Source: Paralichthys olivaceus (Eukaryota; Chordata; Actinopteri; Pleuronectiformes; Paralichthyidae). From it: DNA of 64,000 bases. The notes under the pieces were generated by a model that was given only the letters and a program-made list of their open reading frames with translations, was not told the DNA's origin and made no database searches. The stretch covers positions 3,906,001-3,970,000 of the forward strand of contig NC_091093.1 in the NCBI RefSeq assembly GCF_024713975.1, in the 5' to 3' direction. Below, one piece after another: positions 1 to 64,000 of the stretch. Every line of letters begins with the position of its first letter. Positions within the stretch are counted from its first letter, which is position 1. The translations under genes and the position numbers were made by a program.

Positions 1-404
1 TAAAGTGTTACTTGAATAAAAGGATCATTTGTATATTTCTGTACGGGGTGAGTTTTTTGGTTACTTCGAATATAGATACACGTCGACTCTGTGAGCCTCA
101 GATCTACATCCTCTCCTTCTCTCTTACTATTGGTTGATGAATCTGAGGAGATGGAGCCAATCACAGTCCATCAGGGGAAAATGAAGACTGAGGCTGCACT
201 TCTCTACCTCTGCTTACTGCCACTGTGCTGTTGTTGGTGCTATGGTCCATAGCTGTATTGTGTGGTAAATGGCAGATGGACTGTCATATAGCACTTTCCT
301 GGACTTGTTGACCATTTAAAGCAAATTACACCAGCAGCTGAATTCATCCTTTCACACAGCGCTTCTTTATGGTGCACTTTTTATATCACAAATCTGGGGT
401 TTGG

Positions 405-525
405 TATCTTACCCCAGGACACTTCAGAGTCCAGACAGGAGGAGCTGAGGATCCAATCACCGATTCAAAATCCTTTGGTCAGTGAACAACCCACTTTACC
501 TCTTGAGCCACCGCTGCCCCATACA
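405..525 (+). repeat. 3' fragment of a dispersed fish repeat
   Basis: The run from 'ggacacttcagagtccagac' to 'cttgagccaccgctgcccca' resembles the end of a very common teleost repeat, whose copies read roughly 'ggacacttc.gcatgcag ... gaaccaccgacc ... ctgagccaca'. More 5' parts of the same family occur at 2885-3010 and 43033-43290. The identification is by memory of the family. Confidence 0.5.
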
Positions 526-1327
526 TCGATATGCAAAGTTACTGTTTCACATATGCCACTGACTAGTTGAAAGGAAGTCCCAAAGAGGAGAGGAACCTTT
601 TTGGCTTACATCCATTTTTCTTATTTTTTTATGTATCAGACTTGGTTTAGGAAAGTCACTTTTCTTTTATCAAATGTGGTTTGTTAGGCTCTCCCTGAAG
701 TAACATTTGAGTTTTAATACCTCTACGAATGTAATAATGAACATACTGACTCCTCTTTTGTCTCATATTTTTATGTTTCTCCTAGAGCCTGACCTGAAGT
801 CATAACAGTTGATATGAGCTGGTGCAGACCGCTTTAAATCACAGATCCCCTGTCAGCCGCTGCCTTGCAATAATTTCAGCTATTGGAGACGCTTAACTCT
901 GTTAGGTGAAATCACTTGACTTGACATTTTTTGAGGACATCCAACATTTCTTTGAGTTATTTTTAAAACAGAAACCTAGTTTTCTAGTTTTCGCTGCAGA
1001 TGGGGTAGATATGGTTTTCATTAGGGTAGAGAGCGGGCGGTGGAATTCAGAGCAGCTGAGACTAATGCTGTCAGCTATTAATCACATAAACTGGTACTGA
1101 GAAGTAATGTGCAGAGATAATGGAGCAGAGACTGGGGGAGGGAGAGTGTGTGTCGTGGCTTACACAGGCCTATCCAAAGAAAAAATCACTCATTACAGAA
1201 ACCGAAAGACACATGAGAGTGAACACAACAGTGAAGCTGCAGAATGTACAACCTGAACAATGAGCTGACAGACATTAAAAACTGAAGTTCATGTGATGAT
1301 TCTCACAAAGAGTGACTCCCTTCACTT

Positions 1328-1460
1328 CACTTTTTATAACAACTAAAGGTTTCCACAGGTTCTCCTTCATGTTTGGAAGGGGAAGGTGAGGGGTGTTCAG
1401 CTGCAACACACTGCAACTTCACCTCTGGATATCACTAAATTCTACACACTGAACCTTTAA
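1328..1460 (-). mobile_element. Partial MITE, same family as 51000-51344
   Basis: The right end 'tctacacactgaacctttaa' (1441-1460) is the terminal inverted repeat of the intact element at 51000-51344 in reverse orientation. Inner similarity is also visible ('tccttcatgtttggaagg', 'tatcactaaat', 'ggggtgttca'). The distal half is missing, so this is a truncated non-autonomous DNA transposon. Confidence 0.7.
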
Positions 1461-1649
1461 TGCAGCAAAGTTCTTTTACCTAACGAATCTTGCCACCCCA
1501 AGCTATAGCTCTACATTTAATGGTCACACAGTACGTGGCAGTGATATCAGTCTGTTCTATCTATTGTTTGTTTTTAATATTTTCTAGTACTGTTCTCTTG
1601 TTTTACGTTATCTTTCTTATTTTTGTTTTTGTTCTGTGTCATTCCCATG

Positions 1650-2294
1650 TGTTATGTGTAAAGAGTTGTTTGTGCGGGTAACTCTCTCTCTCTCTCTCTC
1701 TCTCTCGGTCGCTTTTTCCTCCCTTTGTCCTGCAGGTGACAAGTGGAAGATTGGCTGCCACCTGTGAGCTCCAGAAGAGCTGTGGATTGGCTCACACCCC
1801 AGCCAATTAGCCAATCAGAGACGGAGGGCACCATTTAAAAGCCTCTCTTTTGCTTTGTTCTGCCCCTCTATGTTGCTTTGCTGTTAAAGAAGGTTTGTGG
1901 TGGGGAGGTAGAACTGACGTAAGGCTGGGGTGCCCTTTACATTCACGCACTTAGGAAGAAATTGTTACTACACCAGGTTATGGGTTGTTGTCACTGTTGT
2001 ACTTTTATTGTTTTCAGACACTTTTGTAGAGAAGATAGTCAGGCCTTTTGTTTTCTTTGTCTTTCCTCACAGATAGAGTTGAGCTAGGCCCTATTTTGTT
2101 GTACTTTGTTTATTTTGTTCGGCGCAACCCCCACCATTCCTCCTTTCCCCACATTTTTCAAGCCTACGTTTGTTGTTTACCTTCATTTAAATATTGTAAA
2201 TAAAGCTTTTTTCTTTGACTGCCTCACGTCTGCTCTGAGTTCTCTCTTTGGTGGTTGTCAGCGTTATTGTTTCTGCTAACAGGGAAACGTAACA
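1650..2294 (+). mobile_element. Probable solo LTR of an LTR retrotransposon
   Basis: The segment starts TGTTA (1650-1654) and ends TAACA (2290-2294), the short inverted repeat expected of an LTR. It is flanked by near-identical 5-bp sequences, CCATG (1645-1649) and CCATT (2295-2299), which look like a target-site duplication. Inside are a TATA-like 'atttaaaag' near 1833 and an AATAAA near 2199, about 95 bp before the 3' end, as in an LTR with U3-R-U5 order. A (CT)n tract lies at 1682-1706. No internal coding region or second LTR is present, which suggests recombination left a solo LTR. The family is not identified. Confidence 0.55.
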
Positions 2295-2884
2295 CCATTT
2301 ATTTTGTAAATCACTTTGTTGCTATAAAAACAAAGTTATTAATATTTGTATTATATGATGCATTATACATTTCTGTAGAGATTTGCTCACAGTACATGAT
2401 TTGCAAGTAGAGTAATTGGGGCTCACTGAGTAGAGCAGAGTCCCTGTCCACTGCTTCAAAACAGTAATTCATGTTCACTTCCTATTGGTTACTTTTGCAT
2501 CACACTATCCTGCTAACGTCTGTAATGTTTGACCTCTGTGGTGTTTGGTTGGGAATAAAACCTGCTGTCTGTTTGTGAGCTGAAACTTTCCATCCTGTAT
2601 TTGTGCAACCGCACTGTAGAAAATAGACAACAGGAGGACACGATATGTCCGTCTTAAATCTACATTATAACTTCACACCCTGTCATGTTCAAGTGGCAGC
2701 AGCAGAAGGCAACCGTTCCCTAATCTGGAATTTGAAAGGCTGTGTGTGTCAGATTTAATGGCATCTCACGGTGAGGTTGTAGATTCCAACCAAATGAAAA
2801 CCCCTCTCCTCACCCTTCCATTCCAAGTGTGTGACCTTCAGGTAGCTGAAGCTGCTGTCAGACACGCACTGTACTCAGATAATA

Positions 2885-2976
2885 GTAAATGATAAATGGC
2901 CTATATTTATTATGGTGCTTTTCTACTCTTCATGACCACTCTAGGGACTTTACACTACAGTTTTGCCATCCACCTC

Positions 2977-3012
<36 letters not shown>

Positions 3013-3015
3013 CTA
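2885..3015 (+). repeat. Dispersed fish repeat (5' part) ending in (CA)n
   Basis: The sequence 'taaatggcctatatttatta' followed by 'catgaccactctagggactt' and 'ctacagttttgccatccacc' matches the start of the repeat family also seen at 43033-43290. It runs into a (CA)n microsatellite at about 2980-3009. Confidence 0.6.
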
Positions 3016-3359
3016 TAAAACACAGACTGGACCTTTAAAACCTTAAAACTCTGTAAAATAATATAGAATAAAAACAAATCCATACATTTAAACATCAATA
3101 GAAAAGTGTGTAATATCGTATTACTAATTTGAAACCATGGTGTATAGTATAGTAAGCACCAAGTAGGTTAAATATAGGCCAGTTGGTCTGATGCCATGAA
3201 GCTGAAGCAACATGTTCCTGCCTTTCCTTGGAACTTTCTCATAAAGTGTAGGAGTCGGGCGTCAGTTGTGTTGTTAAAATGACTAAACTAATGTTCCTCA
3301 TTCCTGGTGTGGCAACATGCTTTTACTTTCATAATTGTGATATTTCTAACTAGATACAT

Positions 3360-3555
3360 TCATCCATCATTATCTTTACTGTTTATCCTTTGAGGCTCTG
3401 GTTGGAGCTGGAGCCAATCCCAGCTGACATTGAGCAAAAGGGCTACATCCTGGACAGGTCACCACAGGACCAACATACTGAGACCAACAACCAGTCACAC
3501 TCACATTTACAACTACTGCCAATTTAGAATCTCAAATGAACCTGACTCTGCTTAA
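3360..3555 (+). repeat. Dispersed teleost repeat
   Basis: Segments such as 'ggagccaatcccagctgaca', 'ctggacaggtcaccacagga', 'agtcacactcacattt' and 'caatttagaatctcaaatga' recall a highly repeated fish sequence (copies read 'ggagcctatcccagctgaca ... ctggacaggtcgccagtc ... caatttagagtc'). No reading frame is preserved. Recognition is from memory. Confidence 0.6.
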
Positions 3556-6042
3556 TAGATTTAAAATATAGATTTAAATATGTACCTGATCATTATTATT
3601 CTCAAGTAAGGTCATAGCTGACAAGGCAACAGCAGGACGGTAAGAACTGGGCTGACTAATTAAAGGGACATTTGACCAAATGCTGATGCTCCCACTCAGG
3701 CCATGAGAGGCCAAGTGTTTGGTTTAAATCATGTGAATCACACCCTTCTTACTGCTACCAGATCTGTCACCATCATCCAAACATCATCTGAAGGAATCTC
3801 TTATCTGCTGTTTATCCCTTGAGTACAGTGACACCGGTTCTGTCATAACGGAAGCTGTTTTGCAAGACTCGTGGAGGAGCAACATTTTCCCAACACTATG
3901 AATTATTTCATTCTTGCACCCCCTGGTGACACAGCCCAGAATTTCTTGTGCTGCTGGAGGCACCAACTCCTGTTTTCTTCAGATTTCTCACACCATGTGT
4001 GAAAACTCACCGGTGACCACAGGGAGCTAAACTTAACTTAGGTAAACAGAATAACTGTTGCATCTTCATTATTTGGAAACACTGAGATATTGAAATGATA
4101 TTGTAAATATAAATCATTCACATCTTCACTGGAGACACTGTAACCAACGCTGAGACAGGAAAAAGACAAAGTTAGGCACTGCGTTGATCTTTTCTACTGT
4201 ATCACATATTAGATTATAAAACTATTAAGATTAAGATATTATAGAACATTATGGATCAAGCTTGATTGTGATTTTCAAGTGTTTCTTCTGTTGTGCTTCT
4301 TCCTAATTGTAGACAGATTGTGGGGAATCTGTTCCCTTAAGTGTCCTTCAATACTAAAGACTGACCCACTTATTTTCTCAGAATCAATAGATCAGTTCAA
4401 AATTACTGGTTTTGACAAAGACCTGCATTCATTTACAGTTATTTCCTGAGACCAGGCACATTATGATGCTCCCAGTGTCTGAAGCTGCTCAGTATGCATG
4501 TGAGCTCTGGTTTAAAGTGCCTCTAGAATCCATTTAAACCCTCCACATGGCAGAGGTGCTCAGAGTGAGGACGTCCACACTCAGACTAACCTTTTATTAG
4601 AGGCAGGGCGACTGTGCAAGCCAGAGAACAACACGGCATGTTCCTGTGTGAGATGCAGCAGCTTGGTAAGCACAGTGTATTGCTGTTTTACTTACTTACT
4701 ACCAATGGAAAACAAATGTATGAATATTAGAAATACTGGATAATACACCCAGAGTTAACTTCCATCTCCAATATACAAACAGTAGAGCCCAACACAGCCT
4801 CCACAAAACCATGAATTTGTTTTGCTTGTGTGCTTGTCTTCTATTTTAGAAATCAGAAGCTTCACAAAATGTATTTTTCAATTATTACTATTTTGCACAC
4901 AACCTACACTCAAGAAATTTTGTACATTTATTTTACATTAAAAATCTGAATCTGTTATTACAGAAATATTTGAAACTTCAGGCTCCTCTTAATGTTCAGG
5001 TGCATCCTGTTATCCCTCACGTGTGTTTAGAATATGAGGAGTCCACCCGCTGCAAACTGAATTGACATAGTTTGGAAACACACACAAAGTTGCACATTAA
5101 CACTGTGTCAGGACAAAAACCAGGCCATGAATTCAAAGAAAGTCTCTGTGGAGACTGCTGATTCAAACTGTGAGTGGGCAAGGCAAGGCATGAAACCATT
5201 ACTGAAGCTCCGAGTGTTCCCAGGAGCACAGCGGCCTCCCTAACTGTGAAATCTACAGTCTGGAACCATCAGGACTCTTCCTACACATGGTTAAACTGAG
5301 TAACTGTGCAAAAAGAGCATCGATCAGAGAAGTGACCACAACCCGCAGAGGTGGAGAAGCTGCTGAAGGACGGCCTTCTCAGCACCTGTCCATCGATCAG
5401 GTCTTTGAGTCAGTGGACAGAAGACACTGTGAGTAACAGACGTTACGGCTCACTGGAGTTGGACAGAAGGTATTAAAAAGGACTCTGAGAGCAAGAGGAA
5501 ACATATTCCCTATTGCGATGAGGCAAAACTATCGGATACAGCCCCTTTTTAGTTAGTGTCCCATTCATAGTAGAAATCTTCAGCTCTCAATTACCGTCCA
5601 TCAGTTTTCTAGAGAATAGCTTAAATGTGTTTTTGCAGTGTTTAGTAGTAATTCAGGTTTTATTAGTGTCTGCTGTACAGCATACTTTGTATCTGCAGGT
5701 ATCAGCACTGCAGTGTTTGATAACCTGAAAAATGGTGTCTACATTGATAAATGTACAAACATTGTATTTAATCCACTAAAAGATGGAAGTGAAGCCAAAA
5801 TACCCTGACACTGCAATCTTGCACTGATGACATCATTTGGAGCCAGAGTGCAGAGTTGTGATGAGAGGATGGAGCTGCGATCTCAAGTCCTGCTGAGTCA
5901 GACTCAGCTGTGTATCACCCTGTTTTTATCATGTCAAATAACCAATTAATCCAAACTTTCTTGAAAAGACAATAACCATCTTTGAGAAAACAATATTCGA
6001 CATTTACTTTGACATTGGGTCCATGTCCCATCTGCTAACAGT

Positions 6043-6265
6043 AAGGGGATAGTTCAGCCCTATACCGATGGAGGGCTGGGTGTTTGAAGTTTCAGGGGTA
6101 AACAGCGTTGCAGCAGAATCCACTACAATTGAAGTGAATGCCGTCCTCTTCTTCTAACGTAGAAAACAGAAAAAAACACAACATGCCTTAACACTGCATT
6201 CATTTACATCTAGATTTAAGCCTCAATGTCTGCGCTCCCATTTTTGTGTGATCTATCCCTTGAAG
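6043..6265. mobile_element. Short MITE copy, same family as 31725-32287
   Basis: The left end 'aaggggatagttcag' and right end 'tgatctatcccttga' are terminal inverted repeats matching those of the larger element at 31725-32287. The internal 'gtttcaggggtaaacagc' and 'caattgaagtgaatg' occur there too. It is a deleted derivative of about 220 bp. Confidence 0.7.
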
Positions 6266-6280
6266 GTGGGGTTTGCAGCC

Positions 6281-6299
6281 TGCCACCAGGAGGCGATAG
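6281..6299 (+). promoter_or_regulatory. Candidate CTCF-binding motif (forward)
   Basis: 'CCACCAGGAGGCGA' at 6283-6296 matches 12 of 14 positions of the CTCF core CCASYAGRKGGCRS. It lies just beyond the presumed 3' end of cd81. Motif match only. Confidence 0.35.
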
Positions 6300-6479
6300 A
6301 GACACTTTGGGAGGTGGGTCCTTTTATAATCTGTGATTTAGTTAACAAACAAAACCTTAAGAACCCTAATGAGTGTTTTACAGAGATTTCCGTATTCTTC
6401 CACTCACATTATCATTATCCTGGGGCCTAACATTTCATGTATCATCCACTTTTCATGTTAAGGGTCCAAAAGAAAAACA

Positions 6480-8224
6480 CAAGAACACAAATATTTATTT
6501 GTAAAATACATTTAATCCCTTTATATTTGGGCAAACCAAAGTCTACAAGAGTAGAGAGGGTTGAGATTTAAGTGGAAGTGAGGCCTGAGTGTGTTACTAG
6601 GTTCAAAATGCAGCAACATGGACAGCATTGTCAGAGACACACAGCTTGTGCCCTTATCGTTTGAAGAGTGTCGCTTTTTTGTTCATAATGTGTTGAAGGT
6701 TTGATTTCCTCCCAGTCAGCACTGCCACAAAAATCTCCCACCCTCTTTTCAGACTCCTTTGACGACGTACCAGACATTGATATCACAATACAAAGAGAGA
6801 TAAAAGGCATATATTGTCTTTTTACAGCCTTCATTACATTCATTAGTACAATACGTCAGAGCTGTAAATATTACAAGAGACTTTTTACAGCTCCTCAGTT
6901 TAAGTATGAGATGATAGCAAGACAAGTTTTAGTTGAGGGACAAATGCTGTGATAATATGGAGGGTTACACGGGGCGAGATGATGATTCTGTGAGTATGTG
7001 TTCATGATGAGTATGCAGTTTTGCATTAGTGTCAGTGGCAGATGGCTCTAGAAGGAACAGACCACAGCTCCAAGTATGTTTAAGCCCATGTGGGGGAAGA
7101 ACACCCCACTGGACTGAATGATGAGCATGTTCAGTTGCCAGGTGGAATCAACACTGTAGTGTTAATGTGACTGCACTGTCCTCTACTACTACAAACATCA
7201 GCACTGCTATTAGCCTGAGACTATTAAGAAAAGAGCAGACACAAGAGCATAAACACTTGCAATATCTAATTTGACACAACAGCCCTGAAAGACATCATTA
7301 ATGTGTGAAACAGACAAATGTAACAACACGGGCAATGGAAATGACTTGGTTACGTATTAATGAGAATTTATAGTAAAAGGGAGGGACGTGATGGAACTAC
7401 AGCTCGGCCAGGTGTGTTTCCACTGGTCGATTCCAGAAGTCTCTGCACATGGACAAAAACACTTCCAGCGTACATTTCCTCTTCCCTCCGCCCGTCATGC
7501 TAAGCTAACCTAGTTTTCAAATTTCAACCCCAAGACTTGAGAGTGGTATCAACCCTCTCATCTTACATTTGATGTGGATTTCAGTCAAGACAGTGATCTG
7601 TGGGATGGGGGGAGTGCATTACATGTGTGTTACATTCACTCTACATGGTGTGGTGAGGCCGATGCTAGTGGTGATCTTACACACCATCATGTGGTTCAGT
7701 CTGGGGCAAATTGAATGAGCTGAGTGCAAGAAGAATACAGAAGAATTTACTGTAATAGCCATGCTCATGCAGTCATAAAGCACTGTTAATATATATATTT
7801 ATATACAGTTTATACATAAAACAGTGGAAAAAAAACATCTATAAAACCAAGAATATAAGAGCATGTTCATAGGCAAGGAGGCAGTAAACAACTAACAAAT
7901 CCCTAAAGGATTAAAGCACCAGGACTGGTGAAAGTAATTATTGTGTGACAGTGTAATATAATACGAATCTACTTATCAGATTAGGAAAGCACTGGTCAAA
8001 TATGCAGAACTGCATCTGTGACTAACGAAACATTTGTCGACAGTGTCATGAAAATGCTCAATGGAGGGTGGTTTGTACGTTGTCTTCTCAACCAGCTGAC
8101 TAAATCCAGCAAGCAATATATATGTGAGGTTTCCTGCTTATAAAAGAAAAGAGAGCGAATGAGACAGCGACTGCAACGTCGACCTTCCTTCATTTGCACG
8201 TCGGCTGGCCGCCCCACTGTAGCT
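6480..8224 (-). other. cd81: Presumed 3' UTR of cd81
   Basis: No AATAAA occurs on the minus strand between the cd81 stop codon (8225) and about 6500. There '...atttatttg...' on the plus strand gives a minus-strand AATAAA, with an ATTAAA nearby. A 3' UTR of about 1.7 kb is therefore inferred, but transcript evidence would be needed to fix the end. A reverse-orientation fragment of a dispersed repeat ('gctaagctaacc ... gagagtggtatcaaccctct') lies at about 7490-7575. Confidence 0.4.
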
Positions 8225-11200
8225 TTAGTACACCGGGCTGTTGCGGATCCCGCAGCACAACACCATGCTGAAGATCATCTCAAAGATCTGAGAGGAGGAA
8301 CATACACAGAGGTGACGGTTAGATATCCACATATCAAAATGTCAAATTGTCAGTTACAACAACAATATTCAAGCTTAAATAAGCACTACAGCAATCCAAA
8401 TACAACTTCCAGCAATGGTTTGACATTTTGAGAAATATACTTTGGGTTTTTTTGCAGCAAAAATATACTAATGTGTGTGTAAAGTAAGATGAAAGGTAAT
8501 GGATGTAGGAGAACTTATATCCTGAAACTATTTATAGAGAAAGACTCGATGTCTTTGCTCGGTCCGACTGTGTGCCAAGAGACACTTGAACCACTTAATA
8601 CCTTATAAAGGGAGTTGACTCTTTCCCACATTCACAGGTATAGAAAACACTTGCCAAGGAACCTAATGTATATCAATGTGCCATTGAAACTTTAAATGTT
8701 GGTAACAATACTTTCCTGTTTTGTGGCCAAAGAAAAGAACAGTTACTAAGCTGCATAGTAAAGAAACATGACATTTGTAAGTCCCATCAGTAAAGCATTA
8801 TGTAGGTCCCCTTACTTGTCGCTTAGGTTACAGATGTAGCCGAACCAGCATCCATTTTAAATGATCTCTTTTATACATTGTACTTATAATCATTTATTCA
8901 TTGCATCAATGAATGTGCAGCATTGGCCCACACAACACCCACTGCCATGACTACGTTACCATGTGGTGGAGGTTAAATAAAACATGCTTATGGTTTGACG
9001 TCAGTGACGGGCCACTTCATGTCCTCACCATGATAACTGCCACCACTAGAGCGGCGATACCGATCAGGTAGATCTTGTCTGAGAAGAGCTCCTGGATCCT
9101 ATGGTGGCAACTCTGCAGAGGAAAAACATCAAAACATGGATTTACATCTGATTCAAAACAGCAATAAAACCTCACCTGCTCTGATTGAGGATAAAGAGAA
9201 AACTAAGATCCATGTTTTAGTGTTTAAGTCTTATTCCGCAATTATTATTCTTTTTCACTCCGGGCTGTAATCAGTGTTTTATGGCAAATGCACATAAGCA
9301 GGAGTTCATAATATAATTACTGATATCTGTTAAGACTGTTTACAAAGACCTGCCTCATGAGATACAGTTGCCTGTTAAGGTTTATGTTCTCACACATGCG
9401 TAGTTTAACAGTAATGATGGAGGCAAATTCCCCACTTAAAACTCTCGGTCATGTTTTTAACAGTGGTCATTCCAGATGAAGCGAGGATGCAGACAGTTGT
9501 TGGTGTCCGTGTGTTGCAAGAACACATTTTAAGAAAAGGCTTAGAACAAGGTTTAATACAGGATATACTGCAATCAGGGCTACATGTTAGCAGATATGTA
9601 CCACACATGCACAGTGGATAACAGTGACAATTGTTATCTTAACTGTTTTTGGGTGAACGTGTTAATACAGTGCATGAAAATGATTGGCTAGTTCATTGCT
9701 CTAGCACACGCCGGTGGCACCGCTGGTACTTTGGGGAACAACAATTGTAACACGATGCTTCACAAACTATGAACTGGCTTCACATTTTTTGTATCTCCAG
9801 CTCAAAGTAAAGCCCTCAGTGATTCTCAAAGTATGGAATTCTATTCATTTTCAACAATTTCTTGACATCAGTGTTTCTTTCCATGCCCGACTCCGCAGAA
9901 AGGCGTAACTGATCACATTTAAGGAACAGATTGACATTGTGGGAAATATATTTATTCCCTTTGTTACCAAGAGAAGGATGAGAAGATTGATACCATTCAT
10001 GTGCTGCAATGGAGCTCAAGCCAGAGCAAATTAGCTTAGCTTAACATAAAGACAGGAAGCAGTTTGGCTCCGTCCTTACTTCAGACACACAGCAGCTCTA
10101 CAGCAGCTCTACAGCAGCTCTACGCGAATGAAATATTATATCTTGTTTGTGTGATCCATTCAAAACCATCAAAGTAAAAACAAGTTGTGGTTTTCACAGG
10201 GAGTCATGAGCTGTAGCTGTTCCTTACTGAAACCAGCCAGGAGCCATGACTTACCAGACTCTGGTCCAACATGTGACTCCTCCCTTATCCACAAATTGTT
10301 GTTTTTAGATTTCTGTTAGGGATGGAAATGTCCGCTGAGCAAACACTGAAAATGGAAGAAGTCTGTTCTGTTGAGTGTGGATTGAACACACTATACGGCC
10401 TGTTAATGTTATATTATATTAATATGACACAGAAGCGTTGGTAACAGACCCAGGCTTCAAAACTAAACACCAAGTTATATAAGCCAAAAACTTCCCAGCT
10501 CCAGCTCTGTACACAACACACAGATGTAACAAAAGAATCAATCCTCTCATCTGACTCAAGACTCATGAGAGCTGTCAAGGGGTCATGTGTTTATGTGTAA
10601 ATTGTACATTTATTGTGTATTCATAAGTATCGTGTTGGTTCCAAACAAACCGTGTGCTCATTTCAAATCAATTTGAGTTTTTATAAAGACTGTATGTCAG
10701 ACAAATATTTCATTCCTCTCCCATCTGCAGATCAGATGACATGAAGGGCTCCTGATGAAAAAGCTAAGGAACATTAACGCTGCGGTGACGTGGTTTTGTT
10801 CTGATTAATGATCTGGGTTTTGACAAATATTTTATGTTTAATACAAACTACTCAAAATGAGTGTTTTGCTTAGGCTCCTGCACCGTTGTTGCATGCAGTG
10901 ATAAAACTGTTGATCTGGATGATGACACTTACAACTTGTAGTCCACTGCTTGGGCACAGGTCAGTCACGCCTAAACTGTCTGTCAACAATGTAAGAACCG
11001 AGGTTCCCACGCCTTTTCCACAGCACTTCAGCTGAAACACACAAAAACAACATAGTAAAGATCCTACAAATGTGTTCTTAGCTCATTTCTATATGAAAAT
11101 ATTCAGTTTTTAAACATCACTATCATTTTGCCTTATTTATCATACTTTCATTCATGTGTAACAAAAAGAAAAACTAGCCTTATGAGACCCGCACATTTTG

Positions 11201-12958
11201 AATCATATCCCATGGTCCAGGATAAGGAATTACATCATACAGGACAACAACATTATGACCTCTTTTTGACGACATTATCCACTACAATCGTGGGCCACAA
11301 CCTCGTCAGGTCTTTTAATATCCACAATGTCACAACTGTACATTTCCTCCGATTTTATAACATCTATGAGAAATATGGCTGGTGTTTTTTTTTCTTCCTC
11401 CAGTTTTCTTACTTTAATTTCCACTTGTGCTATACTTACACACATAATTGTACTGTGAAGCTCAGTGCTCTATTATCATGTATTGTTCTATAATTTACCA
11501 GAAGTGTGTTCCCCACAAGGACAACCTTTAGTGCATTTCTCCAGACGTAATAATTTGTCTGTAGTGAAATTAGTATACAATGTACATATTTCCTGGTTTT
11601 CAATTTTATTTGATTTTTCTATTCGATTTATGTTTCATTCTATTTTCATGCTTTGATGTGTTCTCTTGTCGTCTTCCTTCTGCAACAAGTAAATTTCCCA
11701 AGTGCGATCCATTAGTTGATCTTATCTAATATTACGCTCAAGTTCAGATTATCTTGTTTTTTGTTTTCAGAGCTGTCGAATTTGCAAATCATCAATATGA
11801 GTGATCACTAACCCCTCGGCTGGTGATAGCGCTCACATGTGAGAGAAAAAAATGATGTGTGAATGTAAAAAAACCCTCTTATTAGCAAAGTCCAGTGTCG
11901 AAAAAATAATGAATAGTAGGAGAAACATGAATAGAAGGACCTTTGGAGCTTTTTATTAAAAAAAGCTACAACAAAGTCAGTGCTCTGCTGTTGTTTCAAT
12001 GGGTTAAATGTGTTTGATCAAAACATAATATAGTAAAAGCTTATAAAAGACAAACTGCAGAATATGAACTGTGACACTGAAACACAAAAACTGTTCTACT
12101 GTTGTCCCGACAGTGTCAGTATTCAACACAGCTCTGCCTTGTGGCGAGGTTTAAGTATTACATGTCATATGTATCTAGGTCACTTGCACACCTGCTGCTC
12201 CACTGAAGGGCCCAAGTTCTTTACTATTTATTTTTAGTTGTGTAACATTGACCTGAAGACCTAAAGGAAATGGTTTTATCAAATGAACCATCTATGTTTA
12301 CAAGTTAAATTAAATATTGATTGACATTTATAACCTATAGGTATATTTATATTTTATAATAACATAAATGATAGATTTTATATTTACCGTCTCATGGAAC
12401 ACCTTGAGCACAGAGGCGATCTTGCTCTTACTGTTATCTAATCCGACATCTTTTGCCATGGCCCTGTCATACACAGTGTCATAGAAGTTGCTCATCTCCT
12501 TCGACACCTAAAACAGAAGCAAGGATATTAGTGTTGTTACCTGAGTTCCAGCTCAGGTTTAAAAGTGTCAGATTCAAGTATTAATAAAGCACTATTTTTG
12601 TAATTGTTAGAAAACAAGGACAGGATGGACATGCAACAAACACCAATGACTTTCCAGAAACAGTAACAGTGCATCCATAACTGATAGAAAATCTCAATTA
12701 CAAAATGAGTACACAAATGTCATTTCTGACAACCATTTATGTTTGGATTAAGAAATACAGTCACAATGTGGGAAATGGGATGTTAAAAAATCTAATATTT
12801 TTCATCCAGATGGTAAAAAGCATCTTTGAGGAGAAATCAAGATGCTTTATATTAGAAATAAATTAGAGGTGACAACTGGGGCTGAGGCTAGATATGCATA
12901 TATGGCAGATTAAAGTATAATAATATATATTCTTGCAAAAACAGCCACTTATGGCAAA

Positions 12959-13008
<50 letters not shown>

Positions 13009-16000
13009 ATTATCAACAATTCTATACTCAATAAATAAATCAAAACAACACTGGACAGCTGAGAGATAATTTCATTTTACATGTATAAAATTTCTGTTTT
13101 CCACTGATCTCTATGATGATGTAAAAACATATGTTTGGAAACATTTGCCGAACTGATTATTTACGAAAGTATTTAAACCCGTTGTTGTGTTTATTTGTCA
13201 TTTATGTGTCTACAGCTTAACTGATGTTCACCTGTGATAAACTGAAATGAATGTTTCTAATAACCTGTGTGTAAAGGTGCCACAATTCACACGGCGTGTC
13301 AGGACAAAATCACACAAACAAACACAGCCATCTACTTCAGTCCTCTGTGATAAAGGAGTCGTCAGGCACAGGTTATGAAACCACCTTGAGTTTTTCGAGG
13401 AGCTCAGAGGTGTCAGTCATTGTCAAATGGTTCAAATTGGCGAGCCAAACTGGATGGTGGCCAAGAACCGTCACCCTAACAGATTTTCTCTGCAGAGATT
13501 CAGGGAACCTCCTGGAAGGATGACCACTCTGGTCTGATCAGACAAGTGACTCAACAAAATACTGAATTAATGCTCTGAATACTTTTGCGAATGGGAGATT
13601 TGTTTTTGATTTTTAAAATAAATTATTTTCAAATGTGCCCACTTGTCATCGTGGGAATTGAGTGTACATTACAGGGCAACACTGACAAATCCTTTAAAAT
13701 AAAATCAACAGTATGAAAAGTGAAAAAGGTGTAAATTATTTCTAAAGCGGCTGTATTTACTGCTCTTTGGGGCTCAATGTTGAATGGCTATTTCATTAAG
13801 CGTGTTTGTAGTCTTACAGTGTCTTTGTGCATGAAGCCCCAGATTCCAGCTGCAACTTCACAAGCGAACAGGATGACCAGGCAGGCGAAGAACTGCAGGA
13901 GAGGACAGAAAAACACGAGATAATGGTGGAGGTGTCTTGTAAAGAGTGTGTGTGTTTGAGCATTCTTGAGCTCTAAGAAACATCCAGCGACACTTCATCC
14001 CTAAATCCAAAAATGGAAAGCCGCTTTATTTAAAGGTGATAAATGACATACTGATTGCCACTAGATGTCGCACTAGCATCTAAACACAAAACAAACGCTT
14101 TGTGGCTACACCTCCCCTCCCTTCCCTTTCCTTTCAGAGCAGGGTGTTCCCCTACACAGTCTGTGGCTATTGTGTAGCCCAGTGAAAAAAGCCCCAAAAA
14201 CACATGCAGCCGGAAGCACAACTGAACAACAGCCAAAAAAGGTATCTGAGCCTGTGGGAAAAACGTCAGTTGCTAAATATGTGTTTTTTAAAGTGCAGCA
14301 CACAGTCAACAGGCCTGTATGATGTCTGGAACCAACATAAATGGCCCACGTTGCGACCACAGCCTTCCCGTGCTGTATGGCTCATAGATAGCGTAAAAAA
14401 ATGATGTTTGTTGTTTAACAGTACCATGGTGAGCAGGTGACAAATGTGTTTTCAGGGTTTGTCTCTCTGAAAGTAAACAGTAGAAATAGGGCTAAAATTG
14501 GGTGACGCATCCACTCAGGTGTCATGTATAATGTGTCATAGTACAATTTAGTCCACTACAGTGTCTGCATTATGACACCACACTGCAGACCCAGTAAAAA
14601 TGCCCCAACTCTATTATATCTTGATTTAGATAATCTCATTTTAACCCTGTAACACATGTTTTTAATATGATACAAGACATATAATGAGCATAACAATCAA
14701 TCAACGTCACGGCTGAGTATTTTTTATCTTCTGCACTGTTTAAAATGTACTTTTAAAGACCTAATCACAACAACTTGCAGGGTGGGGTACTGGAAAACCT
14801 CAGATAATGCTCATTTCACCGTAGCATTATGAGGGATATCAGAGAGGCCAGTGAAGCTTAGAAAAGAAAAAACACCACCGGGACAAACTCTTTGATAAAC
14901 GACTCCATGAATCTACTAGGAGTGTCACTTTCCAGGGAACCTTTAAATGTGATAGGTGTGATTGTGACTCACAGTTCCCAAAAGACACTGAGACTCCTGG
15001 ATGGCACCATAGCAACCAAGGAAACCAACCACCATCATCACTGCACCGACAGCGATCAGGATGTGGACACCTGGACAGACAAAAAGATAGACGGACAGAA
15101 AACATTGACTGATTAGTATCCATGGCAACACAGATACATTTACAGGTTTTTGGAAACTTTCACATTGTGCTACTGAGATAAGTAGTAATCAGCTATAACA
15201 AGGAAGGAAACTGCAAGTGAAGCTGTGCAAAGAAACCAGTGAGTCATGATCCAGTTCTGTTCTGTGTTTTCTTATACAAAGTATGCATGCTCGATAATTC
15301 ACATTCACTTTCTCTTTTCCTTCCCTCTGGGTTGTACCATCAGATGCATGCGGATTTGATTTCATGGCTGATGAAGAGAGTGCAGTGTGGGAATAAAGAC
15401 ATGAGAATCAATTCAAATGTCTCTTCAGAAACGGTCATCAGTCTCTTAGTATCAGTATCTTCTCTTAGTTGTGTTCTTCTCAGGAGACATGTGGTGTAAA
15501 TCCCAATCTGTATATTTTGTTTGGATTTTGAGCAGGATGGAAACTGGGGAGGCGATACAAGGTATTATATTATAGCTGTTCTTTGGGTTTTGCTATAAAT
15601 TCAACGCACATATAAGAGAGTTTGATACAAATATTTATTCTTTCTGACTTTGTTTAGTAGTCTGTATTGGAAAACCTGTAGGAAAAAAAATGGCACACCA
15701 ATCTGCAACTTTGACTCTTACAAATATAAATTATGGCTCAAGACTTTCCTACATTGTTTAACAGGTTTCTCCACACAGTAGTTTAGTTTCCATTCATTGC
15801 AGTAAACATGACAAAAAACATACTGCTATCACAGTGTAGCCGAGAGAGAAGTTAAAACGCTAGTGGTGCATTCCTGTGCTGGTAAAATGGTCAGAAATGT
15901 GAGATATGAGCGTAAGATGATAATGAGTGTTGTTTCTGCCAACCAAATAAGCAAACACGCCAATGACGAAGAGAAAAATATATAATAGAACTCAAGGTGT

Positions 16001-19000
16001 TTTCAATAATTTGAGATATTGTTAAACTCAACCAATAATTTCATTCATATATTTTACATATAATTTATTCCATTGTGTCTTTCTTTATTTTATCAAGATT
16101 GATCACATTTAGGCTACAAAAATAACAAAATATCCAACTCCGTCCATCTGAATCATTTCTGGTGAACAATGAATAACTGAAGTACAAATGTGGACATCAG
16201 TGTATCAGGTTGTGAATGCCGCTCTCTGCCGTGTTCAGTCTCAGCATCATTACTCCTGCTTGTCAGCTCAGACAAAATTTGATTATAGACCACTAACTGC
16301 TCTTGTATCTCGTATACATCATCCCCCATCTCTTCTCTACCCACAGAGCCACTCACATACTCAGGGTAATTTATAAATTGATATCTTGGCGTCTGACCAA
16401 GTGCTCCCTCAGTCTCTTGCATTGTGGCTCTTTAGTCTGACACAGTCGTCTTCCATTGCTGTTTGGCGATCTCAGCCTCTCCCTCTCTTGCTACACCACC
16501 ACCCGTCTGTCCTTTCTGTATAATACATTTGCTCGTTCAAAATTATGCTCGCAATAATTCCATTTACTTAAATTTCTTCTTCTACTTAAATCTTTATTTA
16601 ATCTTCTCATGGATCCACCCCTGCTTCCATTCCTCAGGCCTTCTGTAGCTCCCCTGTTCATTCTGAGGAGCAGCGGATTGCAATGAGATGTTGCAAACAC
16701 AAAGACTTACATGACGTGCGATCAGGAATTAAGTGAGTAGTGATAAGAAATTGTTCCAAAACTTTTACATTTTGAATTTTTATCAGTATAGGGTTTTAAT
16801 CTTTATAGCTTTATAGTGTAAGTGTTGTTGAACCAAAGTGCTTCTGGGAAGTCTGAAACCCAACAATCCCACACCATTTTGAGGTTGTACTTAATGGAGA
16901 CAGAGGGTTGTGTTCAGAGATGTGCGTTTGTGTGCCTTACATTTGATCTGCCCAGGAGGCGCAGCGAAAGCAGCACATTAACTAGCAGATGTTTTCAGGT
17001 GGTGTACTGGGCATAGGTCAACCGTGCTTTAGAAGTAGCCAGAGCCCAGTACACAAACACAAGTGACTGAGGGAAACAGACTCCGTGCCCTGTTCATCTA
17101 TCCTGAGTGATCAGATCACAAGTAGACAGCTCTTAGTACATTTGGTGGTCTGGGATGTATGTGGTCACATTCTTTGGGCTCTTCGAACCAAAATGTGTCC
17201 TGGGCCAAACTGAAGTACCAGCTACTCAGCTGACATCCTCGGACATGCTACAGTTTCATAACGAACAGTATTACATCAGTACATCTGTCAGACTGGCAAA
17301 AACCAGTCATCATTTGGTCTTTTGTATAGAGCAGGCAAGTGAGATCTAACCACAAATGATCACTGGGGACAGATTCTAATGCCAGGCATTCTTGGAGCTG
17401 TCCACTTGTGACCTCCCTCAACAGGGCCACAGACGTGTGTGACATGAAAACAAACCCCTGCTGAAACCCTTTCTGTGTAGACATAGTGTTACAGGGAAGA
17501 TTGTGTGCCAACTGAAGTGTGCACTTTGTGTTTGTGTAATTCATCACATCTTTTCCCCTGTCTGCCATGGCAGACCTATCTCCTACCTTCTGGTATATTA
17601 TGGGTCTTCATGGAGATTCTTAAAGGCTGGAAATGAACTAAACTCTTAAGTGAGGGTTTACAGCCATGTTAGCAGCTCTTCGAGGCTGTACTTAGGCACA
17701 GTGGTGCTTTCAGTAAAGAATGCTAACATTTACTCGACATCACTAAACACCAATTACAGCTAAGGCCGAGGAATGTCAATGGGTTTGCAGGTATTTAGTG
17801 ATAAACCAAAGTATCAGACAAACACATTTTGACTTGTTGATGGAACAAAATCAAGACACGATCTGTATCGCAGTTTAATTGTGTAGATTAAACCTTCGGC
17901 CCAATTTTTAAGCGCAAGGGACAGCAAACTCACTGGAAGTAAGGCTCTGGGGACCGTGATTGTCTGCCAAAAACGTCATAGCAATTTATCCAATATATCG
18001 GAATATTTCAAAATATCAAGATATTTCACTCCGACAAAAATAGAGAAAGCAACTGATCTAGTGATACCCACATCTCCAGATTTTCTTCAGCGAAAAAAGA
18101 AAAGAAAGATAAATATCTCAAAGCCTACTTTTAGCTTTTTTTTTTTTATTTCACAATGGATGGCGTTTGCACTCACATATGGGGAAGAAATGTATATCTT
18201 ACACAGAAAAATATATCAATACAAATATATAATTCTGTTACTAATTTGTAATGTATATTTGCATTTTTAGAGATTCATCAAAATGTTGAAAACAACATTT
18301 ATCTTTATAATGAGCGAGAAATCACAACCACCTTGGTGTAGGGTCCCCTAAGGTGATGAAGCTAATATAACAATGGATGTCCAAATATTTCCAAGATGCA
18401 ATTAGCTGTTTTGCTGAAGTCATCCGACTATTGTTTATTATACGAAGCCTTCCTTTCTGTTGCTTCCTGTTCCCTGTTATATTTGGGTAACTAATTATGT
18501 ACCCTGCATTCCAACCATGTAAAGACGCCCACAATTCTGACTTGACATTGCGGTGAATATAGACCTTTAAGATGGTATTTCATTGAGGACACTGAAAGAC
18601 TTCAGACTCTCAACAAACAAACTCATGAACACATTACATTTACATGTAACAGGTAGGAGGTTTTATAATATTCATACCTTTAATTCCTCATTATGAGGAC
18701 GTGGCATAAAGAATATTAGGTCATTAAATAGCTTTGACTAAACCTCTGTACAATACCGTAGATATTAGAGGACACAAATTTGTAGGTCAAATACAGAACT
18801 GTAAGCGGCATATCTTTTGAATTAAGTGCCAAAAATGTTTGGTCTGAGAGAAGTTACACGATTGAGGCTTTGTATTGGTTTTCAGACACACAACTGAGTC
18901 AGGCTTGTTCTCTGATAAAAACAGAAACATTTCCTTGCTCAAGATTAGCGACAACCGCCATTGTCGTGACACTTGCTTAATATGCCACAAACCTTTTGTG

Positions 19001-22000
19001 GTTTTTCAACTGATACTCGGAATTTGTGTTGTTTTTAAGTTGGGACTTTTTGGGGAACTGATTTCCGCGATACTGAGGGTAGGTAAAAGTGTATGTACCA
19101 TATGTCGAACGCTTCAGAAAAGGTCGCTGGTTGCCATTTAGCAATTGTCTGTGTGTGGGTTGGGGTGAGAGAAAAGAAAAGAAGATGAAGAAGTTCATAT
19201 TGAAAAGTTCCTGGCAGCAGGAGACAAAGACAGGGGGGAGGGGATGGGAGGGAAATAAAGGGCCGACACAGTTAGAGGGAGGGAGGAGGAGGGAAGGACT
19301 AAAGGAAAAATGAGGAGAAGTGAGACAGCGCGACTGGAACACTAACCACAACCAGATGGAGAAGTAATGGGCAACGACAGTGGAAAGAAACCGAGCGGAG
19401 TGAAGGAAAGGAAAACTTTCAAAAAGGAGGGAAGAAGAGGGGTGGGGCCGGGGCTGGGGGGGGTTGGCTAGTGAGGAATTTTTTCCTGCAACGAATGGGC
19501 TGTTTCTCCCCTTCTTGGGAGTGAGAGGGAGGCTTTATGTAATGGGTAGGATGCAATAACTGAGGATGTTTCAGAGCAAGTCCCTAAGTTGTTTCGCCGT
19601 TTTACAATGAACACAGCTATGCAGCCTCAGAGAATGACAAAAACAAAGTTCCAAACATCCCCTCGAGTCAACTGTTTCAAACGGTCCAGCACTACAGGAC
19701 CGAAAGTGAGTCAGTGTGTGTGTGTGAGTGAGTCACAGTGGCCAAGGGCTGGGAGTTTCCACCATTCACAGATTTAACAAAGCTATATGTTAGCTCACAC
19801 CTGGTGTTAGAATGCGCAGGGGACATCAGCTGGCCACGTGTCTAACACCTCCAAACGTGGTCTGAGTGATTACATCTAAAATGAGTCTTCAATGTGTCTT
19901 AGCTGTCCACGTGTTACTGTATCAGCCAGGACGGCTCTAAACACATTGTGATCAATGCTTAGCTTAAAACAATGCATGCGGGTTAGGAACCGTGTTCAAC
20001 TTTCGCCAGTGCTGCAGAACGCTTCAATAACATTTGACATTAAAACCTTGAAAGAGCACGACAGCTGCAGCCACTCTCCTTCAGCAGGAACCACCTCTAT
20101 GACAAGTGAATTTTGTACTACTTGGCTTAATGCTTCGCTGAGACACGTGACATGTAGACTGTTCTCATCAAGATCTTTTATCTCAGATCTTTTCCAAAGG
20201 GGGTGGAATTTATTTGAGCTTCCTTTTGGCAACACATTTTTACATGTAGGTACAAACACTGTGATTTTAAAACCAAGTTTCTCACTCCATTTAGTTCAAA
20301 AACAGTAATGGCCTTATTTCTTTATTGTCAAGTCAGTGGTTCTAATAAAACATGACCTTTTACTCACACACTTTAATCCTTTTTCCTAGATGTTTTCTTA
20401 CTTTTATGTATGACCTGAAAATGTCTTCATACTTTTATATATAGAAAATGATTTACAACATTATGAGGGCTCTGGGGGATCAGCCATTGTTGGCTGGCTT
20501 GACTTCTGTCTTTTTACTCTCACCCCCTGCTGCAGTCCCAGGCGGTTTACGTTGATCATCATGTCAGCTGAAGTCAAAAATGAATGCCCCTAAGGGCCAC
20601 CTGAACTTTTCTTGGCATCAGTTGGAGATGTATGTGAACACCAACACTCATTTCAGGTGAACCAGGCACTTTACCCATTCCAGCTCCTGAACACAAAGTC
20701 TGTGTAATGTCTGATTGAGCTGATGTGTGAATAAAGCAGGTCATTATCCAGATGATGCACAGCGAATCAGTGGGTGTGTGACAGAGTATTTCCAGTAACT
20801 CAGGAGGTGTCTCATGCTGAATGTCTCTCGTCTTACATGTTAATACAGCCAATATCATAGCACAGCTGTCGTCCTTAAATTATGTGTGTAGCGAGTTTGT
20901 CAGGCGATGTGATTAGAAGAGCAGAGAGATTGTGCAGAGACTGTGCGGAGCAGAAGCTTGGAAGAGACTGCTGCATAACATGTCATCTTAATGGAGTCAT
21001 GTTTCTGTAGCAATAGTAGCAGACGTGTTCGCTCATTTTGTTTAATGAAACCAATTCTGCATTTTCCTTTCCTCTCTCCTTTCACTTCTCTTCTTCTATA
21101 TATAATATTTATATAAAGCCTCAGGCTGTGAACGGAAACAGAAGGAAACTGCAGATGTTGATGCTGTTTCTGAGAGTTGAAGAGAGTGTTAACTTTGCGT
21201 GGGGGTGTAAGTTTTTTTTTTTTACAGAGTCATATGATGAGCTGTGTGTCCTCTGTCAGACCTGGTCACAAGTAGCTGGTTGAGGCGGGGCAGCCCCACA
21301 TAATAGTAATGGTTTTCACACCAGTTTAACAGTCTCACATTGAGGTTCCTGGGGGTCAGCTGCTGTGCTGTACGTGCATAATGAATTTCAGGTCAATGTT
21401 TTGTCAGTTTATAGGGCGTCATTTCTAAGAAATGTTACCAGGTGTTGCTTCAGATCCAAATAATCCTTGCTGATATATGATTCAGAGTTTAAAGGTGGTG
21501 ACTGCTGTTGCTGTTGAGTGTTAGATAGTGCAGCTCTATCATGGGTGAACAGTGTAGGAAACTTCACTGTTAGCAGAAGTGGACACAAAGCAAATTGAGC
21601 GGGAAAATGTTTGGTGTCAAACTGGAGAACTTTTTTTCTGTTGTGGTCGATTGACTGGTCGATGTGCTGTTGTCCGATCCAATTCTTATTGATCAGGCAA
21701 TCAGTTGTGTTACTTCAGTAATGAACAAAGCGCTGCACAAACAGCCATGCAGGATTAATCCATTTCTTTTGGAAGAAGGGAAAGACTGCCGGTGAACTTT
21801 GAGTTTGTGCAACCTAATGCACACTGTGGCCTAACTTATTTATCATTTACTCAATGTTTACTTGGTGTCAGTGTCCTCACCAACTGACATCAGGTCAAAG
21901 AAGTTGTTTGTTTGGCTGCATTTGGTCAAAACTCACAACCAAAGAGTCAATGTTTCATTATGTGATTTTGTATTGAATGCATGTAATTTACAACAAACTA

Positions 22001-25000
22001 AATCTCTTAACATACATAAATACAATACTATGACTGCTATTTAACCTATTTATCACTTTAAACAAAAGTGACATTAAGTTCAATTCCAATGAATATCACA
22101 GTGATGTTCATCAATAAAATCTTGTAGATGAAGGAGATCCACGTATGGTCATTAATTGATAATGTAGACCTATCGTTTTAATGTACCAGTAATGGTTTCA
22201 GGATACAGCTGTGTTCTTCCTATGGCAGGTTTCCTTATTGCTGTTTACAACATCTTTCATCAATGAGGATCCAATGAGGAATATAATGAAAAGTAAATGT
22301 GCTTGAATGTGGTTAACATGGCTTTGATATGGAAGTATGGTCTGTTGAGGTGATCAGAAAACCTGTCAGGATAAACATCAACTTGTATGTTGAAACTTTT
22401 ATTAGTGTTTTGAACAACCTAATATGGACATGTACTGTATGGGCGTGTATTTTGAACTTAAATAGCATAGCCCCACATGTTGACGGATATACAGAGTTTT
22501 AAGAGTTGATGTGAGAAGATAGCCTTGGCTTTGTTTTTGTAAACCCATAAAGCAGTGTTCCCTCTAGATTAGTTAAATGTATTAACTAAAAGCATCATTA
22601 AAAGAGCTAAATAAACTGGGAAAACATTTCATTTGACTAAATCCACAGAGTAACTATGATAACTGTGTTTGTTTAGTAGACAAAGCAGTGTCTTCATGCA
22701 GAAGTACTGCAAATGAACTAAATGAACGGTGTTCACAGGGTTTGAGAAGAGATTTTCCATTAGAGAAAGAAACCGTGTGGAGACAAGCAATGAGAAAGTA
22801 TGAATTAGACACGTACTGATGTAGAAGGTGCTGGGGGCATGGGCTCCATCAATTTCGAGCACCAGCAGGCTGCTTGTCTTGGGATCGTGTCTCAACCACA
22901 GGGCCACGCCCAGGATTACTCCTCCTGCAAGCTAACACATACAACACAATATGTAATTCATGCAGTGCATTTCATTTAATTCATTTAATTACACAACATT
23001 CTGATAAACAGAAACGCAATACAAACCTGTCAAGATAATTGATTAACATGTTAGATCTTCTCACCGCACTTAAGAAAATGATGAAGTGAAATGTCATCAA
23101 AATTGTATTAACTCCCAAAAATAATACGCACCATAAAATCTTTTAATTAGTTTTTTAATTCTTTACATTTAATAATTGAGGGTTCTGTTCGTCTCGTCTG
23201 TCAAACCCTGCTCAGCAAATTACCACATTGACTTGTCATGTCAGGGCTTCATCAATATAATATCAAAGGAAGCCACACAAGTTGGATGTTAAAGGAATAT
23301 TGAGTTACTGTTAATTTAGGGTGTGAAAGCAGACACACAACTGTGCTGCTAGATGAAGTTGTTTTGGTGTCTAGTATCCACCAGCGTGATGCACTTTTTA
23401 ACACCAAGTATGGACAGCATCACTTATTCTCATTACAGGGTGCTCAAAGAAATGACTAGAGAACCCTCAGCTTCACTCATTCTCTGTGTTATTTCTTCTC
23501 ACGGCATTGAGGCTTTAGGACACACAAGCAGAGAAAATGAGGAAATTAGGGATATTTTGTGTAAATCACACTTCTTTGAATGTGTGTATATATATATATG
23601 TAGATATATATCAAGTATATATATATATATATACACATATACTTGAAGTTTAATTTGTGTTTGTTTGAGTCACTCTTAAATTCAGGAGACACCTATTTAA
23701 ACACAATTTCTACATTTTGTGCGCACATAGTTCACACTAAACACAAGACGCAACGTGACGTCAGCTTGTGTGAAGCAGGGACGGGGGACAAGGGGACACA
23801 AACGCTTGCAGCCCATTGGGGTGGGAGGGTGTTATAAAATAATCTCGGTAAAAGTTTGAAATTATCCTGATATTGATTTGAAGTCATATTGCCCTGCCCC
23901 CCCCCCACTTGTTTATTGAGCTATGCTTCTTCAGTGATCTTAACATGATGACGTGTGGTGTTAGGGAGCAGTAATTCCATTAACAATTGGCACAAATAAT
24001 TTTGCATACACATTAAAAATACTAACCAGGCCAACAGTTTCCATTGTTCCTGCTTTCACGCTAAGCCAAGCTAATAGGTCCTTAGCTCTACCTGGCACTA
24101 GCATGTGCATACATGTTTAAGATGTATTAAACCTCTCATCTAATCCTTAGAAGGAAGGAAATATGCATATTTCCTAAATGCAAGAACTACAACATGTCCA
24201 AATATTTTAAGGCAAAGTTTGGCAAACCTTCTCAGTTCAGTAAACCTTTATTTTTAACTCTGGGTGAAGAACGGGAATCCCAAAGATGATTAACTACTCC
24301 TGGAGGCTACTGTAAGTATAAGATTTTTAAATTTACACTTAGGCTACAAGAAAAGCAGTCAACATGAGGAACTCTTTGTTCACTTATATCCTGACATCAT
24401 CTACCAAACAGTTTCCTTAGGTAAACCTTGCACATTTTGCAGCGTCTGACTTTGTTACTGAAACGTATTGTTCTTTGGGCCTTCCTGAGCTTATTTGTTT
24501 TTAGCCTAAGACAAAGAAATCCTAAATATAACTAGAGTTAGCATTCACCACAACTGGCACAAAGGAACAAGCATCACTACACTGAACTAAGTAAAATAAA
24601 CCACTGGCCAGCACAACAGACACCCTTCCATATGATTTTGAATTCATAGTAAGTTTTTATTATACATTTGATGCTTGGATTCAAAAAAGAGAATGTGGCC
24701 AAATAGAATAAGTTAATTTAACTAGCCAGAACTTGTTTCTGTGAAAAGATCTGAACAAAAACAGGCCGAGTCATCCCGCTCCTTCTCCATACTCCTCCTC
24801 TAACTGAGGTTCATTCCACAGCTAAGGCCAGCAGCTGCCTAGCAACCAGATAACACCACCATAACTTGCAAGAGCGTAAAAATTCAACACATGCACACAC
24901 ACGCACACTTAAAAAGAACTCCCCACCCACTAACCAAATGAATTACCACTGAGATGAGTCACTGAAATGCATGAGGGCACATGAAACCAGATTTTTTGAG

Positions 25001-28000
25001 AGGTGTAAGTAACAGTATTTTTTATAAATGATGAATGGAGGGAGAACCCAGGCAGGACACAACTGAAATTCATAATTTCAACAAATGTAACTGGTTCCAA
25101 GTTAGTTGAAGCTTCAAGGACACTAAAAAGGGAGTGACTCACACAGACATAAACAGCCAGTAGCTTCTATGAGAAAGTAATAAAGAAGTTAATCACAAAC
25201 TCATAGGATGGCCTTTGAGACATAGTCACGGAATCTAGGTTCTTGGGGACTGGCAACTTTTGGAACCACATATCTTCAACTGCTTTAGACCGACTTCAGG
25301 TCACTCAGTCTTGACAACAATTTTTGATCAATTACTTGAACTACATATCAAAATACCACGGTTACAGCTTATCAGTCGTAAATATGTTTAGTCCTCTATG
25401 ATAATAAACTGAATACCACTGGGTTTTCAACTGAGTCTGACAACAACAAGTCTAGTGTCAACTGGGCTGAACATATGACGTTAGATATATTGTCTTTTAC
25501 TTGACTGATAGAGGCCAAACAATTAAATAATTGAAAATCTGAAGATGGATATCTGACTGAAACTAGTTAGTTAGTTTCAGCCTATAATCCCATATTGTAA
25601 TAAAGTATTATAACAACGTGCCTTTTGTAGCAGATATTTTGACATATCATAGCAGGAAAAGCAGATTAAACTCATGTCATTTATAATGGCTGCATTCAGC
25701 TCGGGCTTCAGAAACAGAGCCCTGGTATTGTGCATGCTTCTTTACTGGCACAGCTTAGTGGGAAATTTTGTCTGTACTGTCTGACATGAAAATGGCCGGT
25801 TGAAAAGGACTAATCTGTCAAACCTTGTTCAGGCTTCGTAAAATAATTCATCTGATTTGAAATTACTCAACTAAAAAGGTGTTCTCACCTATCTCTCCTG
25901 GTTAAATCTCTTCTTGTTTTACACGCTGTACACATGACCCAATCTTAACCCCAGACATCTACACAGGGGGCTTTAACAAGCTGGGGGATCACGTTTATTG
26001 TAAATGTTGTTAGTTGTTGGTGGGGAATCTCCAGAACTCATTAGTTGCTCTTCAAGGCTTCATCTAAATACTGTGTACTACTACATTTTTGTTTGAAAAC
26101 AAACTAAAATTCTGTCCACACAAACCTTGTGGTGCCCTTTTTAGTTTGAATACTAACATGCCTGAAAACAAGGTGTAAACAGGAAAACATGCACGCCCAG
26201 CTGGACACACGAGTATTTTGGTATAATTCAGTCTAACATACTTCATCCTGCAGCCATGAATTTTAACTTGCACACCAAACCCACTGCGGAAAATAGTCAC
26301 AAACAAATACAACATCACCATTACCTCTGTTTATATAACAATTTGATGACAGATACCAGCTGTCTTCAGGAAAGTTCTGAGGATTGCTTTTTTTTAACTC
26401 ATTGTCAGCTTTACACTTTATATAATTAATTATTCATCACATGTGTACTCATCTTGACCTGATTTACCAGAACTTACATGTATTTTGTTGGGAACTGTTT
26501 TTAAATAGTTGAATGGTACTGATTCTGTATGGAATTGATGATTGCTATAATGGTCGTATGGCCTGACTCAGGTTAAAACCTTTGAAAAACAAATACATAC
26601 AAGAAATAAATGTCATAGGACTTCTTTTATCATCTATTTTGACAATCATAACTGAACCCCCCCATAAATGAATCATTTTATGAATACAAAACAATTAATT
26701 CCTTTAAACAGCTCGAAACTGAAGTCTTTCATGCGGTCCATGTCGCCATTTTACTTGTGGAACTCCAGTGTGAAATATTGCCAAATTGCTGACACTTGAG
26801 CTAGCTCCAGCTAACGCTGCACTACCAGAAATCACTTCTTCTCTGTCACCTTAAAAACAGTAAGTGGGAGTACAGTCATTTGGGGTGGGCTAAGAAGTGA
26901 TTTCCTGGAAAATAAAATTGCAGGTTTATCAAGGTAAATCTAATTTACTCTAAGGCCGTGGTATTAGATGGGTACATAGATTTGTGGTCTCTGCAGTATT
27001 GGAGGCGTTATCAACACTGGTATTGGTATCAGAATATCTCTACTAACTACATGCAACAGTGAAATGATACTGAAACTATAGACTTGCTTCTTAAAAAAAT
27101 CACCCGGTGTGACATCAGCGTGGCCCAAGTGGCCCTGCCAGCTCTCCCTCAAGTGTCTATTTCTGCCTACAGGCCAGAGTACAGGGGGTTGTAGAATGCT
27201 GGGCATTCTGCAGGAGAGGGAGTGGGGGGTGGGCGTTGTCTGCTGTTCCCATAAAACTCCTATACCACCACACAGAGGCACCCTCCTCCTCTCGACCAAC
27301 CCCCACTTCGACCCCTGTAGCCTCTTAACCCTCTAAGTGTCCAGCGTGATTTATAGAAACAGGAGGTCTCCCATTTAAAGAGGCAGCCTGCACTGTTGGC
27401 TGCTCAGTAACGGCACATCGCAGTCAAAGCATCTTTACAGATGGACTGGACATGTCTGCCCTGACAGATCCTTTCACAGAGCTCTTCAGAGCAGCCAATA
27501 AAACTAAAAGGCCTAATGTGTTAAAAAGAAAGATGGACCTAGAGGGATGCTGTAATGCAATCACATTAAGGTCACCTTCCAGTTGTAATGCTAACACTTC
27601 ATATCAGGGTCTATATTGTATGAATCTTTAGATTGTATGAATCTTTAGAGTAACCAGCACGCAACACGAGAAAGCCCATCAACTCCATGAACCAAGCAAT
27701 CACAGAGGCAGATTACTACCCACACTATCTAAACTTGGTGCTATATGAATATTCCATTGAATTCACTTCAGGGGGCTAATGGCAAACACAATAGCAACGT
27801 AAGAAACATAGCCTGATGAAATTAAAGAAACCTAATTGCAATAACTCTAACTAAAAGCTGAATAAACCTGACAACCTCACCCCTGCTGGTTCCACAGGAA
27901 CAAAAGCAGTCAGCACGGCAACAGGCTACATGGATTCAAAGGCAAGATAACGTAAAGGTGGTTAGTTTGAAGAGGAGGAAGAGGAGTCACCCCCTTGTCA

Positions 28001-30905
28001 TACCAGCAGGCAACAAGAAAAAGTTAAAGGTTTTCACCTAGATTAAAAGTTCCAAACGCAAACTTTCTGTCATTATGGCACTTCACTTTGAACAAAGCCT
28101 GTGCCAGGTTGTCCCTGAGCCAACAGACTCGTGATGGCGAGGCTCTCGGAAAGACCAGACATAATCCAGTACATTTCATTCTGCTCTGGTCGACTCTTTT
28201 CTCCTTGTTTTTCTTCCAGGAGCCAGAGGAGAGGGCACACTGTGTGGCCTAACACAAGACTGAAGGGACTGTCGGAAGATCTAGAGTCTGCAAATTCCTG
28301 GTTGCTTTCTCCCTTCATTATCTATACAAGACAATGTTGGTACTGTAGCTTTATTATTAATGCTGTGGTCTGACCACTGAAGGATGGTCCTGCAATGAGC
28401 AATACAGAGCCAATTGGTCGTTTTTCAACACCAGCACTTAAGCTGCCATTCTTCACTGATAATGACTGTCGGGGGAACGTCATCGGAAGTAACAGTATTT
28501 CCTGTCAGCCTAAAACTGTCGAACATATTTTCCTTTAATGTGCTTGTTGGAAATACTACTACTTGAATTAAAAGAGTAATATATTTAAACAATAAGGCAG
28601 AATGATGCAGCAAATGTTATGGTTGTTTAACAGGACATCCAGACAAAGAAACACACACTTCTTGTTAATGTACCAGAACACGGGGCGTTTAAAAACACAC
28701 AAACAAACACATGTAGCAACATGATGATGACAGCACTGCGAAACTCCCCCCCACTGGCTTCCTTATTTGCTAATGAAACTATTTCTAAACCGAGGGACCT
28801 GTCTGGTACATGTCAGCCAGTGGCTCTAACAAAAGTATTAACACTGATGTCTTGTAAAATGCCTCAATCTTTCTGAATACAATGGTGATGTATGCAGGGC
28901 AGATTGATCCAGATCATGTATGTGACCTGTTGCAAACAAAACATACTAACTGACAATTTTTGTATTTTTTTAAATTGTATTCTACAATATATAACTTGCT
29001 CTGTATAGAATTTATGTTGTTTATCTATACGCCACTTCAAGACTGAAATAAGTTAATTTGAAAATAAAATTATATAAACCATTTCAATTTATATATAAGT
29101 AATTATTATGGATCATCACGAGATGTGGTTCAGACATTCATAGCAGCTAGAATCCTACTGACTGGTGTGGTTGTATCAGTCAGTATACATTGACAACAAA
29201 GGCTTTTTATTCTATTTAGCGTCACTATAGGTTTGACTTTAAGCATTAGCTATTGGGTGGCCTGCCATGAAATTTGATACAGACATTCATGTCCCTCTCA
29301 GGATAAAGTCTTATACCTCAGTGAGATTTTCATCCAGAGCCATCATGAGGTTGATCTTATTATCGGTTATCTTTGGTTTACGGCCAAATGCAAAACTAAT
29401 GACTTCTAAACAGCCTTAGCTTTCCTTAAAGGGTGGAGCCTCACTGCCTCTTCCACTGCTGTCAACATCCACTAATGTTGTCCACCTCTTTTATCACTTG
29501 TTCAATTCTTAGTTTTGTCTTCCAGTCAACTTTTGCTAAACGGGTTGTAGATCTGCCTGATTCCTTCGGCACATCTGCCACATCTTTTTAGCACTTAGAG
29601 TTTTAGCTTGTAAAACTGTCACATGGTCACAAATCACTGTCCCAATGCCAGTGCCTGGAACATGACTGCGCCACATGACACTCAAAACTATTACAAACAT
29701 TAAATGTCCTTCCCTGAGATTAATTAGAAAAATGAATGATGACGCACAGTAAATTACTTCCTCTTATTTAATTGGATATTGGCATTTTTGTAGTTGTGCA
29801 TATCTAATAATCATTTAAATAACACTGGGCATGTGGATACTGATTTGATTTGGCCGTGACTAAGGCGTTAACGTTTTGAAGCATTCTGCTCAGCCCTATT
29901 TGTTACACTGGTAACAGGGTACTCCCCTGTCTGCACCCGCTGTGGGTTGGGTAGGGTGAAGAGCAAAGGAAGGCGTTTTTGTGGTTCCATCTTCCGGTAA
30001 CTTGACACAACACTGTGGTTTTGGTCTCCCCCCCAACACTTGTTGTCCTCTCTGTTTTGCACCAGTCTCTAGACAGGCTGCCAATGAGCTTTTAAAAAAA
30101 AAAAAAAAAAAAGAAGGAGAAAAAGCCCCAGTTTTCTATCAAGGCTCTGACTGCTGAATGTTAAAAGGACCAAAGGAAGAGAGAAAGTGAGATGGGGATC
30201 TGTCTGAGAACACAGTGAGCAGCAGCTCTTACATAAGGACAGTAAAACTTAACACCCACAAACGTTTCCATGATCCATCACCCAGCACAGGGCCTTGACT
30301 CACCAAATGAAAACCACCAAGAATCCCCCCCTTTTCAACACACACACACACACACACTTTAGTCCAAACAAAGCTCCTCTCCGAACAAACTACCAAATGC
30401 GCCATGGAGATTTAACTCCAGACTGTTGAAGCGCCTGTTTATGTTACAGACACACACATGATCACACTTGACCGCTGGAATCACTCTCATTTTATTGTGA
30501 TTCATCAACCACTCCACGTGATCAGCTCACACTCGCCTTTGAGCCACTTTATTAGACGTGCCTAATTTCGCCATGTTTTCCCGGAGTGGGGAGAAGAGGC
30601 TGTAGCGCGGTTCTTCGGGGTCCGTGTGTCCACGGTGAATCACTGTGAACCGTTACCAGGGCTACGTCGCACACATGTACAGATGGTTGTTGTCTCGGCG
30701 TCGTCCATTCATCCAGGGCTCGGCCGCCCGGACGATCCCCGGACCGCTGACCACAAAGAGGGGCGGCGCTGCTCCGCACCGACAGCCCCAACGTGTGAAA
30801 ACCCCGCGCACAACAACAGAAAAGCGGACGGCAGCTTACCCAGAAGATGAAGTTCAAGAAGAAGAGCAGGTACTTGATACATTTGGTGCAGCCTTCGACT
30901 CCCAT
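8225..30905 (-). CDS. cd81: CD81 tetraspanin, complete, eight coding exons
   Basis: CD81 is a four-pass plasma-membrane protein that organises tetraspanin microdomains and partners such as CD19-type receptors, EWI proteins and integrins. Coding exons, minus strand: 30840-30905, 22817-22931, 14973-15070, 13818-13892, 12388-12507, 10933-11031, 9029-9112 and 8225-8287. All have GT-AG borders and join in frame (720 nt, 239 aa; human CD81 has 236). The start [15 protein letters not shown] is the family's invariant N terminus. Exon 3 carries [11 protein letters not shown] and [14 protein letters not shown]. The large extracellular loop (about 115-203) has the CCG motif and four cysteines (161, 162, 184, 193). 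Asn18 and Glu222, the CD81 cholesterol-pocket pair, are kept. Membrane-proximal cysteines (6, 9 and the CC near the C terminus) are likely palmitoylated. The C terminus is ...NSPVY. Whether this is the fish a or b copy cannot be told here. Confidence 0.96.
9915..10085 (+). repeat. Dispersed fish repeat in cd81 intron 6
   Basis: 'acagattgacattgtgggaa', 'gatgagaagattgatacca' and 'ttagcttagcttaacataaa' with 'gacaggaagcagtttggctc' match a common teleost repeat. A minus-strand copy lies at about 24040-24215 and a fragment at about 7490-7575. It lies between cd81 exons 6 and 7. Confidence 0.65.
12964..13000. repeat. (TA)n microsatellite
   Basis: An uninterrupted TA dinucleotide run in cd81 intron 4. 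Confidence 0.95.
14056..14073 (+). promoter_or_regulatory. Candidate CTCF-like motif in cd81 intron 3
   Basis: 'CCACTAGATGTCGC' fits 13 of 14 positions of the CTCF core. The same string is also frequent in dispersed vertebrate repeats, so binding is uncertain. Confidence 0.3.
15071..22816 (-). other. cd81: cd81 intron 2, no further gene seen
   Basis: This intron of about 7.7 kb has no exon-like reading frame with family resemblance. It includes a strongly purine-biased tract at about 19150-19480 with G-quadruplex-type runs (see findings). The rest is unremarkable AT-rich intron. Confidence 0.6.
19150..19480 (+). other. Polypurine tract with G-quadruplex motifs
   Basis: On the plus strand the sequence is overwhelmingly A and G. 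'ggggggaggggatgggaggg' (around 19231-19250) and 'ggtggggccggggctggggg' (around 19440-19460) each provide four close G runs. It lies within cd81 intron 2, where the transcribed strand makes the RNA pyrimidine-rich. Confidence 0.6.
24040..24215 (-). repeat. Dispersed fish repeat, reverse copy
   Basis: 'acgctaagccaagctaatag' and 'acctctcatctaatccttag' are the reverse complement of the family seen at 9915-10085 (reading 'ctattagcttggcttagcgt' and 'gattagatgagagg'). Confidence 0.6.
29215..29400 (+). repeat. Dispersed fish repeat in cd81 intron 1
   Basis: 'ggcctgccatgaaatttgat', 'acagacattcatgtccctct' and 'gagccatcatgaggttgatc' recall a widespread non-coding teleost repeat. Identification by memory only. 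Confidence 0.5.
30094..30112 (+). repeat. Poly(A) run
   Basis: A 19-base A homopolymer in cd81 intron 1, with no retrogene body visible next to it. Confidence 0.9.
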
Positions 30906-31165
30906 GGTTATTTCAGACAGACACACTGGGCGCAGAGTTGACTAGACGGTGCAGCGAGGGGCTCCGCGAAGGGTACTGGGCTGAGTCTCAACCGGGGATC
31001 CTGAGTCTGGCTCCAAGACCGAGGCAACACCCAGCTCCTCCCCCCCGCCCTCACAGCCCCTGCTCCCCGCCAGCCTCCACTCAGTGCGACCGTGTCTGAG
31101 TGACAAGCAGCGGGCCAATCGGAGCCGCGGGGCCGCCCACGCGTCTCTCCCGATTGGGGGAAGTG
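30540..31165 (-). promoter_or_regulatory. cd81: CpG-island promoter and 5' UTR of cd81
   Basis: CpG density rises sharply around cd81 exon 1. Upstream of the ATG (30905) on the minus strand are GC-rich sequence and CCAAT boxes ('gggccaatcggag' near 31111 and an inverted copy near 31152). There is no clear TATA box, as usual for a CpG-island gene. The exact start site cannot be read from sequence. Confidence 0.7.
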
Positions 31166-31724
31166 TTCCTGTTGTGTCCCTGTGGTCTGTCCATGGATAC
31201 AAGACGAGCTGAGCTAATGTCTCTTTATATACAGTCTACTGTGGCTAACGTAGCACTGAGACTACATCCAGCTGCTCTGGGTAACAACGCCGCGGGACAC
31301 GCAGTCTGACATAAATGCACCAGATTCACCACACACCAAGGTTACTATAGTTTTTTGGTTTTTTTTTAAATAGTTTTTCCAGGTATTAAGAGAAAGTGAC
31401 TTGTAGAAGCTGAAAAAGAATGAAACAATGTGTGACACCCCATATGGTTTATCAAGTCCTTTAATTTCCTTCTTTAACCATCACCTGCAGGACAGGCAGG
31501 AATCCAGGGAGAAAACGAAACGACAACGAAGCTGAATTTATCTGCAATTCAGTTTAGTTTTAGTTCGTTTTGCATTGTTCATTGTAGTTTTTATTTTGTT
31601 TTTGGTTTTTTGTTATTGTCGTTTTTATTTTTATTTCAGTTAACTAATTTTTCCATTGCTAGTTTTAGTTAACTATAATAACCCTGCCACATACTCATGC
31701 AATCAGTTTTAATTTTTAACATTC

Positions 31725-32287
31725 AAGGGATAGTTCACAGAAAACTGAAAATTCACTCATAATCTTCTCTACGCCGAAGTGTGTGAGTTTCAGGAGTAAA
31801 CAGCTTTGCAGCCAAATCCAATACAATCTAAGTGAATGGTGACCACGTCTTCACATGTGTAAAAAACAACTGAAAAAACATAATAGGCCTCCATACTGCT
31901 CCTGTTGTGTCATCCAAGTGCTCATAAGCCCCGACATTCAGATTTGACTGGAAACTCTATCAGTTACAACATGTTTTCAGCCTAAATATGATCCATGTGC
32001 GAACAGAGAATATCAGAGGACATTAAGGCTAAATTGAATGCTGGGCTAACAGATATTTGGATGACACCACAAGAGCAGTATGGAGGCATGTTTTGTTTTC
32101 TTCTGTTGTTTTCTATGTTTAAAGAAGTGCCACCATTTACTTCAATTGTATTGGATTCTACTGCAATGCTGTTTACCCCTGAAACTCCAAAAGTGTTTGG
32201 TGGACTCAAACACTTCACCCACCCCTCCATCGGCAATGTGGTGAGTATAATGAGTGAATTTGAATTTTTCTGTGAATTATCCCTTTA
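31725..32287. mobile_element. Foldback MITE with long internal palindrome
   Basis: The ends 'aagggatagttcacag' and 'ctgtgaattatccctt' are inverted repeats. The inverted symmetry continues far inside: 'gaaaattcactcat' pairs with 'atgagtgaatttgaattt', and 'gtttcaggagtaaacagc' pairs with 'gctgtttacccctgaaac'. It looks like two half elements head to head. No transposase is encoded. A short relative is at 6043-6265. Confidence 0.8.
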
Positions 32288-32455
32288 ACCATCCCAACTA
32301 AATGCCTAACCCTAACCTAAACCTAATTCTAAACCTTACACTAAAACCAAGTCTTAAGCCTCAAACAGCCAATGATTGTATTGAACCAAAATTGGCCCTT
32401 ATAACTATGGCTAGACATGTGCATGCACACACACACGCACACACACTCAAACGGA
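32282..32455 (+). repeat. Dispersed intron/spacer repeat rich in TAACCC units
   Basis: 'aaatgcctaaccctaaccta', 'accaagtcttaagcctcaaa' and a (CA)n tail match the copy at 52285-52530 ('aaatgcctaaccctacccta', 'accaagtcttaaccctcaaa'). The telomere-like units are part of this repeat rather than a telomere remnant. Confidence 0.75.
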
Positions 32456-33539
32456 ATCTGGTCTTGGTTCAACTATCAGAGTGAAACTGTGATGTTCTAT
32501 CTCTGAGTGAATGCTGCAGCTCTACTCACACACTGATAATTTGCCAAAAATCACAAATTGGTTATTCATATATTATTAATTAATATGGTTATGCAAAATA
32601 GATTACGTTCATGTTATTACCAGACATATTTTCATGAATGTGGACAGATGGTTTGATAGACTATTTACAGATGGTAAGAGTATGAAATATTTATTATGTT
32701 GTCTGGTTCGAAATAAATGTCCAAGGGATGGCGCAATTTCGCTAGTGTAGAGATCATCAGCATCACTGTGATAATGAAGATTAAACCAAGTGACCAGTTA
32801 AGGACATTGAGAATAGGTTCAAGCTGCCTCCCCAGCAGACTGCAGCATAAAAGATAGCAGCAGCACCCACCAACTGATAGAACATGAGCAGAACATAGCA
32901 TAGAACTGGAATTGCTTGTCCAGTTACCTAGGTACAGTTGGACAACTTCCCCTGATTTATTTTAGCTGTTTCCCTGTGAGGTTTCCTTCCAAATTAACTA
33001 AAAAAATCACAAATTCCTCCTTTCCTCTTTAAAGTAGCCCCTTCTCAGGAGATAGTCCACTTTTAATCTCAGAATAAATGTAATATATCAAGATAGTAAT
33101 CTAATACCATTACAATGTTGTATATTCCAGCAGCAGTTTTGTTTCTGTGTCAGTTTCGTTTAGTGTCTCTGTATAATGAAAACAACTGGATTCAGATGCT
33201 GTGATATCTTCTTTATTCTGTGCACTGTGGGTACATGCTCTGTTCTGTAGGTATGGCACACCATCTGGTGTCTCCAGCCTCAAACAGCCCTAGAGAGGTT
33301 AAGATCCAACTTTTCATCCAATACTTAGGTAAACTCTTCTGGTGACAGGAAAATGTATAAAGAAAATGACATCCCTTTTGCAGTTTGCAAGAATGTGATG
33401 CTTCATTCTTTTGCTTAAGAACAGCAATTAAAAAAGCCAGTGTGAATATGCAACTGCTGAGTATGTACAATATTCTATTATTACAGTCAGTGGAGAAGAA
33501 GTCTCTAGAGGAGAGGAGCAGGTACAGATATAATATTTA

Positions 33540-33947
33540 TTAGCCATCTCTATTTTCTGAGACGGCTCAGGTCCTTCAGCATAGACAGGACGATGCTGCG
33601 GATGTTCTATGAGTCTGTTGTGTCCAGTGCCATCATGTTTGCTGTTGTCTGCTGGGGCAGCAGCTTGAAGAAGAAGGACAATGACAAACTGTAAATTACA
33701 AAGATTAATAATGTATACTGTGTATACTTTAACGTTAACCTACACTCATGCGCAAATGTAAATCTATACATACGCGGTCTTTATTTCTACATATGTATAT
33801 CTTTTATTACTTTTAGCCTTACTTGATTTTTATATTACTATGTTTATACCTGCTTTTGCTCTTTCTCCTCTTTCTCAGGGGCTCTGTAACATTTGAATTT
33901 CCCTACAGGGATCAATAAAAGTACTTCTGATTCTGATTCTGATTTAA
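33540..33947 (+). mobile_element. L2-like LINE, 3' fragment
   Basis: The plus strand encodes the end of a non-LTR reverse transcriptase ORF (FLRRLRSFSIDRTMLRMFYE then SVVSSAIMFAVVCWGSSL), soon interrupted by a stop. After it come a non-coding tail with 'ccctacagggatcaataaaa' and a short tandem end (tctgat)n. It is a 5'-truncated copy typical of target-primed insertion. The related minus-strand copy is at 60818-61417. Confidence 0.75.
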
Positions 33948-34899
33948 TACCCCAGCCAGAGACATTGTCTTTATGTAATCAGCATTTTCAGACACCATAA
34001 TTTATGTACTTTGTGTCACTTCTTACATATTGCAGATAAGTGGATTTGACTGTGTGGAGCTCCCTATTTAACATTATGACTGCAGTTGTTAAAAAATATC
34101 AAGTCTCTCTCTGACTGCTTGTCTCTACTGACTGGCCTTTGTGATATTTTGATTATTTGTTAAGAGTAATTGCCTATTCCTTACCTCTCACTGTTTAACA
34201 GGGAGGTCACAGGTCACTGGGGTTTGTGCATTGAATAGTGCTGTAGTTAGCTTTTCAGAGATATTGCTTAACAGAACAATACAAGTCATTGTCAGATCTT
34301 CATCACTTCATTTCCATATTCTCCTCATCGGAGAGTCACAGGGAGTAATGAGTGGCAGCTCACCTGGCCATGGGTCCATACTCCATGATCTCCACGTCAC
34401 AGATGTCAGCTCAATCACCAGCTTTGATATCATATCACTCCATGTGTCAGATGGTGGTACTGTAATCACCTCATTAATTAATTAAGCTGTGACTATATTC
34501 TATTACATCAGTTAATTACTGCATTACTTGTAAACATTTTTACAAACAACCCTCCATCATATCTGAGGTGCACAATGCTGACTTGATTTGTAAAGACAAA
34601 CACATCATCACATAATTTATTCTTGGCTGCTCTTCAGTCCTATGCACCTTGACATAGATGGTTGTGCAACTTGTTCCTCCTCTCATGCAGAGATGCAATT
34701 AAAGAATTAAAGTCGACTGATTGGTTCCTGGCAGAAAGCCTGATAATAATAATATGTTTAAATATATAAACCTTTTTTAAATAGCACTGTTCAAACAATA
34801 CAAAATACAAAAAAACATTGAAAATCAAAGACAAATACAATTATATATCAACATGGGTGAACTAAAAACAATTAAGTAATTTTTAAGAATTTTTAAAAA

Positions 34900-35400
34900 C
34901 AGACAGTCATTTTTCAAGTCTTAGTTCAGATAAACTTTTCCAGAGGGATGGGCCCTGTCACCTTTGTTCTTCAGTCTTGACTAAAGAATATTTAACATGG
35001 GCCTTATCAGAAGATCTCAGGCTATGGTGAGTGGCTGATCTCAGGCTGGTGACCTGATTCAGAAGCTCAACCAAGTAGCTTTGTGCCAAACTATGTAGTG
35101 CCTTTGGTTGACCAAAGTGCTTTGCAAAGTAAAAGGTACAACCAGTAAACAGCAATACATAACATATCAAAATACTAAGATAAGATAAGATAAAATAAAT
35201 CAAAATCTGTTGGGATAAAAAGAAGGCCAAAGAGAAGAGATGTGTCTTTAACACACAGGAGAGATATGATCCTGCTTATGGGATGTGGTTAAGAGTCTGG
35301 CAGATGAGTTTTAAGACCCTGAAGCGTGACCATGGCGTACCTGTACTATGACCTGTGCCCATCCATTGCACTTATACTCAAATATCCCAGGATGGAATAG
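34900..35400 (-). repeat. Possible dispersed repeat
   Basis: In reverse, 'caaagcactttggtcaacca' and the following AT-rich sequence resemble a common teleost repeat ending in 'tataaataaa'. The match is partial and from memory. Confidence 0.35.
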
Positions 35401-35689
35401 GTGCCACCTCTTGCCATGTGTTTATGCCCGGAGCAAACCAATGTTCAGTGCTGAGCTTTTCTATACTGTCAAACCCTCCACTGCTGGAAAATCAAGTAAA
35501 ATCAATACAGATTTTTTAAAAACATAGAGAGAAACAAGAAACCAGAGTTCATCCTGACATATTTTTAAATGTTCAGAGACAAAGGAAGTGATATTATAAG
35601 CACTGAAGTAGCATGACATTTCCAGATTTGCCTTCAGCTATAAAATCATTGCGGCTGCTGATTGTTATATCTGCAAACCAAACTAACAT

Positions 35690-36430
35690 TACACCCAGAA
35701 AGGAATCCCAGTCGCTGTGTAGGGCGCAGCTCCACATGAACGGGACGCGGCCCTGCTCGGTTGTAGGCGTCACTCTGTGTGAATAGAACGAACGCAGCCG
35801 CAGCGTGTCTGGCTCCTGTCTCCGTCATATCTCGGGGGTCCCTGCGCCGCGGCTCTCCCTCCTCCTCCTCCTCCTCCACCACCTCCTCCTCCGGGCTGTG
35901 GCAAAACAACTGCGGAACAAGTGACTTCGTATGGTCCGACTGTTTTCCTCACAGGGGAAAGTAACAAGGAGAACATGCCTGCCGTCTCTAAAGGGGACGG
36001 GATGCGTGGCCTGGCCGTGTTCATCTCTGACATCAGGAACTGTGAGTTTGTTGATCCCACTCATAAGCCTCTTGGCTCGGCTAGTGACAAGTTAGCTCGC
36101 CGCCCCAACGTCAAGGCGGCGCTGGTAAACCCGGCATGTTGTTTCCAGAACATGTCGAGGAGTGTGTTGGTTTCCCCTCCTCGCATTTCGCACTGCTTTG
36201 CAAACCGAACCGGGTCCGAACAGCACGAGACAGCCGCTCAGCTAGTTAGCACACACTAACGTTAGTTAGTTAGCTGTTAGCATCAAGCAGCTAACGAAGG
36301 GCGTGGACCGCAGACTGAGATAACGACTAACTGGCGTTTGTGTTCGTCCGCAGCCTTTCGGCTCCGCGCAGCCACGTTACAGCTTCATGTTGTGTCCCAC
36401 CAGCGAAGTGTGGGCTCCGCGCTGACCCCC
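35690..36430 (+). promoter_or_regulatory. ap2a2: CpG-island promoter, 5' UTR and first-intron start of ap2a2
   Basis: CpG-rich DNA surrounds the ap2a2 start codon. The 5' UTR includes a (CTC)n tract at about 35858-35890. No TATA box is evident. A short upstream ATG at 35931 is out of frame with, and overlaps, the main start at 35975, which has the better context (A at -3). A good 3' splice-site-like 'gttttcctcacag' ends at 35954, so a 5' UTR intron is possible. Confidence 0.65.
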
Positions 36431-39400
36431 ATCTCCCGCTTGTTTGTTGAGTCTTAGTGCGGGAGGTTTGAGGGAACGTCTGGAGGACACATTATCAACA
36501 CCAAGTGTCCCGCAGAGACCTGCACCTGAGAAGATCTATACACATGAACACACAGATCACACGTGTTTAAATGTATTGATCTGTGTTGGTCAACATGTGG
36601 CCTGTCATTCCCCTCTTCTCCGTCAGCTTGTATGTTCCTTACATGTGTACATACAAGTGATCTGATAAACGTACTGCCTCGATCAGTCATTTTAAATTCA
36701 CTGACAATAATAATAAAATAATTTGACATACACTAACTAAAGGGAATTTGACTTACACATAGCTCAATTATGATTTAGTAATTACTTGTTGTAATAGCTA
36801 ATACCATTAATTGCATAATTATTATGTAAATGTTTTATGAGATTATGAGAAAACTGACTATTTGCACGTATGACCCATTTATCATATAATGCACATGTTT
36901 GAAAAGTGTTCATAACTTGATATAACAGACAATACACAGAGAAGACTCAGTCTGGTTAAGACTGCTTTTATTACTAATGCTGTCTGAGGTGGCCGTTGGG
37001 CTGGGTGATTCAACAATATCATTTTAATCAATAGCAATATAACAAAAGTCCAACATCCTTCTGATGCTTATGAATCATGCAAGCACAGTGAGGAGGTAGA
37101 GCACATAATTGATCCATGTCAGATTTATTTTTTTTCAAATGGACGAAGGGACTTGAACAGCTCCACCAATTCTGCTTACAGCTTTCATTTGGGGTATTTC
37201 GCCATCTCTTCAGGCTCTCAATACATTGACTAAGTTTACAAATTCTGTTTAGTTTACCCAGTCTGAGTTTACACATCTGACTGATGACACTGTTAAGCTG
37301 CTTTCAGACATGACTTTAACTCCACAGACTGCAGTTTCCGCAGACTTTCTGTGCCTGGCCTCCTAGTTTAATGTCCGTTGAAATCAAAGAGAAGTGGATG
37401 TGTGAACAAGCATCATGTAAATCTTTTCACTGTCACTTGTTGTCAACAGTGGTGGAGAAAGTACTTCAACATTTTACTTAAATAAAACTACGATTCACGT
37501 GACTAAAAAATATAAGAGTTTTCTACTTGAATAAAATACCTTCCTAGTGTAACATATTTCCAACTTCAAAGTCTACTACATTATTGTCCACCGTGTATTT
37601 GGTTTATTAGTCTAGACTGTCATATTAATAAGGAATGCTGCAGATTATGCTACGGAAAACAATTGCATTGAAATATTGATTCGTGGCTGAGTCTTGGCAG
37701 TGGCCTTTAAGAATTAATCTTTGGTGAGGGTTAGAATTAGAGTTACCCTAACCCCCCTTTATTCACCAGTGATGCTGCTGCTGCTGCTGCTGCTGCTACT
37801 ACAGATTTGCTTTTCTCCTGTGGATTAGATCAGTGAACCAATTGCCCTTTGTTTCAGAGATAAACAAAGTGAACATGTAACACGACAAAATGTATTTGAG
37901 TAGAAAGTACAGATATTTGCTGATGTATGTAGTTGAGTAAAAATATAGCACATCCCTCCATTTGTTGTTAATCCAATAGAGCAAGTGTTGGTTGTGTTTA
38001 AACGATAGAATTGCAGCTTTAGTATGTATCCAACAAATCTGCAGCAATGTGATGCTGTTGTGTCAACACATAAAACCTGTTAAATCCTGCTGGGAAGATT
38101 TGAGGCTGTTCTTGGGGAAGTGATCTGCGATGATGTCCCTAGGTCCAGTGTGTAAGATTTAAGTAAAAAGGATCTTTTTGCAGAAATGTAATAAAAAATA
38201 ATTTTTGATGTATTCACTACGGTGTAATAATCTAAATTGTTCGAATTGTTGTTTTCTTTACCCTAGGTAAAAGTAAGGAGGCTGAGATAAAGAGGATAAA
38301 CAAAGAACTGGCCAATATCCGCTCCAAATTTAAAGGTAGGTGAACAATTCTCAGAAATCAGGCTCAACTTACAGAATTTGGCACAAAGGGCCATGAGTTG
38401 TTGTTCTCATTCTATCCAAAGTCTGATTCATAGCACCTGATTGAAATAAAATCCTTGGCCCTCCATGAAACAAGTTCCTCTGACTCTGTTTACTGCTGCT
38501 GATTCACTAACTCATATGTGACCCTGTCTTGACTTTGACCCTTTTCAGTTTATTCAGCTTTGTTTAAATGACTGTTGCCACGACTGCACTGTCCACAAGT
38601 CCACACATCTCTTTGTGAACATATCTGTTTGAACATCCTGTTGGTGTTGTTTCTCCTGCCACCTGTCCCATGCTGCCTATAATTAGTTTGCTCTAGAATG
38701 AAGCTGGCTCCACTGCTTATAGTGCCCAGCGTTCTGGCCTCTGTTGTTTCTACCATATTCCCTATGTGCTCTCCTTCTTCTTTATTATGCCAGAGAAGTT
38801 TTTCATTTACGATGATTAGGTTTTCAATGTGCTTGTCTTTTAAAATCTTAAAAAAATGTCACACCCACATACATCTCTCATGTGACATCTGAAAAGAGTG
38901 GTACATTGTCAGAAGTCATTATAAATGCTTAGAAGCTACCAACGCAACATTTCTGTGGACATCAGGACACAACAGTGAAATAAATAAATAAATAGAAAAC
39001 TCTAATGCTAAGGAAATAGAAGGCAAAATCACAACCATGGCCAAGTCTCTCCAGGATTTAGCCTATATGGGATCCCATGATTTAGCACAAATGTGACCAA
39101 TTACTGCAGTATTTGTCACATCAGTTTTCCAGCAAATACAAAATCCATACTCTCTTTTCTAGTCAAAGTCAAAACACAGTAGAAAGGAAGCTTTATTCTC
39201 TGTAAACATCCTTTAAATATTTAACGAACTGCACAGTCAACTAATGTCCACTACATTAGTTTACTGTGCAGTTTGGTGAACTTTGTTTCGCAGCTGCTTG
39301 TCCTCTTTCCCTGCGTTTTGTTTCTGTGCTGCAGGATATAACGTTTTGATAACAGACTCTTGTCTGGAAATAACCCCACTGCAAATCTGTGATGTTTCTG

Positions 39401-42400
39401 CACCATTGCTCTCAGCTCTAGTACAGTGTGTTAGCAAAGTCAACCCCTTTTGAACCCGACGCTGTCTACCTCCTCTGCTGCCATACAGTGTGGTTGGTTC
39501 TTCAGCTGACAGTGCTGTTAGCAACATGAAAGATGCTGTGTGTTATGTTAGGATCTCATTAACTATGGCCATACTGCACAGCTTCTTTATATTTCTTTGA
39601 CTCAGAGAAATTAAAATGTGAGTGTTAACCGGTAAAATAAAACTCACAGAGGCTGTCACAGAATCCAGGCGTGGTGCAGCTGCCTTGGCAGCGCATGGTG
39701 GGGGTGGCCATGAATAATATATTTCTTTATAGTTCTAGGCAGAATCCATTTAAGGAAAAACATGTGTAAGAATCTTGATAATGTAATAAAATCAATCATA
39801 AAAAAATAAATCTTGACAAATTAAAACAAAGACATTGCCCCAACTGTATTCTAAATTATTTCATTTCACCCATAGATTATAAGACAAAACCTATCAACCC
39901 CCACCAACCTCCTTCCTCCCCTCCCCGTCACTCATCTGACTGAATGTATTCTTTACTGCCTATTGTATCCAGGGAAATGACCGACCTCTGCATTGTAAGT
40001 TCATGTAGACGTTCATCTCCATCTCTGTGTGTGGTTGTGTGTGTGTGTGTGTGTGTGGTTGTGTGTGTGTGTGTGGTTGTGTGTGTATATTTGTGCATGT
40101 GTGGATAGGAGACAAGGCTCTAGATGGCTACAGTAAGAAAAAGTACGTCTGCAAGTTGCTTTTCATCTTTCTCCTGGGCCATGATATTGACTTCGGACAC
40201 ATGGAGGCCGTCAACCTCCTCAGCTCCAACAAGTACACAGAGAAACAAATAGTAAGTGTCTCCTTAAGTTCATGCAGTGTCGATAGATGAGAGCTCATCA
40301 ATCACTAATCACACAAATATGTTTGATTGAAATCCCCATCAGAGTAGTGCTAAAAGGTGTGTATGTAACTTTTACAAACATAGTAGAATTTCACTAAAGA
40401 GTGTTTTTCAAAATACTTCTCCCTTCAGGGTTACCTGTTCATCTCAGTGCTGGTGAACTCTAACAGCGACCTGATCAGTCTCATCAACAATGGCATTAAG
40501 AATGACCTGGCCAGCCGCAACCCAACCTTCATGAACCTGGCTCTGCACTGCATCGCTAATGTGGGCAGCAGAGAAATGGCGGAGGCTTTCGCTTCGGAAA
40601 TTCCCAAGATCTTGGTGGCCGGGTTTGTACATAATCATTAATGCATCTATAGAAAGTCAATGTGACTCTAAAGCCATTTGCAGCCATTTAACTGCAAGTA
40701 AAATCTGGAGAATTAACTACAGAGATTATTGTAGTTTTCCTTTCACACATTCACAACGCAGTGGGACGTTTTCTGCACAGGCGAGAGGTGGTGCAGCAGG
40801 CAGAGGCTTGAAGTAATGATTAAGTCTGTTGCGGAAATCACGTGATTTTCTTTTCAACAGACAGACACCGGTGTCGGCCGTTGTCTCAATCGTCTTCATC
40901 TGTGTCTCCTATGACACAGCTTTTTCACCAGGAGATTGTTTTCATTTTTAAATGTTTGTGTCTGTTGGGTGTTAGAAGCATCATCACCGTCAACACCATA
41001 TGCACGCACGGAGCCTACATACGGGGCCACGCCGTTGCGTGTAGGTGTGTGTGCTTCGCTCTGCAATCACACTGCTGAAACGTTAGTGGCCGCGGAGCCG
41101 AAACACTAGTGGCCGTAGACTTTCTATACTACTGCACTTATTAACAAATTTTCTAGCGTCTCTGTTAACTTCAGAACAATGGCAAATGTTATCATATTGG
41201 AGCTGATAGATGTTGAAGAGCAATTACTTTTTCTTAAAGAACTGAAACGATGAAAAGAAAGACGTCAGAGAAGATGGTTTCTACAACCATTAAACCGAGC
41301 GAGGGGAAGCAGGAGAAACGGAAAAGCTGTCTGCTGAAAAATGCGATGCTACCAAGTGGACCAATCACATGTTCAATGTTTATTAGCGGTTTAATTTCAG
41401 TCACCTTGGAAACATTTGCTGAGCATCTGGCAAAATTTGAATTGTTCTGTATACATTTTGGGGATTTGTGTCAGTAAATGAAATCAGTTATTTTCTTCAG
41501 GCTATAATCCTTAGGATTTGAATTTCGTCTGACCCTATTTCTGTTTACTATTTAGAGTTTTTTCTGCAATAGCTGGTCATTGCATTTAAAGCCTGTAATG
41601 TGTGTCTTATGCAGTAAATTTCCATGCAGGTGGTGCAGTCAGCCATTCCTGCCATTTTTAAGATTCACAGAGGGATGTACAGGAAACGAAGCTCGCACAT
41701 TCAGCACTTCAGCGTGCCTCCCTGTCTATTACAGGATGAGGTTGGGCCGTGTGGTCTGTGCTCCACATTTTCTCAGGCTGTGCTGTAAACAGACATTAAT
41801 GCTGCTAATCTTCTGTTGCATATCTGATGGAGCAGCCATCCCAAGTGGTTGATGCATGTAAAGTCTTGTAAACTCTGGGGCCTGTACTGTTATAATGTAC
41901 TTCATAAAAAAACACAAATCAAGCATGACTGAAATCCTAAGGATTATAGTGTGAAACTGGCAGTGTCAATTTCAGTTGTATATAATGTTTAGATTGATCA
42001 GTGAATAATCAAGTTGTATTGTGCTTGCTCCTATCAGGGACACCATGGACAGTGTGAAGCAGAGTGCAGCACTGTGTCTGCTACGACTCAATAGGACGTC
42101 TCCTGACCTGGTGCCAATGGGTGAATGGACGGCCCGAGTGGTGCATCTGCTTAATGATCAGCACCTGGTGAGATCCTACCCATGTCCCAGTTTCACTCCA
42201 CACACTGGTTCTAAGAACATTTCGAGTATGTAGTGTAAAACTGAAGTACACTCAAAGAAGGGGGCAGGCCAACCAAATACTGTTGACGAACACTGTTCTT
42301 GCACAATGCATTGCACAAAGGAAATTAACTTACTCACTATTGAAAAAAAAAAACTGGGTGGTGGGGAAATGGTTTCAAAAAGTATTGAGAAACTTCTTGG

Positions 42401-42590
42401 GAAAAACTGTTTCTTTGTTAAGTGCAATTTGATTCAGTTTAATTCTAGTTCAACATTTACTTGATTATAATAATTAGTATATTGTGTATAGTATCAGTAT
42501 ATAGATTAGGTACACTGTTAAAACCCTCTGATATCTTCAGGCCAGGTCACTTTCTCTGCACCTAAAACACAGTTGCCCAGAGGATAAAAC

Positions 42591-42684
<94 letters not shown>

Positions 42685-45600
42685 TTTTCAGGGAGTGGTT
42701 ACAGCAGCCACCAGCCTTATTACCACTCTGGCTCAGAAGAGTCCTGATGACTTCAAAACATCCATCTCACTTTCTGTGGCCAGACTCAGCAGGGTGTGTG
42801 TCTTTCTCTAGCTTCACACAATGTCTCCTTATCTCTCTGAGGTCAGAGATTAAATCTGACTTGACATCTACTGACATGTTCCATTCTTCTTTCATGTCTA
42901 GATAGTGACATCTGCATCCATCGACCTGCAGGACTATACATACTACTTTGTTGCAGCACCATGGCTGTCTGTCAAATTGCTGCGTCTTCTTCAGTGCTAC
43001 CCTCCCCCTGGTATGATAAAGTACATTAATGTGTGTCTGTAAATGGTAAATGGTTTGTATTTATACGAGCTTTTCTAGCCTTGATGACCACTCAAAGCTC
43101 TTTACAGTACAGTTTGCCATTCACCCATTCACACACATTCATACAGTGCATCTATTAGCAGCAGTTTTTTTTTCTATGAGGGGCAATTCGAGGTTCAGCA
43201 TCTTGTCCAAGGACACTTCAGCATGCAGATGGGGAAGACTGGGATCAAACTGCAGACCTTCCTATAGGCCAGAGAAACCATGAAACTGCGTGGAAACTTA
43301 CTCTTCTACCATAAAAGGGGAAATAGTGAAATGTACCACTGCTAAATGGAGAAAACGTTTGCACATCTTCTACTATCAAAATTTAAGTTGTTTCTTTAAT
43401 TTTGCAGACATTTTATTTTTTCCAACACAAAATAACTTCTAGTTGCATTGAATAATAATAATGATGATATGGTCCGCACATGATCATTTCTTTCTTCTAC
43501 TGCCAGAACTAGAATCTTTGCACTCATTTTTAATAAAGTGTGAAGTTTCAAGATGCTGTTTCAACACCAGCTGGCATCTGAGTAGAAAAAGTAAAATATA
43601 TAGAAAATTATTTTTGACATGATATCATCTGATTGTTTTGGATAAAGAGTTGGAAAAACAATGACAGTGTTCACAAACCAGCAATATGGACTGCCTGCTC
43701 AAGGCTGGAATGTCTTGTGACATATGTTGTTTTTCAATACTAATTCAAAAATGTATGATGAAAGCATTATACTGAGAGTTTTTTCTGGAATACTTGGTGA
43801 GTGTTAAGGCTGAAGGCTCTGTTGTTGCAGAGGATGCAGCGCTGCGAAGTCGTCTCACCGAGTGTCTGGAGACCATCCTCAATAAAGCCCAGGAGCCCCC
43901 CAAGTCCAAGAAGGTCCAGCACTCCAACGCAAAGAACGCTGTTCTGTTTGAAGCCATCTCCCTCATCATCCACCATGACAGGTGGTTCACAATCCCAATG
44001 ACTAACTTTCCTCACTGAATTCTGAATATCGGATTCACAGAGATGTGTTGTGGAAAAGGAAAATGTGCTTGAGAAGTTTACCTCCAGGTGTAGCATGCCA
44101 GAAGCTGACGTAAAAAAAACAACAAGAACAGAACAAACTATGTTGTACCTCAGGTCGAAGCTGCTGTAGCTGTCACTAGTTCACACTCCTGTTTTGTGTG
44201 ACTCTTGTGTGTTTTAGAATTTTAAAATATTGGATGCTACAGTTCTGATTATGTGTCTCGTCCCTCAGTGAGCCCACGCTGTTGGTACGAGCCTGTAACC
44301 AGTTAGGTCAGTTCCTGCAACACAGGGAAACCAACCTCCGTTACTTGGCCTTGGAGAGTATGTGCACACTGGCCAGCTCAGAGTTTTCTCACGAGGCGGT
44401 AAAGACGCATATAGAAACTGTGATCAATGCTCTAAAGGTGAGTCAATCAGTTGTGTAATGTTAAGCTTTTGCATGTTAATGTGGAAAAAATGTGCAATAA
44501 CTCTTCAGAAGCTCTTCAGTGTCCTCTTATGATCTTTGTGTCATTTAGGAGGAGAATAAGTTGATTTACGTAAAGTTGCACATTGTCACCTCAGGTTTTC
44601 TCTCAATGTGTTACCCAAAAAATTTTTGAAAAAGATTTGATAAAACTGTGCAAAATACAAGCTGTAATTTATTTAATTATCATGTTTATTCCAAGTCAAG
44701 GCTTGAGTGCAAAGTAATTTATTTAAACCTGACCTCCAGATTATATTTAGTTTGTCATATCTTTCACCACTTTAGATGATTCACATTATTGCAAATCATG
44801 TCTGTCTGTCTTCCAAATATTCCCATGATGGTGCTGAAAGAGCTAATATTGACATACAAATTGGACATTACCTCTTTATAGTTTACAGTTACATCTTTAT
44901 TGATTTTAAAGAAATAGTCGTGATGTGGCGGCAAGTCTCCCATCGGTCATTTCACATCTTCTGTTAATGTGTGTCGTCAATACAGACAGAGCGAGATGTG
45001 AGCGTCCGTCAGCGGGCTGTGGATCTGCTCTACGCCATGTGTGACCGCAGCAATGCCAAGCAGATTGTGGCTGAGATGTTGAGCTACCTGGAGACGGCCG
45101 ACTACTCAATCAGAGAGGAGATAGTGGGTCATCAGCATAATTCTGACCGTCATTATATTCCTACCGGTGCCTCTCTCGCTCTCAGCCTCTCGCTTCTCTC
45201 TCCCTCAGGTGCTTAAAGTGGCAATCCTTGCAGAGAAGTATGCTGTGGACTACACCTGGTATGTGGATACCATCCTCAACCTCATCCGCATCGCCGGCGA
45301 CTATGTCAGTGAAGAAGTGTGGTATCGGGTTATTCAGATTGTCATAAACCGAGATGATGTCCAAGGCTATGCTGCAAAGACTGTTTTTGAGGTGAGTGTC
45401 ACTGATGAAAAATAACATCTACATGTTGGCTGATGAGTGGTTGAGATATAGCCACCTGACCTTAAACTGCTTTCAGATATGGGCTGATTTTCCTGAAATT
45501 TTCTGGAGGGGCTGTATGTGAGAACACAGATGTCTGACTTGGTTGCTCCAGACATTTTCCTGAACATTTCCCTCCAGCTAGTTGGTAAAAAAGTATGGGA

Positions 45601-48600
45601 AATGTCACAGTGAGCCCGCAAGCTAAAATATAGCAGGAAAACCTCCCAAAAATGTCCAGCGAGTGAGCTTACGAAGAACTGGCTGGTGTTGTAAACAAAA
45701 ACACTACTTTCTGTGGCAGTATTTATACAACTTGCCCTGCCTCCTGAATGCTTTTCCCCAGGTTCCACCCCTTGCCTGAACGTTCTGAAAATGTTCCTGT
45801 TGTTGTGAACATGTCTGACCCGCACAATACTATGCTGCGTTTATATATGTGAAAGGCAAATTTTCAGCTTTATAGTAGACAGCAGTTTATTTTTTCTTCC
45901 ACGTTGATCCTAACCCAATGCTGTCATGCCTCGTGAACTCTTGTAGGCACTACAGGCCCCCGCCTGCCACGAGAACCTGGTTAAGGTGGGGGGTTACATC
46001 CTGGGGGAGTTTGGTAACCTCATTGCTGGTGACTCACGCTCCAGGTAAAATAACATCATCAACATAGTGGAATTCTATGTTCAGAAAGTCCTACCATTTT
46101 CCAGCTGATGTTAATATGCTTAGCTCGTCTCTTTCTTTGAAGGTTTGGTTGGTTTTGAATACAACTTTTTGTAGCGTTGGTGAACCAAACCTTAATACAC
46201 CATGTCAAAAACCTAACATGGTGTATTGACTTTTGCAATGTGATTTGAATCTAGTCCAGAGCTGACATCATGGGGTTTTACTGTTAATATGTTGTCTTCT
46301 TCTGTGTCGTCTGTTTTTCAGCCCTCTGATCCAGTTCAACCTTCTTCACTCCAAGTTTCATCTCTGCTCTGTGCCAACTCGTGCACTGCTGCTGTCGGCT
46401 TACATCAAGTTCATTAACCTGTTTCCTGAAATAAAGGCCACGATCCAAGACGTCCTGCGGTCAGACAGCCAGCTCCGAAACGCTGACGTGGAACTTCAGC
46501 AGAGAGCCGTCGAGTACTTGAGGCTCAGCTGCATTGCCAGCACTGACATATTGGTTTGTGAATAATTATGCAGGGAGTGGACAGAATATTTATAACACTT
46601 CCTCCGTTACTGTTAACTTCTACTGGCCTCACTTACCTGACTTTCTTCCTCTCTTTCTCTTTTTCCTCTCTGTCTCTTCATAGGCCACAGTCTTAGAAGA
46701 AATGCCTCCTTTCCCAGAGAGGGAGTCGTCAATCCTTGCCAAGCTAAAGAGGAAGAAGGGCCCGGGCAATCTGCCCGATATCGACGACGCCCGGCGGAAT
46801 GTCAATGGCAACACTGAGCACAGCGAGAAAACTGAAGCCACTAACAAGGTGACTCCACAGTAGCTATGAAATGTGGTCAGGACAATATTTTTCATGTGAG
46901 CCACACACTGAAAATATCACCTCAACAAGTGAAGAAATATCACCACAGGTTTTTCTATGTTCTACTGCGCTATTTATCCTGGCATCTCATAAACATTATA
47001 ACTGTCATATTCTGCATATTGTTGTATATTGCTTCTTACTATTTTATAGCCTTTACCTTTCTTTTCTTTTCTTTTTAACATTTACTTGATCTTCACCTCC
47101 CCTTGTCCTGTCTCCTTTCCTCTGCTCTTTCTTTTCCTCCATCAGTCTTCTATTTCACTGTTGGCAGACCTTCTACCTACCAACAGACCCCGTCCTGCCT
47201 CTTCTAGCCCCGTCATTCTCTCTGCTGGGATCATGGTATATTGACAGTTAGAAACAACACATAGCATAGTGAATGACATGTATATTTATTAGCACTGTGA
47301 GTGACCCGCTGCTCTTGTCTCGTGTATTTTTAAATTATCTGGTTTGATTCTTTGGAAATGTATCTGTTTGATGCACCATTAGTGCTTTATTATACCAAGT
47401 GATTCTGATGTCACTGTATAGAAATAAACCAGACCTGAAGCGTTTATAGGTCATACAGTGTGGCGTTCTTTAGTCAGTAGCCCGTCCAAGACCCTAACAG
47501 TGTGTTACAATGTTCAATCACGTAATAGCTGTAGTTATTTTATATTCAAGCATATTACTTAGTTGTGCTCAGTATGCAGATGCTGTGTGTAAAAGATTAT
47601 CATTGCTGATGTTTCTCTCCCAGGATTCCACTCACTCCTTCACAGACCTGCTGAATCTGAACTCCACCCCTTCAGCAGGAGCCAATCTGCTGATTGATGT
47701 CTTCTCTGACAGCTCTACCCTCGAGTCCACAGACGCGTGCGAGGAAAACTTTACCAGGTGAGACCATACTGTGATATAGTTGATGAAATTTGCTGACAAA
47801 TGGAAGTTCCAGCTGTTTGTAAATAGTCACACATACAGTAATTCTCATTCAATAAAGTAATAAAGAGGCACTCTACAGATTCAACTGTTGGGCTCCATGT
47901 CTGAGTGATTAAATGCTTTTCATGTAGAGGAAGAACAAAGTCTATCAATGTGTTGAGCAAAACTCTTGACTGTGTAGTCCCACTCAATGAACTGAAACTC
48001 AACTGAACGGTTGATATTTCCCATGATCCCCAGCTTTTTGAACCAGAAGAGCTGCTTCTGTAACAAATACACCAAATTCTGTGTAGAATTCTTCATATTT
48101 TAAGTTTCCTCGCTGAATAATGGAGCGAAACAATGGTTTATAATAACTTCTAAGTTGTTTTTACCTGGTCTACAGTTCAGCATTAGTCTTTAACTTGTTG
48201 TGCCTGATTCTGGCAATTGAAGCTGCAATTATCAATCACTTCCGCTCTCCTCACAGGAGATTGTACCTGTTCATCAAAGTTACCTAGAGCAAGAACAGAC
48301 GTTCTGGGTAGAGTGAGAGTAATACAGCTATTTAAAGTTTAAAAAAAAGATCAGAATCAAGCAGCAGAGGTATCCTTACTTTTAATTTCTTATATGGTTC
48401 AAACTCCAGAATCTAGTTTTTCCCATAATGTAAAAAGATGGTGTCTTTTCTTAGACCCTACCCTCTTAGTACTATCTAACAACACTACTTTAAAAACTCC
48501 AAGGTAGCTTGTAACACAGTCTTAATATATTCTGTATCAGTATACTCATGCATCTGGTCTGAACAGCCTCCTGCCTTTTTTCCAACTCTGTGTTGTAAAT

Positions 48601-51600
48601 GTGTAATTGTGTTCTTGTAAATTCCAGGTTTGTGTGTAAGAACAACGGTGTTATCTACGAGAACCAGCTTTTGCAGATTGGACTCAAGTCTGAGTACAGA
48701 CAGAACCTGGGTAAGAAGCTTGGTATCACAATGTGTTTATGATAGGTCAGAATGGTGCGTCTTTTACTGCCGGGAAATCACATCAGACATTAGTTTGAAT
48801 GGAATTTTAACCTCGAAAGCCTCTTTTACACATCCTTCCCAAGGTAGCAATGTTGTGCATTCATTCTGTAAAACCATTGTCTGTAAAAAAACAGGGAACT
48901 TAGGGGGCTGACATGGCTGCAAAAAATGCTGACTCTGTTATACACATCCTGTCTAACAGGGCAATGATATGTCAGCTGCTTTGGTTCAGTGTAAACAAGC
49001 AAAGGCGGGAATCTGCATGAAATTGCAGACACTTTTGTCAGACTATATCATTTTACATGTAGTGGATACTGGTCAGATGTGACTTGTTCAACAGGATGAA
49101 CTCAATGATTGTTCCTCTTGTCCTCCAGGTCGCTTGCACATGTTTTATGGCAACAAGACGTCCACCCAGTTCCTCAGCTTCTCCTCATCAGTGTCAAGTC
49201 CCGACACACTCATGACTCATATCCTTTCTACTGCTCGGTTTGTGACACTAACTGATCACTGGAGTTTACTTAATGCAGCTAAATCAACAATCTCTACTCC
49301 TTCTCAGTCAATTTGGTATTTTTCACTTTAGTACTGAAGGTGACTCAAATTGTCAAATAAAATAACTACTCAGCTCGGCTTCCAACACAGCAAAAAGGGC
49401 CTTGTAAATAGGTATCAACTATTCAGTAGTGATGCAGTCAGGCTTGTGTTGTTTAGTTATTCGTAGAATCCTTGACTCCTCGTCTCCACAGCTGAATGTC
49501 CAGGCGAAGACAGTAGACCCCGTAGTAGAAGGTGGGGCTCAGGTCCAGCAGATCCTCAACATTGAGTGTGTGTCAGATTTCACGGATGCACCAATACTCA
49601 ACATCCAGTTCAGGTTGGTCTTCTGAATCCATCCTATGATGTTTCTGGTATCCAGTGTAATATCTGCTGATTCCTGACTCTGCGTGTGAACAGGTACGGT
49701 GGAACTCTCCAGAACATTGCAGTGAAACTCCCTGTGATGCTGAACAAGTTTTTCCAGCCCACAGAGATGATGTCCCAAGACTTCTTCCAACGCTGGAAAC
49801 AGCTTGGAGCGTAAGACTCACTCCATGTTATCAGTGCTATGCTGCTTTTTCCGGTCAGCAGTAGGGGATGTTCCTCCCTGTATTTCATGTCTCTGTCAGA
49901 AGAAACACGAACAGTTGAACAACATCAGTTCAACTTTTTTTATGGTCTCATTAATAGTTGATTAATTGAAAAAAAAGAAAATCAGCAGATTAATCAGGAA
50001 GTAAAATTGTTTTATTTGCATCACTTGTTGAAATAGGAGGTTATTCAAGCTCTCCAAATCTCTTATTGTAGCAGGCCTTTTATTTTGAGCTGGCATCACA
50101 TTTGCCACTTTCCTCTGAGACATCTGCTGTAACAAATTCCAAATAAGTCGGTACTCGATCAAAGATCATTTTTCTTCTTCTTAAAAAGTCTAAAATTTGT
50201 ATGAATATATGACATAATTATAAATATGAAATCATTCTAGAGCAGTGCCTGTTCTCCACATGGCTGTTTGGAATGGACTGTTTGGTTGGCATGTGTTAAT
50301 GCTGGTTGCATCTTTCTTGTTGATTCTGATGTTATAGTCAGTGTTCTTCATAAAATGAAACTGAATTTGCTTTATTACCTTTCACATTTGTAGTTTATAT
50401 GTAAGTTTGAATAATTAGTGTGACTGGTGGAGTTTTTTTACTTATATTGCATGTATTAACTAGGTCTTGCATACCTTTAGAAAGTGTGAAACAGAATGAG
50501 GTCATGTATATATCAGGTTTTGTTGTTGATGGTTTTCTACAGTGACATGATGTTCTGTTATTTTCCTCCTTGTGAAAATCAGTATTTATCCTCCCTCCCT
50601 TCTCTCTGTGTCCTCAGGCCTCAGCAAGAGGTTCAGAAAATCTTCAAAGCCAAACACCCGATGGACACAGACGTTACCAAGGCCAAGGTACCCAAAAACT
50701 CCAACCTTTTAAAGAGAAACTGCTCAGCTGCTGACATGAACCAGCTCATTGTGACATGCTCCTGTGTGAGCTGTGATTATACACACATCATCACAGCATA
50801 CAGGAAATCTACCTGAATGGTCTCTCATTCTCACTTCTACTGATTTTAAAAGTGATCCATTTTGTGTATTGACTGTTCATTTATTTCATTTATTTATGTC
50901 TGATTCAAAACATAAAGACCATTCTCCAAACATTTCCAGCATGAAGTGACATTCCACAATGTTTGAGTCCAAAACTACTTTTCTGAAAAAAAAAAATTCT
51001 TAAAGGTTCAGTGTGTAGTATTTAGTGATATCTAGTGTCGAAGTTACATGTTGCAGTTGAACACCCCTCACCTCACCCTCTCCTTCCAAACATGAAAAAG
51101 AACCTGTGGTAAACTTCAGTTGTCATAAAAACTCAAAAGATGTTTAGTTTGTTCAGTCTGCACTAATGTCTCCTCCATGTACATATAAAGTATTTGAACA
51201 TAAAGGGTCTTTTCTGGGGTAAAGAAAACTACAATTCATATAATTTAGATGAAACGAACTAGTGAAAACATCATGAGGATTATTCTACATTAAATTTCTA
51301 CCCATAGATCTCTTTCACCTAAATCTTACACACTGGACCTTTAATGAAACTCACAAATAAGCTGTTTTCAGACATGAACTGAAGTCTGGACATTTACTTG
51401 AATTAATCAGAGGGAATGTCAAGAGTTTCTGCCAATCCCCAAGTAAAAATGTTCATAAAATGTCTGAGTCAGAATACTGCAGGAAAAAGAATCCACAGCC
51501 AGCTATCAGTTATGTCAATGATGACACAGAAAATGAAATGAACACAAATATCTTGGGTTGAAAAAGAGACGCAAAACCAGCACAAGACGCAGAAGAAGAT

Positions 51601-52684
51601 ATCTTGGATAACTTGGAAAGATAAAGAGATTAGACGATACGAGCAGACGCCTGTGTCGTTGTGCTGTAAACTAAAACATGTGGTTTCCACAACGGAATTT
51701 ATATGTTATTTCCTGCCTCCTGCCCCTCTACCCAGTCGTCACTCCTCACACGAACACTAGATATTTTCCAGTTGTTCTGAACGTGTCTTACCAACACAAT
51801 CTGCCACTGCGTTTTTCATATGTGAAAGGCAAAATGACACCCAACATTGAACATTATCTGGAGTTCATGTCTGAAAACAGCTATAGTCTCATGTGTCTGA
51901 TAAGTTCCCATATGAGGAAAAAGAGTATTGAGAATGAATGCAGATCATTTTATTAAGATAACCACCTGTACCAATAAGATCAGTCTGTGATCCTCCCTGT
52001 TCTGGACGACGGTGAACAGAATTTAAAAAAACCTATCTAGACTCAAGGTCCACGTCGTTCAGACTTCAGCCCTGTGTGGAAAACATTTTGTTTTAAATTT
52101 CTCTTTTGTATATTCTCATGCAGATCTTAGGTTTCGGCGTGGCTCTGCTGGAGCAGGTGGATCCCAATCCTGAAAACTTTGTCGGAGCTGGAGTCATTCA
52201 CACTAAGAACACTCAGGTGGGCTGCCTGCTCAGACTGGAGCCCAACGCACAAGCAGAGGTAAAAAAACAAACACACACACACGTCTCTCTATAGTTGTGA
52301 GGACACTCATTGACGTAATGCATTCACTAGCCCCTTACCATAACCTTAACCATCACAAGTAAATGCCTAACCCTACCCTAACTCTAAACTTAACCCTAAA
52401 ACCAAGTCTTAACCCTCAAACACCCCTTTGAATTTGTGAGGAGCAGTCAAAATGTCCTCACGTCAAAATGTCCTCACAAAGAACCAAACGTGTGTCCCTC
52501 ATAACTGTAGACAGACATGCGCACACACACTCATCTTATTTCATACTCATGTCTGCATTGAACCACCATCACACTGCCTGAGAAACTGTGTGTATTTTCT
52601 GTGCAGATGTACCGTCTGACCCTCCGGACCAGCAGGGACTCAGTGTCTCAGAGACTGTGTGACCTCCTCTCTGAACAGTTTTAG
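35975..52684 (+). CDS. ap2a2: AP-2 complex subunit alpha-2, complete, 23 coding exons
   Basis: Large subunit of the AP-2 clathrin adaptor. Exons: 35975-36041, 38267-38335, 40109-40251, 40429-40622, 42038-42167, 42692-42793, 42902-43010, 43831-43981, 44269-44437, 44986-45123, 45209-45391, 45947-46044, 46322-46553, 46684-46848, 47146-47235, 47624-47757, 48628-48710, 49129-49218, 49490-49613, 49694-49810, 50618-50687, 52124-52258 and 52607-52684. They sum to 2871 nt (956 aa; human 939). Residues 1-620 are the helical trunk, with the PIP2-binding Lys55-57 (GYSKKKY). About 620-724 form the hinge, with extra residues and DLL motifs. From 725 (RFVCKNNGV) runs the ear, with Trp858 in the DFFQRWKQL site that binds DPF/FxDxF ligands. 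Stretches such as [26 protein letters not shown] and [16 protein letters not shown] fit alpha-2 better than alpha-1. All introns are GT-AG except the one between exons 18 and 19. Confidence 0.97.
37448..37970 (+). repeat. Dispersed fish repeat containing (CTG)n
   Basis: 'ggtggagaaagtacttcaac' with 'ttttctacttgaataaaata' at the left and 'atttgagtagaaagtacaga' with 'tagttgagtaaaaatatag' at the right match a common teleost repeat of 'agtggtggaaagtact...caagtaaaagta' type. A trinucleotide run (tgc/ctg about 9 units) sits at about 37771-37797. It lies in ap2a2 intron 1. Confidence 0.6.
38140..38266 (-). mobile_element. Half MITE supplying the 3' splice site of ap2a2 exon 2
   Basis: 'ggtccagtgtgtaagattta' near 38143 is the exact reverse complement of the right end of the MITE at 51000-51344. 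Similarity continues in order ('tattcacta', 'atctaaatt', 'gaattgttgttttctttacc') up to the splice-site AG at 38265-38266. Beyond that the conserved ap2a2 exon replaces the rest of the element. Confidence 0.8.
40026..40088 (+). repeat. (TG)n microsatellite at the 3' end of ap2a2 intron 2
   Basis: An imperfect TG run with 'ggt' interruptions, ending about 20 bases before the exon 3 acceptor at 40108. The acceptor 'gcatgtgtggatag' lacks a normal pyrimidine tract. Confidence 0.9.
40930..41480 (+). other. Unassigned segment in ap2a2 intron 4
   Basis: A locally CpG-richer segment ('ggggccacgccgttgcgtgt', 'cgttagtggccgcggagccg') followed by an open frame of 75 codons at 41250-41477 without recognisable family. 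It has the look of an old DNA-transposon or repeat piece, but I cannot name it. Confidence 0.3.
42593..42690 (+). repeat. (TG)44 T8 tract directly before ap2a2 exon 6
   Basis: TG repeats run without a break from 42593 to 42680, followed by eight T (42681-42688) and CAG ending at 42691. Exon 6 starts at 42692 (GGA GTG GTT, Gly-Val-Val). The tract therefore forms the whole polypyrimidine region of this splice site. Confidence 0.95.
43033..43290 (+). repeat. Dispersed fish repeat in ap2a2 intron 7
   Basis: 'gtaaatggtaaatggtttgt', 'gaccactcaaagctctttac', 'tttgccattcacccattcac' and 'aaggacacttcagcatgcag' are the hallmarks of a very common teleost repeat. This is the longest copy in the window; relatives are at 405-525 and 2885-3015. 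Confidence 0.8.
45467..45820. mobile_element. MITE copy, same family as 51361-51882
   Basis: 'ctgctttcagatatgggctg' at the left, and 'gttgtgaacatgtctgaccc' with 'tatatatgtgaaaggcaaat' at the right, correspond to parts of the element at 51361-51882. It lies in ap2a2 intron 11 and is degraded. Confidence 0.55.
47146..47235 (+). CDS. ap2a2: ap2a2 coding exon 15: hinge exon, possible cassette
   Basis: A 90-nt exon that is in phase on both sides, so skipping it would keep the frame. It encodes [15 protein letters not shown] followed by a Ser/Pro-rich stretch ending in AGIM. The DLL motif is typical of adaptor hinges. The donor ATG|gtatat is weak. Exon status rests on the good acceptor, frame and composition. 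Alpha-adaptin hinges are known to be alternatively spliced in mammals (a brain insert in alpha-A). Confidence 0.7.
49219..49489 (+). other. ap2a2: U12-type AT-AC intron between ap2a2 exons 18 and 19
   Basis: The intron begins ATATCCTTT (49219-49227), the canonical U12 AT-AC donor. It has the branch-site sequence TCCTTGAC (49469-49476) and ends in AC (49488-49489), 14 nt after the branch A. Splicing here joins C|AG into a Gln codon and gives LMTQLNVQ, which matches the alpha-adaptin family at this position. No GT-AG alternative keeps both frame and homology. Confidence 0.85.
51000..51344 (+). mobile_element. Intact MITE in ap2a2 intron 21
   Basis: Terminal inverted repeats of about 25 bp: 'ttaaaggttcagtgtgtagt' at the left and 'ttacacactggacctttaa' at the right. 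It has no transposase. Partial relatives are at 1328-1460 and 38140-38266. Confidence 0.85.
51361..51882. mobile_element. Second intact MITE in ap2a2 intron 21
   Basis: 'gctgttttcagacatgaac' (51361-51379) and its exact reverse complement 'gttcatgtctgaaaacagc' (ending 51882) bound the element. It has no coding capacity. Degraded relatives lie at 45467-45820, about 37295-37410 and about 58660-58870. Confidence 0.85.
52285..52530 (+). repeat. Dispersed repeat in ap2a2 intron 22
   Basis: 'gtgaggacactcattgacgt', 'aaatgcctaaccctacccta' and 'aaaatgtcctcacaaagaac' make up a repeat common in fish introns. A second copy is at 32282-32455. Confidence 0.75.
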
Positions 52685-55250
52685 ACTCAACACGGCTCCA
52701 GCATTTTTTTACACCTTTACTCTCCTTTGATTGGAACTGATGTATTGTACTGTGTACATTCTCTTTTTTATTCTAGTTATTTTTCACACATATCTTTACT
52801 AATGTGTCACTGGTTTCAACCTGATCTATGTGTTGCACACACACTGTGAACACCTCTGAATGATCGTATGCTCTGCAGCGTTGAACAGTTTAGTTTTCGG
52901 ACACGGTCACACGTACGCAAATGCTGGTAAGTTGAGCTCCATGCGAAGCCACGCTGGAGATCTGCTTCACCACAGGAAGTGAATGTTTCATTCGCCCCCT
53001 TGCTCGCACTGGTTGGAAGTGAACAGGAGGCGATGGTTCACCACTGTTACATCTGCGTATGTGTGTCCATGCCCTTAGTGTGTTTTTGCTGCTGGGTTAC
53101 TGCCTTTCTTATTCAGACATTTTGAAGTCGCTGAGGAGACGTGAATGAGACTGAGTCCGTTGAAAATCTCAGTAGAAGAAGAATTTACCAATGATCTCAA
53201 CAACGAATTCAGTGTTTCTGTGAGACATTTATTCTTGTAGTGTAAACAATTGTTGCACAGGACTGAAAAGCTTTCCTCGTCTCCTCGCCCACTTGCACTT
53301 TTGTAAAAAAAAAAAAGACAATATTTGATCACATTGGTAGATTTAGTTTTACACCAAAGTTATCTCAAGAGGAAGATCAAAGCTTTGAATCAAGCATAAA
53401 AGATGAGCTGCATTCAGCACAAATTGTACACATAGAATCCTGACACTCAGATAAAAGGTCAAAATGGAAAAAGAGCCGCAGGTAGCAGATGGATTATCAG
53501 CTTCTCACGGTGAAGAAGTCATTTTGTTTCCAGGTTCTCTGCTTCACTTAAGTGCCTCTAAATCCTCTCTGTCAAGAAGAGAAAGAGCCTTCAAACAGAC
53601 GAGAGTCTAAAGCACCACACTACACTTCTTCACAGAACACTGCCAAACTGGTGATATTACAGTCTCAATAACCAGGTGTATTTTCTCTCTTATAAAATGT
53701 ACTTATATCATCATACTTTATGCTTTGACTCTGTCCAAAGGTAAAAAGGAAATCCTACCGTCACGTCTAAATCAGGATTTAAAACATCAAGCTGCAGTTT
53801 TATACGTTGAAGTCCTAACCCCTCATGAAAAAGACATTTCTATTTTTCACCTGGCTTTTTTTGTACGAACAAACCAGACATGACATGTTTAATTAGAGGT
53901 GCAGGTAGCGGAATATTGTTTTTTACCATTGGACTCAGCTAGTATAGCTGCTTTCGCCTGTTTCTAGTCTGTAATGCTGAAGTAATCATCTTCTCACTGT
54001 AGCTTCATTTATTTTTTTTCTTAGACAGTGAAAGGAGAGTGAGATCTAACTCTGATCATGTAGTTGGAAAAGATCATGAACCAAAATGTCAAACTATTCC
54101 TTCCATGGTTAAACAACACAAATAGAAGTTACTTTATCTGGACCTGAAAAGCTTTACTGCGACTATGGGCCTGTAACGTGTATTCACTCGTGTCTTGTCG
54201 GATGGTCCAGTGTCAGTTTGTGTTTCCTGTTCAGCACAAATGTGGAAGGTGGGGGAGCTCAGATGTGTAGCAAGGGGTGAAGTGATTAGTTTGCAAGGAT
54301 TGGAAAAAAGTGTAACTGTTAGTGACCTCGTGACAATGTTCTTTCTAGTCTGTTTCAGGCATTGTAGCGCTTGTGTTTGGTGTATAAGGTGTTGTGAGAC
54401 CAACACACAGAGAATTAGCACCTGACTGATGCTCCTCTCAAGTATTAAGTTTGTTTTATTTCCATCCTTCGATTCTTTATTGTGGTTTTCCACCTGCGAC
54501 TAAACTGTTGTGGCTCAGACTGAGCGCTCTCCTTAGAGTCACTGTTGGCACCAAAGCTCAGACCAGACCACTGCACACGACCTGCCCACCAGCACCAAAT
54601 GACACGCGGCGTTTCAGTAACACAACGTAGATCCGAGCAGGCTGCCAGAAACACAGCACCTAAATAAATGCTCATCGTATTCACAGTTTGCTACATGTGT
54701 AATTATGCTGCTTGTTATAATCTCTGAGGTGATAATTCAATGTTCTGTTTACAGCTTGTTTTCCCCACATGGCACAACAATTCAGCGATTGCATGTTGAA
54801 AGCAGTAGAACCCGTGTCTTGTCATATTTTTGTGCAGTAGACTCGTGGGTCAGTGTATTGTACTGAGTAAACTGCACAGACACATGTGCTCAACCAGACC
54901 TCTGCTTCATACCAGGGTCCACAGTGGTCACACTAAAAAATTGGTTCTAATGTAAATGGGTGTTGATGTGTAGCATGAGGTTGTGTTAAACTAAGCTGTA
55001 GATGTTTGGGCCTAATCAATAACATCAGCATGTATTGGTAGTGGTTTTGATGCTTTATCCACAGACCTCAGTGTTTTGGATCTGTTGCCATTTCAGCTGT
55101 GGACCCCAGTGTCTCTCTCTGTGCCTTCTAACAAGGGCTCCTGTGCCTGACAGCAATGTGCTGAAGAAAAGAACAGGCTGGATGTGTTGCTCTTTAATAT
55201 CCTCATACAAAAGACATTTTTACAAATAAACATATGTTATCATACGACTT
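52685..55250 (+). other. ap2a2: Presumed 3' UTR of ap2a2
   Basis: No poly(A) signal is seen for about 2 kb after the stop. AATAAA occurs at 54663-54668, 55225-55230 and 55264-55269. The 3' end is therefore placed at about 54690 or 55250, but it cannot be settled from sequence. No other gene is seen here. Confidence 0.4.
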
Positions 55251-57397
55251 ACCTTTTTATGGAAATAAACATTAACTACACAATATAATTATATAATGTG
55301 GTCAATATGACTCATTTAAAACACTACTTGGAACTCATGAGTACTCAAGTTCAAGCCGTGGAGTGAGTGCTGCCTTCTAGTGAAAGATTCTGTCATGACT
55401 ACATATAAAGACGTGGCAGCTCCACTCGGTTAACTTTTCTGCTCCCTATCGCCTGAATTCATTGACACAACACAGGAAGTGAGGTGATGTTTTAATCACA
55501 TTATAATTTACTTTCCATTTAATGTTCAACCCATTGCAATGTTCGTTTTTTATTATTGATTTCTATTTCAATTGTTTCCCCAATGAGCTGTGTGTGAGCT
55601 TTAGCATAAATTGAGCTCATACAACTAAATGTAAACAAACACAATATGACATGTCATTTCAAAGAACAGCATATTTCACATGCACGACTTCTTAATGTGT
55701 CTCACTGCAGTCAAACCCAGAGAGCAGGAAAAAAGAATCATCGAGGTTTAATGAACATCAACTGTCGGTTTATCCACACCACCTGAAACGTGTTTGTCAC
55801 AGATGCTACACTTCATCTCTCTCCATTCAGGTATTGAAGGTCCTGAATCTTTTTACTCACCACCAGCTGACACTTCATCATCACCGAGTGCTTAAACATT
55901 GTCACTACAGCTTTATTCAGTTCAGCTCACTCTATCAGAGGATCCAGGCAACTTCAGGCAAAACTGAAGATCTTGCTCTGCACCACTTTATTTGACCTCA
56001 GCCGTACTGAACAGTTTGTGTTGTTGATGTCATAGATGAAATGTAGCAACAGAAGTTGAATAAACAAAAATACATATTGTTGAAATACAAGACAAGTGTT
56101 TGTAATTGTGTTGATATCTCTTCCCCGCCTCCCTGTGCTTTTGACTCGGAGTTTTCATTTGGAGCCTGTATAAGCAGAGACAGTGAAAAGTGATTCTGTG
56201 TAAAAAACTAGACTGCATACGTCCACCAAGCCCCAACAGTCGCTTTAAATTAAATAAATCATGCTGCGCCAAAATTCACACACATAAAGATCTGTCCTCT
56301 CAAACTGTCAAATTGTTTTCATCATGATTCATGAGTTGTTCTCTTGGAAATTGGTGAAAATGTAGAAAAGTGTCCAACGTCACAAAGTGAAAAGAAATTC
56401 CTGGATCTGCCCCCAAATTAAATGGTTTCTCCCCTGACTCATACCACATCCTTCCACCAAGTTTCATCGGAACCCTTCAGTTGTTTTTGTGTTGTCTTGC
56501 TTACAAACGCTCGGACGGGTGAAACAGAACCTCCTTGGTAGAGATAAATATGATCCTGTGTGTGTTACTGAGGGGGAAGGTAAAAAAGCAGTGACATTAG
56601 TCTTCATCCACATGGCACGATATAGTCCAGTGTTTATTTTATTTAAAACACAAGCAATGGTTTTTAAAAATAAGGCGATGATTTTTTAAAATGATGAATC
56701 ATTTCATACAAATATATATAAAATAATCAAATCAATACTTGGTGTGTTTCCACCTCCTGTCTTTAAAACAACACCAGTTCTTCTTGGTAGTGGGTCATTT
56801 GTTTAAATCGTCCTGGAGTCCCTTCATGTGATCTCACACTGACTCTGGTACATCTGCTGCAGGACTCCTTGGTTTCTGAATGTTTGGGCTCATTGACCAA
56901 TCAGACGCCTGATCGGGTTGTATAATGGTTTCAAGTGTAAACATCTAGAAAACTATTAACAACACCCTGATACAGAGTGAGGGATTTATAACATGACCTT
57001 GTAATCCAGAATAAATGACAATCTGGGCTCAATATCTTAGAGGTAACAGAGGTGTGTGAGATGTTTTAATGGGGACTGTACTGTGCTCATAAGACCATTG
57101 ACCACTGACACAGCTAAGGCACATTTACATGAAAATGTACAACAGCAGCAGAGCACTTGATATTGCTCATAGTCTCCACAGAAAATGCCAAAGTGACATT
57201 GTAATAGAGGGATACACTCAGTTTAATAGCTACAACTAATGCAGTCTAATACTATAGACCCACAGGAAATCCTCCCTGCAAACACTTCAATGTTGGAAAG
57301 CGATGAAACGGCATCTTCACCTTAAAATACATAGTCAAGATGAAAATTGAACCAATGTCAACCATCATTGAACTTTGGAAAAGCTTATTCAAACTTG
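55251..57397. other. Tail-to-tail spacer between ap2a2 and the C19orf12-like gene
   Basis: No gene is seen. A dispersed fish repeat lies at about 56330-56515 ('accacatccttccaccaagt', 'ttgttttcatcatgattcat'). Confidence 0.5.
56330..56515 (+). repeat. Dispersed fish repeat
   Basis: 'cctggatctgcccccaaatt', 'accacatccttccaccaagt' and 'ttcagttgtttttgtg' resemble a frequent non-coding teleost repeat ('gatccgcaccaaaatttaat ... ccacatccttccacaaagtt'). Identification by memory. Confidence 0.6.
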
Positions 57398-57403
57398 TTT
57401 ATT
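57398..57403 (-). terminator. Poly(A) signal candidate for the C19orf12-like gene
   Basis: TTTATT on the plus strand gives AATAAA on the minus strand, about 415 bp downstream of the stop codon at 57817. It is a plausible transcript end. Confidence 0.45.
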
Positions 57404-57816
57404 CATTTCAACCAACCAATGTTTGCAGGGCTCCCTGTGTGAAGGTTTTCATTGGAACTGTTTTAGAGACATGTTGATTCAACTGTGTGATCAGTTTGGA
57501 GGAGGAAGTTTGTGCTGCATTCCAGAGGTGTCTCTGTTTCCTCATTGTATGTAGAGGTGTTTCTATTATTATGTCCACTCCTCTACAAAGACAATCGACT
57601 TGAATCAGCAACTCTCGAAAAGAGTTCCAACAGGGGGGAGAATGGTTTCTTTGTTGTTGGGGTCAACACTCTGAGGGTAGCGAAGGCTAACAACCTAATT
57701 TGTAATAATCATGAAGGTTAAACAGCCAGAAACAAAAAAAACGTATATGTACCCGATGTTCTGGTTGTTTGTCAGGTCTCAGTAGAAAACCTGGAAAGTC
57801 TGTTTGTGAACACGAC

Positions 57817-59103
57817 TCAGTCCTGATACCGCACATCTGCTCTGAGTTCCTTTGAAACATAGTTGAGCAGCGCAGCAGTGACCTGCTGCTGGAGAGTGGC
57901 GTTGCCCATCACAAGAGCGATGAGCTGGGCGACGTCTGTCCAGTCCAGGCTGCCCAGGACGGCCACAATGTCAGTATAGAGCTTCTGTTTCTGGTTTGGT
58001 GGCAGCTCCATCAGGATCTCGGGTAGAGGCCTGAACTGACCGCTGGTCAGCCAGCTGCCCAAGAGACCACCAACTGCTCCACCTGGAGGAGAGAGTGGAT
58101 ACAGGGTCAGTTACAGGTTTAGATGCAAACAGATATATCTTTCACAGACTTGGTATCTGAGTTTATGTTTGCCAATATAAAAACATACAGGAATTAACAA
58201 TGCACAAAATATATGTTTTTATGTTCAGAGCCTGTGTAAAAACAACAGGTTAATTCCTTACTTCTATAGATTTGGTTGTATTTTCGTTTTCTTTAATTTA
58301 TAGTTATTCATAATAATGTTTATGGTAAAAATATAGAGTATACATAATTTTTTCTTTTGTATTTCTGTATTCTATTTAATGAAAGAGGGTGCTACTGTGG
58401 ATTGTTGAAAATAAACCAAATAGGTTTTTTGAAAAATCTTTAAATTGATTGCTTTGTATGACCCAAACAATTGTGAGCATAAAGTCTGTTGAAACTCTTT
58501 CGTGAGAACAGCGCAGGAGAATCTCCACAGGATTCACTGCGAGCCATTGGGGGGTTGATTATGCTTTTTACATGTGACAGATGCAAAACTAAAAACAAAA
58601 CCCATTAAGAATATAAATATCTCCACATGAAACAGCGATGCCATGCACATAGAAGACTGATCCAGATGTCAAGCGAGCTTTTCGTGATTAGGCCGACACC
58701 GGTGTTGATGTGCTGTAAACAAAAAACGTGATCTCCGCAGCAGGAGTCACATCCTGCTTCTGCTCCACCCATCACCTGAATGCTCCTGTGTGAAAGGCAA
58801 ACTCTGCAGAATGTGCGGACCCAGTTCTGCAGACTTCCTTTTGGTGGTCCTGTCTGAAAGCGTCTTCGGTGTGGGCGAGCTGTAATATCATGACAGCACA
58901 ACTACAGTAATCAGAGGTGTGTTGTTTTTGTGAGGGTTCTTACCCACAGCGATCCCTGGAGGTCCACAGAGCAGCCCACCTACGAAGGCAGTGCCTCCTG
59001 CCACCATCGCTCCTTTGGTGGAGTTTTTCACTGCGACCTTGATCTGATCCTGCGCTGATATTTCGCAGCACAGGCGCATGACGTCGTTCATGTGGGGAGG
59101 CAT
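57817..59103 (-). CDS. C19orf12-like small membrane protein, complete
   Basis: Homologue of human C19orf12, the protein mutated in a form of neurodegeneration with brain iron accumulation; it sits at mitochondria, ER and contact sites, and its biochemical role is not settled. Two coding exons, 58944-59103 and 57817-58082, join in frame at a split Gly codon (GIAVG|GAVGG) to give 141 residues, the length of the short human isoform. The start [15 protein letters not shown] aligns with the human N terminus. A glycine-rich hydrophobic hairpin (about 31-65, with [18 protein letters not shown]) is the hallmark. The C-terminal part has [32 protein letters not shown] and [15 protein letters not shown], all characteristic of the family. 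Fish often carry several tandem copies; only one is seen here. The acceptor before the start could be at 59118 or 59105. Confidence 0.93.
58660..58870. mobile_element. Degraded MITE copy in the C19orf12-like intron
   Basis: 'gtgtgaaaggcaaactctgc' and 'cctgtctgaaagc' resemble the family of 51361-51882. The left end is unclear. Confidence 0.4.
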
Positions 59104-60279
59104 CCCTGTGTTGAGGCACTGACAACACCGGAAAGCAGACGGTCAACTCTGTAAGTCGTGACTCAGACGAGACAATTGTTAAGACAGTGATAGGATACAG
59201 CCTCTTCCTGATTTAACATTCAATAAAATAAAGTAAACTGAATATAATATAGCTAATATAATTCAGCCTGTAACTTTACACAGTTCCTTAACTGTCTGGT
59301 ATGACTTCTCTACAGCTTCCCTTATAATCTCAGACACGTATGAAAAGGTGAAATGTTAACAGTGATGAATATGAATGAGAATAAAGTTACACTGACTACC
59401 TGATGACATTTTGGCCACAGGGTTGGGTGGTACAGCTAAACCCACCTTAACTGTAATTGTTAGTTAGTGGTGAAATTCCCAACAAGAATTTGTAATGAGA
59501 GAAATGAACTCTCTAACTTAGGTTTGCCCACACTTTACTTTCTAATGAAGCTGTCTTCATACTAACGGAGGGAATGTTTAAATGTCTTTTAAGAACCAAC
59601 ACATGAATGTCTGGCACACCATTGTCTCTCAGTTGAGCTCAACTACTATTAACTACAATCCTGTGATGAATCCTCCCAACAGGAGGGTTCTGATAATATA
59701 ATACAATATAATATGATCAGATATAATATAATAAAGTGGAATGTTGTCAAACTAGGAGGAAGAACAGGTGCAGAGCATTATAGGCTACATGACAAGAAAA
59801 ATGGTTTCACTTTTACTTTCAGCATAAAAGAAAAGTGCAATTATTTAAATACACAATATACACAACTTTGTTTTTTCTTTTTAACACTCAACGATCGATT
59901 CTGGACTCAAATCAAAGTTATATAATGCTTGTACGACAATTCGTATAATACCACAAATACAATGCACGTGTTAAACTGCTTAACTGCACAATTCTCTTCA
60001 TACCCATTATTATTTTAAATCAACGATTTCCTGAATGGAGTTTGGCGTGAGGGGCTCGTCACAGAGGCTCGCAGTCACAGATACACACTACATGTGCAGT
60101 GTCGTCTCGTTATGGACACTGTGAGCTGAAGACAGTGGTAAACAACGATGATGTGACTAAACTTCCACACCTCTCAGGCTCCACTCCGCTCAGAAACACA
60201 ACAACGGGCCGGACTCGGACTCTGGCACGTCCCCCTCCGGTGTCAGGTTAATAAAGTTGGTGTGGAACGTGTTTCTTAC

Positions 60280-60360
60280 CTTCAGGCCGCTGAACTATCA
60301 AACTTTTAATCTCTATAGATCTCCCCCGGTGAGCTCTGACTTCTTCTTCTCCTTTTTTAC
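60280..60360 (-). other. Non-coding first exon of the C19orf12-like gene
   Basis: On the minus strand, 'cagcggcctgaag' is followed by a strong donor GTAAGAAA (60279 downward). The segment has no ATG. It lies in a CpG-richer stretch at 60040-60420, so it is the likely 5' UTR exon and promoter. The 5' limit is approximate. Confidence 0.6.
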
Positions 60361-60389
60361 AGTTTGCTGAACAACTTACCGGCGCATTG

Positions 60390-60405
60390 GCGCCACCTTC
60401 TGACC
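60390..60405 (-). promoter_or_regulatory. Candidate CTCF-binding motif (reverse)
   Basis: The minus strand reads 'TCAGAAGGTGGCGC', 12 of 14 positions of the CTCF core, at the C19orf12-like promoter. Motif match only. Confidence 0.35.
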
Positions 60406-60463
60406 AGCAGTGTGGATAGGGATGGATCGTACTGTCTGTGACTAACCTCTTCCATGGAGGGGT

Positions 60464-60522
60464 TGCAGCGGGAGGTGATGCAGCAGGAGGTGTTGCAGCA
60501 GGAGGTGCTGCAGCAGGAGGTC
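60464..60522 (+). repeat. 15-bp minisatellite, about four units
   Basis: Units of the type 'gcagcaggaggtgtt' repeat about four times, just upstream of the C19orf12-like promoter. They read as a Gln-Glu-Val repeat in one frame, without evidence of translation. Confidence 0.85.
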
Positions 60523-60770
60523 AGTGCACAGCATCCTGAAGCTACACTACCTCTCAGATTACCCTTTATCAAACTCTGCACACTTCATTTCACATTGTTG
60601 ACCAGAGGAGAGTACAGTTTAGAGTATAGGCATGACATATTGACTACTTCATTATATGCAGTACTATTGTTTCCAATGTGTATATGTGTTACCTATGTCT
60701 AATATCCATACTTGTATTTGGAATATAGACTGTAGTTAACATGACTATATAGTTTTAGGGTCTTTAAGGT

Positions 60771-61475
60771 CTTGACCTTCTATGTAAAGTGCCTTGAGAT
60801 CATGTATATTATAATAGATAGATAAATAGATAGATAGACATACTTTATTCTTCCCCGAGGGGAAATTCTTGTGTTCCAGCAGTACAGACATGTGCAATAA
60901 GTACAATTCTTTTTTTTCTTTTTCTTTTTTACATAGAAGAGCATACATGTCAGACAGAGCAAAGTTAAAGTTAAAACAGAGGAGACTGGTTGAATGTTTC
61001 AGTAATCAAGAAGAATAAGAACATAAAAACATAAAACAGTGCAAATAGTACAAGTGGTACAGCGACAAAGTGATTAAACAATGGAAGTAGTAAGTGATAC
61101 AGTGATGTGCAAAAGAGACTAGCTAGTATATACAGTCTGCAAGAATAACATGTACTGATACTGAATACCAGTCATTACAAATAGCAGTGAATAAATTAAA
61201 CTTACAACGCAGATGGGAATAGGACTAATGGAGCTGAGTTAAACAGTCAGCTGTTACAGTTGTTACAGGGAGTTATTATAGAACCTGATGGCAGATGGCA
61301 GGAATGACTTCCTGAATCTGTCCTCGTGACAGCGGAGTTGTCTGAGTCTATGTGAGAATGTGCTCCTCTGAGCCTGGAGGATGTGGTGGAGAGGGTGGTC
61401 GGGGTTGTCCATGATGGATAGCAGTTTGAAATGATTTGGCGCTATACAAATAAAATGGAATTGAATTGAAACATC
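60771..61475 (+). mobile_element. Retroelement tail split by a LINE insertion
   Basis: 'tgtaaagtgccttgagatca' at about 60783 and 'gatttggcgctatacaaata' with (gaatt)n at about 61435-61470 are normally contiguous in a common teleost retroelement 3' tail. Here they are separated by the minus-strand LINE at 60818-61417, which shows a nested insertion. Confidence 0.65.
60818..61417 (-). mobile_element. L2-like LINE, 3' fragment inserted into an older element
   Basis: The minus strand encodes the C-terminal end of a non-LTR retrotransposon ORF2 (LLSIMDNPDHPLHHILQAQ, then RHRL-type residues and FRKSFLPSAIRFYNNSL). A tail follows with 'cctcggggaagaataaagta' and a (tcta)n terminal repeat at 60818-60840. 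It is 5'-truncated. The clade is judged from memory. Confidence 0.75.
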
Positions 61476-61479
61476 GAAT

Positions 61480-61700
61480 TGAACAGTTGTATTCGCACAC
61501 CAAACAAGGGACATGGTTCGTCTTTCTTAAGGTCTGGTCCTCAGAGGCGGGGGGTTTGAGGGTTCTGTGTAGTATTTCAGTTCTTCCTAGGACTGCACTT
61601 TTCTGGACAGAGGCTTCACATGTACCTGGGATCTGCTGGAGCCACTCTCCCAGTTTGGGGCTTACAGCCCCTAATGCTCCTAATCCATATATGTACATAT
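61480..61700 (-). mobile_element. Degraded LINE-like fragment
   Basis: 'aaggtctggtcctcagaggc', 'ttctggacagaggcttcaca' and 'gggatctgctggagccactc' recall a repeated teleost LINE segment, here with frameshifts and stops. Orientation and clade are uncertain. Confidence 0.4.
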
Positions 61701-62968
61701 ATTCCCCCTCTCACAGGAGATTTTGTAAAGCAACTATGTCTTTACAATTATCCTTATGAAATCATCCTCATAAAAGTCAGTTAAATGTTTGGCAGATTGA
61801 GCAGCTCTTTTAGTTCATTGTTGACATGATATTTTTCCAGTCTGCTGTTGAGAATCTGTCTTCGGGACAAAACATAATTACATGTTACATTGTTTCCTGC
61901 ATGTTGCAATCTCACAGATACCAGCTGCATGTTTGCCACCTATAACAAGTGTGCTGATTCAACCCAGCAGACAGACAACTGTCAGGTAAAAGTTCTCTTA
62001 AGGTCACATCTATTGAGAACATTACAGGACATTCTAGGAATGTTCTCTGAAGATTATTTTGTGAAGCTGCAGGGGACATTCCACAAAGGCTCTCTAAAGG
62101 TTACATTTTTTTATTCCACCTTTAGCAAATGTTCATATTTTATAAAATATGCAGTCTATAGTTTTGACTTTGTGATACAGGGAAATGTATAGTTCATAGT
62201 CTGTTTATGTTTTTTAGGCTTTAGTTTTATGAATATAAAATTATGGGATGGTTTTTGAAAACACTGCAGCATAAGTCCATTCCTCACTGACTCTCTGATC
62301 TGACACGCTCACTTCCCACAGCGACATCCAGTGGCCACGGTCATGATCGCAGATTCAGTGCCTGTAAGATCCATGATCATAATTCCATGACTTGAGTCAG
62401 TGGCCATGATGACATTGACACATTAGAGGAACTGCGAGTAAAAAAATAAATAACCACATTTAACTGTTTTGTTTGTGCTTTGGAACATTTTTACAGTGAA
62501 GCTGAATTTATAACTTTAACACTTTGTAGCCTACAACTCTGGATATTCATGGTCACATGATGCCTGTATGAACCGGAAAATTCAAAGTTGATATTTAATA
62601 ATAAAAAACACAATTATCTTCAGCCACAGTTAAAATATCCACTTCTTTGCTTTGCGCCCCCTAGCGCCAGGTGAGTGTACTGCGCATGTGTACGACGAAG
62701 GAAAAGCAGAAAAACACAACATAATAAAAAAGCTGAATAATTTTGACGCTTCCTGGTTGAATGAGACGTGTAACATAGAGCAACATATAAATGTTAGAGA
62801 CTTAATGGCACTGAGCAGAGGCTTGGAAACCATCCGCGACAGGAAATAGATTTTGGAACATCAGGTCTGTTTATAAGTTCGGGGACAGTTTCCTGACAAT
62901 ACTCAGCCACATTCACTCATTATGATTAAATACGGTGACACTGTGTAAAGTGCTAATAAATAAAGTTA
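61701..62968. other. Intergenic, no gene recognised
   Basis: Mostly AT-rich. At about 61990-62110 there are degenerate 'gttctct(g/t)aagg' and 'acattc' motifs that look like an old tandem repeat. An open frame at 62652-62849 has no family signature. Confidence 0.5.
62654..62669 (-). promoter_or_regulatory. Candidate CTCF-binding motif (reverse)
   Basis: 'gcgccccctagcgcca' reads TGGCGCTAGGGGGCGC on the minus strand and matches 12 of 14 CTCF core positions, including the CTAGGGGGC centre. It lies between two CpG-island promoters. Confidence 0.4.
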
Positions 62969-63074
62969 CATTATATAAAGTGATGATAAATTAACTCACA
63001 TTATATAAAGTGATGATAAATTAACTCACATTATATAAAGTGATGATAAATTAACTCACATTATATAAAGTGAT
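62969..63074 (+). repeat. 30-bp tandem repeat, about 3.5 units
   Basis: Identical 30-bp units begin at about 62971, 63001 and 63031, with a partial unit at 63061. Each contains 'ttatataaagtgat'. The array ends right at the CpG-rich promoter region. Confidence 0.95.
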
Positions 63075-63099
63075 CTGTGCTGTCACATATTTGTCCACA

Positions 63100-63190
63100 T
63101 GCGTCACAGCTCGGCGCGTGTGATTGGCTGACGCCTGATGTGACGCGGCCTCGTTGGGCGGGGCTCGGCGCTGACGTCGCGGGGCGCAGG
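63100..63190 (+). promoter_or_regulatory. CpG-island promoter of a gene running out of the window
   Basis: An inverted CCAAT box ('gtgattggctgacg', about 63119-63132), a GC box ('ttgggcggggctcgg', about 63153-63167) and a CRE-like 'ctgacgtcgc' (about 63171-63180) cluster within 80 bp, upstream of a spliced first exon on the plus strand. The island extends to about 63470. Confidence 0.65.
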
Positions 63191-63312
63191 GAGGACTCTC
63201 CGACACAAACAAGTTCGAGGTCAAAACAAAGTGTGAGGAGCTGCAGCAGAGCCGCAGAGCTTCCGAACCGCAGGCGGCCACACCCAACACAGACGATCTC
63301 CTGCTCGACCAG
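63190..63312 (+). other. Non-coding first exon of an unidentified gene
   Basis: A GC-rich segment without ATG ends in 'gaccag' followed by the strong donor GTGAGTGC (63313). Its coding part must lie beyond the window. Human C19orf12 is flanked by PLEKHF1 and CCNE1, so one of these is possible, but nothing in this exon proves it. Everything from 63313 to 64000 would be its first intron, including a 19-base G run at 63519-63537. Confidence 0.55.
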
Positions 63313-63518
63313 GTGAGTGCGAGAAGAAGGGGTCGTTGATTCCCAGACATGGAGTCCGTCTGTCTTTGTTCTCTCTCTCTCTCCTCCATGTCCGCGGTGC
63401 GAGCACTCCGCAGCCGCTGTTGTTGCCACTGTACTCTGCGCTGTACAGTCACTTTACAGCAGCAGCACAGATCACTGTGATGTGTGTGTGCACAGTCAGC
63501 TGATCTGTGGACAGACAT

Positions 63519-63537
63519 GGGGGGGGGGGGGGGGGGG
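63519..63537 (+). repeat. Poly(G) run
   Basis: Nineteen consecutive G in the first intron of the downstream gene. A length error in assembly is likely at such runs. Confidence 0.9.
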
Positions 63538-64000
63538 CGGCCAGCTGATGTCTCCCTCTAATGGACATGGATGTGGGGACAGTGTCCAGCTGTCTGTGGT
63601 TGAGGCTCCAGACAGACAATGATGAGCAGACAGACAGGCGCAGGCACTCCAGGAAAAACTGTCTCACATGACGATCTGCGGGAATGTACTAATAATACGC
63701 AGCCATTAGGTGTGGTGCTGTATCTACAAAGAGACTGTAAAACAAGGAAAGAGCATAACAGTGACCTACATTAATCCTTATTTTATCTCTACACAATTCT
63801 ACTGTGACTACCTTCACTTGTTTTGTCAGTGTGACCTCACAGTTCAAGTCCTTCGTACAACAGTACGTATAAATACAAAAGTAATGGTAACCTGTAGCAA
63901 GGACTATCAGCAAACACTGTTGATTTCCACTACATTTCACAGAATGATGGATTCAAGCTTGTGGGATACCCAGTGTTGAAATAAATGTCAGTCAACTGTG

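Follow-up and report, generated by a model that had tools for sequence, protein, structure and literature searches.

The window in the present study, namely the whole 64-kb stretch of DNA that was analysed (C1:3906001-3970000, from a genome of 588 Mb in 25 contigs), carries the AP2 alpha-2 gene, ap2a2, on its plus strand. A tblastn search with the human protein returned ordered exon pieces from 35975 to 52681, which span query residues 1-940 almost completely and contain no stop within an exon match. The first 485 residues align collinearly with AP2 alpha-2 chains in the PDB (1 to 485). ap2a2 is an open gene. The acceptor AGs of 20 further introns were placed by hand; Rfam gave no match in 35900-40200. 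The features discussed below are as follows, with a slash marking a junction.

35975..36041, plus strand: coding part of ap2a2 exon 1, 22 residues and the first base of Cys23 (tblastn, splice/frame check, PDB match)
36042, plus strand: exon 1 donor, GTGAGT (splice/frame check)
36042..38266, plus strand: intron 1, from the exon 1 donor to the exon 2 acceptor
38137..38144, plus strand: left-edge CCCTAGGT, host CCCT followed by the MITE terminus AGGT; candidate copy of the ancestral acceptor
38141..38266, plus strand: left half of a MITE, including pyrimidine tract and AG, with the terminal repeat at 38141-38161
38243..38266, plus strand: predicted 3' splice site of exon 2, the last 24 nt of the half, equal to the MITE consensus; acceptor score 7.7
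38261..38268, plus strand: right-edge CCCTAGGT, MITE CCCTAG followed by exon GT
38267..38335, plus strand: exon 2, the rest of Cys23, 22 residues and the first base of Gly (tblastn, frame check)
38336, plus strand: exon 2 donor, GTAGGT (splice/frame check)
51000..51344, minus strand: intact MITE, TTAA-AGGTCC ... GAACCT-TTAA, young form with internal CCCCAG/AAAAG
1326..1460, plus strand: separate right-half fragment of the MITE family, with inverted repeats I1 and I6; score 92

The codon for Cys23 is split by intron 1, its first base lying in exon 1 and the other two opening exon 2, and all 22 whole residues of exon 2 are as in the human protein. An AP2 alpha paralogue on contig 5 (L039) has the same codon and phase at the start of its exon 2, with AACT in exon 1 and ...cccttgttag/GTAAGAGC at exon 2. 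Since the two junctions are identical in place, intron 1 and its phase are old, and exon 2 of ap2a2 is ancient. The paralogue acceptor, cccttgttag/GT, differs from that of ap2a2, though at the same codon.

A MITE half at the end of intron 1

The MITE family concerned is large and flanked by TTAA, with the ends AGGTCC... and ...ACCT, and TTAA followed by the first 20 bases was found exactly in 2357 copies in the 588-Mb genome. By this target it may belong to the piggyBac superfamily, the TTAA flanks being the feature observed; the consensus also contains an internal CCCTAGAATG, the letters of which after TTTA are like a piggyBac end, which may be chance. The family has two forms, with internal ACCCTAG/AATGGG and ACCCCAG/AAAAGG, the first of which is presumably the older. 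The acceptor 15-mer TTTTCTTTACCCTAG occurs exactly 729 times in the genome, followed by A in 718 cases and by another base in 11. In a check for a hairpin that could account for breaks at the AG, the young element folded modestly (z -2.18) and no clear stem ending there was seen, and the first 13-mer of the family was not found in the literature searched.

The initial annotation had recognized within intron 1 a 20-mer that is the reverse complement of the end of the intact MITE. We place it at 38142-38161, within 1-2 bases of the original coordinates, and the preceding A also belongs to the element; the terminal AGGTCCAGTGTGTAAGATTT of the family is thereby exact at 38141-38160. The co-linear similarity of approximately 125 bp proposed at the same time was reproduced against a consensus of 27 copies, to which 108 of 125 aligned bases were equal, the 27 close copies themselves lying at 88.2-96.8%. 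Against the intact copy (51000-51344), 38141-38273 gave a local score of 69.5. A first control for this score took in the locus itself, and up to 0.18% of random segments reached it. In a clean control, 5000 random segments of the window, with MITE-bearing stretches left out, were scored against the half consensus from the 27 copies, and none of the 5000 reached the score of the whole half (85.5, control maximum 19.5), of the half without its terminal repeat (65.5, control maximum 19.0), or of its last 45 nt (33.5, control maximum 14.5), so that the observation of the initial annotation is upheld close to the AG as well.

As also described there, the MITE ends at the AG, where exon 2 begins and completes Cys23. 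In a genome search with the half, 40 places were scored of 1974 candidates. For 23 of the 39 scored places other than ap2a2, the match likewise stops at the G of the AG (query base 127, 38266); 12 extend to 133-134, and the remaining four end at 116, 125, 126 and 128. In the intact copy, the extension beyond the AG crosses a gap onto AAAAG. TTAA is absent on both sides of the ap2a2 half, which is preceded by CCCT and followed by exon GTAA, indicating a fragment rather than an intact element. The right half in its young form was not found in ap2a2 introns 1 and 2 (scores 14.5-16.0), and the 100 bases past the ap2a2 AG scored only 9.0 against the right half, so that no transposon sequence was found in the mature exon, as TE exonization would entail. 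These similarities show 38141-38266 to be of MITE origin. A search with 37860-38141 placed a short dispersed repeat at 37860-37948 in intron 1, where all 39 other scored places fall, covering the first 89 bases; the left flank at 37949-38141 had no other match in the same search.

The half as the predicted acceptor of exon 2

Acceptors were scored with a small matrix built from the 20 other ap2a2 acceptors placed by hand and that of exon 2 of the paralogue, each being left out of its own scoring. The MITE acceptor of ap2a2 scored 7.7, with 12 pyrimidines of 15, within the range of the 21 reference acceptors (-5.0 to 13.2), and the MITE consensus itself scored 8.2; the MITE brought a ready-made acceptor with it. 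Both the tract and the AG lie in transposon sequence, as in a TE-derived splice acceptor. A further TTTTTGCAG inside the half ends at 38183; if it were used, the exon would gain MITE sequence. Splicing to the upstream CCCTAG would yield CPVCKI, followed by a stop.

Regarding the interpretation offered in the initial annotation, the part that stood is that the tract, the AG and the branch-site stretch lie in the MITE half and that the exon is ancient, with the same phase in the paralogue. The branch region and pyrimidine tract of an ancient exon, and probably its AG, are thus MITE-derived. The use of the AG at 38265-38266 in RNA is predicted to be very likely, and the branch site is predicted to lie within the half. 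An older tract was presumably lost, and exon 2 is expected from its frame and conservation to be constitutive. If the ancestral site had identical letters, the last AG, or CCCTAG, could itself be ancestral.

The sequence also hints at maintenance of the acceptor. In comparison with the consensus, the ap2a2 half is changed at 17 of 80 middle bases and at none of the 24 tail bases, the chance of an unchanged tail being 0.022 under family-scaled rates (P = 0.011 in a plain comparison). The evidence for constraint is nevertheless weak because the first 21 nt, the terminal repeat, are likewise unchanged, the tail is also unchanged in 4 of the 27 other copies, and these 27 reference copies, being the closest matches to the ap2a2 half, are a biased sample. 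Mild support for constraint on the last 24 nt may be seen in these values.

Edges of the half and the route of its origin

The two edges of the half are the only sites of the 8-mer CCCTAGGT in the 64-kb window, and CCCT is expected before a MITE end with a chance of about 0.0026-0.0028. Among the 27 close copies, exact TTAA stands on the left in 17 and CCCT in none. When a left end was taken as strongly non-TTAA if its first base was not T, its second not A and its fourth not A, 14 such ends, including that of ap2a2, were found vs 2357 exact TTAA. Seven of the 13 other copies with odd left ends retain TTAA at the right; therefore, the left TTAA has at times been lost afterwards. Any event that joined MITE CCCTAG to exon GT would be consistent with the right edge.

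We consider it highly probable that a MITE, as a copy or in part, was joined to exon 2 of ap2a2 and that its CCCTAG acceptor took the place of the ancestral acceptor or came to overlie it. The internal CCCTAG of the MITE would have come to abut exon 2 directly, and the spliceosome would then use a branch site in the half, TTTTCTTTACCC as the tract, and the AG at 38265-38266; Cys23 would be completed in the ancestral frame, leaving the protein unchanged. The likeliest route would be an insertion in intron 1 followed by one deletion or by incomplete gap repair, which would have joined MITE CCCTAG to the AG/GT at the exon. We hold insertion with subsequent loss to be slightly more likely than not, ahead of the templated insertion described below, with some weight left to other routes. 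Other halves also break at or near the AG (L157 and L059, described below), and therefore a break at this place with subsequent selection is possible. The initial annotation had likewise proposed an insertion and a deletion of the old acceptor, and this part of its interpretation stays a proposal, the left edge being CCCT instead of TTAA and CCCTAGGT being found at both edges.

The edges are the reason for weighing a templated insertion through microhomology, which we regard as unlikely and yet as the most serious alternative. The ancestral sequence would have been ...CCCTAG/GTAAAAG, and repair synthesis would have switched to the MITE at AGGT and back at CCCTAG, which would have duplicated CCCTAGGT with the half between the copies; the AG would never have been lost, only the tract and branch region being replaced, and in fishes without the half the intron would be expected to read ...gcgatgatgtCCCTAG/GTAAAAG. 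Such an event would account for the similarity ending exactly at the AG, for the left edge without TTAA, and for the occurrence of CCCTAGGT at the two edges only, with the low chance of CCCT given above. However, the upstream CCCTAG, as an acceptor, scores -3.05 with 8 pyrimidines of 15 and ranks 72 of the 134 AGs in 36100-38300, and just one of the 21 reference acceptors lies below -3.05 (-5.0), yet 3 of 21 have no more than 8 pyrimidines. Moreover, CCC-TTAA-AGG minus TAA also gives CCCTAGG, which requires one small deletion and a 1-in-64 coincidence, and the right TTAA kept in 7 of the 13 odd copies indicates that TTAA can be lost later.

We consider it very improbable that the main acceptor is another AG of intron 1 rather than that of the MITE, or that exon 2 is skipped. 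Six AGs in 36100 to 38300 outscore the MITE acceptor in the small matrix, but none of them adjoins exon 2; the junction of the paralogue falls at the identical point of Cys23, mammalian AP2 alpha-2 chains show collinearity across it, and the residues of exon 2 are kept without exception, as described above. A chance convergence, in which an ordinary acceptor came to resemble a MITE, is ruled out by the 5000-segment control, no segment of which matched the inner part or the last 45 nt, and by 126 nt of co-linearity from the exact MITE terminus, although the CCCC-form tail 15-mer stands outside a clear MITE context in 5 of 40 places, four of them without an upstream MITE signal (scores 7.0-10.0).

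Returning to the joining of a MITE acceptor to exon 2, a stronger version is conceivable, which we hold to be slightly less probable than templated insertion itself: the acceptor of an ancient constitutive exon would have been overwritten in one repair event, through microhomology of the splice site CCCTAG/GT with a MITE of the same letters, and the MITE would act as a store of acceptors. If this is true, an abundant transposon offers ready acceptors that may be swapped without touching the protein, the letters of a splice junction are landing pads for repair, and more swaps should exist, for which the locus L159 described below is a marginal lead.

Other MITE acceptors and known systems

Places with the acceptor 15-mer were read base by base, 75 in total (11, 24 and 40), and among them the MITE passes at its AG into a known exon in ap2a2 only, the test for a downstream exon covering ap2a2 and L159. 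Ten of the 11 exact copies of TTTTCTTTACCCTAG followed by a base other than A were rejected, as they continue into the right half with scores of 32.0-148.5 vs 11.0 for ap2a2, each the better of two; the 24 copies with A and then another base all continue into the MITE (43.0-72.0), as do 33 of 40 copies in which the CCCCAG form precedes a base other than A (scores above 25). One place of this form (L150) departs from the MITE about 14 nt after, and in five (L121, L125, L126, L146 and L153) the 10 nt upstream of the 15-mer show no MITE tail, L121 being the exception to the lack of signal further upstream noted above. For a further 694 CCCTAG copies followed by AA only the number was taken, and exons that start with AA after a MITE acceptor would be missed in this way; the GTTTTC... 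form has 458 copies followed by AA and then a base other than A.

In L157 (L130 lengthened; G000:C6:4854400-4855000), a left half with TTAA at its left end stops exactly at CCCCAG and is followed immediately by a second TTAA, and is perhaps the product of incomplete gap repair or of a deletion of the right half up to the end of the element. One of 56 copies retrieved through similarity, L059, departs from the MITE at the AG or no more than a few bases from it, into a run of A. Breaks at the AG are therefore rare, not unique, and that of ap2a2 was presumably kept because it splices.

The locus L121, taken at greater length as L158 and L159 (G000:C2:13802568-13803168), carries an acceptor tail of the MITE type, immediately followed by an open frame of 108 codons, LYSSKEWCQFLMGVW..., which by eye we take to resemble a fish V1R-type receptor and for which a Pfam search (E up to 0.1) gave no match. 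Aligned in register, the 110 nt upstream of the tail score 4.0 against the half, vs 65.0 for ap2a2; of 5000 window segments 26 scored at least this high, and of 5000 shuffles 86 (42 of 5000 and 63 of 3000 in an unanchored test). L159 may be a second, much diverged acceptor swap, albeit a marginal one, and was not counted because it is the best of five.

Splice sites from transposons are usually discussed as the origin of new or alternative exons. Alu elements, the 3' splice sites of which were reportedly treated by Lev-Maor et al. in 2003, carry an internal pyrimidine tract and AG throughout the family, and in this they are like the MITE of ap2a2; unlike the present case, they are retroelements and yield new, mostly alternative exons. 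An acceptor swap at an ancient exon was not found in the literature searched and may still be in print.

The available parts of two studies on exonization of TEs and on alternative 3' splice sites of TE origin (Sela et al., 2007, PMC2394776; Sela et al., 2010, PMC2911107) describe, as in ap2a2, a transposon that gives a host gene a 3' splice site. In the cases covered there, the transposon is added as a cassette exon, extends an existing exon by means of an alternative site, or becomes a new constitutive exon, whereas in ap2a2 no exon sequence is added and the ancient exon boundary is kept. Introners, as far as described in the part of the source consulted (PMC9860276), are like the MITE of ap2a2 in having DNA-transposon signatures, some with a 3' splice site and 4-bp TSDs. 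They make new introns, whereas the ap2a2 intron, shared with the paralogue in both codon and phase, is old, only its 3' end having changed. An acceptor swap with an unchanged exon would thus be a new form of TE splice-site exaptation, represented by a single case. Such a swap with an intact protein would show that core splice signals are replaceable by transposon sequence, and it would escape scans limited to exons or proteins. Since hundreds of copies of the family carry the same tract and AG, the frequency of swaps is countable in fish genomes with RNA data.

The start of exon 2 is donor-like, GTAAAAG in ap2a2 (38267-38275) and GTAAGAG in the paralogue. Exons that carry recursive 5' splice sites have been described as starting in this donor-like way (PMC6224609); 'AP2A' does not occur in the main text of that source. 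In the paralogue, exons 2 and 3 form one unbroken stretch, and ap2a2 intron 2 (38336-40108) has no counterpart there. Intron 1 of the paralogue holds an opposite-strand MITE of the same family as the ap2a2 half (G000:C5:23880367-23880382, L128; score 61.5), and the DNA around its exon 1 (L044) contains a further match to the family, with a score of 70.5.
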